Shown here piece by piece: positions 1-64,000 of a stretch of 64,000 nt of DNA. This stretch comes from Priestia megaterium NBRC 15308 = ATCC 14581. GTDB taxonomy: Bacteria > Bacillota > Bacilli > Bacillales > Bacillaceae_H. A model generated the notes under the pieces. The model made no database searches. It was not told where the DNA came from and worked only from the letters and a program-made list of their open reading frames with translations. The translations under genes and the position numbers were made by a program. Every line of letters begins with the position of its first letter. The first letter of the stretch is position 1. The stretch is taken from contig NZ_CP009920.1 of NCBI RefSeq assembly GCF_000832985.1, forward strand, positions 3,652,501 to 3,716,500. Direction: 5' to 3'.

Positions 1-2
1 TT

Positions 3-920
3 TCTGGTACAGGGGTAAATGTAGCGGCGGGGTTAGCTAACTTCGGATATACGGGATATTTGATTTCTGCTTTACCGGATAACGCTGTGGGAGATGCAGC
101 TGTATCTTATCTTAAAAAGTTAGGTATTTCACAGTCATTTATTAAACGCAGCGGAAAACATGTCGGTATGTATTTTTTAGAAAATGGATTTGGGTCCCGA
201 TCTAGCCGGGTTACATATACCAACCGTTTAGAAAGCAGCTTCAACAGAGCTCCTGAAGGCATATATGATTTTGAGAATATTGCGGAGAAAGTAGATGTGA
301 TGCATTTTTGCGGAATCTCTCTGGCAATGAATGATTCCGTCCGGTTCCATATGAAATCATTTGCCAAAGCGGTAAAAGAACGCGGTGGTATGGTCGTATT
401 TGACTGTAACTACCGTCCGTCTCTATGGGGAGATGGAGGATATGAAAGCGCAAAACCTCATTATGAAGATATGCTGTACCTTGCAGATATCGTAATGATG
501 AATGAACAAGATGCTATGCACATTCTTAAGATGGAAACAGAAGAAACAAGCAGAAGAGAGCAGCTGATGAAACTAATTCCAAAGGTGGCAAAGAAGTACG
601 ATCTTTCTGTCGTAGCCGGTACGCACCGATCTATTAATAAGGACAATAAGCACTCTTTGTGCGGTTTTATATATAAAAATCATACATTTACATTTTCTGA
701 TACGATTACTTTTTCTGTCTATGATAGAATAGGCGCAGGAGATGCCTATACAAGCGGCATTTTATATGGCGAGTTAGAGGGCTTTTCGACAGAAAAGACT
801 GTTGCATTCGCTGTAACAGCGGGAATGCTTGCTCATACAATCGTAGGCGATACTCCTATGTCATCCCAGTACGATATACAAAAAGCGATGACAGAATCAG
901 TAGGCGATGTAGAAAGGTAG
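3..920 (+). CDS. PfkB-family sugar/keto-sugar kinase, 5' end outside the window
   Basis: Cytosolic ATP-dependent kinase of the ribokinase/PfkB superfamily, probably phosphorylating a sugar or 2-keto-sugar acid. The reading frame is open to the window edge: the first visible residues (SGTGVNVAAGLANFGY) are the N-terminal PfkB substrate-binding segment, so about 30 residues are missing. The C-terminal signature DRIGAGDAYTSGILYGEL, with the catalytic Asp of GAGD, lies near position 730. The gene is followed within 12 bp by a GntR regulator and then a GntP permease, so a role in uptake and phosphorylation of a sugar acid is likely. The exact substrate (2-keto-3-deoxygluconate, fructose or other) cannot be read from the sequence. 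Confidence 0.88.
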   Translation, partial: SGTGVNVAAGLANFGYTGYLISALPDNAVGDAAVSYLKKLGISQSFIKRSGKHVGMYFLENGFGSRSSRVTYTNRLESSFNRAPEGIYDFENIAEKVDVMHFCGISLAMNDSVRFHMKSFAKAVKERGGMVVFDCNYRPSLWGDGGYESAKPHYEDMLYLADIVMMNEQDAMHILKMETEETSRREQLMKLIPKVAKKYDLSVVAGTHRSINKDNKHSLCGFIYKNHTFTFSDTITFSVYDRIGAGDAYTSGILYGELEGFSTEKTVAFAVTAGMLAHTIVGDTPMSSQYDIQKAMTESVGDVER

Positions 921-931
921 AGGATGTAATA

Positions 932-1648
932 GTGAACGTATCTCGAAAAAAAGGACCATTGTATTTGCAAATAAAAAATATCTTAAAAGATCGAATTTTG
1001 CATGGCGTGTATCCCATTCAAACAAATATTCCTTCTGAACCGCAGCTGGAAGAGGAATTTCAAGTAAGTAAAATTACGGTTCGAAATGCTATTAAAGAAC
1101 TTGTGAAAGATGGATATTTAGAAACAAAAAGCGGTAAAGGAACAAAAGTTATTCGAAATACATCCATTTCAAGGCTGTCAAAAGGAAAACGCTTTACCGA
1201 AGTGTTGGTGGAAAAAGGGCATATCATTCAAAAAAGGCTGCTTGGGGCAGAGACAATTGAAAATGCACCAGAAACAACTTTATATAAGCTGTTCGGTGAG
1301 CAATGCATTCGAATAGAACGTCTTTACTATTTAGATAATGAACCTTATATTCATTACACGCATTATTTAACCATGCAGCGCATGGAAGGGATAGAATTAA
1401 CACACTTAAATGCACAATCGTTATACGATTTGATTGAAGAACAGGATATTACATTGGAGAAATTTCGAGATCAGTTTGCTGTTGCAAAAGCTGATTCTTA
1501 TGTAGGCGAAAGACTGAATGTGCAGGCCGGAGAAGCGCTATTAAAAAGATCACGGTATTCATATGATGAAGAAGGAAATATCATCGAATACAGTGAGGGC
1601 TATTATAATACAGAGATGCAGCAATACATTGTGAATTACGATATTTAA
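932..1648 (+). CDS. GntR-family transcriptional regulator (HutC/UTRA type)
   Basis: DNA-binding one-component regulator of 238 residues starting at a GTG, 11 bp after the kinase stop. Residues about 7-72 are a GntR winged helix (PLYLQIKNILKDRI, then PSEPQLEEEFQVSKITVRNAIKEL). Residues about 95-235 are a UTRA effector-binding domain (RIERLYYLDNEPYIHY, EYSEGYYN near the C-terminus). UTRA regulators usually bind a phosphorylated sugar or similar intermediate of the pathway they control. Its place between the kinase and the permease makes it the probable local repressor; the effector is not identifiable. Confidence 0.9.
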   Translation: MNVSRKKGPLYLQIKNILKDRILHGVYPIQTNIPSEPQLEEEFQVSKITVRNAIKELVKDGYLETKSGKGTKVIRNTSISRLSKGKRFTEVLVEKGHIIQKRLLGAETIENAPETTLYKLFGEQCIRIERLYYLDNEPYIHYTHYLTMQRMEGIELTHLNAQSLYDLIEEQDITLEKFRDQFAVAKADSYVGERLNVQAGEALLKRSRYSYDEEGNIIEYSEGYYNTEMQQYIVNYDI

Positions 1649-1688
1649 GAAGTGCGAGAAGAATACATATTCTTTTCGCCTGAAAAAA

Positions 1689-1702
1689 TGAGAGCGTTTA
1701 CT
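1689..1702 (+). promoter_or_regulatory. Possible cre (CcpA) site upstream of the GntP permease
   Basis: TGAGAGCGTTTACT matches the catabolite-responsive element consensus TGNAARCGNWWNCA with two mismatches. It lies 26 bp before the permease start. Catabolite repression would suit a sugar-acid permease, but the match is imperfect and the assignment tentative. Confidence 0.35.
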
Positions 1703-1727
1703 AAATGGGGGAAAAGAGGAATTTAGT

Positions 1728-3053
1728 ATGGATATGTATCTATTGCTTGTGACATGCCTAGCCATTGTTATTGTTGTATTAGGGGTCTCTTGGTGGAAGT
1801 GGCACGCTTTTATCAGCTTAACCGTTGCCAGTTTATTTCTGGCTATTATGTCAGGGCTTTCAATGGACAAAATTGTGGGAGCTTATGAAACAGGAGTCGG
1901 CAGTGTTTTAGGTCACCTTGTTGGAATCTTGGCGCTTGGAACGATTTTAGGAAAAATGATGTCAGACTCAGGTGCTGGCATGCAGGTCGCGGAGTTTTTT
2001 ATTAGGTTTTTTGGAATCAAAAAGTTGCCGTGGGCGATGCTCTTTGCTGGCTTTATAATAGGCATTCCGGTTTTTTTTGAAGTCGGAATTGTTATTTTAC
2101 TGCCGTTAGTAATTTCTATTCATAAAACAACAAGACAGAATATTCTACTAATTGCACTGCCTGTAATTGCAGGACTATCGATTGTACACGGTCTGGTGCC
2201 CCCCCATCCAGGAGCGATGACAGCCATTGGAATATATAATGCAGACTTAGGAAGAGTTTTGCTCTATTCATTGGTTATTGCTCTTCCAGCAGCAATAGTA
2301 GCAGGTCCTGTATTCGCAAAATGGGTGCATAAACGTGTGATTCCTGAAGGGGAACCTGAATTAATTCGTGTCAGCACTTCATCTGAAAAATTACCTAACA
2401 CAGGTATTTCATTTTTCATTATCTTATTACCTGTGTTATTAATGGTGTTATCTGTTATGGCTCCGTATATACCGCTTTCTAGCTTTTTAACTAAATTTTT
2501 TGTATTTATCGGCAGCCCTGTCATCGCACTTTTAATTTCTTGCTTTGCCGCATTTTATCTTTTGGGCATGCGTCAGGGAATGAAGAAAGGTGTGATTAAA
2601 AAATTAGTGGAAGAATCTTTACTTCCGGTCGGATCTATTATTTTAATTATTGGAGCTGGAGGGGGATTTAAACAAATTTTAATTGATAGCGGTGTAGGTA
2701 CATCAATTGCTCAAATGTCTGAGCAATTATCGCTTTCTCCTATTGTCTTAGCATTTATGGTAGCAGGATTAATTCGTATTGCTACAGGATCGGCAACCGT
2801 TGCATTAACAACAGCTGCGGGCATTGTTTCACCAATCATTGTGCATATGTCTGGAGTCAATCTGGAACTGCTGGTTATTGCGACAGGAGCAGGATCACTA
2901 ATGTTCTCTCATGTAAATGACGCAGGCTTTTGGCTAGTAAAAGAATATCTAGGTCTAACAGTAAAAGAGACGTTTAAAACATGGACGGTACTAGAAACCC
3001 TGCTTTCGTTTATTGCTTTTGGAGGCGTTCTATTATTTGATGTTTTTATTTAA
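1728..3053 (+). CDS. GntP-family permease (gluconate/keto-acid:H+ symporter type)
   Basis: Integral membrane transporter of 441 residues with about 12 hydrophobic segments and the GntP family layout. Diagnostic stretches include HGLVPPHPGAM (about residues 155-165) and the conserved C-terminal segment FSHVNDAGFWLVKEYLGL. The start ATG follows a GGGGAAAAGAGG-type ribosome site. GntP members take up gluconate, other sugar acids or D-serine by proton symport. Next to a PfkB kinase and a UTRA regulator, a sugar acid is the most likely substrate. A hairpin terminator follows directly. Confidence 0.92.
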   Translation: MDMYLLLVTCLAIVIVVLGVSWWKWHAFISLTVASLFLAIMSGLSMDKIVGAYETGVGSVLGHLVGILALGTILGKMMSDSGAGMQVAEFFIRFFGIKKLPWAMLFAGFIIGIPVFFEVGIVILLPLVISIHKTTRQNILLIALPVIAGLSIVHGLVPPHPGAMTAIGIYNADLGRVLLYSLVIALPAAIVAGPVFAKWVHKRVIPEGEPELIRVSTSSEKLPNTGISFFIILLPVLLMVLSVMAPYIPLSSFLTKFFVFIGSPVIALLISCFAAFYLLGMRQGMKKGVIKKLVEESLLPVGSIILIIGAGGGFKQILIDSGVGTSIAQMSEQLSLSPIVLAFMVAGLIRIATGSATVALTTAAGIVSPIIVHMSGVNLELLVIATGAGSLMFSHVNDAGFWLVKEYLGLTVKETFKTWTVLETLLSFIAFGGVLLFDVFI

Positions 3054-3058
3054 AAATT

Positions 3059-3089
3059 GCCTCCTTCTGATTATTTTGGAAGGAGGTTT
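3059..3089 (+). terminator. Terminator after the GntP gene
   Basis: CCTCCTTC and GAAGGAGG form an 8-bp stem with an 11-nt loop, followed by TTTA. The T-tract is short, so some readthrough into the BtpA-family gene is possible. Confidence 0.55.
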
Positions 3090-3137
3090 ACTAGTTGACT
3101 TGAAATATAGTATTTGTAGAATAAGGAGGCAATGTAT

Positions 3138-3950
3138 ATGACCTGGTTAAAAGAAATACTTGGAACAGAAAAAGCTATTATTGCTATGTGTCACTTGTTA
3201 CCGTTGCCCGGAGATCCATATTTTAATAATGAAAAAGGCATGGACTATGTGGTAGAAATGGCAAGAAAGGATTTGCATGCTCTTCAAGAAGGCGGAGTGG
3301 ATGCCATTATGTTTTCAAATGAGTTTAGCATGCCATATTTAACGGATGTTAAAACGGAAACTGTAGCTGCGATGGCCCGAATTATAGGTGAATTGATGTC
3401 GGAAATTAAAGTGCCTTTTGGGGTAAATGTATTGTGGGATGCTAAGAAATCTTTGGATTTAGCGGCTGCTACAGGGGCTAAATTTGTTAGAGAAATTTTT
3501 ACAGGCGTATATGCAAGTGATTTTGGTACTTGGAATACCAACGTTGGAGAAACAATTAGACATCAGCATCGAATTGGGGCACAAAACGTTAAATTATTAT
3601 ATAATGTTGTCCCTGAATCTGCTGCGTATTTGGCTGAGCGGGAAATTGAAAGTATTGTTGCATCTACGGTATTTAATAATAGACCAGATGCACTATGTGT
3701 ATCTGGATTAACAGCAGGGGCCAAGACGGACGTGCAGTTATTAATACGCGTAAAGGAGGCTGTTCCCAATACAATTCTACTTGTTAATACAGGAGTTAAT
3801 TTCACTAATTTCAAAGAACAGTTATCTATTGCTGATGGGGCAGTTGTAGGTACAACATTTAAATACGACGGCAAATTTGAAAACCATGTGGATGTTGATC
3901 GTGTAAAAAAATTCATGGACAAAGTAAAAGTTTTTCGTGACAATCTTTAA
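3138..3950 (+). CDS. BtpA/SgcQ-family protein
   Basis: Member of the BtpA family (TIM-barrel fold), here about 270 residues. Family segments include AMCHLLPLPGDPYF near the start, GGVDAIMFSNEFSMPY, PFGVNVLWDAK and DALCVSGLTAGAKTD. Two in-frame ATGs exist, at 3132 and 3138. The AAGGAGG at 3123-3129 is only 2 nt from the first and 8 nt from the second, so 3138 is preferred. BtpA proteins were named for a photosystem I biogenesis role in cyanobacteria, while SgcQ relatives sit in sugar-use operons. The bacilli version here belongs to the kinase/permease locus and its reaction is unknown. Confidence 0.82.
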   Translation: MTWLKEILGTEKAIIAMCHLLPLPGDPYFNNEKGMDYVVEMARKDLHALQEGGVDAIMFSNEFSMPYLTDVKTETVAAMARIIGELMSEIKVPFGVNVLWDAKKSLDLAAATGAKFVREIFTGVYASDFGTWNTNVGETIRHQHRIGAQNVKLLYNVVPESAAYLAEREIESIVASTVFNNRPDALCVSGLTAGAKTDVQLLIRVKEAVPNTILLVNTGVNFTNFKEQLSIADGAVVGTTFKYDGKFENHVDVDRVKKFMDKVKVFRDNL

Positions 3951-3968
3951 ATGAAAGAAGGGGTAAAG

Positions 3969-4196
3969 ATGAATCAATTAGCTTTTATTTTTGATATGGA
4001 TGGCGTAATTGTCGACAGTGAACCTGTATACCGCATCCGTAATAAAGATATCTTTAAAAAGCTAGGAATAGAAGTAGATGAGGATACACAGCTCAATTTC
4101 ATTGGAGGAACAGCTAAAAGAAAATGGACAATATTAAAAGAGCAATTTTCACTGTCCTCACCCAATTTGGAGAATACAAACTATCTGGTCAATTAA
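3969..4196 (+). pseudogene. Truncated HAD hydrolase (beta-phosphoglucomutase-like), N-terminal fragment
   Basis: Only about 75 residues remain of a family that is normally about 220. The HAD motif I (FIFDMDGVIVDSEP) is intact at the N-terminus, followed by the start of the cap domain. The frame then ends at NYLVN after an unrelated-looking tail. Motifs II, III and IV are not found downstream in any frame before the terminator at 4277. The start at 3969 follows GAAAGAAGGGG; an upstream in-frame ATG at 3951 is less likely. It overlaps no other gene and is last in the cluster, so it appears to be a decayed or deleted phosphatase gene. Confidence 0.72.
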
Positions 4197-4276
4197 CTTT
4201 TATTGTAGCAACGATTTAATAAAAAACGAGCCTTTTCATATTAATTAGAATCTTAACTATACAAATTAAACGTAAA

Positions 4277-4305
4277 AACAGCTCTGTAATCGGAGCTGTT
4301 TTTTG
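4277..4305 (+). terminator. Terminator ending the kinase/GntR/GntP/BtpA cluster
   Basis: CAGCTC and GAGCTG pair around a short loop and run into TTTTTTG. It marks the 3' end of the first gene cluster. Confidence 0.75.
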
Positions 4306-4446
4306 TTGCCTGAAAAGCTGTTTGTTAGAGATTTAAATAAAAAAAGAATGTTGGATAGCATAATGATAAGTAAACGTACAATGAGTATGTTCTCTTTTGA
4401 ACAATAAAAGCACTCAATAAAGCTGAAGAAGCGGAGGGAAGTAACA

Positions 4447-5427
4447 GTGCCTGACAAACCTAGTATTACCTCAAGTGAAATTGGAACGCTGTGGATGACA
4501 TATCAGCAGAAAACGTTAATTATTTGCTTGTTAGATTATATGATTGAACATGCGGATGATGAAGATGCTAAAACAATTATGACGGACTTGCGTGAGCAGC
4601 TTATTATATACATACGAAAAATAAAAATAATATTTGAAAAAGAAGGAGCCATAGTGCCAACCGGGCTTTCATCTCAAGACGTAAACGTACAGGCTCCAAA
4701 ACTATTTACTAATGGATTTGATATTATGTTTCTTCGTGTCATCAAAGAAATTAGTATGGGGATGTATACATTAAGTTTAGGCAAGGCCTACAGAGAAGAT
4801 GTGGTGAAATTTTATCAGGATTTAACAAAAATTACGCAAGAGTGCTACGATTCCTGTACGCAGTACTTATTGAGAAAAGGAATTTTATCACGCCCACCCT
4901 ATATTCCAATGCCAACTACCGTTGAGTTTGTTTCAGATAGAAAATATCTGAGCGGCTTAAATGTATTTGCGGACAAAAGAGTACTAAATACGATGGAGCT
5001 AGCGCAGATTTATCATGGAGTCGAAACAAACATTGTCGGGATGAAGTTAATGAAGGCTTTTTCTCAAACGGCTAAGGATACCGAAGTGAAAAAGCATTTT
5101 TTGAAAGGAAAAGAGGTCAGTAAAAAAATTATTACGCGACTTGAAGAAATAATTATACAAGACGATATTTCACCTTCTGTTGCCTCAACAGGAAGCATAA
5201 CCACTTCTGAAACGCCTGCTTTTTCGGATCGTTTGATGCTGACATGCGATATTTTACTAAGTAACTTCAGTATTGGAAGTCAGGCGTTTGGAGCAGCATT
5301 TAGTTTTCGAAGAGATATTGTGGCTAAAATGATGCTGATAGGAGAAGATGCGTTTCAATATGCAAGCGAAGCAACAGAAATTATGATTAAAAAAGGCTGG
5401 CTTGAAGTTCCGCCAAGTATGGATTAG
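4447..5427 (+). CDS. DUF3231-family protein
   Basis: A 326-residue, mostly alpha-helical protein with a GTG start behind GGAGGGAAG. The sequence has two related halves, each with a segment of the type SSEIGTLWMTYQQKTL / NTMELAQIYHGVETN followed by helices resembling a ferritin-like four-helix bundle. This is the layout of DUF3231 proteins, common in multiple copies in Bacillus. No signal peptide or membrane span is present. The function of the family is unknown; the link to ferritin-like folds is inference. It is monocistronic. Confidence 0.8.
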   Translation: MPDKPSITSSEIGTLWMTYQQKTLIICLLDYMIEHADDEDAKTIMTDLREQLIIYIRKIKIIFEKEGAIVPTGLSSQDVNVQAPKLFTNGFDIMFLRVIKEISMGMYTLSLGKAYREDVVKFYQDLTKITQECYDSCTQYLLRKGILSRPPYIPMPTTVEFVSDRKYLSGLNVFADKRVLNTMELAQIYHGVETNIVGMKLMKAFSQTAKDTEVKKHFLKGKEVSKKIITRLEEIIIQDDISPSVASTGSITTSETPAFSDRLMLTCDILLSNFSIGSQAFGAAFSFRRDIVAKMMLIGEDAFQYASEATEIMIKKGWLEVPPSMD

Positions 5428-5476
5428 CTAAAATGAAAGCCTCTTTCATGCATTGTAAATGGAAGTTTATATGTCT

Positions 5477-5514
5477 TTACACACCTTTAACCTTTTATTC
5501 AAGTTGATTTAACA
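5477..5514 (+). promoter_or_regulatory. Pho box: four PhoP-type direct repeats upstream of alkaline phosphatase
   Basis: Four TT-started hexamers, TTACAC (5477), TTAACC (5487), TTCAAG (5498) and TTAACA (5509), are spaced 10, 11 and 11 bp apart on the same face of the helix. This matches the Bacillus PhoP dimer-pair arrangement (TTAACA-like repeats with about 5-bp gaps). It lies 54 bp before the start of the phosphatase gene and predicts phosphate-starvation induction by PhoPR. Confidence 0.75.
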
Positions 5515-5567
5515 GACTGCGTGTACAGTTAAGTTATGTCAATAATAAACAGTAAAGGGTGTAAACA

Positions 5568-6824
5568 ATGAAAAAACGTGCAATTGGAGCGGCAGTATTA
5601 TCAGCGGTAACTGTAGCAGCGCTGGCATTTGGAACAAATTCACCAACAGATGCTAAAGCAGCTAAAGGCGTAAATAACCAAAAAGCTAAAAATGTTATTC
5701 TTTTTGTTGGAGACGGTATGGGTACCGACCATCGTGATGCAATCCGACTGGCCGCCGTAGGAGCAAATGGAAAGTTAGCAATGGATGATATGCCGGCAGT
5801 AGGGAGAGTCCATACATCTTCAGGAAATTCATTTGTTACGGATTCTGCAGCAGCTGCTACAGCCATGGCTTCAGGAGTTAAAAGTTATAATGGCGCTATT
5901 GGCGTAAATATGAAAGGAAAGCCTGTTCAAACAGTTTTAGAAAAAGCAAAATTAGCTGGGAAAACGACGGGGCTTGTGACAACAAGTCAAGTAACAGACG
6001 CAACTCCAGCTGCTTTTGGCGCACATGTTAAAGATCGAAGTGCTCAAAGTGACATCGCGAAGCAGTATCTTGAAAACAGTAAGATAGATGTGATTCTAGG
6101 TGGCGGAGAAGATTATTGGTACACAAAAGGAAATGAAGGTGCACACTCAGATGCCCCGCCAGAAGATAAAACTGAAGGAAGCAAAGGAACGCAAGGAAAC
6201 TTAGTAAACAAAGCACAAAAACTTGGGTATACGTACGTTAATAACGAAAATGAATTAAAATATGCTAAGGGAACAAAATTGCTTGGTCTGTTTGCTAATG
6301 AAGAAATGTTTCAACAAGCTCCTGAAGGCCAAGGTGATGTGTACAACCCTCAAGTATCTCTAAAAGACATGACAAAAAAAGCAATCAATACGCTATCACA
6401 AAATAAAAAAGGGTTCTTTCTTGTAGTAGAAGAGGAGGCCATTGATGAAATGGCTCATAATAATAATGCTGAACTCATGATTAAAGCAGGTAAGCAGCTT
6501 GATGATACGGTGAAGATGGCTAAAGCTTATGCTAAAACACACCCAGACACTCTCGTATTAGTAACAGCTGACCATGCAACCGGAGGTTTAGCACTTGAAA
6601 AAGTAGACAATAAAGATAACGATGGAGATGAAGTATCAAAAGAAGATGGGCCATTTGCAATCGCTCATTCAAAAGAGCAGTTCGTTGCGGATTGGACAAC
6701 TGAAGAGCATACGTCATCAGACGTTCCTTTAAATGCAATGGGTGCCGGCTCAGAAAGATTTACCGGAGTATATGAAAATACGTATTTACATGATGCTCTT
6801 CTAAAAGCAATGAATTTAAAATAG
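5568..6824 (+). CDS. Secreted alkaline phosphatase
   Basis: Phosphomonoesterase of the PhoA superfamily, 418 residues, exported by a Sec signal peptide (MKKRAIGAAVLSAVTVAALAF, cleavage probably near residue 30 after an AKA-like site). Metal- and substrate-binding motifs are present: VGDGMG (Asp ligand), TDSAAAATAM with the nucleophilic Ser, EEAIDEMAHNNN, TADHATGGL and EEHTSSDVPL with a His ligand. It releases inorganic phosphate from organic phosphates outside the cell. A Pho box upstream fits phosphate-starvation control. It corresponds to the B. subtilis PhoA/PhoB type; which one cannot be decided. A strong terminator follows. Confidence 0.95.
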   Translation: MKKRAIGAAVLSAVTVAALAFGTNSPTDAKAAKGVNNQKAKNVILFVGDGMGTDHRDAIRLAAVGANGKLAMDDMPAVGRVHTSSGNSFVTDSAAAATAMASGVKSYNGAIGVNMKGKPVQTVLEKAKLAGKTTGLVTTSQVTDATPAAFGAHVKDRSAQSDIAKQYLENSKIDVILGGGEDYWYTKGNEGAHSDAPPEDKTEGSKGTQGNLVNKAQKLGYTYVNNENELKYAKGTKLLGLFANEEMFQQAPEGQGDVYNPQVSLKDMTKKAINTLSQNKKGFFLVVEEEAIDEMAHNNNAELMIKAGKQLDDTVKMAKAYAKTHPDTLVLVTADHATGGLALEKVDNKDNDGDEVSKEDGPFAIAHSKEQFVADWTTEEHTSSDVPLNAMGAGSERFTGVYENTYLHDALLKAMNLK

Positions 6825-6836
6825 GTGAGATAAAAG

Positions 6837-6885
6837 CACCGTGTTGATTGAATACACTTAGTATGTAAATCAACACGGTGTTTTT
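6837..6885 (+). terminator. Terminator after alkaline phosphatase
   Basis: A 13-bp perfect stem (CACCGTGTTGATT with its complement), an 18-nt loop and a TTTTT tail. Confidence 0.85.
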
Positions 6886-6966
6886 GCTTTGTTTGAGCAA
6901 GTTATGATGGAGTTTCTTCAAAAGTATGCTACGATAAGAATTATCTTGAATTGAAGAGGTGTCACA

Positions 6967-7707
6967 ATGAAAATAGAAGTTTGGTCAGATTTTGTCTGTC
7001 CTTTTTGTTATATTGGAAAGCGCCGATTAGAACAAGCGCTTCAGCAATTTGCACACAAAGATGATGTGCAGGTTGAATTTAAAAGCTTCGAGCTAGATCC
7101 AAATGCCCCAGTTAATACTGGCAAAACGATTAATGAAGCTCTTGCTGCTAAATATGGAATGACCATTGAACAAGCAAAACAAGCAAATGAAGGTATCGGG
7201 CAGCAGGCAGCTAGTGTGGGCTTATCCTTTAATTTTGACGATATGAAGCCAACTAATACATTTGATGCTCACCGCTTAGCTAAATTTGCAAAAGCTCAAG
7301 GAAAAGAAGCAGCCATTACAGAAAAACTCTTATATGCATACTTTACTGAATCAAAACATCTAGGTGAAGAAGAGACGCTGGTTGCTGTTGCAGAAGATGC
7401 AGGTCTTGACCGAGAAGAAGCACGTCAAATTCTCGCGGATAAAAACGCATACGCAAATGAAGTGCGCAGTGATGAAGCAACGGCTCAGCAATATGGCATT
7501 AGCGGTGTTCCATATTTTGTTGTTAATCAAAAATATGCGATTTCAGGTGCACAGCCAGTCGAAACATTTGTAGGAGCTCTCCAACAAGTATGGGAAGAAG
7601 AAAATCCGACTCCCGCTTTGAAGAGCCTTTCTCCAGAAGGCGCAGATGATGCCTTTTGTGCAGATGGTCAATGTGCCGTTCCTGATTCCTCTAAAAACCA
7701 ACAATAA
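6967..7707 (+). CDS. FrnE-like DsbA-family thiol oxidoreductase
   Basis: Cytosolic thioredoxin-fold protein of 246 residues with the active-site CPFC motif at the N-terminus (EVWSDFVCPFCYIGKRRL), a helical insertion, and the cis-Pro loop SGVPYFVV. No signal peptide is present, so it acts inside the cell. The C-terminus carries a second cysteine pair, CADGQC (CX4C). A CX4C motif is also known in Deinococcus FrnE, where it modulates the active site. Likely role: disulfide isomerase or oxidoreductase in oxidative stress. Single gene with its own ribosome site (AAGAGGTG) and terminator. Confidence 0.88.
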   Translation: MKIEVWSDFVCPFCYIGKRRLEQALQQFAHKDDVQVEFKSFELDPNAPVNTGKTINEALAAKYGMTIEQAKQANEGIGQQAASVGLSFNFDDMKPTNTFDAHRLAKFAKAQGKEAAITEKLLYAYFTESKHLGEEETLVAVAEDAGLDREEARQILADKNAYANEVRSDEATAQQYGISGVPYFVVNQKYAISGAQPVETFVGALQQVWEEENPTPALKSLSPEGADDAFCADGQCAVPDSSKNQQ

Positions 7708-7708
7708 A

Positions 7709-7748
7709 TAAAAAGCAGAAGCGGAAATTTCGCTTCTGCTTTTTATTT
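7709..7748 (+). terminator. Terminator after the FrnE-like gene
   Basis: AAAAGCAGAAGCG and its exact complement form a 13-bp stem with a 6-nt loop, followed by T residues. Confidence 0.85.
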
Positions 7749-7907
7749 ATTTGCAAAAAAATTCACAAAAACACAAACACACGTTCTGTTTTTGTGTTAT
7801 AATAAGTTTAGAAGCAACAAACCTCGATGAGTAAGCTCCAAAAATAAGCGATTAAAAGTGATCCCACCATGAACTAGCTTCCATTTAATCCTGCAGGGGG
7901 AATCTGA

Positions 7908-8867
7908 ATGAAAAGCAAAGTGCGCATTATCCCATTTCAAGTAGTTGAACAATTGAATCAATTTAATGAAGTCCCAGAAGGAGTCGCTCTAATTGGAGCA
8001 GAGCAAGTATGGAAGCAAACAAAGGGACGGGGAATAACCATAGCGGTTTTGGATACCGGCTGTGATGTTACACATCAAGATTTGCAGGAGCGAATTATTG
8101 GAGGAAAAAACTTTACACAAGATGATCAGCAAAATCCAGATATTTTTCAAGATTATAATGGTCACGGCACTCACGTAGCAGGCACAATTGCAGCAGCGCA
8201 TAATGGAACGGGTGTTGTAGGAGTGGCTCCTGAAGTGGGCTTACTTATCCTAAAAGTACTTGATGGAAATGGTTCAGGTCAATACGAGTGGATTATTCAA
8301 GGTATTAACTACGCCATCGAGCAAAAAGTAGATATCATTTCGATGTCGCTTGGAGGTCCGTCGGATGTGCCTGAGCTGCATGAAGCGATTCAAGATGCTG
8401 TTGATCAGAATATTTTAGTTGTCTGCGCAGCGGGAAATGAAGGAGATGGAGAAGGCTCCACAGATGAGTTTGCGTACCCTGGCTCATATAATGAAGTGAT
8501 TACCGTAGGAGCTGTTGATTTAGAGAAACGATCTTCGGTATTTTCCAACTCAAACAACGAAGTAGATGTAGTAGCTCCGGGAGAGAAGATCGTATCAACT
8601 TACTTGAATGGAAAGTATGCCGCACTGAGCGGAACCTCTATGGCAACACCTCACGTAGCAGGGGCCTTAGGATTGATAAAAGTTCTTTCAAATGAAATGT
8701 TTGGAAGAGAACTTACAGAACCAGAGCTTTATGCACAGTTAATCAGAAGAACCCTTCCATTAAATGAATCACCAAGAGAAGTAGGAAACGGATTTGTGCA
8801 CTTGACCGTTGTTGAAAAGCTGTTGCGTGAAATTCAAAGTCAAATGACTTCAGAGGTGATCAGATGA
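7908..8867 (+). CDS. ispA: Intracellular subtilisin-like serine protease
   Basis: Major intracellular serine protease type, 319 residues, the same length as B. subtilis IspA. No signal peptide. A short N-terminal extension carries RIIPFQV, resembling the LIPY-type inhibitory prosegment of these enzymes. Catalytic residues are Asp in AVLDTGCD, His in GHGTHVAGT and Ser in GTSMATPHVAG. It degrades cytosolic proteins in stationary phase or sporulation. The stop overlaps the start of the endonuclease gene by 4 bp (ATGA), implying translational coupling. A TATAAT at about 7800 is a possible promoter element. Confidence 0.93.
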   Translation: MKSKVRIIPFQVVEQLNQFNEVPEGVALIGAEQVWKQTKGRGITIAVLDTGCDVTHQDLQERIIGGKNFTQDDQQNPDIFQDYNGHGTHVAGTIAAAHNGTGVVGVAPEVGLLILKVLDGNGSGQYEWIIQGINYAIEQKVDIISMSLGGPSDVPELHEAIQDAVDQNILVVCAAGNEGDGEGSTDEFAYPGSYNEVITVGAVDLEKRSSVFSNSNNEVDVVAPGEKIVSTYLNGKYAALSGTSMATPHVAGALGLIKVLSNEMFGRELTEPELYAQLIRRTLPLNESPREVGNGFVHLTVVEKLLREIQSQMTSEVIR

Positions 8868-9667
8868 GAAGCAGTTTAGATATGTTAATGATGGAAAAGC
8901 AGCAGGCAAAAGCTCTTTATCACGAATACGTAAACAATCGAAGTTATTATGATGAAAAGACGGATGAAGAAAATAAAAATCTTTATTATCAAGATACGCT
9001 CTTTGAAAGAGAAGCCATGCAAACTTTGTTAACGGAAACGCATCAGCATTTGCTAAGTTATTCGCCGCATAAATATGTATATCCATGGGTGGATCTACAG
9101 GAGAATGGGGAGCTGAAAAGTCTATACTCAGGGAAAGGGATGGATCCGTTAGAAACTATACAGCAAGATATTGATCAACTTCAATCGTTTAGTAACTCCT
9201 CTCTTTCAAGCAATGACATACTGCTAAACTGTGAGCACGTTGTCCCGCAATCTTGGTTTGGAAAACACGAGCCTATGAGAGGTGACCTGCATCATTTATT
9301 TGCGTGTGAACCTTCTTGCAACAGCCGAAGAGGTAATTCTTCTTATATTGACTTCGCGGATTATACGCCGGAAGTAAAGCAATCAGATGTGAAAGAAGGA
9401 TGTGGCAAAGCAGAAAAAGGTAAGTTTGAACCTGAATATGGAAAAGGAATTGTGGCTCGATCAACTCTTTATTTTTTAATTCGCTATTATAATAAAATTG
9501 ACTCTTCGCGAGTAGATCTTCCTCTTTTACTAAAATGGCATGAAGAATTTACTGTTTCACTTTATGAAAAACATCGCAATGCAGCAATCTTTGAGTTGCA
9601 AGGCAACCGAAATCCTTTTATCGATTTTCCTGACAAAGCAGGTGCGTTAATGAGTTCTGCTTTCTAA
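8864..9667 (+). CDS. Endonuclease I family nuclease (Bsn/YurI-like)
   Basis: Non-specific nuclease of the endonuclease I family, 267 residues. The His-metal finger core is clear: NCEHVVPQSWF with the catalytic His, RGDLHHLF, and CNSRRGNSSY. B. subtilis Bsn, the closest family I recognise, is secreted, but this protein starts MRSSLDMLMMEKQQ with no signal peptide or membrane segment. Together with its 4-bp overlap with an intracellular protease, this suggests a cytosolic nucleic-acid-degrading role, perhaps nutrient recycling in late growth. Secretion by a non-classical route cannot be excluded. Confidence 0.85.
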   Translation: MRSSLDMLMMEKQQAKALYHEYVNNRSYYDEKTDEENKNLYYQDTLFEREAMQTLLTETHQHLLSYSPHKYVYPWVDLQENGELKSLYSGKGMDPLETIQQDIDQLQSFSNSSLSSNDILLNCEHVVPQSWFGKHEPMRGDLHHLFACEPSCNSRRGNSSYIDFADYTPEVKQSDVKEGCGKAEKGKFEPEYGKGIVARSTLYFLIRYYNKIDSSRVDLPLLLKWHEEFTVSLYEKHRNAAIFELQGNRNPFIDFPDKAGALMSSAF

Positions 9668-9674
9668 AATAGCG

Positions 9675-9711
9675 AAGAGCTCCGCTTCAATTCGAAGCGG
9701 AGCTCTTTTGG
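9675..9711. terminator. Bidirectional terminator between endonuclease and marR genes
   Basis: A 14-bp near-perfect stem (AAGAGCTCCGCTTC and its complement) with a 5-nt loop lies between two converging genes. It has T residues on the + strand (CTTTT) and A residues at its left edge, so it can serve both. Confidence 0.8.
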
Positions 9712-9716
9712 ATAAT

Positions 9717-10178
9717 CTAATATGAAAATCCATATTTATCACTTAAAAGGGCGTCCATTTTATTTAATAAGCGAAAATATTCTTCTTGTTCTTCTACACT
9801 TAGAGCTGCTAGCATATCTTTTAAAAATCCATTTCGCTTCTCTGTAATCATTGAAACAAGTTTCTTTGATTCATCGGTCAATGAAACCCACACGACTCTC
9901 CGGTCTTTTTCGTCTCGCACGCGCTGAATGAGAGATTCTTCTTCCAATTGATTTAATAAGCTAGTTGTAGCGCCCGAGGTTAAGTGAAGTTTATTTGAAA
10001 TATCTGCTACCATATACTTTGTGCCGCTGGCAATGTAGTTTAAGATATAAAATTTAGTGGGTGTTAAGTGATAAGGCTGTGTTTTTAATGTTTCTTCGAC
10101 TAAATGTCGCATATATTGAAAAAAAGATGTGTTAATTTGATAAAGGTGTTCAATTTTTGAATCTAAATTGTTATCCAT
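9717..10178 (-). CDS. MarR-family transcriptional regulator
   Basis: Winged-helix repressor of about 153 residues. The core YILNYIASGTKYMVADISNKLHLTSGATTSLLNQLEEESLIQRVRDEKDRRVVWVSLT is the MarR helix-turn-helix plus wing. The start at 10178 (MDNNLDSK) is preferred because an AAGGAG lies just upstream; a longer frame reaching 10259 lacks a ribosome site. It is divergent from an HlyD/DHA2 efflux operon, the arrangement of the B. subtilis yhbI-yhbJ-yhcA locus. It probably represses that operon and itself through operators in the 280-bp gap. Confidence 0.88.
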   Translation of the reverse strand: MDNNLDSKIEHLYQINTSFFQYMRHLVEETLKTQPYHLTPTKFYILNYIASGTKYMVADISNKLHLTSGATTSLLNQLEEESLIQRVRDEKDRRVVWVSLTDESKKLVSMITEKRNGFLKDMLAALSVEEQEEYFRLLNKMDALLSDKYGFSY

Positions 10179-10311
10179 GCTAGCTTCCATCTCCTTGTAC
10201 ACTACGGACGTATATAAACTAACTCTAAAATAAAATGAAACAATTGTAAAGGATGGCAATGATTATCTTTAACCACCATTATTATTTTTAAATTAATACC
10301 TTTACGAAAAA

Positions 10312-10412
10312 ATATCTTTATGATAAAGTTATTTAGGTGGTTAACCAAATAGATGATTGTAAAGAAACATATCTCATAATAGATGGAGATAATATCTTTA
10401 TGAAAAAGCTAT
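10312..10412. promoter_or_regulatory. Operator region with two repeated MarR-type sites
   Basis: Two 21-bp direct repeats, at 10312-10332 and 10392-10412, match at 18 of 21 positions. The first contains the perfect palindrome CTTTATgATAAAG (10316-10328). Between them is GGTTAACC, and GGTGGTTAAC at 10337 mirrors TTAACCACC at about 10269. The repeats lie in the divergent spacer between marR and the efflux operon and are probable binding sites for the MarR protein. Confidence 0.55.
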
Positions 10413-10457
10413 ATAAAAAAGTAATTTCATTAGTGAAGTATTAAGGAGGAGTAATGA

Positions 10458-11096
10458 ATGTCTAGAAGTCGCTTAATGGTAACAAATTTTATTGGAATCA
10501 TCGTTATTTTAGCTTTATTAATTGGAGGAGGATATTATTACGTTCAAAAATCCAACTATATTACAACGGATAACGCTAAAGTATCTGGAGATGTATACAA
10601 TGTAGTTGCACCTGCAGCAGGTAAAGTAGCAAGCTGGACAGTAGAAGAAGGAAATGATGTATCAAAAGATGCTGAAATTGCTAAGATTCAAGCTGAAAAA
10701 GGCTCTGTAGCTGCTACAGTACCAGCAGATGGAAAAATTATTCAAACAAACGTAAAAGAAAATCAAATGGTTCAAGCTGGACAGCAAATTGCAACCGAAG
10801 TAGATATGAAAGACCTATTTATCGTAGCAAATATTAAAGAAGATCAGCTTAAGGATATTAAAGAAGGCGACGATGTAGATGTAACGGTAGACGGAGACAG
10901 CAGTGCAAAAATCGACGGCAAAGTCGAAGAAATTGGATATGCAACCAATTCACTTTCATCTTTAACATCGAACTCAAGCTCAGATGGAAACTACACAAAA
11001 GTATCTCAAACGGTTCCTGTAAAAATTTCTATTTCTAATTATTCAGAGCATGTACTGCCAGGTATGAACGCCGAAGTAAAAATTTCGAAAGACTAA
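10458..11096 (+). CDS. HlyD/EmrA-like membrane fusion protein (YhbJ-like)
   Basis: Periplasmic-adaptor-type protein of 212 residues with one N-terminal transmembrane helix (about residues 8-28). A short biotinyl-lipoyl/beta-barrel region follows (ITTDNAKVSGDVYNVVAPAAGKV, then VPADGKIIQTNVKENQMVQAGQQIA). It lacks the long coiled-coil hairpin of Gram-negative adaptors, as usual for Firmicutes. The gene is 33 bp upstream of a DHA2 pump and probably partners with it in drug or lipid export. Ribosome site AAGGAGG at 10443. Confidence 0.85.
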   Translation: MSRSRLMVTNFIGIIVILALLIGGGYYYVQKSNYITTDNAKVSGDVYNVVAPAAGKVASWTVEEGNDVSKDAEIAKIQAEKGSVAATVPADGKIIQTNVKENQMVQAGQQIATEVDMKDLFIVANIKEDQLKDIKEGDDVDVTVDGDSSAKIDGKVEEIGYATNSLSSLTSNSSSDGNYTKVSQTVPVKISISNYSEHVLPGMNAEVKISKD

Positions 11097-11129
11097 TTCT
11101 TACTACAACAGTTCAAGAAGGGAGGAAAT

Positions 11130-12755
11130 ATGATGACAGCCAGTATAGAAAACACAAGTGATGGATCCATCAAAAAGCATATTCCGCTATTGATTGTTTT
11201 AATGCTTGGTTTGTTTCTTGCGATATTAAACCAAACGTTACTGAACGTGGCCATCCCGCATTTGATTACTGAGTTTGGCGTAACGGCAAATACAGCTCAG
11301 TGGTTGTTAACTGGATATATGCTTGTGAACGGGGCATTAATTCCGCTTTCAGCTTTTTTAATTGAACGATTTGGTGTGCGTCGCTTGTTCTTATTTGCAA
11401 TGTTTTGTTTTACAGTAGGATCATTGATTTGCGGAATTGCACCTACGTTTTCGATTATGCTTACCGGCCGTTTAATTCAAGCTATTGGCGGAGGTGTCTT
11501 ATCGCCTCTTGTTATGACCATTATTGTGTTTATTTTCCCTCCTCACATGCGAGGAAAAGGGATGGGGATTTTTGGTTTAGCCATGATGTTCGCACCGGCT
11601 ATTGGACCAACGTTATCTGGATGGGTTATTCAAAACTATGATTGGCACATCCTTTTTAACGGCATGGTGCCATTAGGTGCCATTGTATTAATTATTGCTT
11701 TCTTTCAATTAAAAGACATTCAGCCTCCAAAGGATGTAAAAGTTCACATGCCTTCTGTTGTGACATCACTTGCAGGTATGGGATTATTGCTTTACGGATT
11801 TAGTGAAGCTGGAAATGACGGCTGGACGGATTCAGTTGTTCTTTCTACAATCATTGGCGGGGCAGTTCTTTTAATTATATTTGTTCTTCAACAAATTAAA
11901 TCTGAAAAGCCGCTATTGGATATGCGCGTGTTTAAATATAATATTTTTTCACTATCAAATATTATTAGTATTGCGATTACAATCAGTATGTACGCAGGTA
12001 TGTTCTTGCTTCCAATTTACTTGCAAAATATCCGCGGATATTCTGCTTTTGATTCAGGGCTGCTGCTGCTTCCTGGCGCACTTGTTATGCTGGTTATGTC
12101 GCCGATTTCAGGTACATTGTTTGATAAAGTTGGACCTCGTCCGCTAGCAATCGTTGGTATGCTCATTACATCTATTTCAACGTTTGAATTTACGAAGCTG
12201 ACGATGGCTACACCGTTTACTCATATTTTAGCGATTTATATTATCCGCTCGTTCGGTATGTCACTCTTAATGATGCCGATTATGACAGCCGGTTTGAATC
12301 AGCTTCCGCAGCGACTAAGCAGTCACGGAACATCAATGTCTAATACGCTTCGTCAAGTAAGTGGTTCAATTGGTATTAGTTTAATGACGACCATTTTTAC
12401 GAATCGTACAACGTATCATGTAAATGAAATCAGCAGTTCCATGAATACGTCTGATCCATTCTTTATGAACAGCTTTCATTTATTTGTACAAAAGGTAGCT
12501 GCTACTTTGCATTTATCACAAGATGCGGCTCAGCAGCAAGCGCTGACGATTTTATCTGGAAAAATGACGCAGCAAGGTACGATCCAAGGTATTAACGATG
12601 CCTTTTACTGGGCAACAGCAATTTCTGTTATCGGTTTAATTCTAAGTTTCTTCCTTCGTGACGTACGTAAAGATAAAGTAGTCCAAGAAAAGAAATCAGA
12701 AGCTCAAGAGGAAGATATTCGTATGCTTCCAGCTCCTAAAAGTATAAATTCATAA
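11130..12755 (+). CDS. DHA2-family MFS multidrug transporter (EmrB/QacA, YhcA-like)
   Basis: Proton-driven exporter of 541 residues with about 14 transmembrane segments. Motif A (FLIERFGVRRLFL), motif C-like GIFGLAMMFAPAIGPTLSGW and the N-terminal NQTLLNVAIPHL are typical of the DHA2 group. It has tandem ATG starts at 11130 and 11133 behind GGGAGG. It forms an operon with the HlyD-like protein and with a second MarR gene 60 bp downstream. The likely function is drug or toxic-compound efflux; the substrate is unknown. Confidence 0.92.
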   Translation: MMTASIENTSDGSIKKHIPLLIVLMLGLFLAILNQTLLNVAIPHLITEFGVTANTAQWLLTGYMLVNGALIPLSAFLIERFGVRRLFLFAMFCFTVGSLICGIAPTFSIMLTGRLIQAIGGGVLSPLVMTIIVFIFPPHMRGKGMGIFGLAMMFAPAIGPTLSGWVIQNYDWHILFNGMVPLGAIVLIIAFFQLKDIQPPKDVKVHMPSVVTSLAGMGLLLYGFSEAGNDGWTDSVVLSTIIGGAVLLIIFVLQQIKSEKPLLDMRVFKYNIFSLSNIISIAITISMYAGMFLLPIYLQNIRGYSAFDSGLLLLPGALVMLVMSPISGTLFDKVGPRPLAIVGMLITSISTFEFTKLTMATPFTHILAIYIIRSFGMSLLMMPIMTAGLNQLPQRLSSHGTSMSNTLRQVSGSIGISLMTTIFTNRTTYHVNEISSSMNTSDPFFMNSFHLFVQKVAATLHLSQDAAQQQALTILSGKMTQQGTIQGINDAFYWATAISVIGLILSFFLRDVRKDKVVQEKKSEAQEEDIRMLPAPKSINS

Positions 12756-12815
12756 GGTGCTATAGAATCAAAAGTTCCTCATAAAAATGTTGGAGAGAAA
12801 GGGGTGGTGAGGTGG

Positions 12816-13244
12816 ATGGATCCATTGATATTTGGTGAAGAAATTCAAAGAATTTCAATATCTTTAAACAAAAAAGTAATGACAAATGTAAAAAGCCTTT
12901 TACATCATTACGGAATTACCCCTTTTCAATATCATATTTTACTGATTGTTGAACGTGCACGTACAATGCCTGTCACCAAAGTGGCAGACGAGATAAAGGC
13001 GAGCCCAAGTGTTATTACAGCATCGATTACACGTTTGTATGAATTGAATCTTGTGGAGCGCTACCATTCAAAAAGAGATCGGCGTAAAGTTATGGTCGAG
13101 CTTACAAACAAAGGGAAACAAGTGATTCAAGCTGCTGAAAAAGACATGCAGCAAGGGGTTGAAAAACTGTTTGCTTGCTATAAAGAAGAAGAACAGCAGC
13201 AATTTCTCACGCTCTGTCGACAGCTAGATGAACATGTGACTTGA
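12816..13244 (+). CDS. Second MarR-family regulator
   Basis: MarR protein of about 142 residues (FQYHILLIVERARTMPVTKVADEIKASPSVITASITRLYELNLVERYHSKRDRRKVMVEL). Starts at GTG 12804 and ATG 12816 are both in frame. The AAAGGGGTGG stretch suits the ATG best. It is 60 bp after the DHA2 pump with no terminator between them, so it is probably the last gene of the efflux operon. The locus is thus bracketed by two MarR regulators, which may sense different ligands. Confidence 0.85.
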   Translation: MDPLIFGEEIQRISISLNKKVMTNVKSLLHHYGITPFQYHILLIVERARTMPVTKVADEIKASPSVITASITRLYELNLVERYHSKRDRRKVMVELTNKGKQVIQAAEKDMQQGVEKLFACYKEEEQQQFLTLCRQLDEHVT

Positions 13245-13289
13245 ACTTGAGTAGAAAAAAGTATATTGAGTTAAGCGGAGTGAGTGTAA

Positions 13290-13487
13290 ATGAATAAAGA
13301 AATGGTAAAAAACATTCGGAAAAACTACAATATGAATCAGCGAAACTTTGCTCAAGCAGTGAACTGCAGCTTTTCTTTAATTGCACTGGTTGAAGTGGGG
13401 AAGCGAAGAGTAACAAAAAACTTGGAAGACAAAATTAAGCAAGCATTTCAATTGAACGATGATGATTTAAAAACACTGCAAGGTTAA
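13290..13487 (+). CDS. Small XRE-family helix-turn-helix protein
   Basis: A 65-residue protein consisting of one Cro/C1-type HTH domain (MVKNIRKNYNMNQRNFAQAVNCSFSLIALVEVGKRRVTKNLEDKIKQAF). No effector domain is present. The ribosome site is GCGGAGTGAG. It lies 45 bp after the MarR gene and ahead of a shared terminator. Small HTH proteins of this kind may act as local regulators; no target is evident. Confidence 0.72.
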   Translation: MNKEMVKNIRKNYNMNQRNFAQAVNCSFSLIALVEVGKRRVTKNLEDKIKQAFQLNDDDLKTLQG

Positions 13488-13490
13488 TAC

Positions 13491-13527
13491 AAAAAGTAGG
13501 TGTGAAACGAGCGCACCTACTTTTTTT
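13491..13527. terminator. Bidirectional terminator shared by the XRE gene and ytzI
   Basis: AAAAAGTAGGTG pairs with CACCTACTTTTT around an 11-nt loop, with A and T runs on both sides. The right arm overlaps the stop codon of ytzI on the minus strand. Confidence 0.8.
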
Positions 13528-13651
13528 CGTCTTGTTTTTTTGTAAGCGGATCTACCGTATGTTTGTAATCATAAGCTTTCGAAGTAGTAACTATGCATAG
13601 CAGTAAAATAACAAATACAATGATAATAGAGAGTGTAATAATGATGATCAT
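13517..13651 (-). CDS. ytzI: YtzI-family small membrane protein
   Basis: A 44-residue single-pass membrane protein. One hydrophobic helix fills residues 2-22 (MIIIITLSIIIVFVILLLC), followed by TTSKAYDYKHTVDPL, a conserved tail I recognise from YtzI proteins of Bacillus. A ribosome site (AAAGGACG on the minus strand) precedes the ATG at 13651. The role is unknown. It converges with the XRE gene and shares its terminator. Confidence 0.72.
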   Translation of the reverse strand: MIIIITLSIIIVFVILLLCIVTTSKAYDYKHTVDPLTKKQDEKK

Positions 13652-13742
13652 ATAAAACGTCCTTTCTTTTTCTTATTACGTATGCTTTCGGTCTTATTGG
13701 TAAAATTCCTTCTTTCTCCACATAGTGCAGAAACGACAAACG

Positions 13743-13749
13743 CATACTA
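13743..13749 (+). promoter_or_regulatory. Possible forespore-type -10 element
   Basis: CATACTA, the sigma-G/sigma-F-type -10 core, lies 31 bp upstream of the yfhD-like start. No convincing -35 is seen, so this is a weak hint that the small gene is expressed in the forespore. Confidence 0.3.
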
Positions 13750-13779
13750 GTAACAGTCTAGAATAAAGGAGTGTTTATA

Positions 13780-13947
13780 ATGAATGAAAAAGAGTTGAAA
13801 AAACAATTAAAAAAGGTAGCGGATTATCCTGCATCTAAAGCAGATGGAGTAGACGAAGAGTTTTCTCGTGAATTAGCAGACCAAGACGATTTAGAAGCTC
13901 AGGCTAGAGCGAACGCTGCAGATGAGAGACAAAAAAAGCAAAAATAA
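13780..13947 (+). CDS. YfhD-like small acidic protein
   Basis: A 55-residue, highly charged, probably unstructured protein with an AAAGGAG ribosome site. The segment DGVDEEFSRELADQDDLEAQARANAADERQ resembles the conserved part of the Bacillus YfhD family. The function is unknown. The family is found in spore formers, and a CATACTA element upstream hints at forespore expression. The assignment rests on recall of the motif only. Confidence 0.6.
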   Translation: MNEKELKKQLKKVADYPASKADGVDEEFSRELADQDDLEAQARANAADERQKKQK

Positions 13948-13948
13948 A

Positions 13949-14031
13949 GCTGAGATAAAAGTATTTTAGCCCAAGTGAAAAACGACCCACTAATTGAAAT
14001 GTTTGATTAGTGGTTCGTTATTTCTCAGCCT
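13949..14031. terminator. Two-tier hairpin between yfhD-like gene and the siderophore importer
   Basis: An inner stem (CCCACTAAT region 13981-13994 with 14006-14019) is enclosed by an outer GCTGAGA...CTCAGC pairing. It separates converging transcripts and probably terminates both. Confidence 0.6.
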
Positions 14032-14037
14032 CGTTTA

Positions 14038-15045
14038 TTATCTTTTCAAAAGCAAATAAATAAAGTAAGGAGCACCGATTACGGCAGCAATAATTCCTGC
14101 TGGTAGACCGTTAGGATCGGCAATGTTATGTCCTATTGTATCTGCAATCAGCAAAAGCCAGCCGCCAAGTAAAATAGCAACGGGAATAAAAAGCTGGTTT
14201 CTCGGTCCGACTAAGCCTTTGGCAATATGAGGAGCAAGAAGCCCAATAAAGGCAACCCCGCCTGTAACTGAAACTGCGGCTGCCGCTAATGCAACCGCTG
14301 CTAAAAGCAATGTTACACGTTCTTTCTCTATAGCGATGCCGACTCCAATAGCTGCAGCTTCATTTAAGTTAAAAATATTTAATGAATTTGCTTTGTACAA
14401 TATAAAAGGAATCAAGACAAGAAGCCAAGGCAGAAGTGCCCATATAAAAGGCCAGTCTGTCCCCCAAATGTTTCCTGCAATCCATTTAGCAATAAAATCA
14501 ACTTTAGCATGATCAGCTGATGACATAATCACCACCATCATTCCAGAAAGAGCCATCGAAAAACCTACGCCTGTTAAAATAAACTTTACAGGCTGCAGCC
14601 CTTGGCTTTTACTATATGCACAAAGGTAGATAAGGCCAGCTGTAAACAAGGCGCCGATGAACCCTACTAACGGAAGAGCATACACGAAAGAGCCAGCTTC
14701 AATTGGAAAAAATAAAAAGAATACGGCAATTGCGAGGCCTGCTCCCGAATTAATTCCTATAATTCCAGGTTCCGCTAAATCATTGCGCGTAACACCTTGT
14801 AAGATAGCGCCTGATAAAGCTAGAGCCATTCCTGCTAAAAGAGTAATGATAATTCGCGGAAGTCGAATTGAAAAAAGAACAAACTCATCCGCAAAATTCC
14901 CTTTGCCAAAAAGAGTAGGAAACACTTTATTATAAGGAAGGGAGGCATCACCAAGCCCCACTCCTATCACAATCGTTCCAAGAATCAAAACAGTGAGCAG
15001 CATCATAATTATTCGTTGTTTTCTAATAAGGGCTGGGTGGATCAT
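14038..15045 (-). CDS. FecCD-type siderophore ABC permease (YfhA-like)
   Basis: Iron-siderophore importer membrane subunit, 335 residues and about 9-10 transmembrane helices. FecCD signatures include ALALSGAILQGVTRNDLAEPGIIGINSGA and GGVAFIGLLAPHIAKGLVGP near the C-terminus. The start ATGA overlaps the stop of the upstream permease by 4 bp. With the next three genes it forms a Fur-controlled importer resembling B. subtilis YfiY-YfiZ-YfhA (schizokinen/arthrobactin uptake). Schizokinen is a known B. megaterium siderophore, so this substrate is plausible but inferred. Confidence 0.88.
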   Translation of the reverse strand: MIHPALIRKQRIIMMLLTVLILGTIVIGVGLGDASLPYNKVFPTLFGKGNFADEFVLFSIRLPRIIITLLAGMALALSGAILQGVTRNDLAEPGIIGINSGAGLAIAVFFLFFPIEAGSFVYALPLVGFIGALFTAGLIYLCAYSKSQGLQPVKFILTGVGFSMALSGMMVVIMSSADHAKVDFIAKWIAGNIWGTDWPFIWALLPWLLVLIPFILYKANSLNIFNLNEAAAIGVGIAIEKERVTLLLAAVALAAAAVSVTGGVAFIGLLAPHIAKGLVGPRNQLFIPVAILLGGWLLLIADTIGHNIADPNGLPAGIIAAVIGAPYFIYLLLKR

Positions 15046-16052
15046 GAGAATGCTTTTCCTCCTTTACGAACAATGATTAAAAAGAAAGGTAAACCAATCA
15101 TGGATACAACTGCTGCTATTGGTGTTTCATAAGGCGCACTTACGGTTCGGCCCAACGTATCAGCGAGCAGCATAAACGCTGCGCCAGTGATAGCCGACAT
15201 AGGGATAATATAACGATAGTCGGTTCCTACAATTCCTCGTACAATATGAGGAATCATCAAGCCGATAAACACCATGTTTCCGACTAGCGCAACAGAAGCA
15301 CCTGCAAGAAGAACCATGACAACAAATAAAATGGTTTTGACCTTTGTTGTTTGCTGACCTAACCCCACAGCAACTTCTTCATTTAAACTTAAAATAGTAA
15401 GCTGCCGAGAAAGCAAAAGGGCAATGAATATACCTCCGACAATAAAGGGAACAATGATTTGAAGCTGTTCCCAAGAAGTGCCTACCATTCCGCCAGCAGT
15501 CCACATCGATACATCTTTTGAAATTTTAAAATAAATACCGACGCCTTCTCCAATCGCATAAAGAAACGCTGAAACGGCAGCCCCGGCTAGTACAATTCGA
15601 AGCGGAGAAAAACCACCTCTTTTTATAGCAGCAATTCCAAACACCAAAATTGCGCCAACCGCAGCTCCAATAAAGCAAGCAATCGTAATACCTAAATAAT
15701 TTACAGAAGGGATAAAGGCAATGGTTACAGCTAAAGCTGCATTTGCGCCAGAAGTTAAGCCTAAAAGTCCTGGATCTGCAAGAGGATTTTTTGTCATACC
15801 TTGCATAATCGCCCCTGATACTGATAAAGCAGCGCCAACAAAAGCAGCGGCGATTTCACGAGGTAGGCGAATATCTCGGATGATCGAAATCTGTTCGTTT
15901 ACACTGCTTGATGAAAGTGCTAGCCACACATCTTTTATCGATATGTCAGCAGCACCAAAAACCATGGAAAGACCAAACATTACGATGAATACGAGCAGCA
16001 TACCTATTAATTTATATAAGAAAGGAATGAACCGCTGATTGTCTATTTTCAT
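15042..16052 (-). CDS. FecCD-type siderophore ABC permease (YfiZ-like)
   Basis: Second membrane subunit of the importer, 336 residues. Family motifs are ALSVSGAIMQGMTKNPLADPGLLGLTSGA and GNMVFIGLMIPHIVRGIVGTDYR. It would form a heterodimer with the downstream FecCD protein. An 82-bp gap holding a hairpin separates it from the binding-protein gene upstream in transcription. Confidence 0.88.
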   Translation of the reverse strand: MKIDNQRFIPFLYKLIGMLLVFIVMFGLSMVFGAADISIKDVWLALSSSSVNEQISIIRDIRLPREIAAAFVGAALSVSGAIMQGMTKNPLADPGLLGLTSGANAALAVTIAFIPSVNYLGITIACFIGAAVGAILVFGIAAIKRGGFSPLRIVLAGAAVSAFLYAIGEGVGIYFKISKDVSMWTAGGMVGTSWEQLQIIVPFIVGGIFIALLLSRQLTILSLNEEVAVGLGQQTTKVKTILFVVMVLLAGASVALVGNMVFIGLMIPHIVRGIVGTDYRYIIPMSAITGAAFMLLADTLGRTVSAPYETPIAAVVSMIGLPFFLIIVRKGGKAFS

Positions 16053-16098
16053 AAAACACCCATCTTTTCATATAAGAATAAATTTAGTAAAACAAAGT

Positions 16099-16126
16099 AA
16101 GAGGAATTCTAAAAAGAATTCCTCTT
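16099..16126 (-). other. Intra-operon hairpin between binding protein and permeases
   Basis: AAGAGGAATTC and its exact complement form an 11-bp stem with a 6-nt loop and no strong T-tract on the transcribed strand. It may stabilise the upstream mRNA or partially terminate, giving more binding protein than permease. Confidence 0.55.
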
Positions 16127-16133
16127 GAATGAA

Positions 16134-17057
16134 TTACTTGCCAAGAAATTTTTGAGTAAAGAAATCTAGTTGATAATCTAATGTGATTGGATCATTAAAA
16201 TAAAATTCTTTTGCATTTGCTTCAAATACGTGATTATTCTTTACAGCAGGAATATTTTTGTACGTATCTGTTTTCTCAAATGATGTATCTCCATCTTGGT
16301 TTTTGCTGAAGATTAAATAATCTCCGGCATATTCAGGAAGAACTTCTGGCGAAATCGCATAGTATCCATCTTTCAAAGCCATTTTCTTTACTTTCTCTGG
16401 CATTTTTAATTTCATTTCTTGATAAAGAATTTCCGTTCCGCGTCCCCAGTTATCGCCAAACACATACAACTGCTTGTCAAAGTTCTCAATAACTGAAACC
16501 GTGGTATCTTCGCCAATTTTAGCTTTGATGTCAGAACCAGCTTTTGCCGTACGCTTTTTAAAATCGTTTACCCATGACTGTGCTTCTTTTTCTTTATTTA
16601 ATAGTTTTCCGATTTCTACATGCTGAGTAAGGTAATCTACTTTATCGTATGTATACGTAACGGTAGGAGCAATTTTTTTCAATTTATCAACGTTTTTTGT
16701 AGTAGATAAGCCAATAATTAGGTCGGGCTTTAATTTAATGATCTTTTCTAAATTTTCATCTGATACTTCTTCAACGCCTTTTAATTTCTTTTCAAAGCGG
16801 GGATTCATTTTAGACCACGAATCAACTCCGACAATATTGACACCTAACGACATGACGTTACCTGCGTAAGAGCCTAACACTACGACACGTTTCGGGTTAG
16901 CCGGAACTTTTACAGGACCGTCTTCAGATTGATATGTGATTGTCTTGGATCCGCTGTTTCCTTTATTAGAATCGTTTTTGCTTTCAGTTGAACCGCTGCT
17001 GCAGGCACTAATAAGTAGTACGAATATGAGCATGAATGGAAGCAGTAATTTTTTCAT
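16134..17057 (-). CDS. Siderophore-binding lipoprotein
   Basis: Extracytoplasmic substrate-binding protein of 307 residues, anchored as a lipoprotein: signal peptide MKKLLLPFMLIFVLLISAC with the lipobox Cys in LISAC. The TroA/FepB-type fold is indicated by VPANPKRVVVLGSYAGNVMSLGV and EKIIKLKPDLIIGLS. It captures a ferric siderophore for the two FecCD permeases. Its start directly abuts the ATPase stop upstream in transcription. YfiY-like by context; schizokinen is the inferred ligand. Confidence 0.88.
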   Translation of the reverse strand: MKKLLLPFMLIFVLLISACSSGSTESKNDSNKGNSGSKTITYQSEDGPVKVPANPKRVVVLGSYAGNVMSLGVNIVGVDSWSKMNPRFEKKLKGVEEVSDENLEKIIKLKPDLIIGLSTTKNVDKLKKIAPTVTYTYDKVDYLTQHVEIGKLLNKEKEAQSWVNDFKKRTAKAGSDIKAKIGEDTTVSVIENFDKQLYVFGDNWGRGTEILYQEMKLKMPEKVKKMALKDGYYAISPEVLPEYAGDYLIFSKNQDGDTSFEKTDTYKNIPAVKNNHVFEANAKEFYFNDPITLDYQLDFFTQKFLGK

Positions 17058-17852
17058 TTAGTTATCTCCTCTTAATAAGTTATACGTGATGCACATTGGT
17101 TTATTGGTTCTCGGGTCTCGTCCGATTTCAGCGTCGATATGAAACACTTTTTTTAGAACGTCATGCGTAATAACTTCGTTACACGTTCCAGCTTTAACAA
17201 TTTCTCCATCTTTTAAAGCGATAATATAATCTGCAAAGCGAGCGGCTTGATTTAAATCGTGAAGCACCATTACGACGGTACGTTCTTGCTCTTTGTTTAG
17301 TTTTTGAAGCAGCTCAAGCACTTCTAACTGATGGGCCATATCTAAGTAGGTAGTCGGCTCGTCGAGGAATATAATGTCGGTTTCTTGAGCTAAAGCCATT
17401 GCAATCCACACTCGCTGACGTTGACCGCCTGAAAGAGAGTCAACGAGACGAAACTTGTAGTCTTTTATGCCGGTGACTTCAAGCGCCCAGTCAATCGTTT
17501 GATAGTCTTCTTTTGATAGACGTCCAAAACCTTTTTGATAGGGAAAGCGCCCATAAGACACGAGCTCGCCAACAGTCAACCCACTGGCACTTTCCGGCGT
17601 TTGAGGGAGAATGGCCATTTTTTTAGCGAGTGATTTTGTATGTTCTTTTGAAATGTTTTCCCCATCTAAAATAACGGAACCAGATTGATGAGAAATAATG
17701 CGGGTAATGGCTTTTAAAAGCGTTGATTTGCCGCATCCGTTGGAACCAATAATCGTTGTAATCTTTTTGTCTGGAATGTTAACGCTTAAATTCTTTACTA
17801 TTAGACGTTCACCATAACTAATATGTAATTTCTCTGTATATAGGCGAACCAT
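17058..17852 (-). CDS. Siderophore ABC transporter ATPase (FecE/YusV-like)
   Basis: Cytosolic ATP-binding subunit of about 264 residues. Walker A is GSNGCGKSTLL, the signature is LSGGQRQRVWIAMALA, Walker B is IIFLDEPTTYLD, and the switch His is in VLHDLNQA. The longer open frame to 17951 crosses the Fur box; the ATG at 17852 (MVRLYTEK) has CGGAGG upstream and is preferred. It is the first gene of the iron-uptake operon, directly behind a perfect Fur box. Confidence 0.9.
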   Translation of the reverse strand: MVRLYTEKLHISYGERLIVKNLSVNIPDKKITTIIGSNGCGKSTLLKAITRIISHQSGSVILDGENISKEHTKSLAKKMAILPQTPESASGLTVGELVSYGRFPYQKGFGRLSKEDYQTIDWALEVTGIKDYKFRLVDSLSGGQRQRVWIAMALAQETDIIFLDEPTTYLDMAHQLEVLELLQKLNKEQERTVVMVLHDLNQAARFADYIIALKDGEIVKAGTCNEVITHDVLKKVFHIDAEIGRDPRTNKPMCITYNLLRGDN

Positions 17853-17889
17853 ATCTGAACCTCCGTTTATATTTAATACAACAAATATA

Positions 17890-17904
17890 TGATAATGATT
17901 ATCA
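17890..17904. promoter_or_regulatory. Perfect Fur box for the siderophore importer
   Basis: TGATAATGATTATCA is an exact 7-1-7 Fur palindrome, 38 bp upstream of the ATPase start on the minus strand. It predicts iron repression of the whole importer operon. Confidence 0.88.
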
Positions 17905-17996
17905 ATATCGTTTTCTTTACATACTATAATTCGAACGTTTTCGTATGTCAATAGTTATTTTTATTGTCAAAACGGTGAAGAAGATGTATATTTAAA

Positions 17997-18011
17997 TGAG
18001 AATGATAATCA
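17997..18011. promoter_or_regulatory. Fur box for the ferredoxin-NADP reductase gene
   Basis: TGAGAATGATAATCA matches the 7-1-7 Fur consensus at 13 of 15 positions and sits 30 bp before the start at 18042. A second Fur box 100 bp away serves the divergent importer. Confidence 0.75.
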
Positions 18012-18041
18012 ATAACGGTTGATTATAAGGAGTGAACGTGC

Positions 18042-19091
18042 ATGACACACCATGAACTTTTTGATGTGACAATTATCGGCGGGGGACCGGCTGGCCTTTA
18101 CTCGGCCTTTTACAGTGGACTAAGAGAAATGAAAACAAAGCTGATTGAATATCAGCCAAAGCTAGGCGGGAAGCTTCACGTTTATCCTGAAAAAATGATT
18201 TGGGATGTGGGCGGACAAACTCCTGTGGCTGGTGCAAAGCTTATTGAACAGCTTGTTGAACAAGGGCTGACGTTTGATCCAACTGTTGTTTTAAATGAGA
18301 AGATTGAATCCATTTCTCGCTTAAAAGATGGTATTTTCCAGCTAACGAGTTCTTCAGGTGAACATCATTACTCTAAAACTATTATCCTTGCTGTCGGAGG
18401 AGGTATTTTAAACCCGCAAAAGCTCAAAATTGAAGGAGCAGAACGATTTGAAGTAACAAACTTAAACTATACAGTTAAATCTCTGCAGCATTTTAAAAAT
18501 AAAACGGTGATTGTTTCCGGTGGAGGCAATTCAGCCATTGATTGGGCAAATGAGCTAGAGCCCGTTGCTAAAAAAGTGTATATTACGTACCGAAACAGCG
18601 AACTAAATGGTCATGAAGCACAAGTGAGACAATTAATAAATAGCTCAGCTCGGTGTCTGCTTAACACATCTATTACAAAATTAGTGGCTGATGCGACGCA
18701 TGAATTTATAGAAAAAGTTGAACTGACTAATCATCAAACCGGTGAAATTGCTTACTTGCCGATTGACGAAGTTATTATTAATCACGGCTATGAAAGAGAC
18801 ACAGAGCTGTTAAAGGGCAGTGAACTACATATCAAAACTATTGATGACTATTACATCGCAGGTAATGCAGCAAGCGAAACGTCTGTAGAAGGCGTGTATG
18901 CAGCGGGAGATATTCTCATGCACGAAGGAAAAGTCCATTTGATTACAGGTGCTTTTCAAGACGCTGCTAATGCCGTAAACAAAGCAAAAAAATTCGTTCA
19001 GCCCTCTGCTGCTAAGGCGGCTATGGTTTCTTCTCATAATGAAGTATTCAAAAAACGTAATTCAGCACTAATTAAACAAATGATGAAGTAA
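18042..19091 (+). CDS. Ferredoxin/flavodoxin-NADP+ reductase, thioredoxin-reductase-like (YcgT/YumC type)
   Basis: FAD- and NADPH-binding flavoprotein of 349 residues. It has the FAD-binding motif GGGPAGLYSAFYSG at residues about 12-25, the NADPH motif GGGNSAIDWA near residue 160, and a C-terminal FAD segment VYAAGDI. The redox CXXC pair of thioredoxin reductases is absent, which marks the type-2 ferredoxin reductases. The Fur box and divergence from a siderophore importer make it the YcgT-like iron-regulated paralog. It may supply electrons for reductive iron release from siderophores (inference). Confidence 0.88.
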   Translation: MTHHELFDVTIIGGGPAGLYSAFYSGLREMKTKLIEYQPKLGGKLHVYPEKMIWDVGGQTPVAGAKLIEQLVEQGLTFDPTVVLNEKIESISRLKDGIFQLTSSSGEHHYSKTIILAVGGGILNPQKLKIEGAERFEVTNLNYTVKSLQHFKNKTVIVSGGGNSAIDWANELEPVAKKVYITYRNSELNGHEAQVRQLINSSARCLLNTSITKLVADATHEFIEKVELTNHQTGEIAYLPIDEVIINHGYERDTELLKGSELHIKTIDDYYIAGNAASETSVEGVYAAGDILMHEGKVHLITGAFQDAANAVNKAKKFVQPSAAKAAMVSSHNEVFKKRNSALIKQMMK

Positions 19092-19186
19092 AGCGAGGTG
19101 CAGGGTGCATGTCGCTTCTTTCTCTACGGTGGAATTATCTACATGGAGAGGCAGGGAACGAAAAAAGAAAAGAGAAATATAATAAA

Positions 19187-19200
19187 AGAAAACGCTTACA
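19187..19200 (+). promoter_or_regulatory. Likely cre (CcpA) site upstream of methionine gamma-lyase
   Basis: AGAAAACGCTTACA matches TGNAARCGNWWNCA with one mismatch, 46 bp before the start codon. CcpA could repress from this position. Confidence 0.55.
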
Positions 19201-19246
19201 TTTTTCAGAAATGACATAGTGCTTGTGTGCATAAGGGGGAAGCCGT

Positions 19247-20434
19247 ATGAACGAAAAAGAGAAATATCAGTTTGAAACAAAAGCCATTCACGCAGGGTAT
19301 GAATCAAAACATCATTTTGATAGCTTAGCTCCGCCTATCTATCAAACGTCTACATTTACATTTTCATCTATAGAACAAGGTGCAAACCGGTTTAGCGGAG
19401 CAGAAGATGGTTATGTATATTCCCGGTTATCGAATCCAACGGTCACCATTTTAGAAGAGCGTATGGCACAGCTTGAAGAAGGAGAAGCCGCTTTGGCATT
19501 TGGATCGGGAATGGCTGCAGTATCCGCTGTATTGATTGGACTTACAAAAGCAGGCGATCATATTTTATGTTCTAAAGGAGTGTATGGATGCACATTTGGT
19601 CTCTTAGAAATGCTTGAGGAAAAATATCAAATCCATCATTCTTTCTCCAACTTGGAAACTGAGGAAGAAATTCTTGCTGCTATCAGAAAAGATACAGCAT
19701 GTATTTATATTGAAACACCGATTAACCCGACTATGACTTTAGTAGATTTAGAGTTAGTTGCTTCTATCGCTAAACAAAAAGGAATTCCTGTGGTAGTAGA
19801 CAATACCTTTTCAACTCCTTATTTGCAACAGCCGCTGAAGCTTGGGTGCGACTTAGTCATTCATAGCGCAACAAAATTTATTGGTGGACACGGAGATGTT
19901 GTAGCAGGAATTGTAGTAGGGAACGAAGAAGTTATTTCCGTACTGCGCAAAACGACGCAAAAAGATATCGGAGGCATTCTTTCACCGTTTGATGCTTGGC
20001 TATTACTCCGAGGCTTAAAAACGCTGGCCGTTCGAATGGATCGTCACTGTGAGAATGCTGAACATATCGCAAAACAATTAAGTCTCCACCCCAAGGTGAA
20101 AGCCGTTTATTATCCAGGTGATAAAAAAAGCACTGCTTATTCTCTCATGCAAAAGCAAATGAAAAAAGGAGGGGGGCTTCTCTCCTTTGAAGTGAAAGGA
20201 GGTTATGAAGAAACCGTAAAAGTGGTTAATCAGCTTAAGCTCATTTCTATTGCGGTGAGTCTTGGAGATGCTGAAACACTTATTCAGCATCCTGCCTCGA
20301 TGACGCATGCAGTTGTGCCGGAACAAACTCGGAAAGAAATGGGAATTTCAAACGAACTCCTTCGTTTATCAGTTGGACTGGAAGCATGGGAAGATATTAT
20401 GAGAGATTTACAGCAGGCATTAGATAGTATATAA
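19247..20434 (+). CDS. Methionine gamma-lyase (trans-sulfuration PLP enzyme)
   Basis: Cytosolic PLP enzyme of the Cys/Met metabolism family, 395 residues. The PLP Lys is in VIHSATKFIGGHGD and the phosphate-binding region is FGSGMAAVSAVL. The YGCTF motif has the Cys typical of methionine gamma-lyases (Cys116 of the Pseudomonas enzyme), where cystathionine lyases carry another residue. It would convert methionine to methanethiol, 2-oxobutyrate and ammonia. No methionine riboswitch or T-box was seen upstream; a cre site was. Cystathionine gamma-lyase activity is the main alternative. Confidence 0.82.
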   Translation: MNEKEKYQFETKAIHAGYESKHHFDSLAPPIYQTSTFTFSSIEQGANRFSGAEDGYVYSRLSNPTVTILEERMAQLEEGEAALAFGSGMAAVSAVLIGLTKAGDHILCSKGVYGCTFGLLEMLEEKYQIHHSFSNLETEEEILAAIRKDTACIYIETPINPTMTLVDLELVASIAKQKGIPVVVDNTFSTPYLQQPLKLGCDLVIHSATKFIGGHGDVVAGIVVGNEEVISVLRKTTQKDIGGILSPFDAWLLLRGLKTLAVRMDRHCENAEHIAKQLSLHPKVKAVYYPGDKKSTAYSLMQKQMKKGGGLLSFEVKGGYEETVKVVNQLKLISIAVSLGDAETLIQHPASMTHAVVPEQTRKEMGISNELLRLSVGLEAWEDIMRDLQQALDSI

Positions 20435-20445
20435 CAAACGTTCAA

Positions 20446-20488
20446 ACAACGCTTGAAGTATCTTAAGGATATTTCAGGCGTTGTTTTT
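20446..20488 (+). terminator. Terminator after methionine gamma-lyase
   Basis: An interrupted stem AACAACGC...GCGTTGTT extends through TGAA/TTCA and TATC/GATA and ends in TTTTTT. Confidence 0.75.
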
Positions 20489-20647
20489 TGAATATCAACC
20501 GCATGTCATCACTCATACATCCTTTTTTGCGAATAGAACTTTACCTACATCTTTAGACAAATGTCCTAGACAGAAGAGATGCCTTTCAATAGACTAAAGG
20601 TTATCTGTAAAAATACAATATTTAGGTGAGGAAGGTGCTCTGCTATT

Positions 20648-21892
20648 ATGCTTCATAACCCAACTGGAAAAAAACGTCTAGGATTGGCGTTTCTCCTCAG
20701 CACGCTTGCGATATTAGGTCCCCTTAATATCGATATGTATTTGCCAAGTTTCCCTGCTATTGCTGATCATTTAGATGCGCGAGCTTCACTTGTTCAGCTT
20801 AGTTTAACATCGTGTTTATTAGGCCTTGCCATTGGTCAAATCGTGATCGGTCCAATCAGTGATGCGAAGGGACGAAAACGGCCTTTACTTATCTCCATCT
20901 CTTTATTTATGATATCGTCCTTGCTCTGTGCTTTGGCTCCTACTATTACAGCTTTAGTCATCGCACGCTTTTTACAAGGGTTTACGGCTTCGGCAGGAGT
21001 TGTTCTTTCTCGAGCCATTGTCAGAGACGTTTTTAGTGGAAGAGAGCTTACGAAGTTTTTTGCTCTGTTAATGGTTATCAATGCCTTTGCGCCAATGATA
21101 GCACCAATGGCCGGAGGTGCTATTTTACTTCTTCCTTTTGCAAGCTGGCATACTATTTTCTTGTTTTTAAGTTTAATAGGTCTTTTAATTGTTCTAACAA
21201 TCTCAATGCGTTTAAAAGAAACTTTGCCAATTGAAAATAGAACGCCAAGCTCAATTGGTCATTCCGTTCGCACGATGGGCAGTTTATTACAAGACCGTTC
21301 TTTTATTGGGTATGCCTTAATTGTCGGACTGGTCCACGGAGGAAGCTTTGCTTATGTATCAGGCACTCCATTTGTCTATCAAGGGATCTACCATGTTTCT
21401 CCGCAAATTTTCAGCATTTTGTTTGGGATTAACGGCTTGGCCATTGTGACTGGAAGCTTTATTATAGGGCGCTTTAGCGGAATTCTTCATGAAAGAAGCC
21501 TGCTTCGCATTGCCGTGATTACGGCTGTAAGTGCTACTAGCGTACTTCTTATCATGACCATGCTTAAAGGGCCGCTAGCTACGATTGTTATTCCCATTTT
21601 TATTTACATGATCTCTATAGGAATGACGATCACAGGCTCGGTGACATTGGCAATGAAAAATCAAGGACATAGAGCAGGAAGTGCGAGTGCCGTGTTAGGC
21701 ATGCTTCCGCTAACTTTAGGATCAATTGTTTCTCCTTTAGTGGGTATTAACGAAACCACAGCGATTCCGATGGCTGCTATTTTATTTAGTACGGCGCTTT
21801 TAGGTTTTGTAGCTTTCTTTACGTTAACTAAAAACAAGAAAGAAACAGAAAAGTGCGAAGTTAATGAGTTTAAAACGGAGGTTTCTCCGTAA
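20648..21892 (+). CDS. Bcr/CflA-family MFS drug efflux transporter
   Basis: Twelve-helix MFS exporter of 414 residues. The N-terminus GPLNIDMYLPSFPAIADHL is the Bcr/CflA signature. Motif A (GPISDAKGRKRPLL) and the RFLQGFTASAGVVLSRAIVRD segment support the DHA1 Bcr group, which exports bicyclomycin, sulfonamides or cysteine in other bacteria. The substrate here is unknown. It appears monocistronic. Confidence 0.9.
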   Translation: MLHNPTGKKRLGLAFLLSTLAILGPLNIDMYLPSFPAIADHLDARASLVQLSLTSCLLGLAIGQIVIGPISDAKGRKRPLLISISLFMISSLLCALAPTITALVIARFLQGFTASAGVVLSRAIVRDVFSGRELTKFFALLMVINAFAPMIAPMAGGAILLLPFASWHTIFLFLSLIGLLIVLTISMRLKETLPIENRTPSSIGHSVRTMGSLLQDRSFIGYALIVGLVHGGSFAYVSGTPFVYQGIYHVSPQIFSILFGINGLAIVTGSFIIGRFSGILHERSLLRIAVITAVSATSVLLIMTMLKGPLATIVIPIFIYMISIGMTITGSVTLAMKNQGHRAGSASAVLGMLPLTLGSIVSPLVGINETTAIPMAAILFSTALLGFVAFFTLTKNKKETEKCEVNEFKTEVSP

Positions 21893-22009
21893 TCACTTTT
21901 TTGATTGTTTGAAAGCATCACTCCTTTGTGAAAATGAGTGGTGCAAATTTATTCAAGTATTGGATAATATATGCTAACCTTAGGGCATGATCGAAAGGAG
22001 TGGATAATA

Positions 22010-22852
22010 ATGAGTAAAGTAATTCCTGAAATAACCCTTAATGACGGGGTAACCTTGCCTGCTATAGGTTTTGGTACATATAAGCTTAACGGAAATGAAG
22101 GAGTCAACGCTATAACGAGTGCGATTGATGTAGGGTATCGTCTAATTGATACAGCTTATAATTACGAAAATGAAGGCACCGTGGGCCAAGCTCTTCGAAG
22201 AACACCGGTTTCTAGACAAGAACTATTCGTTACATCTAAACTCCCAGGGCGCTACCATATGTATGATAAAGCAATTCCTACTATCCAAGAATCTTTATAT
22301 CGCGCGAATTTAGACTATTACGATTTGTATCTTATTCATTGGCCTAATCCTAAACAAGATCATTATGTAGAAGCTTGGCAAGCATTGATTGATGCGAAGC
22401 GCTGGGGCTTAATTCGTTCAATTGGTGTTTGTAATTTTCTTCCCGAGCATGTTGAGCGCTTGGAAAAAGAGACCGGCATTTTGCCAAGTATCAATCAAAT
22501 AGAACTGCATCCTTTTTTTAATCAACATCAATATCGAAATTGGTATCAGGAGAAAAACATTCAAATTGAATCTTGGAGTCCGCTAGGGCGAGCAAGTGCT
22601 GTTTTAGAAAATGAAACAATTAAACAAATTGCCGACCGTCATAATAAAACAGTTTCACAAGTAATTTTGCGATGGCATTATCAGCTAGGAGCGATTTCAA
22701 TTCCAAAATCGTCATCTCGCAAGCGGCAGCTTGAAAACATATCCATTTTTTCATTTTCTTTAGATGAAACTGAGATGAATATGATTTCAGAATTAAATCG
22801 CGAGGATGGAAGACTTAATAATCAAGACCCCTCTGCTTATGAAGAATTTTAA
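22010..22852 (+). CDS. Aldo/keto reductase
   Basis: NADPH-dependent reductase of about 280 residues with the AKR (beta/alpha)8 barrel. Catalytic tetrad residues are visible: Asp and Tyr in LIDTAYNYENE, Lys in LFVTSKLPG, and His in LYLIHWPNP. The NADPH phosphate-binding loop is IPKSSSRKRQLENI. The ATG at 22010 follows AAAGGAGTGG; a longer frame from 21971 lacks a ribosome site. B. subtilis homologs such as YtbE/YvgN reduce methylglyoxal and other aldehydes; the physiological substrate here is open. Confidence 0.92.
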   Translation: MSKVIPEITLNDGVTLPAIGFGTYKLNGNEGVNAITSAIDVGYRLIDTAYNYENEGTVGQALRRTPVSRQELFVTSKLPGRYHMYDKAIPTIQESLYRANLDYYDLYLIHWPNPKQDHYVEAWQALIDAKRWGLIRSIGVCNFLPEHVERLEKETGILPSINQIELHPFFNQHQYRNWYQEKNIQIESWSPLGRASAVLENETIKQIADRHNKTVSQVILRWHYQLGAISIPKSSSRKRQLENISIFSFSLDETEMNMISELNREDGRLNNQDPSAYEEF

Positions 22853-22856
22853 TTAT

Positions 22857-22889
22857 AAAGCCTCACTTACTTTTTAAGTGAGGCTTTTC
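22857..22889 (+). terminator. Terminator after aldo/keto reductase
   Basis: GCCTCACTT and AAGTGAGGC form a 9-bp stem followed by TTTTC. Confidence 0.8.
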
Positions 22890-22994
22890 TTCTATTATGG
22901 TTTTTAGTTATTTAAGCTTGAAAATAGTCCGTTTAGTTCTAACGATTGTAGAAGAAAATGTGTTAAAATATTCCGAAAAAAGGAGTGGTGAACC

Positions 22995-23480
22995 ATGGGA
23001 AAAGTAGTAAAAGCGATTCAAGACGAATATCCGGATGATTTTGCATGGTGTTACGGATGCGGCCGATTAAATCAGGAAGGCTATCATTTTCGGACAGGAT
23101 GGTTAGGAGAAAAAACCATTACCCTTTATACACCTAAGCCTGAACATACAGCTATACCAGGATTTGTTTATGGAGGACTTCTTGCATCACTGATTGATTG
23201 CCATGGAACAGGCTCTGCTTCTCTTGCTCTATACCGTAAAAATGGCTACGAAATAGGAGATTCAGCAGAGCCGCCGCGATTTGTTACCGGTTCTCTCCAC
23301 GTGGATTTTAAAAAACCAACGCCGCAGGGTGAAGTACTAAAAGCAATAGGAACGGTTGAAGAAATTCACCCGAAGAAATGGAGAGTTAAAACAGAAGTAT
23401 ACGCGAGTGACATCATTGTTGCGACCGGAGAAGTTGTAGCAGTTGTTATGCCAAGTACGTTTAAACAAAAAGAAGACTAA
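22995..23480 (+). CDS. Hotdog-fold thioesterase (PaaI/YiiD-like)
   Basis: Cytosolic protein of 161 residues with a hotdog fold. The N-terminal CYGCGRLNQEGYHF and the central helix PGFVYGGLLASLIDCHGTGSASLA contain the Asp/Gly pattern of the PaaI-type thioesterase active site. It probably hydrolyses an acyl-CoA. The start has an AAGGAGTGG site. A small gene of unknown function follows 38 bp later. Confidence 0.8.
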   Translation: MGKVVKAIQDEYPDDFAWCYGCGRLNQEGYHFRTGWLGEKTITLYTPKPEHTAIPGFVYGGLLASLIDCHGTGSASLALYRKNGYEIGDSAEPPRFVTGSLHVDFKKPTPQGEVLKAIGTVEEIHPKKWRVKTEVYASDIIVATGEVVAVVMPSTFKQKED

Positions 23481-23518
23481 AAAATGTAAAACAGTTACAT
23501 AAAAAGGGAGGAAAAGGT

Positions 23519-23767
23519 ATGGGTAAATGTAATTTAGACCACTCGGTAGAAGATGTACAGCAGAAGTTTAACTCGCAGTCACAATGGCTGCCAGAAGATA
23601 TTCGCTCGTTATTTCATGAGTTTCTCGTACGAAATCCTTCGCAAACAACATTAAACGAGATGTTTCATTTGCTGAAGAAATATGATTTGGTTGATGAACA
23701 AGAAAGAAAAGAGCGAGATCGAAAAATCAAATGGCTGATATTAAATAAAGAAAATACGAACAACTAG
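23519..23767 (+). CDS. Small hypothetical protein
   Basis: An 82-residue, charged, helical protein with no signal peptide or recognised motif (HSVEDVQQKFNSQSQWLPEDI, then LFHEFLVRN and MFHLLKKYDLVDEQERKERD). A strong AAAGGGAGG site precedes the ATG. It is 38 bp after the thioesterase and could be cotranscribed. I do not recognise the family. Confidence 0.65.
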   Translation: MGKCNLDHSVEDVQQKFNSQSQWLPEDIRSLFHEFLVRNPSQTTLNEMFHLLKKYDLVDEQERKERDRKIKWLILNKENTNN

Positions 23768-23781
23768 AAGCAACTACATGC

Positions 23782-23871
23782 AGTAAACCTACGTTTACGA
23801 CCACAGTGAAAAAGTCCGAACGAGTTGGATTCTCCATCAAGAATCTCGCTTCATCGTTCGGATCTTTCTTC
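23782..23871 (-). repeat. Dispersed terminator repeat, copy A (minus orientation)
   Basis: Contains TCCGAACGA (23815) and TCGTTCGGA (23854) as stem ends with GATTCT/AGAATC inner pairing, and then GTAAACGTAGGTTTA on the minus strand. It is related to copies at 52572 and 58873. On the minus strand a CTTTTT tract follows the stem, so it can terminate zwf transcription. Confidence 0.75.
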
Positions 23872-23919
23872 AAATAAAATGCTTTTACCCCAGCCTCTTT
23901 TTAACGAGATTAAAAGTAA

Positions 23920-25434
23920 TCACCACCACTTAAACCCGTCGTCTTCTAACAAATGATTTGAAGCCGCTGGTCCCATCGTACCCGCAGGATAAAAATGAAG
24001 AGGAAAACGTTCATCATTAAAAACTTCTAAAATAGGTTGCACCCATTTCCAAGATAATTCAACTTCTTCCCAATGAGCAAAAAATGTGGAATCTCCCTGT
24101 AAAGCATCAACTAACAGCAGTTCATAAGCTTCGGGTACTTCTCTTTGATTTGTTGAGAAATTGATAAAAATAGGTTCGATTTTATTATCATTCAAAGGGT
24201 TTTTGCTGTTTAATTGCAGTGATATACCTTCATTTGGGCTGATTTCGACAACCAAAAGGTTGGGAATAACTTCTTCGTCTGTATAAACATCCTTTAAAGG
24301 ATGTTTAAATTCAATGACGATACGCGTGCATTTTTTACTCATTCTTTTTCCTGTGCGAAGATAGAAAGGTACTCCTTTCCAAAGCTCATGATCAATCCAT
24401 ACCCGCACTGCTATAAATGTATCATTAACGGAAGCAGCATTGATGCCGGGCTCATCTTTATATCCTATAACGGAACGATTTTGGATTTTTCCCGCTTCGT
24501 ATTGACCTCTTATGACGTTCGAATGGATAAACTCTTTTTGTAGAGGACGAAGGCTTTTCATAATTTTTATCTTTTGTTGGCGAGTCTTTGCGATGTTAAG
24601 TGTCTTTGGCAGCTGCATGGCAGTCATCATAAGCATTTGAAGCATATGGTTTTGGAGCATATCCCTAATTGCACCGGCCTGATCATAGTAAGGCGCTCTT
24701 TCTTCTACACCAACTGTTTCACTAGCTGTAATTTGGACATTTGCAACGTAGTGATGATTCCATAGTGCTTGTAAAATAGGGTTTGCAGATGCTAAAGCCT
24801 CCAAATTTTGGATCATTGGTTTTCCTAGATAGTGGTCGATACGATAAATCTCTTCTTCATTGAACGTTTCAGTAAGCTTTTGATTTAACACTTGAGCAGA
24901 TTGTAAATCGTGTCCGAAAGGCTTTTCGATAATAAGACGTTTCCAGCCTTTTGTAGATCCTAATCCGCCGCTGTTTATATTTGAAGCAATGACGTCTACA
25001 AATTCAGGAGCCACTGATAAATAGAAAAGACGATTTTCAGGAATATTTAATTCTGCTTCGCCTTCTTGAATAGCATGCAGCAACTGGTCATATCCATCAC
25101 TATTGGTAACATCCATTTTATGATAGCGAACTGTCTTAAGAAATTCTTTTATCTTGGATTCACCTTGTCTAAAGCGCCTTGAAAAAGTCTTTACTGATTC
25201 TTCTACATATATTTGAAAGGCATCATCAGACCAGTTGCTTCTATCCGTACCAACAATAGAAAAGGAAGAAGGAAGCTTTTTATCTAAAAATAAATTATAT
25301 AACGCAGGAAAAATTTTTCTTTTAGCTAAATCTCCTGTTGCTCCAAATAAGATAAAGGTCATGGAATCCACTTCTAACGCTTGTGGTGAATGAGACTTGA
25401 GACAATTATCACGTGAACGAGCTACACTGCCCAA
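23920..25434 (-). CDS. zwf: Glucose-6-phosphate 1-dehydrogenase
   Basis: Entry enzyme of the oxidative pentose phosphate pathway, oxidising glucose 6-phosphate with NADP+. The NADP motif FGATGDLAKRKIFPALY is at residues about 30-45, the substrate site RIDHYLGKPMIQN is central, and EKPFGHD is present. The length (504) exceeds the usual ~490 because the gene starts at a TTG with an excellent AAAGGAGG site, adding about 24 residues before MTFILFGATGD. It is not beside gnd but next to hxlR/hxlA, so it may serve formaldehyde oxidation through 6-phosphogluconate. It could be a second zwf paralog. Confidence 0.93.
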   Translation of the reverse strand: MGSVARSRDNCLKSHSPQALEVDSMTFILFGATGDLAKRKIFPALYNLFLDKKLPSSFSIVGTDRSNWSDDAFQIYVEESVKTFSRRFRQGESKIKEFLKTVRYHKMDVTNSDGYDQLLHAIQEGEAELNIPENRLFYLSVAPEFVDVIASNINSGGLGSTKGWKRLIIEKPFGHDLQSAQVLNQKLTETFNEEEIYRIDHYLGKPMIQNLEALASANPILQALWNHHYVANVQITASETVGVEERAPYYDQAGAIRDMLQNHMLQMLMMTAMQLPKTLNIAKTRQQKIKIMKSLRPLQKEFIHSNVIRGQYEAGKIQNRSVIGYKDEPGINAASVNDTFIAVRVWIDHELWKGVPFYLRTGKRMSKKCTRIVIEFKHPLKDVYTDEEVIPNLLVVEISPNEGISLQLNSKNPLNDNKIEPIFINFSTNQREVPEAYELLLVDALQGDSTFFAHWEEVELSWKWVQPILEVFNDERFPLHFYPAGTMGPAASNHLLEDDGFKWW

Positions 25435-25529
25435 TTGATCTCCTCCTTTATTTTAACGGTCTATTGCAGTGAATATAGTCTTTTACCACCTTTACAGATT
25501 ACAGTATAGCAGGTACAATTTTCCTTTAT

Positions 25530-25570
25530 AAGTAGACACTTTATTTTCATATAGTGTCTAAAACTATACT
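25530..25570. promoter_or_regulatory. HxlR-type operator-like element in front of hxlR
   Basis: This 41-bp stretch, read on the minus strand, matches the element at 26053-26093 upstream of hxlA at 32 of 41 positions. Shared blocks are TTTTAG, ACTATATG, AAAGTG and CTACTT. It begins 29 bp before the TTG start of hxlR and is a candidate site for HxlR autoregulation. Confidence 0.6.
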
Positions 25571-25598
25571 ATTACGCATAAAAAGGGAGGAAAAAGGA

Positions 25599-25964
25599 TT
25601 GAGCAGACTTTTTAGCAAAACGTTTAACTGTGAAAAGGAATTAACGTTAACGATTATTGGAGGCAAGTGGAAAATGCTGATTATGTGGCACCTAGGAAAA
25701 GAAGGGACGAAACGATTTGGGGAGTTAAAGTCCATGATGCCGGGAATTACTCAGCGAATGTTAGTAAGTCAGCTGCGAGAATTGGAAGAAGATCAAATCG
25801 TTCACCGAAAAGTCTATCCGGTTGTCCCTCCAAAAGTTGAATATTCCTTGACTGAACACGGGAGAAGCTTGATGCCCATCCTTGAGAGCATGGATGAGTG
25901 GGGAAAAAATTATATGGAAACCGTTATAGAGCCTGAAATGAATAATTCCAGCCATATGGGTTAA
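25599..25964 (+). CDS. hxlR: HxlR-family transcriptional regulator
   Basis: Winged-helix regulator of about 121 residues ([51 protein letters not shown]). A TTG start at 25599, 8 nt after AGGGAGG, gives the same length as B. subtilis HxlR, including the conserved early Cys (FNCEKEL). The frame upstream to 25554 has no ribosome site. In B. subtilis HxlR activates hxlAB in response to formaldehyde. Here it lies directly upstream of hxlA in the same orientation and shares an operator-like element with it. Confidence 0.85.
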
Positions 25965-26052
25965 AATCTTTTGGTGAGAAGGATAAAACCACTCTTATTA
26001 TTCAGAATTTTCTAAAATAAATACAAATGATACGCTGCATTGAAGCGTCCAT

Positions 26053-26093
26053 AGTATATTTTTAGTGACTATATGTTTTAAAAGTGCCTACTT
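26053..26093. promoter_or_regulatory. HxlR-type operator-like element in front of hxlA
   Basis: It holds the direct repeats AGTGACTA (26064) and AGTGCCTA (26083), 19 bp apart, and is 32/41 identical to the inverted element upstream of hxlR. It lies 73 bp before the hxlA start, a position suited to activation. Confidence 0.65.
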
Positions 26094-26165
26094 TTTTTTT
26101 GAAAGTAACGGTTTTACAATGAATTCATGCTAGACAACCCCATTTAATGAAGGAGTGAAGTAAGT

Positions 26166-26807
26166 ATGGAACTTCAATTAGCATTGGATCTTGTAAATAT
26201 TTCAGAGGCAAAAGAAGTAGTGCAGGAGGTTCAAGAGTATATCGATATTGTAGAAATTGGAACTCCAGTTGTAATTAACGAAGGGCTAAAAGCAGTCAAA
26301 GAAATCAAGGAAGCCTTTCCGTCTTTAAAGGTATTAGCTGATTTAAAAATTATGGATGCAGGTGCTTACGAAGTAATGAAAGCTTCTGAAGCGGGTGCTA
26401 GTATTATTACGATTCTTGGCGCTACTGATGATTCGACTATAAAAGGCGCTGTAGAAGAGGCCAAAAAACAAGGAACACAAATTCTTGTTGATATGATTAA
26501 TGTAAAAAACCTTGAGCAACGTGCAAAAGAAGTCGATGCGCTCGGTGTTGACTATATTTGTGTACACACAGGGTATGATCTTCAAGCTGAAGGAGAAACC
26601 CCGTTCGAGCAGCTTCAAACGATTAAACGAGTTGTAAAACATGCAAAAACAGCGGTGGCAGGAGGTATTAAACTGAATACACTTCCTGAAGTCGTGCAAT
26701 CACAGCCGGATCTTGTGATTGTAGGCGGGGGGATTACAAGTGAAAAAGACAAAAGAAACGTTGCAGAAGAAATGAAAAAAGTAGTCAAACAAGCAACTTT
26801 GGTCTAA
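26166..26807 (+). CDS. hxlA: 3-hexulose-6-phosphate synthase
   Basis: Formaldehyde-fixing aldolase of the ribulose monophosphate pathway: ribulose 5-phosphate plus formaldehyde gives 3-hexulose 6-phosphate. It has 213 residues of the OMP-decarboxylase superfamily. Motifs are QLALDLV at the start, LADLKIMDAG with the Mg/catalytic residues, DYICVHTGYD and VAGGI near the phosphate site. The ribosome site is GAAGGAGTG. The usual partner hxlB (6-phospho-3-hexuloisomerase) does not follow: a terminator and then the betaine operon come next. An isomerase encoded elsewhere would be needed. Confidence 0.93.
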   Translation: MELQLALDLVNISEAKEVVQEVQEYIDIVEIGTPVVINEGLKAVKEIKEAFPSLKVLADLKIMDAGAYEVMKASEAGASIITILGATDDSTIKGAVEEAKKQGTQILVDMINVKNLEQRAKEVDALGVDYICVHTGYDLQAEGETPFEQLQTIKRVVKHAKTAVAGGIKLNTLPEVVQSQPDLVIVGGGITSEKDKRNVAEEMKKVVKQATLV

Positions 26808-26862
26808 AAATAAGCAAAAGTATTTAAGCCTTCAAAATTAATTAATCGGTAAATGGTTTAAA

Positions 26863-26898
26863 AAGAAGATAGCTAAGTTATTTTAGCTATCTTCTTTC
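26863..26898 (+). terminator. Terminator after hxlA
   Basis: GAAGATAGCTAA pairs with TTAGCTATCTTC and is followed by TTTCC. It confirms hxlA is the last gene of its unit, with no room for hxlB. Confidence 0.75.
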
Positions 26899-27013
26899 CG
26901 TCATTTTTGATATAACCATTCATTGATAAGTGTCATTTTGACAGATAGATAGTTTCTTTAAAATTCGTTATTCGAAAGAAAAAGACGGCAGTTTTTCTGA
27001 TATTTTAAAGTTA

Positions 27014-27027
27014 AGAAAGCGTTATCC
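27014..27027 (+). promoter_or_regulatory. Possible cre site upstream of the betaine operon
   Basis: AGAAAGCGTTATCC matches the cre consensus with two mismatches (first and last positions). It lies 58 bp upstream of the -35 element at 27085. Weak on its own. Confidence 0.3.
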
Positions 27028-27084
27028 GAACATTAGCGGAAGAAAGTCTAAAAAAATCTATGTCACACTTTTTAACAAAATACT

Positions 27085-27113
27085 TTGAAAATTATGAATC
27101 TTAAAAATATAAT
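27085..27113 (+). promoter_or_regulatory. Sigma-A promoter of the betaine catabolism/uptake operon
   Basis: TTGAAA (27085-27090), a 17-bp spacer and TATAAT (27108-27113) form a near-consensus vegetative promoter about 50 bp upstream of the first gene. No other promoter of this quality was seen before the following genes. The rest of the 360-bp gap is AT-rich with no gene. Confidence 0.75.
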
Positions 27114-27166
27114 TAACTATCGACAATATTTAACATCTTCAAACCAAAAAAGGAGGGAGATATAAA

Positions 27167-29593
27167 GTGATGGAACATAAGAGGATAGTAGTGATAGGAG
27201 CTGGAATTGTCGGGTGCAGCATTGCCTACTATTTAAGTAAAATGGGGCAAAGAAACATAACAGTGATTGAGCAAGGCCCTTTGTTCGAAACGGGAGGATC
27301 TACTTCTCACGCTCCGGGGCTTGTATTTCAGCTTAGCTTTTCAAAAGTCCTGACAACACTAGCTTCTCAAACAGTCGAGACCTTTAAAGAGTTGAGTACA
27401 GATGAACAGCGCTCGTTTTATCCTGTCGGCAGTTTAGAAGTTGCCCGTACACCAGAGCGATTAGAAGACCTAAAGAGAAAGGCTGGTGTTGCCAGCTCAT
27501 GGGGAATCGAAGCTCTTCTTCTTTCACCGCAGGAATGCGCGGAAAAAAATTCGTTGATTTGTCCTGATCGTATTTGCGGAGGTCTCTATGTTCCTTCAGA
27601 CGGTATTGCCAAACCTTTGCATGCCGTTGATAAAATGACTCGTTTTTCTAAAGAGTGCGGAGTAGAATTTTACGGTCATACAGAAGTGACGAATATCGAA
27701 GTGACAAATGGTCAAGTAAAAGCAGTGTACACGAGCGCTGGAAAATTTGAAGCAGATGTAATCGTGTGCTGTGCCGGATTTTGGGGACCTCGCATCGGAG
27801 AAATGGTCGGTGTAACAATTCCTCTTCAGCCGATGGCTCATCAATATGTGTTTACAAATGATTTACTTGAATTAAACGGAGAAACGGAAGAAGTCGCGAC
27901 TCCTCTTATTCGAGATCAAGATAATGCAATTTATTTTCGTCAGGTAGACAAAGGGCTTGGGATTGGATCATATCAGCATGAGCCGTTTCCAATCGAACTC
28001 AGTGACATTACAAAATACGGAGAAACAAAAGAAATGCCTTCTGTTAAACCTTTTACACCAAAAGATTTTGAAAAACCGTGGGAAGATGCATTGGAACTAA
28101 TTCCGGCATTAAAACAGCCAGGAATAAAAAAAGGAATGAACGGCATTTTTTCCTTCACACCTGATGGGATGCCGCTGCTTGGCGAATCACAAGCAGTAGG
28201 GGGATTTTGGGTAGCCGAAGCCATATGGGTAACGCACTCTGCAGGTGTCGCTAGGCAAATGGCTGAATGGCTGATGAATGGTGCACCGACTGTGGATTTG
28301 GAGCTATGCGATATTAATCGTTTCGATACGTATGCATGCAGCCCTGTTTATTACAAACAGCGGTCTATTGAAGAATATGAAGAGGTTTATAGCATTCATC
28401 ATCCATTTATGCAGCGAAAAGTATCGCGAAACATGCGCGTAAGTCCATTTTATATGCGTCAGCAAGAACTAAAAGCGTATTTTAACGAAAAAGCAGGGTG
28501 GGAGCAGCCGCAGTGGTATGAAGCTAACTATCCGCTTATATCCACATATGAAAAGAAGATGGTTATAAGAAAGGGGTGGTCGGCTGAATATTGGTCACCG
28601 ATTATCGAGGCTGAACAGTTGCATACTCGTCAGTACGCGGCGATTTACGATACAACGGCAGCAAAGAAAAGGTTGGAAATTAAAGGGGAAGGAGCTCTCC
28701 AGTTTTTACAGAAGCTAACGACAGGAAATATAGACATTACAGTAGGGCAAAGCATACGTACGTGTATGTTGCATGAGCGAGGCGGCATAAAAGATCAAAT
28801 AATGGTTATTCGCAAAAATATATCCACTTTCTTGATTGTTTGTACGGGAGCCGTAGAAGCAAGCTGGATTCAAAAACACGTGCCTCAAAACGGTCAAGTT
28901 GTTTTTCAAGATGTAACGTCAGGGACATGCAGTATAGCATTAATTGGTCCTAAAGCTACAGGAGTAATGAAGTCCGTGGTTCAATGCTCAGAACTTAGCA
29001 GCACTTGGATTGAAGGGCAAGCGAAAACCTTGTTTATTGAAAAGAGTTCAGTTCTTGCTCTGCGTGATTCCTACGGGGGAATGGAGAGCTGGGAGTTGAT
29101 TACGACTTCTGATCAAGGTCTGAATTTATGGGATGTATTAATTGAGCAAGGACAGCCTTATCAGCTGATTGCCGCGGGAGACCGAGCTCTTGAAAATCTT
29201 CGAATTGAATCTTTTTCGTTAAAAAGCGGGAAAGACTTTTGGAGCGAGCATCATCCATATGAAGTTAACCTTCATGAAATGGTTGATTTAACAAAACCAG
29301 TTTTTATTGGAAAAGAGGCATTGCTTGATCGTCAGCGAAAAGATTCTGAAACAGTATTAGCGACGCTCATATTAGATGATCCTTCAGCGATAGTAATGGG
29401 ATATGAACCGGTCTTTTATGGAGAAACAGCCCTCGGATTTGTGACAAGTGCCGGCTATTCATACAGCTTAGGAAAAGGAATTGTACACACTTTATTATCT
29501 CAAGCTGTACATGAAGAAATGGTTTTAGAAGTTGAATACTTTGGTCAGCGTTATAAAGCAACAATGATGACACACTCCCCAGCGGTAGTTTAA
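27167..29593 (+). CDS. Dimethylglycine oxidase/dehydrogenase-like FAD-GcvT protein
   Basis: Two-module enzyme of 808 residues. The N-terminal DAO-type flavoprotein (about residues 5-380) has the FAD motif VIGAGIVGCSIAYYLSKMG and GGSTSHAPGLVFQ, whose His48 matches the covalent-FAD His of dimethylglycine oxidases. The C-terminal part (about 430-800) is a GcvT-like tetrahydrofolate-binding barrel. Such enzymes remove an N-methyl group from dimethylglycine and transfer it as methylene-THF or formaldehyde. It starts at GTG 27167 (AGGAGG 10 nt before), with ATG 27170 as alternative. It is first of six genes in a betaine operon. Sarcosine as substrate is possible. Confidence 0.85.
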   Translation: MMEHKRIVVIGAGIVGCSIAYYLSKMGQRNITVIEQGPLFETGGSTSHAPGLVFQLSFSKVLTTLASQTVETFKELSTDEQRSFYPVGSLEVARTPERLEDLKRKAGVASSWGIEALLLSPQECAEKNSLICPDRICGGLYVPSDGIAKPLHAVDKMTRFSKECGVEFYGHTEVTNIEVTNGQVKAVYTSAGKFEADVIVCCAGFWGPRIGEMVGVTIPLQPMAHQYVFTNDLLELNGETEEVATPLIRDQDNAIYFRQVDKGLGIGSYQHEPFPIELSDITKYGETKEMPSVKPFTPKDFEKPWEDALELIPALKQPGIKKGMNGIFSFTPDGMPLLGESQAVGGFWVAEAIWVTHSAGVARQMAEWLMNGAPTVDLELCDINRFDTYACSPVYYKQRSIEEYEEVYSIHHPFMQRKVSRNMRVSPFYMRQQELKAYFNEKAGWEQPQWYEANYPLISTYEKKMVIRKGWSAEYWSPIIEAEQLHTRQYAAIYDTTAAKKRLEIKGEGALQFLQKLTTGNIDITVGQSIRTCMLHERGGIKDQIMVIRKNISTFLIVCTGAVEASWIQKHVPQNGQVVFQDVTSGTCSIALIGPKATGVMKSVVQCSELSSTWIEGQAKTLFIEKSSVLALRDSYGGMESWELITTSDQGLNLWDVLIEQGQPYQLIAAGDRALENLRIESFSLKSGKDFWSEHHPYEVNLHEMVDLTKPVFIGKEALLDRQRKDSETVLATLILDDPSAIVMGYEPVFYGETALGFVTSAGYSYSLGKGIVHTLLSQAVHEEMVLEVEYFGQRYKATMMTHSPAVV

Positions 29594-29623
29594 TTGATCA
29601 ATCGAAAGACAGGAGGAATGCAG

Positions 29624-30784
29624 ATGTCAACACATTATGATGTCATTATTATCGGATTAGGAGCTATGGGGAGTACGGCTGCTTATCAGCTCGCCAAAAA
29701 AGGTCAGCGGGTATTGGGGTTAGAACAATACGGTCCCGCTCATGACCTAGGATCGAGTCACGGCGGTTCTAGAATCATTCGACAGTCGTATTTTGAAGAC
29801 CCTGCTTACGTTCCATTATTGCTTCGCGCCTACGAATTATGGAATGAAATTGAAAGAGAAAGCGGTCAAGAAATTCTTACGGTTACCGGTGGACTTATGA
29901 TGGGACCTCCTGATAGCTTGACGGTTTCTGGAAGCATCGAAAGCTCTAAACAGTGGAATCTTGCGTATGAGATTCTAGAAGCAAAGGATATTTACAAACG
30001 GTTTCCGGCGTTTACACCTTCACCTGCTACGGTTGCTCTATATGAAGAAAGAGCTGGATTCGTTAGGCCGGAAGCGAGCGTATATACTCACCTTCTTCAA
30101 GCAGAAAAGTACGGAGCTGAGCTTCATTTTTTTGAGGAAGTGGTGTCGTGGGAAGCTCATCCTTCTGGTGAAGGCGTGCGCGTTATAACAGCTAATGGAG
30201 TATATGAAGCTGGAAAAATCATTATTTCTGCAGGCGCTTGGGCACCTGATTTATTACGGGATTTGGGTGTTAGCTTACAAGTAGAGCGTCATGTGCAAAT
30301 GTTTTTTGAACCAACACAAGGAATAGATATTTTTTCAGTGGGAAAACAGCCGATTTATATTTGGGAAGCAGATGATTATGTACAGTTGTATGGTTTCCCT
30401 TCGTTTGGATTAAAGGCTGAAGGAGCAAAAGTGGCGTTTTTTCGAAAAGGAACAGCGTGTACGCCGGAAACGATTGATCGAAATATATATGAAGACGAAG
30501 TGAACATGATGCGGCACTATCTAGCTCAAGGTATTCCACAGCTTAACGGTCGATTTTTACAAGGGAAAACGTGCATGTATACCAATACACCAGATGAACA
30601 TTTTGTCATTTCACTGCATCCTGAATATCCTCAAGTAGCGATTGCAGCTGGATTTTCTGGACATGGTTTTAAGTTTGCAAGCGTAGTAGGAGAGATTTTA
30701 GCAGATTTAGTGATAGAGGGAAAAACTAATCACCCAATTGATTTGTTTACTCCGCAGCGATTTGCGGCGAATAAAATAGTATAA
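29624..30784 (+). CDS. Monomeric sarcosine oxidase-like flavoenzyme
   Basis: FAD amine oxidase of 386 residues, the size of Bacillus monomeric sarcosine oxidase. It has the FAD motif IIGLGAMGSTAAYQL, the SSHGGSRIIRQSY loop with the two active-site Arg, LYGFPSFG, and Cys317 in KTCMYTNTPDEHF, the covalent flavin residue. Compared from memory with the B-0618 enzyme, the active-site Lys is kept (Lys269) but the His four residues on is Phe273. The start at 29624 has AGGAGG 7 nt upstream. Probable reaction: sarcosine to glycine plus formaldehyde and peroxide; a related N-methyl amino acid is possible. Confidence 0.82.
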   Translation: MSTHYDVIIIGLGAMGSTAAYQLAKKGQRVLGLEQYGPAHDLGSSHGGSRIIRQSYFEDPAYVPLLLRAYELWNEIERESGQEILTVTGGLMMGPPDSLTVSGSIESSKQWNLAYEILEAKDIYKRFPAFTPSPATVALYEERAGFVRPEASVYTHLLQAEKYGAELHFFEEVVSWEAHPSGEGVRVITANGVYEAGKIIISAGAWAPDLLRDLGVSLQVERHVQMFFEPTQGIDIFSVGKQPIYIWEADDYVQLYGFPSFGLKAEGAKVAFFRKGTACTPETIDRNIYEDEVNMMRHYLAQGIPQLNGRFLQGKTCMYTNTPDEHFVISLHPEYPQVAIAAGFSGHGFKFASVVGEILADLVIEGKTNHPIDLFTPQRFAANKIV

Positions 30785-30850
30785 ATCGTCGTCAGCTCTT
30801 GCGAATGGTTCTATTTAAATGTTTCTAAAGAAGCGAAGGAGGAATAGTAG

Positions 30851-31999
30851 ATGGTTATGGAACATGGTTTAGTGAATGATAATGGGAGACTTGAGCCCAC
30901 GTTGAGAGGAGAGCTGTATACATCTTCGGACATTTTTAAGTTAGAAAAAGATCATATATTTTCTAAATCATGGAGTTTAGTTGCATTTGAATACGAAATA
31001 GCGGAACCAGGACAATATATTACGACGAGAGTTGAAGGCGAAAATATTTTAATTACTAGAGGAAAAGATCACGTGCTGCGTGGATTCTTGAACGTATGTC
31101 GGCATCGAGGAGCTAAGCTGTGCAGCCAATCATCCGGTAAAGCAGGTGTTATTCGCTGTCCATATCATTCGTGGAGCTATAGCTTAGATGGTGATTTAGT
31201 GGGCGTTCCTAACACAAGCCGCTGTCGAGAAGAACTCGTGCATAATGAAAATTACGGACTAACATCCGTTCACATTAAAGTGTGGCACGGCATGGTTTGG
31301 GTTAATTTATCTGACAATCCTATATCTGTTGAATATCAGCTAGACGCACAAATTTTTGATCGTTTTGGAGAACTTTATACGTTTGCTAGATATGAAATTC
31401 AAAACTTGAAATCCGCTCATCGTGAAGAATATGAAGTCGAGGCAAACTGGAAGCTTATTGTAGAAAACTTTCAAGAGTGCTATCACTGTTCCTCTATTCA
31501 TCCTGAACTTACGGCAACGCTGCCTGAATTTCGTTCAGGAGTCGGCACTCAAAGTTCCGTGGGAGGCGGAGCTAAGTTTGGGAATGAATTAGAAGCTTTT
31601 TCAATCAGCGGGAAAGGAAGCCGTCCTATGCTAAAAGGATTGCTTCCGGAAGATGACCGCACGTATTTTGGCATTACCGTTCTGCCGCTTGTATTTATCA
31701 ATTTAACACCGGATCACGTTATTATTCATCGTATTATTCCAATTAGTGCGGAAAAGTCTAAAGTGATTTGTGAATGGTTATTCGACCCGGAAGAAATGGC
31801 TAAGCCTGATTTTGACCCAAAAGATGCCGTGGAATTATTTCATCGCGTTAATTTACAAGACTTTGAAGCGTGTGAGTGGTGTCAAGAAAATATGAGCTCA
31901 AAATCTTATAAAGAAGGAGGTATTTTAGTACCTATCGAACAGCACGTTTCTCAATTTTACAATTATGTATTGGAAGCAATCGGTATGAAGGTCGAATAG
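30851..31999 (+). CDS. Rieske-type oxygenase (glycine betaine/choline monooxygenase-like, GbcA type)
   Basis: Alpha subunit of a Rieske non-haem iron oxygenase, 382 residues. The [2Fe-2S] ligands are Cys83-X-His85 (CRHRGAK) and Cys103-X2-His106 (CPYHSW). The mononuclear iron site is NFQECYHCSSIHPEL. In a cluster with dimethylglycine oxidase, sarcosine oxidase and OpuA-type genes, the best call is demethylation of glycine betaine to dimethylglycine and formaldehyde. Such enzymes need a reductase (GbcB in Pseudomonas); none is encoded nearby. Proline betaine or another quaternary amine are alternatives. Confidence 0.82.
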   Translation: MVMEHGLVNDNGRLEPTLRGELYTSSDIFKLEKDHIFSKSWSLVAFEYEIAEPGQYITTRVEGENILITRGKDHVLRGFLNVCRHRGAKLCSQSSGKAGVIRCPYHSWSYSLDGDLVGVPNTSRCREELVHNENYGLTSVHIKVWHGMVWVNLSDNPISVEYQLDAQIFDRFGELYTFARYEIQNLKSAHREEYEVEANWKLIVENFQECYHCSSIHPELTATLPEFRSGVGTQSSVGGGAKFGNELEAFSISGKGSRPMLKGLLPEDDRTYFGITVLPLVFINLTPDHVIIHRIIPISAEKSKVICEWLFDPEEMAKPDFDPKDAVELFHRVNLQDFEACEWCQENMSSKSYKEGGILVPIEQHVSQFYNYVLEAIGMKVE

Positions 32000-32008
32000 T
32001 AAGTAGAA

Positions 32009-32044
32009 GTGGTCTGACACGTTACCTTGAGGTGTCAGATCACC
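32009..32044 (+). other. Hairpin between the Rieske gene and the transporter genes
   Basis: GTGGTCTGACAC and GTGTCAGATCAC form a 12-bp stem with one G-T pair and an 11-nt loop, with no T-tract. It may set the ratio of enzyme to transporter mRNA. Confidence 0.55.
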
Positions 32045-32079
32045 TCTAACAATCTACTTTAAAAAAAGGGGGAAATAAA

Positions 32080-33333
32080 TTGAGTACAAGCTCTAAACTA
32101 ACAGAACCCATTATCCGCGTTACCGATGTTTCAAAAGTATTTGGCCGTCAACAAGAACAGGCTCTTAAGCTACGAGAAGCTGGAGAAAGTAAATATGAAG
32201 TCGAACAAGCTACTAAGACAACCGTTGCTATTTACAATGCTCATTTCGAAGTGAAAAAGGGAGAAACCTTTGTGTTAATTGGATTATCAGGAAGCGGGAA
32301 ATCTACTTTACTTCGATGCTTGAACGGGCTTGTAGAACCGACAGAAGGGACGGTATATCTAGAAAACACAGATATTTCTCATATGCCAAAAAGACAGCTT
32401 CAGGAAGTCCGGAGAAATAAAATTGGGATGGTCTTTCAAAATGTGGGCCTCCTTCCAAACCGCACCGTGATTGACAACATTACGTTCGGTCTAGAGATAC
32501 AAGGTGTATCAGCAAATGAAAGAGAAAAGCGAGGGAAAAAGGCTCTTGAAATGGTGGGCTTAAATGGACAAGCTTATAAAAGAATTTATGAATTATCAGG
32601 AGGTATGCAGCAGCGGGTTGGACTAGCGAGAGCTCTTGCTTCTGAACAGGAGATTTTGCTGATGGATGAGCCTTTTTCAGCTTTAGATCCTCTTATTCGA
32701 AGAGATATGCAAAAGCTATTTCTTGATATTCAGGGAGAAGTACAAAAAACAGTTATTTTTGTGACGCATGATTTAGATGAAGCATTAACTTTAGGCCACC
32801 GGGCTGCCGTGATGAAAGACGGGGAAATTGTACAACTTGGAACCGCTGAAGATATTTTAAGTCAACCGGCAACCGGTTATGTAAAGCTGCTTGTTCAAGA
32901 CGTTAATTACGGCAAAATTCGCCTTGCTAAAGACGCGGTGGTTCCGGTAGAAACGGCTGCCTATGAGTATGAATCACCGCAAGTCGTATTAAGAAGAATG
33001 AGAACCAATCATTTATCTACTATTTTTGTTCTTGATAGTGCTGACCGCTTATTGGGCTTAATGAGCATTTATACGGTGATGGAGCTGATAGAAGCTCATA
33101 AGCATGATTTAAAAGGCAAAGAAATGACACAGCCCCATTGTGTTAATCCAGATATGTCTTTACAAGAAATGATTCCTTTATTTACAGACAGTCATTCGCC
33201 TGTAGTCATTGTTGATAATCATCATCGCCTACAAGGTATGATTTCCCCAAGCACTCTTATTGCAAATCTCACTGAACGTACTGCAGTGACTGAGCAACAA
33301 GAAGTTAAGTCATATCAAATGGAGGTCCGATAA
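32080..33333 (+). CDS. opuAA: Glycine betaine ABC transporter ATPase (OpuAA-like)
   Basis: ATP-binding subunit of 417 residues, close to the 418 of B. subtilis OpuAA. It has a Walker A (GLSGSGKSTLLRCLNGL), Q-loop, signature LSGGMQQRVGLARALA and Walker B LLMDEPFSALDP. Two C-terminal CBS domains (about residues 280-400) are typical for osmosensing betaine transporters. It starts at TTG 32080 behind AAAGGGGGAAA. It is placed with betaine-degrading enzymes, so the transporter may feed catabolism as well as osmoprotection. Confidence 0.9.
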   Translation: MSTSSKLTEPIIRVTDVSKVFGRQQEQALKLREAGESKYEVEQATKTTVAIYNAHFEVKKGETFVLIGLSGSGKSTLLRCLNGLVEPTEGTVYLENTDISHMPKRQLQEVRRNKIGMVFQNVGLLPNRTVIDNITFGLEIQGVSANEREKRGKKALEMVGLNGQAYKRIYELSGGMQQRVGLARALASEQEILLMDEPFSALDPLIRRDMQKLFLDIQGEVQKTVIFVTHDLDEALTLGHRAAVMKDGEIVQLGTAEDILSQPATGYVKLLVQDVNYGKIRLAKDAVVPVETAAYEYESPQVVLRRMRTNHLSTIFVLDSADRLLGLMSIYTVMELIEAHKHDLKGKEMTQPHCVNPDMSLQEMIPLFTDSHSPVVIVDNHHRLQGMISPSTLIANLTERTAVTEQQEVKSYQMEVR

Positions 33334-33335
33334 AT

Positions 33336-34199
33336 ATGATGGTAAATTCCGCGACGATTCCTCGTATCCCTTTAGATAAATGGGCAAACTCATTTGTTGA
33401 TTACATGATTGATAGTTTTTCAGGTGTATTTACTGGAATCAACCAGATAATGACCAGCTTAATAAGCAGTCTCGAATGGGTATTGACCGCTTCTCCTCCG
33501 TTAGTAACGGTCGTTGTTTTTGTTCTATTAGCGCTATGGCTAACAGAGTGGAAGATAGCTGTATTTACGTGTTTTGGTTTACTTCTTATTATTAGCTTGA
33601 ATTTATGGGAAGCATCGATGCTGACCTTATCTCTCGTTTTAGCTTCTACTATCATCTCACTTCTATTTGGCGTTCCTTTAGGCATATTATCACACCGCTT
33701 TAACAAAGTTGGAGCAGTGATAAAGCCCATTCTTGATATTATGCAAACAATGCCTGCTTTTGTTTACTTAATTCCGTCCGTACTTTTATTTGGATTAGGG
33801 AATGTTACAGCTCTTATTGCTACTTTTATTTTCGCAATGCCGCCTGCCGTTCGTCTGACGCTGCTTGGACTTCAGCAAGTTCCCCAAACCACTTTAGAAG
33901 CGGCAGAAGCTTTTGGAGCGACGGAATGGCAAAAATTAATTAAAGTCCAGCTGCCGCTCGCTTTGCCTATGATTATGTCGGGTGTAAACCAGGTTATTAT
34001 GCTATCTCTTTCGATGGTTGTTATTTCTTCAATGGTCGGTGCAGGAGGCTTGGGTGCTGAGGTATTAAGAAGCATCAGTATGTTGGATGTAGGCTTAGGA
34101 TTTATCGGCGGGATTGCAGTTGTCATTATTGCCGTTATTTTAGATCGTCTGACGCACCTTTCTACTCAAAAAAGAGAAGGTATTCAATCAAGCAAATAA
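33336..34199 (+). CDS. opuAB: Glycine betaine ABC permease (OpuAB-like)
   Basis: Membrane subunit of 287 residues with about 7 transmembrane segments. The inner-membrane binding-protein-dependent loop is EAAEAFGATEWQKLIKVQLPLALP, followed by the conserved ProW-type MVVISSMVGAGGLG. It starts 2 bp after the ATPase stop, with a GGAGG inside the preceding gene's end (AATGGAGGTCC), so translation is coupled. Confidence 0.9.
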   Translation: MMVNSATIPRIPLDKWANSFVDYMIDSFSGVFTGINQIMTSLISSLEWVLTASPPLVTVVVFVLLALWLTEWKIAVFTCFGLLLIISLNLWEASMLTLSLVLASTIISLLFGVPLGILSHRFNKVGAVIKPILDIMQTMPAFVYLIPSVLLFGLGNVTALIATFIFAMPPAVRLTLLGLQQVPQTTLEAAEAFGATEWQKLIKVQLPLALPMIMSGVNQVIMLSLSMVVISSMVGAGGLGAEVLRSISMLDVGLGFIGGIAVVIIAVILDRLTHLSTQKREGIQSSK

Positions 34200-34220
34200 A
34201 ATGAATAAAGGTGGGAGTAT

Positions 34221-35102
34221 ATGAAACAATCAAAAAAAGTTCTTTTTATTATGCTAACAATCGTCATTATGCTGCTTGTCTCCGCATGCGGCAATAGCAA
34301 TACGGCAAGCAGCGCGACGACTAAAAAAGAAATTACAATTGGATACATACCATGGGACGAAGCCGTAGCTGTTACGTTTCTATGGAAGGAATTATTAGAG
34401 GAAAAAGGCTATAAAGTTAAAGCAGTTCAAAGCGACGTAGCTCCGCTTTTCTCAGGAGTTGCTCAAGGAAACATTGATTTATTTTTGGATGTATGGATGC
34501 CGACCACCCATAGCTCTTATATGAAAAGATTTGGAAAACAAGTTGACGTGCTCGGTACTTGGTATGATCAAGCAGATAGCGGATTGGCCGTTCCCGACTA
34601 CGTAGACGCGCAGTCACTAGCTGATTTAAAAAATAAGAAAGGTGAGTTTAACGGAAAGATTATTAGTATTGAACCAGGATCTGGAATAAACGGTCTTACT
34701 AAAGATCATGCGATGCCAAGCTATGAGTTAAAAGACTGGAATTTAGTAGAAAGCAGCACAGCCGCCATGTTATCGGAATTAGATAAAGCCATTGCTAATA
34801 AAGAACCCATTGTTGTTACGTTATGGCGCCCGCACTGGGCTTTTGAAAAGTATAATCTCAGATACTTAAAAGATCCCAAAAATACGATGAATCCAACTGG
34901 ACCTGAAAAAATACAGTCGATTAGCAAAAAGGCATTTAAAGAAGATTATCCAGAAGCAGCAAAGTGGCTGAAAAATTTTTCTATTAGTGCCGATCAACTA
35001 GCATCTTTAGAATCAGAAATTAACAGTGCAAAAGACGAAACAAAAGGTGTGAAAAACTGGATTTCTAAAAATAAAAAAGTGAAGGAAAGCTGGGTAAAAT
35101 AA
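34221..35102 (+). CDS. opuAC: Glycine betaine-binding lipoprotein (OpuAC-like)
   Basis: Substrate-binding lipoprotein of 293 residues, the length of B. subtilis OpuAC. The signal peptide ends in the lipobox LLVSAC. Aromatic residues of the family's Trp cage for the trimethylammonium group are in GYIPWDEAV, FLDVWMPTTH and VTLWRPHWAF. It delivers betaine to OpuAA/AB and is the last gene of the operon, before a terminator at 35119. Confidence 0.9.
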   Translation: MKQSKKVLFIMLTIVIMLLVSACGNSNTASSATTKKEITIGYIPWDEAVAVTFLWKELLEEKGYKVKAVQSDVAPLFSGVAQGNIDLFLDVWMPTTHSSYMKRFGKQVDVLGTWYDQADSGLAVPDYVDAQSLADLKNKKGEFNGKIISIEPGSGINGLTKDHAMPSYELKDWNLVESSTAAMLSELDKAIANKEPIVVTLWRPHWAFEKYNLRYLKDPKNTMNPTGPEKIQSISKKAFKEDYPEAAKWLKNFSISADQLASLESEINSAKDETKGVKNWISKNKKVKESWVK

Positions 35103-35118
35103 TAGAAGGAAAAGAAAA

Positions 35119-35163
35119 GGCTGTCTCATAAGTGAAGCTATTAACTTAGAGACGGTTTTTTTG
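35119..35163 (+). terminator. Terminator of the betaine operon
   Basis: GTCTCATAAGT and ACTTAGAGAC pair with a mismatch around a 10-nt loop; GGTTTTTTTG follows. Confidence 0.7.
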
Positions 35164-35435
35164 TGAGAGAACTTTTTATCTGCAGCTTTTCTAACGGATT
35201 AAGGTCGATAAAAGCTCAAAAAATGAAAGTTTTTTAACCTGATATGTAAATTTAAAAAATATATTTAAATTTAAAAAAGTGGCATTGCTTTCTACTATCC
35301 AAGTACAATTTAAATAATGAATGCTTTACGTTTCGCATGTAAGTATTTATTTACACCTATGTTGTCATAATTTATGTGATTCCCAAAAGCATAAATTACT
35401 TTTCATTACCTTATTGTGTACAAAAATATTGTAAG

Positions 35436-35472
35436 ATAGGCTCATGCTTTTAACAGCATGAGCCTATTTTTA
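35436..35472 (+). terminator. Strong hairpin in the rsbK upstream region
   Basis: ATAGGCTCATGCT and its exact complement form a 13-bp stem with a 6-nt loop, followed by TTTTTAT. There is no gene immediately before it, so it may end a small RNA or be an additional stop for the betaine operon. Confidence 0.65.
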
Positions 35473-35523
35473 TAGACAGCTTGAAAATAGATATTTCCAA
35501 ACTGGAAAATTAATCTTTCCCTC

Positions 35524-35549
35524 TTGTACAATAAATATTCTTCTGTACA
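35524..35549. promoter_or_regulatory. Inverted repeat upstream of the rsbK-like gene
   Basis: TTGTACA and TGTACAA, separated by 12 bp, lie just before a TATAAT at 35561-35566. The arrangement resembles an operator over a promoter; the regulator is unknown. Confidence 0.45.
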
Positions 35550-35722
35550 AAAATAGAGTGTATAATAGGAATGTTGAATTGATAGGAAAAAGAGAGAAGC
35601 CCTATCAAGTAAAGGAAGATGGAGTGGAGAGTGTGTACTGAAAGTAAAATTGTCCAGCGGCAAAAATAAACATGTTTTTCGAATGCTTCTAGAAGAATAT
35701 CTAGAATGAAAGTAGGAACATT

Positions 35723-38476
35723 ATGGAAAAGAAAATGAGGTTTGGCATCAAATCCAAAATTATTATTGGATATTTAATTGTTATTGTCTGTTTATTTATT
35801 GCATTTATTGTTTTAAACAGTCAAATTTCATCTTTGCAAAAAGAACGAAATTTTATCATTGATCATGATATTGAAGTGCATGATCTGACCAATCGAATTG
35901 AAAAACACCTGCTCGATATGGAAACCGGACAAAGAGGCTATATTATTACAGGAGAAGCGAGTTACTTAGAACCTTATAACAGCGCAGCATCAAGTTGGGA
36001 AAAAGATTATAATGCACTGTATCAGCTTCTAAATAATAATCCAAATCAGCAGGAGAACCTGGAGAAGATTAAAGGAAGCATTCAAGACTGGATTGAAGCC
36101 GCTGGTGAACCGACCATTGCATTAAAAAAAGAAAATAATACAAAAGAGCTTCAGCAGTTTTTTGAGAAAGATCCTGGGCGCCAGTATATGGATGATATAC
36201 GCAGCCAGTTTACTTCTTTTAGAAATGTAGAGAAAAAATCGACTGAAACAAGAGCAACAGAGTTAGACGAGAAAAATCAAAAAATTAAAATTGGACTTTA
36301 CGGTTTGCTGTTATTTGTTACGCTTATTTCACTTGCTATCGCTATTGTTTTGTCCAATTCCATTGTGAATACGATTAAAGAAGTTACGCAAACGATCAAA
36401 CAAATTACGGCTGCAAAAGGCGAGTTAAAAGGAAGAATTAAAGTTCGATCTAATGATGAAATTAAAGATTTAGGGATAGCCACGAACGCGTTGTTAGAAA
36501 ATATTGAAGAGCGAAACTGGCTGCAAACGAACATTGCTCACGCTGTAACGATGTACCAAGGCATAGCATCTGTAGACAAGCTTGCGGAAAAATTTCTCTT
36601 TACGGTTTCAGAAATGACAGGAGCTTCTTTCGGAGCATTTTATGTTCGAGAAGAAAATGATAAAGGAGATCTATTCGTCAAACAAGCTGCTTTTGCAGAT
36701 AGAAAAGGCGACGCGGGAAGAGAGAGCTTTTTAATAGGTGAAGGGCTCATTGGACAAGCTGCTTTAGAAAAAAGAACCCTTGTCATAAACGATGTACCTG
36801 ACACATACCAGCTCATTGCTTCAGGATTAGGAGACGTAAAACCTAAGAGTATTTTTATTGTACCCGTCTTGTTTGAAGATGAAGTAATTGCAGTCATCGA
36901 GCTGGCATCGCTGCACGAATTTACAGTTTTAGAGCAAGAACTTATTAGTCAAGTGATTGAAACGTTTGGTCTCACTATCAATGGTGTAATCAGACGTATG
37001 GAAATTGCCCGTCTATTAAAAGAATCTCAGGCGATGACAGAAGAGCTCCAGGCTCAGTCTGAAGAACTTCAAACACAATCAGAAGAACTGCAAATGCAGT
37101 CTGAAGAGCTGCGTATGATTAATGAACAGCTAGAAGAAAGAACAAAAGATGCAGAAGAAAAATCGTTTGAATTAGAGGCTGCAAAAGAAGATTTAGAAGA
37201 AAAAGCGCATCAGCTGGAATTGAATTCTCAATACAAATCTGAATTCCTTGCTAATATGTCGCACGAGCTTCGAACACCGCTTAATAGCATTCTTATTCTG
37301 TCTGAAATGCTTGAGGAAAATGCGGCTAAAACGCTATCTGAAGATGAAGAAGAATATGCTCGTATTATCCATTCTTCAGGAAAAGACTTGTTGGCGTTAA
37401 TCAACGACATCTTGGATTTATCAAAAGTAGAGTCTGGAAAACTAGATGTCTTGCTTGCTGAGATGAATATGAGTGAGCTTCCAGATCAAATTGAACGTAA
37501 TTTCAGCCACGTTGCTGAACAGAAAAAAGTACAATTAAAAATTAATAAAGCACAAGATGTACCGGACATCATTCACACAGATGAAAAGAGATTCCAGCAA
37601 ATTGTGAAAAATCTTTTATCAAATGCATTTAAATTTACGGAATCGGGATCTGTCACAGTATCCATTCAACGAGTAGCTGACCATCGTCTTACAACAGCTA
37701 TGCGTACAGTAGATACGGATTGCTGGCTAGAAATAGCTGTAGCTGATACAGGGATTGGTATACCAAAAGAAAAGCATCAGCTTATTTTTGAAGCGTTTCA
37801 GCAGGCGGATGGAGCTACGGTTCGCAAGTACGGAGGAACGGGACTTGGCTTATCTATTTGCAGTGAGTTTGCAAAATTATTGGGCGGCTGGATTTCCCTA
37901 AGCAGTGAAGTAGGAAAAGGAAGTACGTTTACACTCTATCTTCCTAGTCTCTCTAACGGTCTTGTTGACTATAAAAAAGTAAATTTTGCATATGAAGAAG
38001 TAGCAGTATCTGTAGAAGAAGCTGAACCTGAAGCAGAAATAACTGAAATTGACCATCCTATACAACCAGTTGAACCTTCATTGCAAGATGATGAAAATGT
38101 GTTTCAGGATAAGCGAGTGCTCATCGTAGATGATGACCAGCGCAACATCTTTGCCTTAAAAACTGCGCTAGCTAAACAAGGTATGACCATTATGACAGCT
38201 CATAACGGAATAGAGTGTCTTGAAATGATGAAGGATAGTGAACCATTTGATCTCATTTTAATGGATATTATGATGCCGCAAATGGACGGATATGAAGCGA
38301 TGCAGAAAATTAGAGGAGAGCTAAAGCTTGTTGATTTGCCTATTATTGCATTAACCGCTAAAGCGATGAAAAATGATCGTGAAAAATGCTTGGAAGCTGG
38401 AGCATCAGATTATATCAGCAAACCTTTAGATTTAAATCAGCTGTTCTCCGTTATGCGTGTATGGCTAGTAAATTAA
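35723..38476 (+). CDS. rsbK: Hybrid sensor histidine kinase (RsbK-like)
   Basis: Membrane kinase of 917 residues. Domains in order: TM helix (about 11-30), extracellular CHASE3 (about 38-185), TM helix (about 190-212), HAMP (to about 265), GAF (about 285-430), a coiled coil with repeats of EELQ.QS, HisKA with phospho-His514 in SHELRTPLNS, HATPase (DTGIGIP, GGTGLGLSI), and a receiver with Asp848 in LILMDIMMPQMDG. The CHASE3-GAF-kinase-receiver layout plus adjacent CheR-type and PP2C-receiver genes match the B. cereus RsbK-RsbM-RsbY system that activates sigma-B. The signal is unknown. Confidence 0.82.
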   Translation: MEKKMRFGIKSKIIIGYLIVIVCLFIAFIVLNSQISSLQKERNFIIDHDIEVHDLTNRIEKHLLDMETGQRGYIITGEASYLEPYNSAASSWEKDYNALYQLLNNNPNQQENLEKIKGSIQDWIEAAGEPTIALKKENNTKELQQFFEKDPGRQYMDDIRSQFTSFRNVEKKSTETRATELDEKNQKIKIGLYGLLLFVTLISLAIAIVLSNSIVNTIKEVTQTIKQITAAKGELKGRIKVRSNDEIKDLGIATNALLENIEERNWLQTNIAHAVTMYQGIASVDKLAEKFLFTVSEMTGASFGAFYVREENDKGDLFVKQAAFADRKGDAGRESFLIGEGLIGQAALEKRTLVINDVPDTYQLIASGLGDVKPKSIFIVPVLFEDEVIAVIELASLHEFTVLEQELISQVIETFGLTINGVIRRMEIARLLKESQAMTEELQAQSEELQTQSEELQMQSEELRMINEQLEERTKDAEEKSFELEAAKEDLEEKAHQLELNSQYKSEFLANMSHELRTPLNSILILSEMLEENAAKTLSEDEEEYARIIHSSGKDLLALINDILDLSKVESGKLDVLLAEMNMSELPDQIERNFSHVAEQKKVQLKINKAQDVPDIIHTDEKRFQQIVKNLLSNAFKFTESGSVTVSIQRVADHRLTTAMRTVDTDCWLEIAVADTGIGIPKEKHQLIFEAFQQADGATVRKYGGTGLGLSICSEFAKLLGGWISLSSEVGKGSTFTLYLPSLSNGLVDYKKVNFAYEEVAVSVEEAEPEAEITEIDHPIQPVEPSLQDDENVFQDKRVLIVDDDQRNIFALKTALAKQGMTIMTAHNGIECLEMMKDSEPFDLILMDIMMPQMDGYEAMQKIRGELKLVDLPIIALTAKAMKNDREKCLEAGASDYISKPLDLNQLFSVMRVWLVN

Positions 38477-38494
38477 GCGGGGTATGAAACATAT

Positions 38495-39349
38495 ATGGAT
38501 ATGAAGCACCTAGATTTAAGTGAAGACTTAGTTATGAATAAAAAAACAGATTTAGAGATTGATTTACTGCTGACGGCTATTTATCGATTAACAGGATTCG
38601 ATTTCAGGCAGTACGCTAAATCTTCTATCTGTCGCCGGGTCTATAATCGAATGAAAATTGAACGTATTCCAACTGTATCTCGATTGTTAGAAAAAGCGAT
38701 TCATGAAGAAGAATTTATGAATCAGCTTTTAAATGATTTTTCGATAAATGTAACAGAGATGTTTCGCGATCCAAGCTTTTTTAAAGCATTTCGCACAAAA
38801 GTGATTCCGGTATTAAAGGATTATCCAGAAATTCGCATTTGGCACGCTGGCTGTGCAACGGGCGAAGAGGTATTTTCTATGGCGATTCTTTTAGAAGAAG
38901 AAGGGTTAATGGATAAAACGGTCATTTACGCAACCGATATGAACGAAGATGTATTAGAAAAAGCAAAACAAGGTGCTTTTTCTTTACGTAAAATGAAGTC
39001 ATATACAAAAAATTATATTCAAGCCGGTGGAAAGAACGCCTTCTCAGAATATTATCAGACGGACCATCACTATGCATATTTTCATCCGTCGCTGTTAAAA
39101 AATATTATCTTTGCTCAGCATAATTTAGTCACGGATCAGTCATTTAATGAATTTCACGTCATCATTTGCCGAAACGTCCTTATTTATTTTACAGCTCAGC
39201 TGCAAAATCAAGTGTATAATTTATTTTCAGAAAGCCTGTGTGCAAAAGGATTTCTTGGGCTTGGTGATAAAGAAACGCTTCGCTTTGCTGAAGGAGGAGC
39301 TTCTTATATCGAGTTTGCAGGGAACGAGCGCATTTATCAAAAGCAATAA
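38495..39349 (+). CDS. rsbM: CheR-type methyltransferase (RsbM-like)
   Basis: SAM-dependent glutamate methyltransferase of up to 284 residues. An N-terminal CheR helical domain (LTGFDFRQYAKSSICRRVYNRM) precedes the SAM-binding domain (IRIWHAGCATGEEVFSMAILLEE; later FHVIICRNVLIYFT). In B. cereus RsbM methylates RsbK and dampens its activity. It lies 18 bp after the kinase, so the pair is an operon. No chemoreceptor gene is present, which argues against a chemotaxis role. The start at 38495 has a weak GCGGGG site; a start at 38534 is possible. Confidence 0.8.
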   Translation: MDMKHLDLSEDLVMNKKTDLEIDLLLTAIYRLTGFDFRQYAKSSICRRVYNRMKIERIPTVSRLLEKAIHEEEFMNQLLNDFSINVTEMFRDPSFFKAFRTKVIPVLKDYPEIRIWHAGCATGEEVFSMAILLEEEGLMDKTVIYATDMNEDVLEKAKQGAFSLRKMKSYTKNYIQAGGKNAFSEYYQTDHHYAYFHPSLLKNIIFAQHNLVTDQSFNEFHVIICRNVLIYFTAQLQNQVYNLFSESLCAKGFLGLGDKETLRFAEGGASYIEFAGNERIYQKQ

Positions 39350-39351
39350 AA

Positions 39352-39384
39352 AAAGAAAGACCTCATTGGTGAGGTCTTTTTTTA
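39352..39384. terminator. Bidirectional terminator between rsbM- and rsbY-like genes
   Basis: AAAGACCTCA and TGAGGTCTTT form a 10-bp stem with a 4-nt loop, flanked by A and T runs, between converging genes. Confidence 0.88.
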
Positions 39385-40524
39385 TTGTGCTTGTGCTTGA
39401 ATCATAAGCACGCACATGTCATCAGGCTGATTTAACTTTTGTTCTTCTGAAAAAATTTCATTCATAAATGTCTGCGGATTTGTCCATTTTTGTTCAGTAA
39501 GCTTTTGAAGACGAAGAGCAGATTCATTTTCGCAAGGGCCCATTGATTCAAGAGCTCCGTCTGTAAATAGCAAAATTTGCACATCGTTCTCAAAGCTGAC
39601 AACAGATTTCTGAACGTCCATTTCTTCAAAAAACCCTACAGGGCAGCTTCCTCGTTGAAGAGGAACGAGCATATGTTCATCCACTAACATATAACCTTCT
39701 GGATGCCCGGCATTCACATATTCTACTGTCTTAGCTTCCGTATCAATCACTAAATAAATAGCAGTGAAATAGTAAGGGATTTCATCTTTTTCGCTGTGCA
39801 ATAATTCCATGTAGCGATTCAACTCTGTAATAACCTGCTCAGGGTCTACGAGGGACTTGATAGCTTCTCTGAGCACAGACGAAATAAACATACAAACAAG
39901 CGAGGCAGAGATGCCGTGCCCCATCATATCAAAAAGAATAATTCCGTACCGATGCTCGTCAATTTTGTGCCAATAGTACATATCACCTGCTAATTTAAAA
40001 GAAGGATAATAAGAAACTTCCATTTGAATATCTTTCTCTCGTAAAGGGGGACTAAGTAAGTTTTGCTGTACGTGCGTAGCTAAATCTAACTCAGTTTGAA
40101 TTTTCTTTTCATGTTCCGTGTGCCAGTCAATTTCTGCTTTAAGGCGTAAGGCTACCCGCATACGAGCCAGCAGTTCCACTTTATTGATCGGCTTTGTGAC
40201 GTAATCTGTTCCACCGGCGTCTAGAGCTTCTACTAATTTGCTGCTGTCTTCTAGAGCTGTGACAAAGATAATTGGAATATGTTTTAAGCGTTCTACCTGC
40301 TGGATTCGCCTGCAGGCTTCGATTCCATCGATTTCGGGCATCATAATATCAAGTAAAATTAAATCGACCGAATTCGTTTTTGAGTTCTCATCGTCCAGGT
40401 TAAGATAGTCAAAAAGGGCATGGGCAGACGTAAGAGACACACAGTTATCGTAGCCAGCGCCTTTTAAAATTTTTTCAATCACAAATAGATTGACTTGATT
40501 GTCATCTACTAGAAGAATGGTCAT
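39382..40524 (-). CDS. rsbY: Receiver-PP2C phosphatase (RsbY-like)
   Basis: Response regulator with an enzymatic output, 380 residues. The N-terminal receiver has VDDNQ, phospho-Asp59 in LILLDIMMPEIDG and Lys in VTKPI. The C-terminal SpoIIE/PP2C phosphatase begins near residue 165 (KLAGDMYYWHKIDEHRYGIILFDMMGHG), with metal-binding Asp residues in AGDMYY and FDMMGHG. RsbY of B. cereus dephosphorylates the anti-anti-sigma factor RsbV to release sigma-B. It converges on the kinase/methyltransferase operon. No rsbV, rsbW or sigB gene is in the window. Confidence 0.82.
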   Translation of the reverse strand: MTILLVDDNQVNLFVIEKILKGAGYDNCVSLTSAHALFDYLNLDDENSKTNSVDLILLDIMMPEIDGIEACRRIQQVERLKHIPIIFVTALEDSSKLVEALDAGGTDYVTKPINKVELLARMRVALRLKAEIDWHTEHEKKIQTELDLATHVQQNLLSPPLREKDIQMEVSYYPSFKLAGDMYYWHKIDEHRYGIILFDMMGHGISASLVCMFISSVLREAIKSLVDPEQVITELNRYMELLHSEKDEIPYYFTAIYLVIDTEAKTVEYVNAGHPEGYMLVDEHMLVPLQRGSCPVGFFEEMDVQKSVVSFENDVQILLFTDGALESMGPCENESALRLQKLTEQKWTNPQTFMNEIFSEEQKLNQPDDMCVLMIQAQAQ

Positions 40525-40710
40525 GCTTTATTTCCCCTTATTATGTTTGAAGACTAATGATTGAGTATGTAGTTTTCAAGCATTTTTTATACTTTTTCTG
40601 TTTTTCTATTTATCTATTATACAGAAAACACAGCGTTTAGGGTATTTTTTAAGATTATTCTTTTCTATTTAAAAAGCAACTTGTCCCCAGAAAAGGAGAT
40701 AAATTACTTT

Positions 40711-41325
40711 TTATAGCAACTTGTATAACGCAAATATCCCGAAAGTCAGTACAACCGCTCCCGAAATATGATTTACCCAAATCAAGCTGTTATTCGTAAA
40801 CTTCGACCGGGCAAGACTAATAGCAAAACTGAGCGAAAGCCACCAGCAGGCCGATCCTAAAAATACGCCTGCAACCATTGTCAACGCAGAAGCAACATCA
40901 AATGCTGATTTACTAATGCCTACACCAGAAAACACGCCAATAAAAAATAAGATCGTCATTGGATTCGTAACCGTTAAAAAAAGAACGGATGTATAAGAAC
41001 GAAGCAAACCTTCTCCTTTAGCAGCAGCAGCGTGCTCTGCAGGTTGAGAACGAAAAGTTTGTACACCTAAATAACATAAAAATAATCCTCCAATCAGCTG
41101 AAGCCAAATCTTTTGGGTTAGTAAAAAGGTTGTAATGAACGTTAGGCCAAACGCAGCGATGCATCCATAAAGAGCATCTGCTGTAGCTGCCCCCAGCCCG
41201 GATACAAACCCATGCAATCTCCCTTTAGATAACGTGCGATTAATGCATAAAATACCGATGGGACCGACGGGTGCAGCAACGGAAAAGCCGATCACTAACC
41301 CCTTTAGAAAATAAAATAAGTTCAT
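40711..41325 (-). CDS. LysE-family amino acid exporter
   Basis: Six-helix exporter of 204 residues. The N-terminal FSVAAPVGPIGILCINRTLSKGRLHGFVSGLGAATADALYG is the LysE/RhtB signature, and LTVTNPMTILFFIGVFSG is the second conserved block. These proteins export basic or neutral amino acids. The substrate is unspecified. A paralog lies at 62315. Confidence 0.88.
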   Translation of the reverse strand: MNLFYFLKGLVIGFSVAAPVGPIGILCINRTLSKGRLHGFVSGLGAATADALYGCIAAFGLTFITTFLLTQKIWLQLIGGLFLCYLGVQTFRSQPAEHAAAAKGEGLLRSYTSVLFLTVTNPMTILFFIGVFSGVGISKSAFDVASALTMVAGVFLGSACWWLSLSFAISLARSKFTNNSLIWVNHISGAVVLTFGIFALYKLL

Positions 41326-41432
41326 CTTTTAAGTTGCTCCTAAGAAGTTTTTCTTTAGTATAGTACAAAAGCAATCGTGAATGAAGCCAATTTTGAGAAA
41401 GTTGTTAACACATATTTTTAGTCTGTTCGGTT

Positions 41433-41461
41433 ACATCATAATGATGTTATAAAAAACATCA
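41433..41461. promoter_or_regulatory. Overlapping palindromes upstream of the APC permease
   Basis: ACATCATAATGATGT is a perfect 7-1-7 palindrome. It overlaps TGATGTT-N6-AACATCA, giving three half-sites in 29 bp, about 150 bp before the permease start. It is a likely operator; the binding protein is unknown. Confidence 0.5.
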
Positions 41462-41614
41462 CTAGCAAATTTATTTTAATCATTAAAAAGTTAAAAAACT
41501 AAATTATTTTACACAGAAAATTAAATGTAGTAAAATAATTCACTGTTACATATATAGAAAGATCTACCACTAAAAAGTAGTCATTCGTAATGAGATGAAG
41601 AGAGGTTAGTCATC

Positions 41615-42988
41615 ATGAGTAATCTGTTTGCAAAAAAAGATGTTAACAAGCTATTAGAGGAAAATGCGGCAAAAGAATCAACTAAGACATTAGGGTTATT
41701 TGATGTGATTTTGATGGGAGTAGGAGCAACCATTGGGACAGGAGTTCTGGTTATAGCAGGGTTAGTTGCCGCGAGGGATGCAGGGCCCTCGGTCTCCATT
41801 TCCTTTGTTATTTCTGCAGTAGCCTGTATTCTTGTTGCGCTGTGTTATGCAGAATTTGGTTCAGCTATTCCAAGTTCGGGAGGCGCATATACATACATAT
41901 ATGTTTCACTAGGAAAATTTGTAGCGCATTTGATAGGATGGTCCATCGTAGGATGCTATACGGTATCTTTAGCTTCCGTAGCGGGCGGTTGGTCATCTTA
42001 TGTGAATAATGTGCTTACTGAATTTGGTATTAGACTTCCTGAATCGTTCACGGCCATACCAAGCGGTGGAGGTATTATTAATCTTCCTGCGGTATTTATT
42101 GTCCTGTGCATGTCGTTTTTATTAACAAGAGGGGTAAAAGAAAGTAAAAAAATAAATAACTTAATGGTTTTAATCAAGATAGGTATTGTTCTGTTATTTG
42201 TAGCCGTCGGCGTCTTTTTTATTCATACAAATAACTGGCACCCATTTACTCCTTTTGGTGTGAAAGGAATCTTTGCAGGCGCAGCTTCCGTCTTTTTTGC
42301 ATATAACGGATTTGATGCCATTTCTACTTCGGCAGAAGAAGTGAAAAATCCGCAAAGAAACTTGCCGCTAGGCATTTTGATTGCACTAAGTGTTTGTACA
42401 GTCATTTACGTAGTAATTGCATTAGTATTAACAGGAATGGTTTCTTATAAAGAGCTAAACGTAGGCGATGCGTTGTCATATGCGCTCAATAGTGTAGGAC
42501 AAGAATGGGCAGCGCTCATTGTATCTATAGGAGCGGTTATTGGTATTATGGCCGTCGTATTTGCTTATTTGTTTGTCGTGCCTCGCATACTGATGTCAAT
42601 GAGCCATGATGGATTATTGCCGTCTCTTTTTGCGAAAGTAAACCGAAAAAACAGCGAACCTGTCATATCCACATGGCTTGTGGGCGCGTTAGGCGCTGTT
42701 GTAGCTGGTTTTGTTGATTTAAAACAGCTGGCAGATTTAGCGAATATGCTAGCGATTGTCACGTTTGCTGCCGTTTCATTTTCGATTTTGGTTCTGCGAA
42801 AAACTCAGCCTAACCTAAAGCGCGGTTTCAAAGTACCTTTTGTACCATTTATTCCGATTATTGCTATTCTTTGCTGTATCTTTCTTATGTTCAACTTATC
42901 AATGAAAACGTGGATGTATTCAATCGGCTGGATGCTGATTGGCGTCTTTATTTACGTTGGATACGGTAGAAATAAAAAGAGCGTTTAG
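41615..42988 (+). CDS. APC-family amino acid permease (YfnA-like)
   Basis: Amino acid transporter of 457 residues with about 12 membrane segments. GVGATIGTGVLVIAGLVAARDAGPSVSISFVISAVACILVALCYAEF is the cationic amino acid transporter N-terminus, and FFAYNGFDAISTSAEEVKNPQRNLP is the conserved central motif. It resembles B. subtilis YfnA, and a YfnB-like nucleotidase lies 0.9 kb downstream. The start ATG follows AGAGAGG. The substrate is not certain (branched-chain or related amino acids). Confidence 0.9.
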   Translation: MSNLFAKKDVNKLLEENAAKESTKTLGLFDVILMGVGATIGTGVLVIAGLVAARDAGPSVSISFVISAVACILVALCYAEFGSAIPSSGGAYTYIYVSLGKFVAHLIGWSIVGCYTVSLASVAGGWSSYVNNVLTEFGIRLPESFTAIPSGGGIINLPAVFIVLCMSFLLTRGVKESKKINNLMVLIKIGIVLLFVAVGVFFIHTNNWHPFTPFGVKGIFAGAASVFFAYNGFDAISTSAEEVKNPQRNLPLGILIALSVCTVIYVVIALVLTGMVSYKELNVGDALSYALNSVGQEWAALIVSIGAVIGIMAVVFAYLFVVPRILMSMSHDGLLPSLFAKVNRKNSEPVISTWLVGALGAVVAGFVDLKQLADLANMLAIVTFAAVSFSILVLRKTQPNLKRGFKVPFVPFIPIIAILCCIFLMFNLSMKTWMYSIGWMLIGVFIYVGYGRNKKSV

Positions 42989-42994
42989 CAAAAA

Positions 42995-43026
42995 AAAGAC
43001 TCTAAGCGAACAAGCTAGAGTCTTTT
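42995..43026 (+). terminator. Terminator after the APC permease
   Basis: AAAGACTCTA and TAGAGTCTTT form a 10-bp stem with an 11-nt loop and a short T tail. Confidence 0.8.
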
Positions 43027-43153
43027 TGTGTATATATTTATCTTGAAAGTGAGCTATGAATATAACGTAAAAATTTATTTGAGACATATGTCCTTTTTAT
43101 TTTAGGAAATGTTATTGTTTAATAAAAGAAACCGTTATGATGGAGAGGAAAAC

Positions 43154-43846
43154 ATGAGGGAAATTACGAGTGAGAAAAAGCTGATGGAGTATATAAATAC
43201 TTATAAATTAGAGTCGGTTTTCAAAAAAGAGTTACTACCGCATTTGTCACTGTATGATGTTGAGGCAGGAGAACGTCTTTGTTCTCAAGGAGACGCGTCT
43301 CACTGTTTGTACATATTGGTGAAAGGCAAGGTTAAAGTTTATACCATATCGCCCGAAGGCAAGACGCTTGTTCTTTCCTTTAAGCAGCCCCTTGAAGTAA
43401 TAGGCGATATTGAGTATGTACAAGATGTTGATATTATGAATACGGTTGAAGCCGTTTCACCTTTAGTTGTTATCGGTATATCATACAAACGATTAAAGCA
43501 GCATGCGAGCAATGATCCACAGCTGCTGACGTTTTTACTGGACATGCTCACAAAAAAGTTTTGCGCAAAATCGAACTCGCTAAGCTTTAATTTAATGTAC
43601 CCAGTTGAAGTGCGGCTGGCTAGCTACTTGCTCTCTATTTTTTGTGAAGAATCACATTTGGTTATGAACCAAAAAACAGAAAGCCTAAAAGATATAGCTA
43701 ATTTAATCGGAACGACTTACCGGCATTTAAATCGTGTTCTTCAGAAATTCGTAGCGCAAGGAGTTATTGAAAAAAAGAAAGGCTCCATTATTCTTAAAGA
43801 TAAAGAAAAACTGAGCTGTCTAGCAAACGACAATATATACGAGTAG
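43154..43846 (+). CDS. Crp/Fnr-family regulator (YeiL-like)
   Basis: Cyclic-nucleotide-binding-fold regulator of about 230 residues. The effector domain spans residues about 30-120 (GERLCSQGDASHCLYILVKGKVKVYTISPEGKTL) and the C-terminal HTH about 160-215 (ESLKDIANLIGTTYRHLNRVLQKFVAQGVI). The ATG at 43154 with GGAGAGG is preferred over an upstream frame from 43109. The layout YPVEVRLASYLLS between the domains resembles YeiL. It lacks a clear Fnr Cys cluster, so it probably does not sense oxygen in the Fnr way. The ligand and targets are unknown. Confidence 0.83.
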   Translation: MREITSEKKLMEYINTYKLESVFKKELLPHLSLYDVEAGERLCSQGDASHCLYILVKGKVKVYTISPEGKTLVLSFKQPLEVIGDIEYVQDVDIMNTVEAVSPLVVIGISYKRLKQHASNDPQLLTFLLDMLTKKFCAKSNSLSFNLMYPVEVRLASYLLSIFCEESHLVMNQKTESLKDIANLIGTTYRHLNRVLQKFVAQGVIEKKKGSIILKDKEKLSCLANDNIYE

Positions 43847-43886
43847 ACAAAGTAATAGATTAGTTGAAGGAGAGAGAGAGAGAAGA

Positions 43887-44603
43887 ATGAAAACATACCG
43901 AACGCTTCTATTTGACATTGATAATACGCTTTTAGATTTTAACGCAGCCGAAGAGCAGGCTTTACAGCTTCTTTTTGCTAACCACGATATTCCGTTGACT
44001 GAGGAAAGCAAAAAACGTTATAGTTTGATAAACCAGGGGTTATGGACAGCTTTTGAAGAAAATAAAATAAGCCGTGAGCAAGTTGTAAATACTCGCTTTT
44101 CTACTCTATGTAAAGAATATGGAATAGAAAAAGACGGAAAGCTACTTGAAGCAGAGTACCGAACGTATTTGAACAATGGCCATCAGCTAATTGACGGAGC
44201 ATTTGAGGTAATTAAAAACCTGAGCTGTCACTATGAGTTATATGTTGTTACAAATGGCGTATCGGCTACGCAATATAAACGCCTTCAGGACTCAGGTCTA
44301 TATCCTTATTTTAAAGAAGTATTTGTTTCAGAAGATACGGGCTTTCAAAAGCCTATGAAGGAATATTTTGATTATGTTTTTTCACGTATAACAGAGTTGT
44401 CCGTACATGAAACATTAATTATTGGAGATTCTTTGAGTGCAGACATTCAAGGCGGGCAGCTAGCCGGTATTGATACGTGTTGGTTTAATCCGCAGAAAAA
44501 AAAGAATGATACAAATTGGAATTCTACCCATGAAATAGGAAGGCTTCAAGAGCTTTATATTCTGCTGAACGTAAATAATGAAGTAGCTTCGGTACAAGTG
44601 TAA
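43887..44603 (+). CDS. HAD-family nucleotidase (YjjG/YfnB-like)
   Basis: Phosphatase of 238 residues with HAD motifs: I, LLFDIDNTLLDF; II, VVTNG; III, Lys in GFQKPMKEYFDYVF; IV, IIGDSLSADIQGG. A C1 helical cap lies between I and II. YjjG-type enzymes hydrolyse non-canonical pyrimidine 5'-nucleotides (house-cleaning). It has a GAAGGAGAGAG ribosome site with GA repeats and lies 40 bp after the Crp/Fnr gene. A terminator follows. Confidence 0.87.
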   Translation: MKTYRTLLFDIDNTLLDFNAAEEQALQLLFANHDIPLTEESKKRYSLINQGLWTAFEENKISREQVVNTRFSTLCKEYGIEKDGKLLEAEYRTYLNNGHQLIDGAFEVIKNLSCHYELYVVTNGVSATQYKRLQDSGLYPYFKEVFVSEDTGFQKPMKEYFDYVFSRITELSVHETLIIGDSLSADIQGGQLAGIDTCWFNPQKKKNDTNWNSTHEIGRLQELYILLNVNNEVASVQV

Positions 44604-44627
44604 AAGTGTATAAACGTTAGAAAACGC

Positions 44628-44674
44628 AAAAAGTGCTAACCTTTTCTTTAAACAAAAAGGGTTGGCACTTTTTC
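44628..44674 (+). terminator. Terminator after the YfnB-like gene
   Basis: AAAAAGTGC-TAACCTTTT pairs with AAAAGGGTTGGCACTTTTT in an 18-bp stem with G-T pairs. Confidence 0.85.
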
Positions 44675-44833
44675 TATTTTACGGCTTTCAAAGGCTTAAA
44701 ATCTGCTAGGGATATTGGTCTATAAATAGGATGGTTAAAGTAATCAATACAAATTTAAACAGTTTTATCTCAAAAGCAATAGGGTATTTTACCAATATCC
44801 CAGATAAAGTAAGTAACTAGGAGGTCGTAAAAG

Positions 44834-46522
44834 ATGATTAATGGCAAAAGTTTATCTCGTTCAGGAAAGAGTTCATATAGAAGAGAAACAGCGGTTGGAA
44901 AAACAGGAATGGTAGCCAGTGCTCATCCAATTGCAACAGACGCCGGAGAACAAGTGCTAAAAGCCGGAGGCAATGCAATTGATGCAGCAATTGCCGTTCA
45001 GTTTGGGCTCAACGTTGGAGAACCAATGATGACCGGTATTGGAGGCAGCGGCTTTTTTATGGTATACCACAATGAAAGCAAAACAACTAAAATTTTTGAC
45101 GGGCATTCTCAGGCTCCTAAAGCAGCTTATCCTGAAATGTTTCTTGATGAAGATAAAGAAGTTATTCCGTTTAGAAAGCGTTCTACTCATGCAACGGCAA
45201 TTGGAATTCCAGGGATTTTAAAGGCGATGGAAGCAGCTCGTAAAGAATATGGAACAAAACCCCTTGCTGAATTGATTGAACCGGCTGCCAAAGCAGCAGA
45301 AGCAGGTGTGGAAACAAACTGGGTGCTTGGAGATATTTTAAAAACATATGCCTATCGACTAGGAGAACATGCTAAGCAGCTATATTCCCCAAACGGCAAG
45401 CCTATGCAAGAAGGAGATATGATTAATAAAAAAGATCTTGCTAAAACATTCCGCATTCTTCAAGAAAAAGGTATTGAGGCTTTTTATGAAGGTGAAATTG
45501 CAGAAGCCATTATTTCAACGATCAAAGAGCACGGCGGTTTTATGGAACTGTCGGATTTGAAAGAATACCAGATTAAGATTGATGAGCCAGTGTGGGGAGA
45601 TTATAAAGGATACCGAATTGCTTCTTCCAACATGCCTAGTGCAGGAGGAACCACCGTGCTGCAAATCTTAAAGCTATTAGAGGACTTTGATGTGTCCCAG
45701 TACGACGTGAAATCTTGGGAAAAGTATTATTTGTTTGCAGAAGCTATGCGTATTGCATTTTCAGATAAAATTGCATTCTCTGGAGATCCAGCCTACAGTG
45801 ATATTCCATTAAAAGGGCTTTTAAATGATGAATATATAAAGGAACGTCAAAAATTGATTAATTGGAAGCATAAAAATGAGAAAGTTGATTTTGGCAACCC
45901 GTGGAATTACGAGAAAGGCCAAAAAGTGAATGTTGTGCGTCAGCCTTATGAACCTGAACGTGAGCTTAGTGAAACAACTCACTTTACGGTAGTTGACCGC
46001 TGGGGCAATATTGTCGCTTGTACATCAACTGTGGAACATCCTTTTGGTACAGGAATTATGGTTAAAGACCATGGGTTTTTACTCAATAACGAGCTTACTG
46101 ATTTTGATGCTATTCCTGGAGGGTTAAATCAAGCGGATGCAGGAAAGCGTCCGGTTAGCTGTAAAAGCCCAACCATCGTTTTTAAAGACAGCGAACCGGT
46201 ACTCACTTTAGGGTCTCCAGGCGGACCAACGATTGTAGGGTCTGTATTTCAAACGCTTATTAATGTCTTAGACTATGGAATGGATATAAAAGAAGCCATT
46301 GAAGAACCAAGAATTTTTAATAGTACAGGATCACTTATCGGTTGGGAAGCCGGAGTGGATATGAATGCAAAAGGAGAGCTAGAAGCCATGGGGTTTAATT
46401 TTGGAGATGAGCCATTCCCAATCGGAAATGTTCAAGGTATTCAAATTGATAAAGAAACCGGCCGTTTATTTGGAGCAGCTGATTCCAGCCGTGAAGGAAA
46501 AGCAACTGGTTTAGACTCTTAA
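44834..46522 (+). CDS. Gamma-glutamyltransferase (YwrD-like, no signal peptide)
   Basis: N-terminal nucleophile hydrolase of 562 residues that cleaves the gamma-glutamyl bond of glutathione-like peptides. It matures by autocleavage before Thr381 of ETTHFTVVD. Other motifs are GGNAIDAAIAVQFGLNVGEPMMTGIGGSGFFMV at the N-terminus and LGSPGGPTIV for the gamma-glutamyl-binding region. Unlike secreted Bacillus GGT, it starts MINGKSLSRSGKSSYRRET with no export signal, as in YwrD-type paralogs, so it is probably cytosolic. Ribosome site AGGAGG at 44819. Confidence 0.9.
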   Translation: MINGKSLSRSGKSSYRRETAVGKTGMVASAHPIATDAGEQVLKAGGNAIDAAIAVQFGLNVGEPMMTGIGGSGFFMVYHNESKTTKIFDGHSQAPKAAYPEMFLDEDKEVIPFRKRSTHATAIGIPGILKAMEAARKEYGTKPLAELIEPAAKAAEAGVETNWVLGDILKTYAYRLGEHAKQLYSPNGKPMQEGDMINKKDLAKTFRILQEKGIEAFYEGEIAEAIISTIKEHGGFMELSDLKEYQIKIDEPVWGDYKGYRIASSNMPSAGGTTVLQILKLLEDFDVSQYDVKSWEKYYLFAEAMRIAFSDKIAFSGDPAYSDIPLKGLLNDEYIKERQKLINWKHKNEKVDFGNPWNYEKGQKVNVVRQPYEPERELSETTHFTVVDRWGNIVACTSTVEHPFGTGIMVKDHGFLLNNELTDFDAIPGGLNQADAGKRPVSCKSPTIVFKDSEPVLTLGSPGGPTIVGSVFQTLINVLDYGMDIKEAIEEPRIFNSTGSLIGWEAGVDMNAKGELEAMGFNFGDEPFPIGNVQGIQIDKETGRLFGAADSSREGKATGLDS

Positions 46523-46531
46523 TATTCAAAA

Positions 46532-46582
46532 AATGCATTATACGCTCTCTCTTTTTACAAAAGGGAGAGCGTATAATGCATT
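46532..46582. other. Perfect 18-bp hairpin after gamma-glutamyltransferase
   Basis: AATGCATTATACGCTCTC and its exact complement flank a 15-nt loop. On the + strand the stem is followed by A residues, not T; the T-run lies on the minus strand and in the loop. It may still stop ggt transcription or act as a minus-strand terminator. Confidence 0.65.
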
Positions 46583-47110
46583 AAAAAAGATAAAAATGAG
46601 TAGGTAAAAAGAAGGAATATTTTTTTTTGAAAACATACTTTAGACCTTTATTATTATCATCCTAATCTTTAGAAAGGAAAAAGAATAGAACGTTTTCATG
46701 TCCGGCTAATAAAAAAAAGGTACTGATTTTTCAAGAGATTGATAAAAACAGAATGGTCGGAAAGTATAAAAAACGGAATAGCGTTTTCAATGCTGGAAAG
46801 ATAAAGTGTTTAACCATGTAGAAAGTATCAAACGCAACGTCTGGAAATCGTGGTTTGAAATGTAAAAAAAGCCGTACACTTTTGGTGGAAAAACGGTTAC
46901 ATAAAAAAGGCTCTTACACGTAAACTTTGGTCCTAGTTACAGCTCAATGAAAAAGATAAAAATGAGAAATAGCTACATTTGGCATGTTTGACTTTCGTCA
47001 TTTATCCAAGTAATCTTTTGGTTGAACGGAACCGGTTCTGTTTTCGGATTTTTGATAGCTAATTGAATTAATAAATTTATATTCTTTACTAACACAAAAG
47101 GAGAAAACAT
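46583..47110 (+). promoter_or_regulatory. Upstream region of levansucrase
   Basis: About 530 bp without a gene. It holds the palindrome GAACCGGTTC (47029-47038). On the minus strand it also has two GAAAACG half-sites resembling cre, at about 46690 and 46790. No RAT antiterminator sequence like that of B. subtilis sacB was recognised. The ribosome site AAAGGAG lies just before the sacB start. Confidence 0.5.
47025..47042. promoter_or_regulatory. LacI-type operator-like palindrome before sacB
   Basis: An 18-bp imperfect palindrome (16 of 18 symmetric) is centred on GAACCGGTTC, about 70 bp upstream of the start. Even-spaced CG-centred palindromes of this kind are typical of LacI/GalR regulators. 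It suggests repressor control by a sugar, for example sucrose or fructose. Confidence 0.5.
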
Positions 47111-48565
47111 ATGAAAATGAAACGAGTTGCTAAGCATACAACTGCTGCTACATTGGCTGCAGCCCTACTAGTAGGCGGGGGATATCAAACATTTGCTAAA
47201 GGAAACGACAGCAAAGACTTTAATAATAGCTACGGAATTTCGCATATTACTCGCGATAATATGGTGAAAATTCCACAGCAGCAAAACAGTGATCAGTTTA
47301 AAGTTCCTGCTTTTGATGAATCAACTATTAAAAACATTGCTTCTGCTAAAGGAAAAAATGCATCAGGAAATACAATTGACTTAGATGTATGGGACAGCTG
47401 GCCATTACAAAATGCTGATGGAACAGTAGCGACTTATCATGGATATCAAATTGTGTTTGCCCTAGCAGGTGATCCAAAAGATTCGAATGACACGTCTGTT
47501 TATCTTTTCTATAAAAAAGCTGGAGACAAATCAATTGACAGCTGGAAAAACGCTGGAAGAGTGTTTAAAGACAGCGATAAATTCGTTCCGAATGACCCGC
47601 ATCTTAAAAATCAAACACAAGAATGGTCTGGTTCTGCCACGTTAACAAAAGATGGTAAAGTTCGTTTGTTCTACACGGATTATTCAGGTAAACAATACGG
47701 AAAACAAACGTTAACGACAGCTCAAGTGAACATGTCTCAGCCAAACGATAATACGTTAAAAGTTGATGGAGTAGAAGATTACAAGTCAATCTTTGACGGT
47801 GACGGAAAGATTTATCAAACGGTTCAGCAGTTTATTGATGAAGGCGGTTATGACACAGGGGATAACCATACGCTAAGAGATCCTCACTACATAGAAGACA
47901 ACGGACATAAGTACCTTGTTTTCGAAGCTAACACAGGAACAGAAGATGGCTATCAAGGCGAAGACTCTCTATATAACAGAGCATACTACGGAGGAAACAA
48001 TCCTTTCTTCCAATCTGAAAAGAAAAAGCTTCTTGAAGGATCTAATAAAGAAAAAGCTTCTTTAGCAAACGGGGCTTTGGGCATTATTGAGTTAAATGAT
48101 GACTATACGCTCAAAAAAGTAATGAAGCCACTTATTACATCAAACACAGTTACAGACGAAATTGAACGTGCAAACATTTTCAAAAAAGATGGAAAATGGT
48201 ACTTGTTCACCGATTCTCGCGGATCTAAAATGACGATTGATGGAATCGGACAAGATGATGTGTATATGCTAGGCTATGTTTCAAATACGTTAACAGGAAA
48301 ATATAAGCCTTTAAATGATACAGGATTAGTTCTTCATATGGATTTAGATCCTAATGATAAAACATTTACGTATTCTCACTTTGCTGTACCTCAAACAAAA
48401 GGCGATAATGTCGTTATTACAAGCTACATGACAAATAGAGGCTTTTATGAAGACAACCACTCTACATTTGCACCAAGCTTCTTAGTGAACATTGACGGTT
48501 CAAAAACATCTGTTGTAAAAGATAGTGTTCTTGAGCAAGGTCAGTTAACAGTAGACGAAGACTGA
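47111..48565 (+). CDS. sacB: Levansucrase
   Basis: Secreted GH68 fructosyltransferase, 484 residues, converting sucrose to levan and glucose. A signal peptide (MKMKRVAKHTTAATLAAALLVGGGYQTFAKG) is present. The catalytic Asp is residue 95 in LDVWDSWPLQN. The transition-state stabiliser Asp is in TLRDPHYIE and the acid/base Glu in DEIERANIFKK. Length and positions agree with the B. megaterium enzyme as I remember it (D95, D257, E352). It is followed by a perfect hairpin and an endolevanase gene, the sacB-levB order of B. subtilis. Confidence 0.97.
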   Translation: MKMKRVAKHTTAATLAAALLVGGGYQTFAKGNDSKDFNNSYGISHITRDNMVKIPQQQNSDQFKVPAFDESTIKNIASAKGKNASGNTIDLDVWDSWPLQNADGTVATYHGYQIVFALAGDPKDSNDTSVYLFYKKAGDKSIDSWKNAGRVFKDSDKFVPNDPHLKNQTQEWSGSATLTKDGKVRLFYTDYSGKQYGKQTLTTAQVNMSQPNDNTLKVDGVEDYKSIFDGDGKIYQTVQQFIDEGGYDTGDNHTLRDPHYIEDNGHKYLVFEANTGTEDGYQGEDSLYNRAYYGGNNPFFQSEKKKLLEGSNKEKASLANGALGIIELNDDYTLKKVMKPLITSNTVTDEIERANIFKKDGKWYLFTDSRGSKMTIDGIGQDDVYMLGYVSNTLTGKYKPLNDTGLVLHMDLDPNDKTFTYSHFAVPQTKGDNVVITSYMTNRGFYEDNHSTFAPSFLVNIDGSKTSVVKDSVLEQGQLTVDED

Positions 48566-48584
48566 GCGCTTTGCAATAGCAATA

Positions 48585-48619
48585 AAAGAAAATGGTGATT
48601 GTAATCACCATTTTCTTTT
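48585..48619 (+). terminator. Hairpin/terminator between sacB and levB
   Basis: AAAGAAAATGGTGATT and its exact complement form a 16-bp stem with almost no loop. The T content in the right arm allows termination; partial readthrough would give lower levB expression. Confidence 0.75.
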
Positions 48620-48662
48620 GTTTTATTCGATATAGACAAAAAAGAGAAAGGTGGGGGTTTGT

Positions 48663-50228
48663 TTGAAGAAAAAAGGTGCTTATAAATGGATAACGCTTGC
48701 CGTTCTTTTAGTTATAATAGCCGGACTTATTATAACAGCCGTATCCAAAAAAGAGGATACAAAAGACCCAGGAAAAGAAAAAGAGAATAAAAGTGAATCC
48801 ACTTATCGCCCGGTGTATCACTTTAGTACGCCTGATAAATGGAAAAATGATCCTCAAAAGCCCATTTATTTTGACGGGAAATATCATTACTATTACTTAT
48901 ACAATCATGATTATCCTAAAGGGAACGGGACGGAATGGCGACATGCAACGTCTAAAGATTTGGTTCATTGGAAAGATGAAGGAGTAGCTATTCCAAAGTA
49001 TACAAATAAAAATGGCGATATATGGTCCGGATCCGTTGTAGAGGATAAAGATAACACAGCAGGCTTTGGTAAAGACGCAATTGTAGCGATTATGACCCAG
49101 CCTTCTGCCGATGGACAAAAGCAAGAACAGTATCTATGGTATAGTACCGATAGAGGAAAAACCTTTAAATCGTATAGCAAAAATCCTATCATGCCTAATC
49201 CAGGCACCAAAGATTTTAGAGATCCCAAAGTCATATGGGATAATGAACATGACAAGTGGGTTCTCGTCATGTCAGAAGGTGAAAAAATCGGATTTTATGA
49301 ATCTTCTAATCTAAAGGATTGGACGTATACGGGAGGATTTGTAACTAAAGATATTGGCATTACCGAATGTCCAGATCTTTTTCAAATGAAGGCAGATGAC
49401 GGGACAGTTAAGTGGGTTCTCGGGACAAGTGCAAATGGAAAAGAAAGCGGAAAGCCAAACACCTATGCTTATTGGACAGGAAATTACGATGGAACAACAT
49501 TCACTCCCGATATGGACGAGCCGCAATGGCTCGATCATGGCTTCGATTGGTACGGAGGAGTCACGTTTGAAGACGGTAAAAATAAAGATTCCTTAGAAAA
49601 ACGCTACGCTTTTGCATGGATGAACAACTGGGATTATCCAGATAAGACGCCAACGATGAAAGAAGGGTTTAACGGCTTCGATTCAGTAACCCGTGAAATT
49701 ACGCTTTCAAAACAAGACGACGATCAGTACAGCCTGTTATCAAAGCCTGTCGAAGAATTAAATCAGCTAACTGATTCAACAAACTCTGTTGAACAAGTAG
49801 AAGTAAACGGAGAGAAAAAGTTAAAGATAAAAGGTGAAGCTTATCAGCTTGATACAGATATTTCATGGTCAGATGCAGAAAATGTAGGCTTACGACTTCG
49901 AGAGTCCGCAGATCAAAAGCGGCACATTGATGTGGGCATTTTTGCAAAAGATAACGTCTCATATGTGAACAGAAGCTATAGCAATCAGCCTGATCAAAGC
50001 AAAAAGTATGTGGAAAGCCGTGATTACTTTAATGCAGGCAAGAAGAATGTTCATTTGAAGATATTGGTAGATAAAACAAGCATTGAAGTCTTTGTTGATG
50101 ATGGAAAAACCGTGCATTCTAGCGAAGTGTTTCCGCGTCACAACGACCAAGGAATTACGCTTTTCTCTCAAGGAGGAACGTCTCTCTTTAAAAATATAGA
50201 AATCAAACATCTTCGCTCTCTTCAGTAA
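48663..50228 (+). CDS. levB: Endolevanase-like GH32 fructan hydrolase, membrane-anchored
   Basis: GH32 enzyme of about 521 residues. An N-terminal hydrophobic helix (about residues 7-28, WITLAVLLVIIAGLIITAV) without a clear cleavage site suggests a membrane anchor. A five-bladed propeller carries the nucleophile Asp in WKNDPQKP, the Asp of DFRDPKV and the acid/base Glu in TECPDLF. A C-terminal beta-sandwich follows (LKILVDKTSIEVFVDDG). The TTG at 48663, after AAAGGTGG, is a better start than the GTG at 48651. Following sacB, it would cut levan to short fructans, like B. subtilis LevB. Confidence 0.85.
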   Translation: MKKKGAYKWITLAVLLVIIAGLIITAVSKKEDTKDPGKEKENKSESTYRPVYHFSTPDKWKNDPQKPIYFDGKYHYYYLYNHDYPKGNGTEWRHATSKDLVHWKDEGVAIPKYTNKNGDIWSGSVVEDKDNTAGFGKDAIVAIMTQPSADGQKQEQYLWYSTDRGKTFKSYSKNPIMPNPGTKDFRDPKVIWDNEHDKWVLVMSEGEKIGFYESSNLKDWTYTGGFVTKDIGITECPDLFQMKADDGTVKWVLGTSANGKESGKPNTYAYWTGNYDGTTFTPDMDEPQWLDHGFDWYGGVTFEDGKNKDSLEKRYAFAWMNNWDYPDKTPTMKEGFNGFDSVTREITLSKQDDDQYSLLSKPVEELNQLTDSTNSVEQVEVNGEKKLKIKGEAYQLDTDISWSDAENVGLRLRESADQKRHIDVGIFAKDNVSYVNRSYSNQPDQSKKYVESRDYFNAGKKNVHLKILVDKTSIEVFVDDGKTVHSSEVFPRHNDQGITLFSQGGTSLFKNIEIKHLRSLQ

Positions 50229-50273
50229 TTTCCCTACTTTTAAAAAGAAGGAGCAGAATATCGCCTTATTGTG

Positions 50274-50298
50274 GTTTAGGACTAGATAGAAAGGGTAC
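50274..50298 (+). promoter_or_regulatory. Candidate sigma-B promoter of the ferritin-like gene
   Basis: GTTTAG, a 13-bp spacer and GGGTAC closely match the sigma-B consensus GTTTAA-N12-15-GGGWAW. It lies 38 bp before the ATG at 50336. Confidence 0.5.
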
Positions 50299-50335
50299 AT
50301 GTCTACTAACAGCAAATGAAAGGGTGTTTATTCAA

Positions 50336-50770
50336 ATGGAAGAGAAAATGAGACAACTAATAGAGGGACTTAATACCGATTTAGCGGGTGAATATTCGGC
50401 GGTTATTCAGTACACTTACTATGCGTCTACAGTAACCGGCCTAGAATATCAAATTTTAAAACCTTTCTTTGAAGGAGAAATTCCTGATGAGCAAGGACAT
50501 GCCCTTTATTTATCAGAAAAAATCAAAAACCTTGGCGGTGAGCCAACAACAAAGCCGGCTGAGGTGAAGCACGTCTCAAACGTGACGGAAATGCTTAAAG
50601 AAGCGAGCAAGGCTGAAAAAGAAACTATCCAGCGCTACGAAGAGCGTAAGAAGCAAGCAGAAGAGTTAGGTTTAACAGAGCTTGTTGTAAAGCTTGAAGA
50701 TATGATTGCAGATGAAACAAATCATATGGAAGAAATGGAACGTTTATTAAAAGATCCCCGATTAAGTTGA
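50336..50770 (+). CDS. Ferritin-like (bacterioferritin/Dps-type) protein
   Basis: A 144-residue four-helix bundle protein. Metal-binding pattern residues are visible: LAGEYSAVIQYTYYA (Glu), DEQGHALYLSEKI (Glu/His, EXXH-like) and MIADETNHMEEM (EXXH). It probably binds or oxidises iron. The ATG at 50336 after AAAGGGTG is preferred to an upstream GTG at 50324. It is monocistronic with its own terminator and a candidate sigma-B promoter, in line with stress-induced ferritin-like proteins. Confidence 0.82.
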   Translation: MEEKMRQLIEGLNTDLAGEYSAVIQYTYYASTVTGLEYQILKPFFEGEIPDEQGHALYLSEKIKNLGGEPTTKPAEVKHVSNVTEMLKEASKAEKETIQRYEERKKQAEELGLTELVVKLEDMIADETNHMEEMERLLKDPRLS

Positions 50771-50788
50771 TCATACAAAATACGTAAA

Positions 50789-50823
50789 AGCATCCCGTAC
50801 CAAGTGTTACGGGGTGTTTTTTT
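50789..50823 (+). terminator. Terminator after the ferritin-like gene
   Basis: CATCCCGTA and TACGGGGTG form a 9-bp stem with a G-T pair, followed by TTTTTTT. Confidence 0.85.
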
Positions 50824-51071
50824 GCAATTTAAAAAGGAAATAAAACATCATGTACGCATGTTTCTATCAATGAGATGAAAGTCATATTTTTGAAATTATC
50901 TATCGCTTTGAAAAAATTTATAGTAAAATAATTATTTGGCTGCATATGGCAGCAACTATATGCGGGGCATCACATACATATAAAGGCTAAAAGGGTATCC
51001 GTATATTGAAACCGCTTTTATCTTCTATAAGAAAAACCATGGTATGCCCGCAGTTGCAAGGAGAGAGAAAG

Positions 51072-52532
51072 ATGAGGAAACGAATCATGACAGCGCTGCT
51101 GCTTGTCACTGTTTTAGCTGCAATGGAAGGAACCATTGTCAGTACGGCTGTTCCAAGAATTACAAGTGATTTGTCGGGCATTGAGCTAGTTAGCTGGGTA
51201 TATGCCATTTATATGCTGACAACTGCTGTATCTACACCTATATACGGAAAGTTAGCGGATCTATTCGGCCGCAAAAAAGTTATGCTTGTTGGAATCATTA
51301 TTTTCTTAATCGGATCGATACTTTGCGGACTTAGCTTTTCGATGCAACAATTAATTGTCTATAGAGCTATCCAAGGGCTGGGCGCCGGGGTCGTTATGCC
51401 GCTTACAATGATTATTATTGGGGACTTGTATGAAGAAGCAAAAGAAAGAGCCAAAGCGCAAGGGTGGATTAGCGCAGTTTGGGGAGTTGCGGGAGTTCTC
51501 GGGCCTCTTCTTGGGGGATTCTTAGTGGATACGCTGTCTTGGCGCTATATTTTCTTTTTAAATATACCGTTTGGACTAATGGCTTTTTTTGTTCTTTTAG
51601 TAAACTATAAAGAAGAAGTGGTAAAAGAAAAACGCTATATCGATTATATTGGAGCGGTGACTTTTTCAGTGGGAACAATTGCGTTTTTATACGCGCTTTT
51701 AACCGGAAGTCAGCATCAAAACTGGGGAGATCCGACCATTATAGGGTTATTTGTTCTAGCTGTTCTAACATTCATTGGCTTTATTTATATAGAAAAGAAA
51801 TCTCCCGAACCTCTTATCCCGCTTGAACTGTTTTCCATTCGAAGTGTATCTGTTATAAACTTATTAACACTTCTTGTGGGATCAGTAGTTATTAGTATTA
51901 CGGTCTACCTTCCAATTTGGAGTCAAGGAGTGCTGGGGAAAAGTGCAACCGCTGCTGGTTTTGTATTAATGCCTATGCCAGTATGCTGGACGATTGGTTC
52001 ACTGCTTTCGGGGAATTTAGTAGGGCGTCTTAAAACGCACTCTATCCTTATGCTGGGCACGGCAATTGTAAGTACAGCTTGTTTTATGCTGTTTTTAGTT
52101 TCCACCCACTCACCCGTATTTTTAATTTATGTAGCCGTTGGGGTCCTTGGGTTAGGAATGGGGATTATTACGCCTATTTTTATGCTAGTTATTCAATCAG
52201 CGGTCCCGGCTAGCAAAAGAGGAGTAGCGGTGGCTCTTAATACGTTTACAAATACATTTAGTCAAACGCTAGGTTCTGCGGTGTTTGGTACAATCTTTAA
52301 TTTAGTGACACTTTCACAAGCAAAGAAATTAGGGCAAGAAAATTTAAATGCTTCGTTTGAGACAGGCGGAGTACCAGCAGAAGAACTGTCAAAGCTGCAT
52401 GAAATTCTTGCATCAGGTGTTCACATTATTTACAGTGGAACGTTTTTAGCTGCATTACTAAGCTTTGCTGTTTCATGCTTATTAGTAAAAAACGGACATA
52501 AAAAAATAAAGAACATCTCTATGCAAAAGTAA
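51072..52532 (+). CDS. DHA2-family MFS multidrug transporter
   Basis: Fourteen-helix exporter of about 486 residues. The N-terminus is LAAMEGTIVSTAVPRITSDLSGI, motif A is GKLADLFGRKKVMLVG, and motif C-like WGVAGVLGPLLGGFL is present. The ATG at 51072 follows AAGGAGAGAG; an upstream in-frame TTG at 51006 would add 22 residues that look untranslated. It is a typical EmrB/QacA-like proton antiporter; the substrate is unknown. Dispersed repeat copy B follows as terminator. Confidence 0.92.
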   Translation: MRKRIMTALLLVTVLAAMEGTIVSTAVPRITSDLSGIELVSWVYAIYMLTTAVSTPIYGKLADLFGRKKVMLVGIIIFLIGSILCGLSFSMQQLIVYRAIQGLGAGVVMPLTMIIIGDLYEEAKERAKAQGWISAVWGVAGVLGPLLGGFLVDTLSWRYIFFLNIPFGLMAFFVLLVNYKEEVVKEKRYIDYIGAVTFSVGTIAFLYALLTGSQHQNWGDPTIIGLFVLAVLTFIGFIYIEKKSPEPLIPLELFSIRSVSVINLLTLLVGSVVISITVYLPIWSQGVLGKSATAAGFVLMPMPVCWTIGSLLSGNLVGRLKTHSILMLGTAIVSTACFMLFLVSTHSPVFLIYVAVGVLGLGMGIITPIFMLVIQSAVPASKRGVAVALNTFTNTFSQTLGSAVFGTIFNLVTLSQAKKLGQENLNASFETGGVPAEELSKLHEILASGVHIIYSGTFLAALLSFAVSCLLVKNGHKKIKNISMQK

Positions 52533-52571
52533 CGGAAGAGATTGCTACAAAAGTATTTTAATTGAAGGACA

Positions 52572-52645
52572 ATCCGAACGAGTTTGATTAAGGACCAAAC
52601 TCGTTCGGATTTTTTTATTGGTATGGTGAATGTAGGTTTCATGTA
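52572..52645 (+). repeat. Dispersed terminator repeat, copy B
   Basis: A 15-bp perfect stem (ATCCGAACGAGTTTG and its complement, 9-nt loop) with seven T residues, followed by TATGGTGAATGTAGGTTTCA. The stem ends and the downstream block are shared with copies at 23782 and 58873. It terminates the DHA2 gene. Confidence 0.8.
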
Positions 52646-53006
52646 TGGAGGTGCTTTTAGCTGTTGATTCAGTTATGTATCAGTCTCTTTTTTAAAAGAA
52701 TTATCAAAGAGAGAAAAAAAGATATTGTCTAATAACGTTCCGGAAAAATCGTTAACAGGAGGAAGAATTTTTATTATTGACGAAAATTTCTTATTTTTTG
52801 TTTTTTTAGTATGGACATTTACCTAGTTGTTTATTATTATGAATTCTATAAGTATTGAATTTTAAGCGCTTCCAAAAGAAACATTTGTCTTTCTCAGGAA
52901 TACACTTGATTTTTAATTCATATACTGTAAGTGCTTAGATTAATCTTTTAATGGGGAAAAGAGAGGTTTATAAGACGTATTGAACAACGATGAGGGGGTA
53001 TGGAAG
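52646..53006 (+). promoter_or_regulatory. Upstream region of kbl with a cre site
   Basis: No gene is supported in this 360-bp AT-rich stretch. TTTAAGCGCTTCCA at 52861-52874, read on the minus strand, matches the cre consensus with one mismatch. It lies about 130 bp before the kbl start and suggests CcpA control of threonine breakdown. Confidence 0.55.
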
Positions 53007-54197
53007 ATGACAAGCAGACGTTTAAAAGAATTCTTGAATAGTAATTTAGAAGATTTAAAAGATAAAGGATTATACAATGTCATTAATCCGGTAGAGGGGC
53101 CAAACGGACCTGTGATTCAAATTGAGGGAAAGCAATTAATTAATTTATCATCCAACAATTATTTGGGTCTTGCTACAGACGAGAGGCTTATTAACGCGTG
53201 CAACGAAGCTACTGAAAAATACGGAGTGGGGGCTGGAGCTGTCCGAACGATTAATGGAACTCTAGATATTCATATTAAGCTAGAGGAAAAGCTAGCCGAG
53301 TTTAAGCATACAGAAGCAGCTATAGCTTATCAGTCTGGCTTTAACTGTAATATGGCAGCCATCTCCGCGGTTATGGATAAACATGATGCGATTTTATCAG
53401 ATGAGCTGAATCACGCTTCAATTATTGACGGATGCCGGCTATCAAAAGCAAAAATTATTCCTTTTAAGCATTCAGATATGGAAGATCTTCGTGCAAAAGC
53501 AGGCGAAGCACAAAAATCCGGTTTATATAATAAAATAATGGTAATTACCGATGGTGTATTCTCAATGGATGGAGACATTGCTAAGCTTCCGGAAATTGTA
53601 GAAATCGCAGAGGAATTTGACTTAATCACATACGTAGATGATGCTCACGGGTCGGGCGTATTAGGGAACGGCATGGGCACAGTCAAACATTTTGGCTTAT
53701 CTGAAAAAGTAGACTTCCAGATTGGAACATTATCAAAAGCGATTGGAGCTGTAGGTGGGTACGTAGCCGGAAAAAAAGACTTAATCGACTGGTTAAAAGT
53801 AAGAAGCCGTCCGTTTTTGTTTTCGACTGCTATTACACCAGGCACGGCTGCTGCCTGTATGAAAGCAATTGAAATCCTAAGCACAAGTACAGAGCTGCAG
53901 CAGCAAATGTGGGAAAACAGTCGATATTTAAAGCAAGGATTAAAAGAACTAGGCTTTAACATTGGAGAAAGTGAAACACCTATCACTCCGTGCATCATAG
54001 GAGATGAAAACCAAACGCAGATTTTTAGTGAGAGATTAATAGAAGAAGGGGTATACGCTAAATCAATTGTTTTCCCAACCGTTCCAAGAGGGACAGGACG
54101 CGTTCGCAATATGCCGACGGCTGCTCATACGAAAGAAATGTTAGATGAAGCACTTCGTATCTACAAAAAAGTAGGCAAGGAAATGAAATTAATCTAA
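53007..54197 (+). CDS. kbl: Glycine C-acetyltransferase (2-amino-3-ketobutyrate CoA ligase)
   Basis: PLP enzyme of the alpha-oxoamine synthase family, 396 residues. It cleaves 2-amino-3-oxobutyrate with CoA to glycine and acetyl-CoA. Motifs are [32 protein letters not shown] with the PLP-pyridine Asp, and [12 protein letters not shown] with the PLP Lys. The ATG at 53007 has GAGGGGG 8 nt upstream; a longer frame from 52980 is not needed. tdh follows after 37 bp, completing threonine-to-glycine conversion. Confidence 0.95.
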
Positions 54198-54234
54198 ACG
54201 TTTAATCTAGGCAGTACACGAGGAGGATATTGAC

Positions 54235-55194
54235 ATGAAAAAAGTATTAATAACGGGTTCTTTAGGGCAAATCGGTTCTGAGTTAACGACGAAAATGAGA
54301 GAGATATATGGTTCAGAAAATATTATTGCCACCGATATTCGCAAAACGACGAGTGATGTCGTGACTTCAGGTCCATTCGAGATTTTAGATGTAACGGATC
54401 AGACTGCGTTATTTACGATCGCTAAAAAGCATAAAGTTGATACGATTATTCACTTGGCTGCGCTGTTATCAGCGACAGCCGAGCAAAAACCGCTTCTAGC
54501 TTGGAATCTAAATATGGGCGGATTAGTAAATGCGCTCGAAGTAGCACGCGAGCTTCAGTGTCAATTTTTCACTCCAAGTTCAATTGGTGCATTTGGTCCA
54601 ACGACTCCAAAAGACTGGACGCCGCAGGATACAATTCAACGTCCTACCACGATGTATGGTGTTAATAAAGTAGCGGGTGAATTACTTTGCGATTACTACC
54701 ACCATAAATTCGGAGTAGATACACGAGGGCTGCGTTTTCCAGGCTTAATTTCATACGTAACGCCTCCAGGTGGAGGAACAACGGACTACGCTGTTGAAAT
54801 TTATTATGAAGCCGTTAAGCATAAGCGATATACGTCCTATATTGACAAAGGAACATATATGGATATGATGTATATGCCTGATGCATTGAATGCTGTTATC
54901 CAACTAATGGAAGCAGACGGTTCTAAGCTTAAGCACCGAAATTCATTTAACGTTTCTGCCATGAGTTTTGATCCAGAACAAATGGCGACTGAAATCAGAA
55001 AAACGATTCCGGAATTTGTTCTGAATTACCAAGTAGATCCTGTTCGACAAGCAATTGCTGAAAGCTGGCCTAACCATATAGATTCCAGCTGTGCGATAGA
55101 AGAGTGGGGATTTAAAACAGAATATAACCTAGAAAAAATGACGAGAGAGATGCTGGGAAAGTTAAAAGTTGAATCACAGCTTGTCTTAACGTAA
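54235..55194 (+). CDS. tdh: L-threonine 3-dehydrogenase, SDR type
   Basis: NAD-dependent extended short-chain dehydrogenase of 319 residues. The Rossmann motif is [11 protein letters not shown] and the catalytic pair is YGVNKVAGE (Tyr/Lys). It oxidises threonine to 2-amino-3-oxobutyrate for the preceding kbl product. It belongs to the NDP-sugar-epimerase-like threonine dehydrogenases rather than the zinc MDR type found in B. subtilis. It has an AGGAGG site at 54221 and is cotranscribed with kbl. Confidence 0.93.
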
Positions 55195-55226
55195 GTAGAG
55201 AAAAATGATTTCTTCCTTGAAAGTAA

Positions 55227-55240
55227 AGTAAGCGCTTACT
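55227..55240. promoter_or_regulatory. cre-like palindrome upstream of hutP
   Basis: AGTAAGCGCTTACT is a perfect palindrome and differs from the cre consensus at two end positions. It lies between tdh and hutP and may bind CcpA. Confidence 0.45.
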
Positions 55241-55404
55241 AAAAGGTAGGTTACTTGTTTATGCAAGTTCTACTTCGTAACAGTGGTGGACAGTACACAT
55301 AGATCTCCTGATCCTTTAAGTGAGCGCTCGTTCGTTGAATAATCAGCACCTTTTTAGGTGCCGTCTGTTAAAATAATAAGGGGGTAGAAGGGAGGGAATG
55401 ACAG

Positions 55405-55869
55405 TTGAGCAATAAATTTCAACAAGTTAATGATTTTTCAATGGGAAGATTAACATCTTTACTCGTTCTTTTACATAATACGGAACTAGCTGAAGGTATT
55501 GAAAAGGAAATTAATGAGAGAGGATACAGCTATACAGTAGGAAAAGTCGGAGCGATGGAGCTGTCTAAAGTCGTGGCGGCAATTGAAACGAGCGCCAAGA
55601 CAAACAAAATTATTAATGCCCAGTCGTACCGGGAAGTTCACGCTCTTTATCATGCTATACTTGAAGCCATTCAAGGAGTTAGTCGAGGAACGCTTCAGTT
55701 GGGTGATATTTTACGAACGGTAGGACTCACATTTTCAATCGTGCGCGGAAAAATTGAGTTTTCAGGATCAAGCGATGAATGGATTAGCGTTTGTGTGTAT
55801 GGAACGATAGGTGCGCCTAAAAAAGGCTTTGAACATGATACATTAGGCTTTGGTTTTAACCACATTTAA
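55405..55869 (+). CDS. hutP: HutP-like RNA-binding antiterminator
   Basis: Histidine- and Mg2+-dependent RNA-binding protein family, 154 residues. It shares the HutP segments GRLTSLLVLLHN, GKVGAMELSKVVAAIETSAKT, YREVHALYHAILEAIQGVSRG and YGTIGAPKKGFEHDTLGFGFNHI. In B. subtilis HutP allows transcription of hutHUIGM. Here no hut gene follows. The next gene is an MFS transporter with its own promoter and a PyrR-type leader. The gene starts at TTG 55405 after GGGAGGG. Whether it still controls a hut operon elsewhere is unknown. Confidence 0.9.
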   Translation: MSNKFQQVNDFSMGRLTSLLVLLHNTELAEGIEKEINERGYSYTVGKVGAMELSKVVAAIETSAKTNKIINAQSYREVHALYHAILEAIQGVSRGTLQLGDILRTVGLTFSIVRGKIEFSGSSDEWISVCVYGTIGAPKKGFEHDTLGFGFNHI

Positions 55870-55945
55870 AAAATAATGAACGAAATAGTATGAATGTAAA
55901 AAGTGAGAGATGTACATAGCTGCTTTAAAGAAGATATTTTTCTTA

Positions 55946-55974
55946 TTGAAAGGTTCTGTGCGGCGTGTTAACAT
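55946..55974 (+). promoter_or_regulatory. Promoter of the PyrR-leader MFS transporter
   Basis: TTGAAA, a 17-bp spacer and TAACAT with an extended TG (TGTTAACAT) place transcription start near 55981. The first PyrR-type loop begins about 14 nt later. Confidence 0.6.
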
Positions 55975-55994
55975 AATGATTAATATAATAACTG

Positions 55995-56136
55995 CCTTTA
56001 AGACGGTCCAGAGAGGCCGAAAAGGACGGATCACTCATTTACTGCTTCTATGCCTATCTGTGCCCTTTTGCCCTCTGCGACAAAAGGGCTTTTATGTGTT
56101 ACTTACTTCTTTTAAACGAAGTCCAGAGAGGCTTCA
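55995..56136 (+). ncRNA. PyrR-type attenuator leader with two binding loops
   Basis: Loop 1 is CGGTCCAGAGAGGCCG (56004-56019) on a CCTTT/AAAGG lower stem. A terminator follows: GCCCTTTTG (56062) and CAAAAGGGC (56081), then TTTTATG. Loop 2 is GAAGTCCAGAGAGGCTTC (56118-56135) with a TCTTTT/AAAAGA lower stem. The TCCAGAGAGG core with bulged two-part stems is the PyrR anti-antiterminator of Bacillus pyr leaders. UMP-bound PyrR would favour termination before the downstream transporter. Confidence 0.82.
56062..56096 (+). terminator. Attenuator terminator of the PyrR-type leader
   Basis: A 9-bp stem GCCCTTTTG/CAAAAGGGC with a 10-nt loop ends in TTTTATG. It lies between the two loops, about 130 bp before the transporter start. 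Confidence 0.8.
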
Positions 56137-56223
56137 AAAGAGAATGGAGATATGTTATTTATCCATTCCTTCAAAAAAGAAAGAGCGTTGATACAGAAAG
56201 AATACACTGGAGGGTGGAACAAC

Positions 56224-57444
56224 ATGAATTATCGTAACAAGACAGTTGTAGCATCAGTAGCAGGTTTGACGTTAGAAGGGATGGACATTATGTTTATCTC
56301 GTTTGCTATGTCAATGATTATTGCTGAATTTCACATTGATTTAGCAACAGGTGGACTTATTTCTTCTATTACGAATATAGGAATGCTGATAGGTGGAGTC
56401 ATCTTCGGAATTTTAGCAGATAAATTTGGAAGAGTGCGGGTTTTCACCTACACGGTTCTTCTATTTGCAGTCGGAACGGCATTAACAGGTTTTGCAGCAA
56501 ATGTTGAACAAGTGTATGCTTCGCGATTTATTGCCGGAATTGGGGCTGGAGGAGAGTACGGGATCGGTATGGCTCTTGTAGCAGAAGCGTGGCCGAAACA
56601 TAAGCAAGGACGAGCTTCATCCTATGTTAGTATTGGCGCACAATTTGGAGTGATCCTTGCGGCGCTTTTAAGTTCTCTGATCCTGCCGATTTTCGGATGG
56701 AGAGCGCTGTTTTTTGTCGGAATCATCCCCGTCATTTTTGCTTTTATGGTACGAAAAAATTTAAACGAATCTCCTGAGTGGCTACAAGCTCAAAAAGAGA
56801 AAACAGCGGTTGTTAAAAATAATGGTAAGCTTCGTCAATTATTCGCTACGCCTAGGACGGCGATGACGACTATTTCGCTGGCAGTGATGGCTACAGTCCA
56901 AATTGCAGGCTATAACGGACTTATGATATGGCTTCCATCTATGCTTCAGCAATCACAAGGCCTCTCTGTTTCAAGTTCAGCTCTTTGGACAATCAGTACA
57001 GCCGTTGGAATGATTATAGGCATGCTAACATTTGGTCAATTTATGGACCGTTTTGGATCGAAACGTACTTTTGGAATCTTTCTTCTTGCTTCAGCTTGTG
57101 CGGTATTTTTATACTCGTATGCCGAAGGAAGTGCAGGGCTGCTTATAGGAGGAGCTGTGGTCGGATTTTTCTCAAACGGAATGTTCGCGGGATACGGAGC
57201 GTTGATCAGCAGCCACTATTCAGTAGAAGTGCGCAGCACTGCAACGAACACCATTTTTAACTTTGGGCGAGCGCTCGGAGGGTTATCACCCATTCTTGTC
57301 GGCTATCTTTTGCAAAGCTATGATATGACAGTAGCGATGACGTACTTGGCGGGGCTGTACTGTATTTCGTTTATTTTTATGGTAAGTCTTAAAAGAACGG
57401 GAGAAAAGAAAGTGAAACAAATGAACGCTCAATCTGCTCTTTAA
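56224..57444 (+). CDS. MFS transporter under a PyrR-type leader
   Basis: Twelve-helix major facilitator protein of about 406 residues. It resembles the metabolite:H+ symporter groups (AAHS/SHS-like): GLTLEGMDIMFISFAMSMI at helix 1, motif A FGILADKFGRVRVF, RFIAGIGAGGEYGIGMALVAEAWP. The ATG at 56224 follows GGAGGGTGG; an upstream frame from 56152 lies in leader RNA. Because the leader carries PyrR-type loops, an uptake role for orotate, a pyrimidine or a precursor is likely. That substrate is inference; aromatic or organic acids are the family alternatives. Confidence 0.87.
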   Translation: MNYRNKTVVASVAGLTLEGMDIMFISFAMSMIIAEFHIDLATGGLISSITNIGMLIGGVIFGILADKFGRVRVFTYTVLLFAVGTALTGFAANVEQVYASRFIAGIGAGGEYGIGMALVAEAWPKHKQGRASSYVSIGAQFGVILAALLSSLILPIFGWRALFFVGIIPVIFAFMVRKNLNESPEWLQAQKEKTAVVKNNGKLRQLFATPRTAMTTISLAVMATVQIAGYNGLMIWLPSMLQQSQGLSVSSSALWTISTAVGMIIGMLTFGQFMDRFGSKRTFGIFLLASACAVFLYSYAEGSAGLLIGGAVVGFFSNGMFAGYGALISSHYSVEVRSTATNTIFNFGRALGGLSPILVGYLLQSYDMTVAMTYLAGLYCISFIFMVSLKRTGEKKVKQMNAQSAL

Positions 57445-57474
57445 AATAAAAGATAGATTCTATGCTTTTCTGGA

Positions 57475-57508
57475 AAAAACCGCGCTTATTCAAAAGGGCG
57501 GTTTTTTT
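57475..57508 (+). terminator. Terminator after the MFS transporter
   Basis: AAAAACCGC and GCGGTTTTTTT form the outer stem, with CTT/AAG continuing it. Confidence 0.85.
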
Positions 57509-57705
57509 GAGTGTATAAAAAATAAATTCAGATGTTATATGGTTGTTTTTTCGCAGATGCTTTATTAACAAAGACACATTATCTATAAAAATATTTATGG
57601 ATAAGTATATATTTTCTAATTTGTATTATAGTAATTCCTCTCTTACAATAGGGTGTGTAAGGCGGAAACAGAAAATACTATCTTTATTTACAGGAGGACG
57701 TTACT

Positions 57706-58371
57706 ATGTCTAAACATATATTAATGGTCGTAACAACGGCTGACAAAATGAAAGAAAATCATCCAACAGGCCTTTGGCTTTCAGAATTTGGTGAAGCGTA
57801 CGTAGAGTTCGAAAAAGCTGGATTTACGATTACTGTAGCAAGTCCTGTAGGAGGAAAAGCGCCGGTGGATGCTCGCAGCCTTGAAGGGGAGACTTCTCAA
57901 GAAATCTTAAATACAGCTAAGCATCTAGAGAATACCCTAAAACTTGATACAATTACAGACAGTGCTAAATTCGATGCTGTTTTCTTACCAGGCGGTCACG
58001 GCACAATGTTTGATCTGCCAGATAATCAAACACTCCACGCTTTAATTCGTGAACTATACGAAGGAGACAAAGTAGTAGCCGCTGTATGCCACGGACCCGC
58101 AGGCTTAGTAGGTGTTACATTATCAGATGAAAAGCCGTTGGTCGAAGGAAAGGATGTCGCTGCGTTTACAGATGATGAAGAACGTGAAACAACATTGGAC
58201 CGCTTCATGCCGTTTCTTTTGGAAACACGTCTGCGTGAACTTGGGGCAAATGTAGTAACTGCTCCAAACTGGACAGATAATGTACAAGCAGATGGCAACC
58301 TAATAACAGGGCAAAATCCTCAGTCAACAATCAGTGTAGCAAAAGCAGTCGTGCAGCACTTATTGAAATAA
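57706..58371 (+). CDS. DJ-1/PfpI-family protein (Hsp31-like)
   Basis: Cytosolic class I glutamine-amidotransferase-like protein of 221 residues. The nucleophile elbow is VVAAVCHGPAGLV with the reactive Cys, and FLPGGHGTMFDLPDN holds the conserved Gly/His. The size and the insert GLWLSEFGEAYVEFEKAGF match Hsp31/YDR533C-type glyoxalase III or chaperone proteins. It probably detoxifies glyoxals or repairs stress damage. The ribosome site is AGGAGG. It has its own terminator. Confidence 0.9.
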   Translation: MSKHILMVVTTADKMKENHPTGLWLSEFGEAYVEFEKAGFTITVASPVGGKAPVDARSLEGETSQEILNTAKHLENTLKLDTITDSAKFDAVFLPGGHGTMFDLPDNQTLHALIRELYEGDKVVAAVCHGPAGLVGVTLSDEKPLVEGKDVAAFTDDEERETTLDRFMPFLLETRLRELGANVVTAPNWTDNVQADGNLITGQNPQSTISVAKAVVQHLLK

Positions 58372-58376
58372 GATAT

Positions 58377-58414
58377 AAAAAAGCCTGTAGGCTACAAGCC
58401 TACAGGCTTTTTTT
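58377..58414 (+). terminator. Terminator after the DJ-1 gene
   Basis: AAAAGCCTGTAGGC and its exact complement form a 14-bp stem with a 5-nt loop and a T7 tail. Confidence 0.92.
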
Positions 58415-58575
58415 ATGAACACATCAAGAAAGACCGATGTGTATAGCATGGATTTTTTGCTGTCTTGGACTAGAGAAATCAATCATCATACAAAAAATAT
58501 GATGGTCAGTGTAATAAATTCAAAAAAAGGGAAGCTTTTTATGGAGAATATTTTTTAAAGAAATGAGGAAAAACG

Positions 58576-58866
58576 ATGTCAGAAATTATTATTAACGCCA
58601 TTTTGCAAGCCAAGCCAGGAAAAGAAGAAGAGCTTCGATCAGAGTTAGTAAAAGTTATTGAACCATCAAGAGAAGAAAAAGGCTGTATTCAATATACTCT
58701 CCACCAGGATACAGACAAGGAAGGCACCTTTGTTTTTTATGAGAAATGGAAAAGCAAAGAAGATGTTAAAGCTCACATTGAAACACCTCACTATCAACAA
58801 TACAGACAGCAAACAGAACCGTTAATTGAAAGCAGAGCGGTACATCGTTTACAAGAAGTACGTTAA
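58576..58866 (+). CDS. Antibiotic-biosynthesis-monooxygenase (ABM/YgiN-like) domain protein
   Basis: A 96-residue ferredoxin-like dimeric barrel protein (INAILQAKPGKEEELRSELVKVIEPSREEKGCIQYTLHQDTDKEGTFVFYEKWKSKEDVKAHIETPHYQQY). YgiN-type relatives oxidise quinols; others detoxify reactive compounds. The start follows GAGGAAA. The gene is followed by repeat copy C. The physiological substrate is unknown. Confidence 0.88.
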   Translation: MSEIIINAILQAKPGKEEELRSELVKVIEPSREEKGCIQYTLHQDTDKEGTFVFYEKWKSKEDVKAHIETPHYQQYRQQTEPLIESRAVHRLQEVR

Positions 58867-58872
58867 TACAAA

Positions 58873-59083
58873 AAGTGGCTGGACCAAAAGTGTTTTAGTG
58901 GAAAGAAGATCCGAATGAGGAACCGAGATTCTTGATGGAGAATCAAACTCGTTCGGATTTTTTGTGGTTATGGTAAACGTAGGTTTCATTTAGTGAGACC
59001 ACGCTGAAACCTACGCGATGAGGAGACTTATCGATCGCCCGCGGAAAGCGAAGGCTTGCACGGAAATCAACAGCGGTATAACA
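58873..59083 (+). repeat. Dispersed terminator repeat, copy C (extended)
   Basis: The core at 58908-58988 has the stem ATCCGAATGAG/CTCGTTCGGAT with GATTCT/AGAATC inner arms, a T6 tail, and TATGGTAAACGTAGGTTTCA. This is nearly the reverse complement of copy A. GTAGGTTTCA (58979) is mirrored by TGAAACCTAC (59005). The right part (GGAAAGCG...CGGAAATCAACAG) resembles intergenic repeats widespread in Bacillus. No transposase is present. Confidence 0.8.
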
Positions 59084-59348
59084 AATAATCCATACTAGCT
59101 CCTTTATTCCACTTGTTCATCTATAGATGGAATTGATTTCGTTATAACTCAATCTTTGTTTGTTATAAAGAACTAAAAAGCTGCAGAGGAAAAATAATTT
59201 CAGCTGCGAAAAGCGGATTCGAAAAGGGGGAAGACAGTGAAAGAAACAACAAATAATAGAAGCGGTGTTTGAGAAGCAGACAGGCGGGTAGATAAAAATT
59301 AGATGACATAGTTCAACAATTAACAAACTAAAAGGAGAGATCAAATCA
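59084..59348 (+). other. Upstream region of the aldehyde dehydrogenase
   Basis: No gene is supported here. A minus-strand open frame overlapping the aldehyde dehydrogenase is a shadow. The region holds a candidate sigma-B promoter at 59267-59291 and the AAAGGAGAG ribosome site. Confidence 0.6.
59267..59291 (+). promoter_or_regulatory. Candidate sigma-B promoter of the aldehyde dehydrogenase
   Basis: GTTTGA, a 13-bp spacer and GGGTAG match the sigma-B consensus GTTTAA/GGGWAW at 10 of 12 positions. It lies 58 bp before the start codon. B. subtilis aldY, a related gene, is sigma-B dependent. Confidence 0.5.
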
Positions 59349-60788
59349 ATGCGTACAAATTTAAAACACTTTATTAACGGAGAATGGATTGAATCAACAG
59401 GAAACGAAACGTCAGATGTGATCAATCCTGCTACTGAAAAATCAATTGGTAAAATTAGCTTAGGTACAAAAGAAGATCTAGATAAAGCCGTGGCAGCAGC
59501 TAAAGCAGCTCTTCCCACATTTTCAAGAACAACAAAAGAAGAGCGAATTAAAATGCTTCGCAATATTGCAAAAGGATATGAAAAGCGTAAACAGGAGCTT
59601 ATTGAAGTTATGACTGAAGAGCTTGGCGCTCCTTTAAAGATTTCAGAAGAAGTTCACTATGAAATGGGACTTAGCCACTTTAAAGAAGCAGCTAATGCAC
59701 TTGAAGATTACACATTTGAAAAAGATCATGGAAGCTACAAGGTCGTGAAGGAGTCTATTGGAGTAAGCGGACTTATTACACCATGGAACTTCCCAACAAA
59801 TCAGACTTCTACTAAAATTGCAGGAGCTATTGCAGCAGGAAGTCCAATGGTATTAAAACCATCAGAACTTACACCGTATGCAGCGATGATATTAGCAGAG
59901 ATCATTGATGAAGCTGGTGTACCAAAAGGTGCTTTCAACCTTGTGAACGGAACGGGAAGCACAATCGGTGACGGTATTAGTTCTCACCCCGACATTGATT
60001 TTGTATCATTTACAGGATCAGGTGCTGTAGGCGAGAAAATTATGCAAAACGCGGCTAAAACAATCAAAAAAGTTGCGCTTGAACTAGGCGGAAAATCACC
60101 GCTAGTTGTATTAGAGGATGCGGATGTAGAAGAAGCGGCTAAAATAGCAGTTTCACACATTGCAATGAATACGGGGCAAGTATGTACGGCAGCAACGCGC
60201 ATTATCATTCCTGCCTCTATGAAAGAAAAATTTGAAGAAGCAGTGAAGAAGGTTCTCCCATCATTCCCAGTTGGTGATCCATTAAATAAAGACAACGTAA
60301 CTGGACCGCTCGTAGCGGAAAAACAGTGGGATCGCGTACAGGATTATATTAAAAAAGGAATGGACGAAGGTGCAACACTTCTTACTGGCGGAACGGGCAA
60401 ACCAGACGGCTTAGAGACAGGATACTTTGTTAAACCGACAGTCTTTACTGACGTTTCAAATGATATGGTTATTGCACAAGAAGAAATCTTTGGACCTGTA
60501 ACAACTATTATTACGTATGATGATCTAGAGCAAGCTCTTGAAATCGCAAATGATACAATTTATGGACTTGCAGGCTATGCGGTCGGAAAAGATCAAGAAA
60601 CACTTGACTATGTTGCTAAAAATATTAGAGCTGGTCAAATCATCGTCAACGATGCCGAGCAAGACAGAGCTGCACCATTCGGTGGATTTAAGCAATCTGG
60701 TATTGGACGCGAGTGGGGAGCATTTGGTATTGAAGAATATCTAGAGCCAAAAGCGATCATGGGCGTTAAAGTTCCGGCAAAAGTATAA
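59349..60788 (+). CDS. Aldehyde dehydrogenase (AldY-like)
   Basis: NAD(P)-dependent dehydrogenase of 479 residues. It has the motif SGLITPWNFP, the cofactor loop FTGSGAVGEKI, the general base Glu in LELGGKSPLVVLEDAD, and the catalytic Cys in NTGQVCTAATR. It oxidises an aldehyde to the acid; the substrate is not readable from the sequence. A sigma-B-like promoter upstream and similarity in type to AldY suggest a stress-response role. A strong terminator follows. Confidence 0.92.
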   Translation: MRTNLKHFINGEWIESTGNETSDVINPATEKSIGKISLGTKEDLDKAVAAAKAALPTFSRTTKEERIKMLRNIAKGYEKRKQELIEVMTEELGAPLKISEEVHYEMGLSHFKEAANALEDYTFEKDHGSYKVVKESIGVSGLITPWNFPTNQTSTKIAGAIAAGSPMVLKPSELTPYAAMILAEIIDEAGVPKGAFNLVNGTGSTIGDGISSHPDIDFVSFTGSGAVGEKIMQNAAKTIKKVALELGGKSPLVVLEDADVEEAAKIAVSHIAMNTGQVCTAATRIIIPASMKEKFEEAVKKVLPSFPVGDPLNKDNVTGPLVAEKQWDRVQDYIKKGMDEGATLLTGGTGKPDGLETGYFVKPTVFTDVSNDMVIAQEEIFGPVTTIITYDDLEQALEIANDTIYGLAGYAVGKDQETLDYVAKNIRAGQIIVNDAEQDRAAPFGGFKQSGIGREWGAFGIEEYLEPKAIMGVKVPAKV

Positions 60789-60795
60789 TTGATGT

Positions 60796-60831
60796 AAAAA
60801 AAGAAAGGAGTTTTTCTCCTTTCTTTTTTTA
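60796..60831 (+). terminator. Terminator after aldehyde dehydrogenase
   Basis: AAAAAAGAAAGGAG and CTCCTTTCTTTTTT form a 14-bp stem with a 5-nt loop. Confidence 0.9.
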
Positions 60832-60940
60832 TGGATACATAAAAGAGAGCCAGTTAAAAAAAGAATAACCAAAGCAAAGGTGGATAGCATAAACGTGTAT
60901 CACATATATGAAGTGACACGTTAAAGGAGGGAATTATAAA

Positions 60941-61789
60941 TTGAATAGAGAGATGCACGGAAGTTCATCAACGGAAAGTTTCATTCCCATGAGCTCTATA
61001 GCCAGTGGAAAAGGAGTCGAAGTGGCACCGGATATCTACAGCTACACTACACAGATTGTTAACGTATGTTTTATAGGAAATCCAGACAAAGAAAATAGTT
61101 TTGTACTTGTGGATGCGGGAATGCCTAATTCGGCTTCTATGATTATCAAAGAGGCAGAAGAAAGGTTTGGAAAAGAAAAAAAACCAAAAGCAATTATTCT
61201 TACACATGCACATTTTGATCATATTGGATCTATTATTGAACTAGTGGAGAAGTGGAACATACCGGTATATGTACATCCACTTGAACTTCCATATGTGACG
61301 GGTAAAAAAAATTATCCTACACCAGATGGCACAGTGGAAGGCGGGCTCGTGGCAAAGCTTTCTCCGTTATTTCCAACGGAAGCCATTGATTTAGGCTCTC
61401 ACGTGCAAGCTTTACCAGCCGACGGCTCTGTACCTCATATGCCGGAATGGGAATGGATTCACACCCCTGGTCATTCTCCAGGACATATTTCTCTTTTTAG
61501 AAAGCAGGATCTGGCGCTTATCGCAGGAGATGCTTTTGTTACCACTAAGCAAGAATATTTACTGGATGTACTAGAGCAAGAATTGGAAATTAGCGGTCCT
61601 CCTCGTTATTTAACTACGGACTGGGCATCTGCCAAAAGATCAGTTGAAGTGCTTCAGTCACTGCATCCGTCTGTGGCGGTGACCGGACATGGAAAACCAG
61701 TTTCCGGAGAATGGCTTTCAACTAATTTATTGAAGCTTACGAAGAATTTCGATGAAATTGCTCGTCCTGATTACGGCAAGTATGTATAA
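60941..61789 (+). CDS. MBL-fold metallo-hydrolase
   Basis: Metallo-beta-lactamase-fold hydrolase of 282 residues. Metal ligands are in LTHAHFDHIGS (HXHXDH), HTPGHSPGHIS (His), GDAFVT (Asp) and TGHGKPV (His), so the dinuclear site is complete. It begins at TTG 60941 behind AAAGGAGGG. The sequence is of the glyoxalase-II/YobT-like broad class; the substrate is unknown. It is monocistronic with its own terminator. Confidence 0.9.
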   Translation: MNREMHGSSSTESFIPMSSIASGKGVEVAPDIYSYTTQIVNVCFIGNPDKENSFVLVDAGMPNSASMIIKEAEERFGKEKKPKAIILTHAHFDHIGSIIELVEKWNIPVYVHPLELPYVTGKKNYPTPDGTVEGGLVAKLSPLFPTEAIDLGSHVQALPADGSVPHMPEWEWIHTPGHSPGHISLFRKQDLALIAGDAFVTTKQEYLLDVLEQELEISGPPRYLTTDWASAKRSVEVLQSLHPSVAVTGHGKPVSGEWLSTNLLKLTKNFDEIARPDYGKYV

Positions 61790-61845
61790 GGCTAAAGAAA
61801 AAATATTACTCTTTACGCAGCTCTTAAAAGCTACAGGTGAAGATC

Positions 61846-61884
61846 AAAAGCTCTACGAACTCAGTGAGTTCGTAGAGCTTTTTT
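61846..61884 (+). terminator. Terminator after the MBL hydrolase
   Basis: AAAAGCTCTACGAACTCA and its exact complement form an 18-bp stem with a 1-nt apex, followed by TT. Confidence 0.92.
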
Positions 61885-61925
61885 AGTTTTTCGTATAAAA
61901 GTAAAAAAAGTTATAACTTCCTTTA

Positions 61926-62162
61926 TTAAAAATTTTGCTGAATAGCCTGCTGCGCTTCGCGTAAATGTCTTAGGTGTTCTTCCATTCGTTTTAATTCTTT
62001 ATCACTAGACGCCTGTTTTTTTTGTTCGTTAATTTGCTGCTGAACGATAGTCAAATGCATTTGAGCATTTTGAAAATTAGCTCCATTCAAATTCATCTGC
62101 CCTTGATAAACAGCCTGTTCAGCTAATTGTAATGCTTCTTTAATATGAGTGTATGAATTCAT
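61926..62162 (-). CDS. Small helical hypothetical protein
   Basis: A 78-residue, Gln-rich, amphipathic helical protein (NSYTHIKEALQLAEQAVYQG, then QMHLTIVQQQINEQKK and EHLRHLREAQQAIQQNF). No membrane segment or known catalytic motif is present. The start at 62162 is preferred over the in-frame ATG at 62171, which is too close to GAAGG. It resembles short coiled-coil DUF proteins of Bacillus, but I do not recognise the family. Confidence 0.65.
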   Translation of the reverse strand: MNSYTHIKEALQLAEQAVYQGQMNLNGANFQNAQMHLTIVQQQINEQKKQASSDKELKRMEEHLRHLREAQQAIQQNF

Positions 62163-62314
62163 GCCTCTCATCCTTCTGTATAGTATTTACAGTTAACATG
62201 CGCTGGTTTTTCGCAGCTATACAAATGATTTAGAAATAAAATAAAAATTACGTAGTACAAGCTAAGCAGGCTGCATACATTTATCATAGTTCAATTTATA
62301 AAATCTCAAAAGTA

Positions 62315-62959
62315 ATGGAAGAAGGGATGTATGTGGGAGCTTTCTTTAGCTATGTATTATTAGGACTCTCGTTGGCGGCACCAATTGGTCCAATAAATGC
62401 AGCGCAGCTTGATAAAGGAATCAAAAATGGTTTTTTACATGCTTGGTTCTTAGGGATAGGAGCAACCTCGGTTGACGCTCTTTATATGCTTGTAGTGTAT
62501 TTTGGATCCGTTCATTTTTTAAGCAGCGATTTTATGAAAACGTTTCTTTTTTCGTTTGGATGCTTCGTATTAATTTATACCGGTATTGAAGGGTTAATGA
62601 GCGCAGGGAAAATTACACAGCATCGGAACGCAAAAGGAGATTCTGTAGTAAAGTGTTTTTTTTCAGGTTTTTTAATTTCATTAACAAACCCGCTTACTAT
62701 TCTTTTTTGGCTTGGTATTTATGGCTCTGTTTTAGCCAAAACAGCTAATACATACGAAACAGAACAGCTCATTTTATACAGCTGTGCTATTTTTACAGGG
62801 ATTTTATGCTGGGATATTGCGATGGCAGCATTAGCAAGCACTTTTCGAAGGTACTTAGCAGCGACATTTTTGACTGCAGTTTCTGTTATATCCGGCCTTT
62901 CTCTAATAGGATTTGGTATATATTTCGGCTGGCAGGCTGTACAGCAATTGATTATTTAA
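62315..62959 (+). CDS. LysE-family transporter
   Basis: Six-helix exporter of up to 214 residues. GLSLAAPIGPINAAQLDKGIKNGFLHAWFLGIGATSVDALY and LISLTNPLTILFWLGIYGSV are the two LysE blocks. Three in-frame starts are possible: ATG 62315 (no ribosome site), ATG 62327 (too close to GAAGGG) and GTG 62333 (6 nt after AAGAAGGG). The last has the best spacing. It is paralogous to the LysE protein at 40711. The substrate is probably an amino acid. Confidence 0.85.
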   Translation: MEEGMYVGAFFSYVLLGLSLAAPIGPINAAQLDKGIKNGFLHAWFLGIGATSVDALYMLVVYFGSVHFLSSDFMKTFLFSFGCFVLIYTGIEGLMSAGKITQHRNAKGDSVVKCFFSGFLISLTNPLTILFWLGIYGSVLAKTANTYETEQLILYSCAIFTGILCWDIAMAALASTFRRYLAATFLTAVSVISGLSLIGFGIYFGWQAVQQLII

Positions 62960-63036
62960 GAGGGGAAAAAGCAGAACTGAATTTAAAGAGTTTTCTATCT
63001 GTTGAAAAATAGTAGAAAGCTGCCTCTTTTTGCGCA
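62958..63036 (+). terminator. Extended hairpin after the LysE gene
   Basis: AAGAGG...GCAG pairs with CTGCCTCTTTTT across an internal TTTCTAT/ATAGTAGAAA hairpin and ends in T residues. It is less regular than the other terminators. Confidence 0.45.
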
Positions 63037-63086
63037 TAATTTTTTCAAACTATCACACACTACATCGAGGCGTAAGGAGTGATAGT

Positions 63087-64000
63087 ATGAAAAAGAAAAT
63101 AGGCTGCGGAAGTCAGGTTGAAGGGAAATTAAAATGGTGGCAGCTGTCTTTAATCGGAGTAGGGTGCATCATCGGTACAGGCTATTTTTTAGGATCAAGT
63201 ATTGCAATAAAAGCCACGGGTCCCTCTGTATTAATTGCTTTTTTACTAGCAGCAGTATGTACATTTGTTGTATTTGATGCTCTTGCTAAAATGAGTGCTC
63301 AAGATCCTCAAAAAGGTTCGTTTCGCTCCTATGCTAAAAAGGCTTATGGAAGATGGGCAGGATTTAGCAGCGGATGGGTGTACTGGAGTTCAGAGATGCT
63401 GATCATGGGGAGTCAGCTCACTGCTTTATCTCTTTTTACACGTTTTTGGTTTGACGGTATTCCACTGTGGGTCTTTGCCTCTATTTATGCTGTTTTAGGC
63501 ATTGCTGTTGTATTAATCGGAACAAAAGGCTTTGAACGAATGGAAAATGTATTTGCTGTCACAAAAGTGGCTGCCATTTTAATGTTTATTGTATTAGCTA
63601 GTCTCGCTTTATTTGGATTTCTTGACCAAGGTGCCAAACAAGGAGTGCCACGAACGATAAGTGAAGTATTTCCCCACGGCTTTTTAGGTTTATGGGGCGC
63701 TTTGCTTTATGCCTTTTATGCTTTCGGCGGCATCGAAGTCATGGGAATCATGACGGTTCGTTTAGAAAAAAAAGAAGATGCACCGAAAGCAGGAAGAAGT
63801 ATGCTTATTCTCCTTGGAATTATTTATATTGTTTCACTGAGTTTAGCTATTTTAATTGTGCCATTTCATGATTTTCATGGAAATCAAAGTCCATTTATAA
63901 CGGCTTTAGAAACATATCATCTTCCATTTTTCCCTCATGTTTTTAATGGAGCAATGATTGTTGCTGGTTTCTCAACGATGTCAGCGTCTTTTTTTTCTGT
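63087..64000 (+). CDS. APC-family amino acid permease, 3' end outside the window
   Basis: The first 304 residues of an amino acid permease; the frame is open to the window edge. The N-terminus WWQLSLIGVGCIIGTGYFLGSSIAIKATGPSV and the central YAFYAFGGIEVMGIMTVRLEKKEDAPKA are AAT/APC signatures. About 8 membrane helices are visible of the expected 12. The ATG at 63087 follows TAAGGAG. It resembles Bacillus YbgF/AapA-type permeases; the substrate is unknown. Confidence 0.85.
   Translation, partial: MKKKIGCGSQVEGKLKWWQLSLIGVGCIIGTGYFLGSSIAIKATGPSVLIAFLLAAVCTFVVFDALAKMSAQDPQKGSFRSYAKKAYGRWAGFSSGWVYWSSEMLIMGSQLTALSLFTRFWFDGIPLWVFASIYAVLGIAVVLIGTKGFERMENVFAVTKVAAILMFIVLASLALFGFLDQGAKQGVPRTISEVFPHGFLGLWGALLYAFYAFGGIEVMGIMTVRLEKKEDAPKAGRSMLILLGIIYIVSLSLAILIVPFHDFHGNQSPFITALETYHLPFFPHVFNGAMIVAGFSTMSASFFS

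Follow-up and report, generated by a model that had tools for sequence, protein, structure and literature searches.

The locus described here raises the question of why a lone MFS transporter gene should be preceded by a leader with two PyrR-type binding loops, what the second of these loops does, and what the transporter carries. We consider it probable that the gene encodes a stand-alone importer repressed by PyrR, most likely for orotate (or dihydroorotate), with loop 1 attenuating transcription and loop 2 acting after transcription. Throughout the text, "the window" denotes the whole 64-kb stretch of DNA which was analyzed.

Organization of the leader

An earlier note on this DNA had described two PyrR-type loops on bulged two-part stems, a TTGAAA-N17-TAACAT promoter upstream of loop 1 and a downstream gene for a 406-residue MFS protein, all of which were confirmed (Table 1). 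Exact loop cores were located at 56007-56016 and 56122-56131 and, allowing one mismatch, these were the only two sites in the window. Shuffled windows contained a mean of 1.97 such matches, and two or more were present in 56 of 100 shuffles. Since the 10-mer core is expected about twice per window by chance, it is no proof by itself, and the case is carried by the structure.

Table 1. Features of the leader and the transporter gene, with positions in the window
Feature	Position	Strand	Evidence
Sigma-70-like promoter TTGAAA-N17-TAACAT	55946..55974	+	Pattern scan, 9/12 matches, TG before second hexamer
PyrR binding loop 1 (anti-antiterminator, predicted)	55995..56025	+	RF00515, own covariance model, conservation and covariation
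Loop 1 parts: lower stem CCTTT/AAAGG, purine bulge, upper stem, hexaloop CAGAGA	55995..56025	+	
Proposed antiterminator	56020..56069	+	AAAAGG (56020-56025) with CCTTTT (56064-56069), duplex energy
Intrinsic terminator-like stem 56062-56089, then TTTT	56062..56093	+	-12.1 kcal/mol
PyrR binding loop 2 (predicted)	56107..56142	+	RF00515, own covariance model, orthologue counterparts
Loop 2 parts: lower stem TTCTTTT/AAAAGAG, bulge, upper stem, hexaloop CAGAGA	56107..56142	+	
Type-R hairpin GAATGGA...TCCATTC	56142..56168	+	Conserved among type-R leaders
Shine-Dalgarno (SD) GGAGG	56209..56213	+	Sequence; -15 from ATG; counterparts in orthologues
MFS transporter gene, 406 aa, predicted orotate/H+ symporter	56224..57444	+	406 codons 56224-57441, then stop

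Based on the Rfam model RF00515, loop 1 scored 44.7 bits (55991-56096) and loop 2 scored 39.9 bits (56105-56162). Both scores are under the gathering score of 54 bits, which is why a default Rfam scan of the window is empty. In the complete genome (5.7 Mb) the two loops ranked fourth and fifth, with E values of 1.5e-4 and 1.15e-3; ranks one to three were attenuators of the pyr operon (62-70 bits), and the match below the loops had 32.4 bits. Both loops possess the RF00515 architecture of hexaloop CNGNGA, upper stem, 5' purine bulge and lower stem. Our own covariance model, built from 43 rows which included both window loops, gave 43.8 bits for loop 1 and 52.9 bits for loop 2, the next match in the window being 19.5 bits. 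A pyrR gene is present in the same genome (NF003549, 275.7 bits, cut-off 138), and the second pyr-operon attenuator of this genome carries the core TCCCGTGAGGC, which is frequent in loop 2 of the orthologues.

Promoter-like sites numbered three in 401 bases versus 0.9 in shuffles, which is weak evidence when taken alone, and the mean promoter score upstream of loop 1 was 9.9 across 81 leaders versus 9.0 in shuffles. Directly upstream of the leader, at 55405-55869, lies a gene of the HutP family (PF09021, 95.2 bits), a family of RNA-binding regulators.

Conservation of the double-loop leader

The orthologue set comprised the best 80 of 111 relatives, all named Bacillales, giving 81 leaders with that of the window; the window protein was 98% identical to its orthologue in Priestia aryabhattai. 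Both loops were found upstream of the gene in 78 of the 80 orthologues with a loose script (core with at most two mismatches, pairing in both stems) and in 73 with a strict one (at most one mismatch, more pairs demanded), while a counterpart of loop 2 was present in all 80 according to the loose script. The two remaining loci were settled by eye: loop 1 lies at -725 in L051, apparently displaced by inserted sequence, and its core is one base short in L090. Elsewhere in the loci of this set, with both strands counted, there were 118 loose and six strict matches in 1,075,861 positions, one of the six being the displaced loop 1 of L051 itself. L033, L051, L075 and L089 contain extra sequence, either separating the two loops or 3' of loop 2 ahead of the gene, and all of them retain both loops. 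Where the transporter gene of L038 should begin by the alignment, its assembly has neither a start codon nor an SD.

Among 199 genomes taken evenly from the order, ten (own genome included) possessed an orthologue of at least 75% identity; this sample is not independent, since six of the ten are shared with the set of 80. Both loops were present at no more than one mismatch in nine of these; the tenth, L121, has loop 1 and a changed loop 2 whose closing positions are altered on both sides and, by eye, still pair. Three relatives of 42-44% identity in this draw had no loops. The gene neighbourhood is unconserved, the commonest neighbour family occurring in 11 of the 80 loci. Since the neighbours are shuffled and the leader is kept, leader and gene form what behaves as a single unit; its patchy distribution suggests transfer or loss.

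Covariation was assessed on 43 aligned loops (27 of loop 2 and 16 of loop 1), hand-chosen from the 81 leaders. With related rows inflating all of the figures, the covariation score was 0.330 versus 0.222 in shuffles (0 of 500 as high), pairing cells made up 87.2% versus 81.3, cells changed on both sides numbered 50 versus 19.4, and pairs with both-sided change numbered seven versus 4.5 (5 of 500 shuffles as high). Further pair types were not unusual in this alignment (20 versus 18.3; 71 of 500 shuffles as high), and the covariation score dropped once the partner column was slid. The hexaloop of loop 1 was CAGAGA in 71 of 80 leaders; that of loop 2 was CNGTGA in 71 of 81 leaders and CAGAGA in nine. 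The own genome has CNGTGA in its second pyr attenuator too, which supports a loop 2 of this kind as a PyrR site. The predicted PyrR control of the MFS gene, which had been put forward in the earlier note, is strongly supported by this conservation of paired loops.

Loop 1 as a probable transcription attenuator

A terminator-like stem with a T-run was identified 3' of loop 1 in all 81 leaders. The stem of the window is among the weaker ones (-12.1 kcal/mol), and no terminator was listed in a stricter pattern scan of 55900-56300 because the loop is of about 10 (maximum 8) and the run is of four T (five T in eight demanded). The intrinsic terminator previously placed between the loops thus stands as a stem with counterparts in every leader, one that a stricter definition misses. 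In the window, AAAAGG of loop 1 is able to pair with CCTTTT of the terminator, and this pairing excludes both loop 1 and the terminator. In the window the antiterminator duplex had an energy of -13.9 versus -9.9 in shuffles, and 71 of the 81 leaders surpassed their shuffle mean. A terminator and a competing antiterminator, as expected of RF00515 members, accompany loop 1 of the window and are lacking at its loop 2. As far as its sequence tells, loop 1 reads as a classical attenuator, the logic of loop 1, antiterminator and terminator matching the textbook mechanism of PyrR attenuation as given in passages of PMC4347634 and PMC7430163.

Two designs of loop 2

The position of the SD relative to loop 2 defines two designs. 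Type S, with 28 of the 80 loci (16 of them labelled Neobacillus), has the SD 4-5 bases past the core and inside the 3' arm of loop 2 in all 28 cases. Type R, with 52 of the 80 loci and the window, has it at least 59 bases beyond the core, the distance in the window being 76 nt. Two type-R outliers, L051 (extreme by its insert) and L038 (without aligned start codon or SD), were omitted from the type-R counts (n = 51). In a protein tree of 81 sequences the designs were split on one branch (support 99/94), corresponding to one change. The overlap of loop and SD that characterizes a translational repressor was found in 28 of 80 orthologues and is absent from the window.

The effect of holding loop 2 was predicted by folding, for which only free and bound states were compared; an "off" state was set aside because in it the loop bases were forbidden from pairing at all. 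In type S the mean unpaired probability of SD plus start fell from 0.54 with the loop free to 0.33 with the loop held (28 leaders), the decrease exceeding 0.05 in 22 of 28 and an increase of that size being seen in none; for the SD alone with a shorter stretch the values were 0.27 and only 0.19, the sign being reversed in some loci. In type R they were 0.37 and 0.35 (51 leaders; lower in eight, higher in two), and in the window 0.56 with loop 2 free or held. Type S reads as direct translational repression by loop 2. The suggestion in the earlier note that loop 2 acts in another way, such as on translation, is well supported in the 28 type-S leaders; for type R, and with it the window, we can only infer such an action, and predicted folding gives it no support.

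The hairpin GAATGGA...TCCATTC of the type-R leaders has nearly invariant arms and a loop of very variable length. When RNAalifold was applied to the type-R alignment, loop 2 was paired and this hairpin was not. The hairpin lies over a short frame near 56145 and is kept while the length of the frame varies; among leaders translated by eye the lengths were so widely different that the upstream frame was rejected as coding. Together with CCTTC, the 3' arm is complementary to the ribosome-binding region, with a mean of -12.4 kcal/mol versus -6.5 kcal/mol in shuffles and a better value in 51 of 51 leaders. For the match between the element and the ribosome site of its own locus, an equal or better value was obtained in 1 of 2000 and 3 of 5000 permutations, a result which kinship inflates. 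The coding bases +37 to +65 pair equally well with the element (-12.5), the ribosome site being better in only 19 of 51 leaders; for these coding bases 1908 of 5000 permutations were as low. An extended hairpin excluding loop 2, seen on reading a few type-R leaders, was not common to the others and was discarded. An attempted thermodynamic proof of a type-R switch failed, folding showing hardly any change in accessibility.

Alternatively, loop 2 of type R may be non-translational, serving as a sponge for PyrR or in mRNA stability, or being a second attenuator whose terminator was lost, and the chance of this is substantial, if somewhat short of even. The near-constant accessibility agrees with it, as do hairpin arms which hardly vary and which RNAalifold leaves unpaired; the absence of a terminator after loop 2, noted earlier, also held, since on reading the window no hairpin with a T-run was found between loop 2 and the gene. 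Loop 2 has nevertheless been kept in the type-R leaders, the adjoining element is matched in every leader counted and fits the ribosome site of its own locus better than those of other loci (subject to the kinship mentioned above), and the sister type-S design sets loop 2 on the SD.

Homologues outside the order

Seventeen homologues outside the order were collected, four on named plasmids (of Limosilactobacillus reuteri, Limosilactobacillus fermentum, Latilactobacillus curvatus and Enterococcus gallinarum) and 13 from genomes of the class. In a tree of 55 sequences they joined 12 Bacillales rows with support of 99/99, one very long outgroup row calling for caution. Eight of the 17 (L147, L149, L150, L153, L154, L162, L164 and L169), 42-51% identical to the window protein, carry an SD-adjacent hairpin with hexaloop CAGAGA or CUGUGA and a varying stem; no SD-near hairpin was seen in L148, L155-L160, L167 and L168. 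A strict definition recovered six of the eight. It occurred 12 times in 500,066 positions (these and overlapping stretches), once elsewhere and 11 times in transporter leaders, of which four were repeats from the overlapping L206, L209 and L210 and two were loop 1 of L169.

A canonical loop 1 is present in L162 and L169 as well, and on reading a terminator-like stem comes after it; the RF00515 scores there are 46.0 and 48.8 bits. With our own covariance model (R1), this loop 1 was matched at 25.8 bits (E 0.02) in L169 and, weakly, at 19.3 bits (E 0.44) in L162; the match in L164 was a loop lying on the same strand as the divergent pyrF-pyrE genes. None of the SD-near hairpins of these homologues was found by R1. 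They are termed PyrR-like only, because the TCC..GGC letters of the upper stem are missing; the likeness is one of shape and loop and not of family score. A pyrR gene was found in all five of the genomes checked.

The transporter and its predicted substrate

The protein belongs to the MFS (PF07690, 188 bits, cut-off 33.4), and its predicted structure is helical, with a pLDDT of 80.2 and a pTM of 0.81. Its best NCBIfam match was TIGR00895 (aromatic acid/H+ symporter), at 282.8 bits under the cut-off of 418.55. SLC22 proteins were among the 57 PDB sequence matches. The sub-cut-off resemblance to the aromatic-acid symporter subfamily fits orotate, which is a carboxylate.

The neighbours of the Bacillales orthologues were abandoned as a clue to the substrate, none being widely shared; a pyr gene within about 3 kb was found in 0 of the 80 loci. 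Gene context was taken from related transporters which are only about 40-47% identical to the window protein. The MFS gene lies 3' of carB-pyrK-pyrD-pyrF-pyrE in G162 (NCBIfam identified pyrD, pyrF and pyrE; carB and pyrK were assigned by reading), 3' of pyrF-pyrE in G857, and divergent from pyrF-pyrE in G834. The products of pyrE and pyrF are the enzymes turning orotate into UMP.

A set of 14 loci of one related family, drawn from 13 genomes, was examined over stretches of 15-17 kb. Near the MFS gene, a carbamoylase gene was found in 12 loci, a dihydroorotase/allantoinase-like gene in 11, a second dihydroorotate-dehydrogenase pair (PyrD and PyrK) in 10 and an IclR regulator in nine; L137 had none of these neighbour genes. 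The full enzyme set would convert orotate to dihydroorotate, carbamoyl-aspartate and aspartate in turn. A carbamoylase gene was observed beside the related MFS gene in L125, L126, L130-L136 and L138-L140, clusters which mostly include a second PyrK/PyrD pair, a dihydroorotase-like gene and an IclR regulator and which look like orotate-degradation operons. No such neighbours were found in L129. A dihydroorotase-like amidohydrolase or carbamoylase gene lies beside the MFS gene in six of six loci from L170 to L175, and enzymes of the pyr pathway or of orotate degradation were absent from 15 of 23 further stretches, loop-bearing ones among them. Based on the gene context of these relatives, orotate is our best guess for the substrate. 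The import of orotate proposed earlier is favoured by those relatives having pyrF-pyrE or degradation genes next to the MFS gene, and other relatives without such neighbours do not speak for it.

PyrR control could be right and the substrate another, such as uracil, uridine or another nucleoside, dihydroorotate or N-carbamoyl-aspartate, which we regard as rather unlikely. The catabolic clusters would also fit dihydroorotate or carbamoyl-aspartate, and on the Enterococcus gallinarum plasmid (L148, 4530-9156) the homologue is accompanied by PucR, a uridine-phosphorylase-like gene (162.7 bits, cut-off 280.3) and deoB, a context that points to nucleosides. Against a different substrate, a PyrP/UraA-like uracil permease already follows the second pyr attenuator in the pyr operon (by reading), and pyrE and pyrF adjoin the MFS gene in the three genomes named above.

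Proposed mechanism

For the stand-alone importer repressed by PyrR, the following sequence of events is proposed. When UMP/UTP is plentiful, PyrR would hold loop 1, the antiterminator would not form and transcription would stop at the terminator; when pyrimidines are short, the antiterminator would form and the gene would be transcribed. Transcripts reading through would carry loop 2 as a second PyrR site acting post-transcriptionally. In type-S relatives loop 2 would bury the SD directly, while in type R, to which the window belongs, it may act via the adjoining hairpin, the 3' arm of which could alternatively pair with the ribosome-binding region.

A more far-reaching reading, which taken as a whole is possible and somewhat doubtful, would have a single leader exert PyrR control twice (on transcription and on translation) over an orotate importer, the design being an old one, as loop 1, terminator-like stem and SD-near loop in L162 and L169 might indicate, and the second tier of type R having become a new RNA switch, with the local hairpin arm and the ribosome-binding region as alternative partners of TCCATTC. 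That the loops are a chance or vestigial resemblance, as the expected frequency of the 10-mer core and the sub-threshold Rfam scores might suggest, is hardly credible and was ruled out by their conservation in the orthologues examined and by the background counts (about 5 strict matches per million positions).

Comparison with known systems

PyrR loops, attenuation and MFS carriers are already known. In the open-licence literature covered, which included main-text passages of PMC3766115 (RegPrecise RNA regulons), there was no report of two differently acting PyrR loops per leader or of a PyrR-controlled orotate importer family. If true, the present proposal would put a name to a family of orotate importers in Bacillota and widen the PyrR regulon to genes outside the pyr operon; it would also be an instance in which a single protein acts at two levels of control through two sites of the same leader. 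Passages of PMC4342826 describe a Bacillus methanolicus MFS gene preceded by both a PyrR motif and a SAM box, as well as further PyrR matches beside SAM boxes and T-boxes.

The Lactococcus orotate transporter OroP, which shares the predicted substrate of the window transporter, is classified as TC 2.A.7.21.4 in a passage of PMC12802215 and, judged by this TC number alone, belongs to another transporter class than the window protein, an MFS member (PF07690). URAT1 has been reported to carry orotate, according to the title of Miura 2011 as cited in PMC11528023. The window protein resembles the aromatic acid/H+ symporters (TIGR00895) and the SLC22 organic anion carriers, being related by its best NCBIfam match and by PDB sequence matches, respectively, but it falls below the TIGR00895 cut-off and is regulated differently.

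With the Bacillus subtilis pyr attenuators (RF00515) the leader shares the bulged loop, the hexaloop CNGNGA, the antiterminator and terminator after loop 1, and PyrR as the proposed regulator; it differs in serving a lone MFS gene and in having two loops per leader, the second without a terminator. In Mycobacterium smegmatis, PyrR represses translation through a loop at the ribosome-binding site. The type-S leaders, with their loop at the ribosome-binding site, resemble this arrangement, whereas the window's type R keeps its SD outside the loop, and the leaders described here belong to Bacillota and combine the second loop with an attenuator in the same leader.
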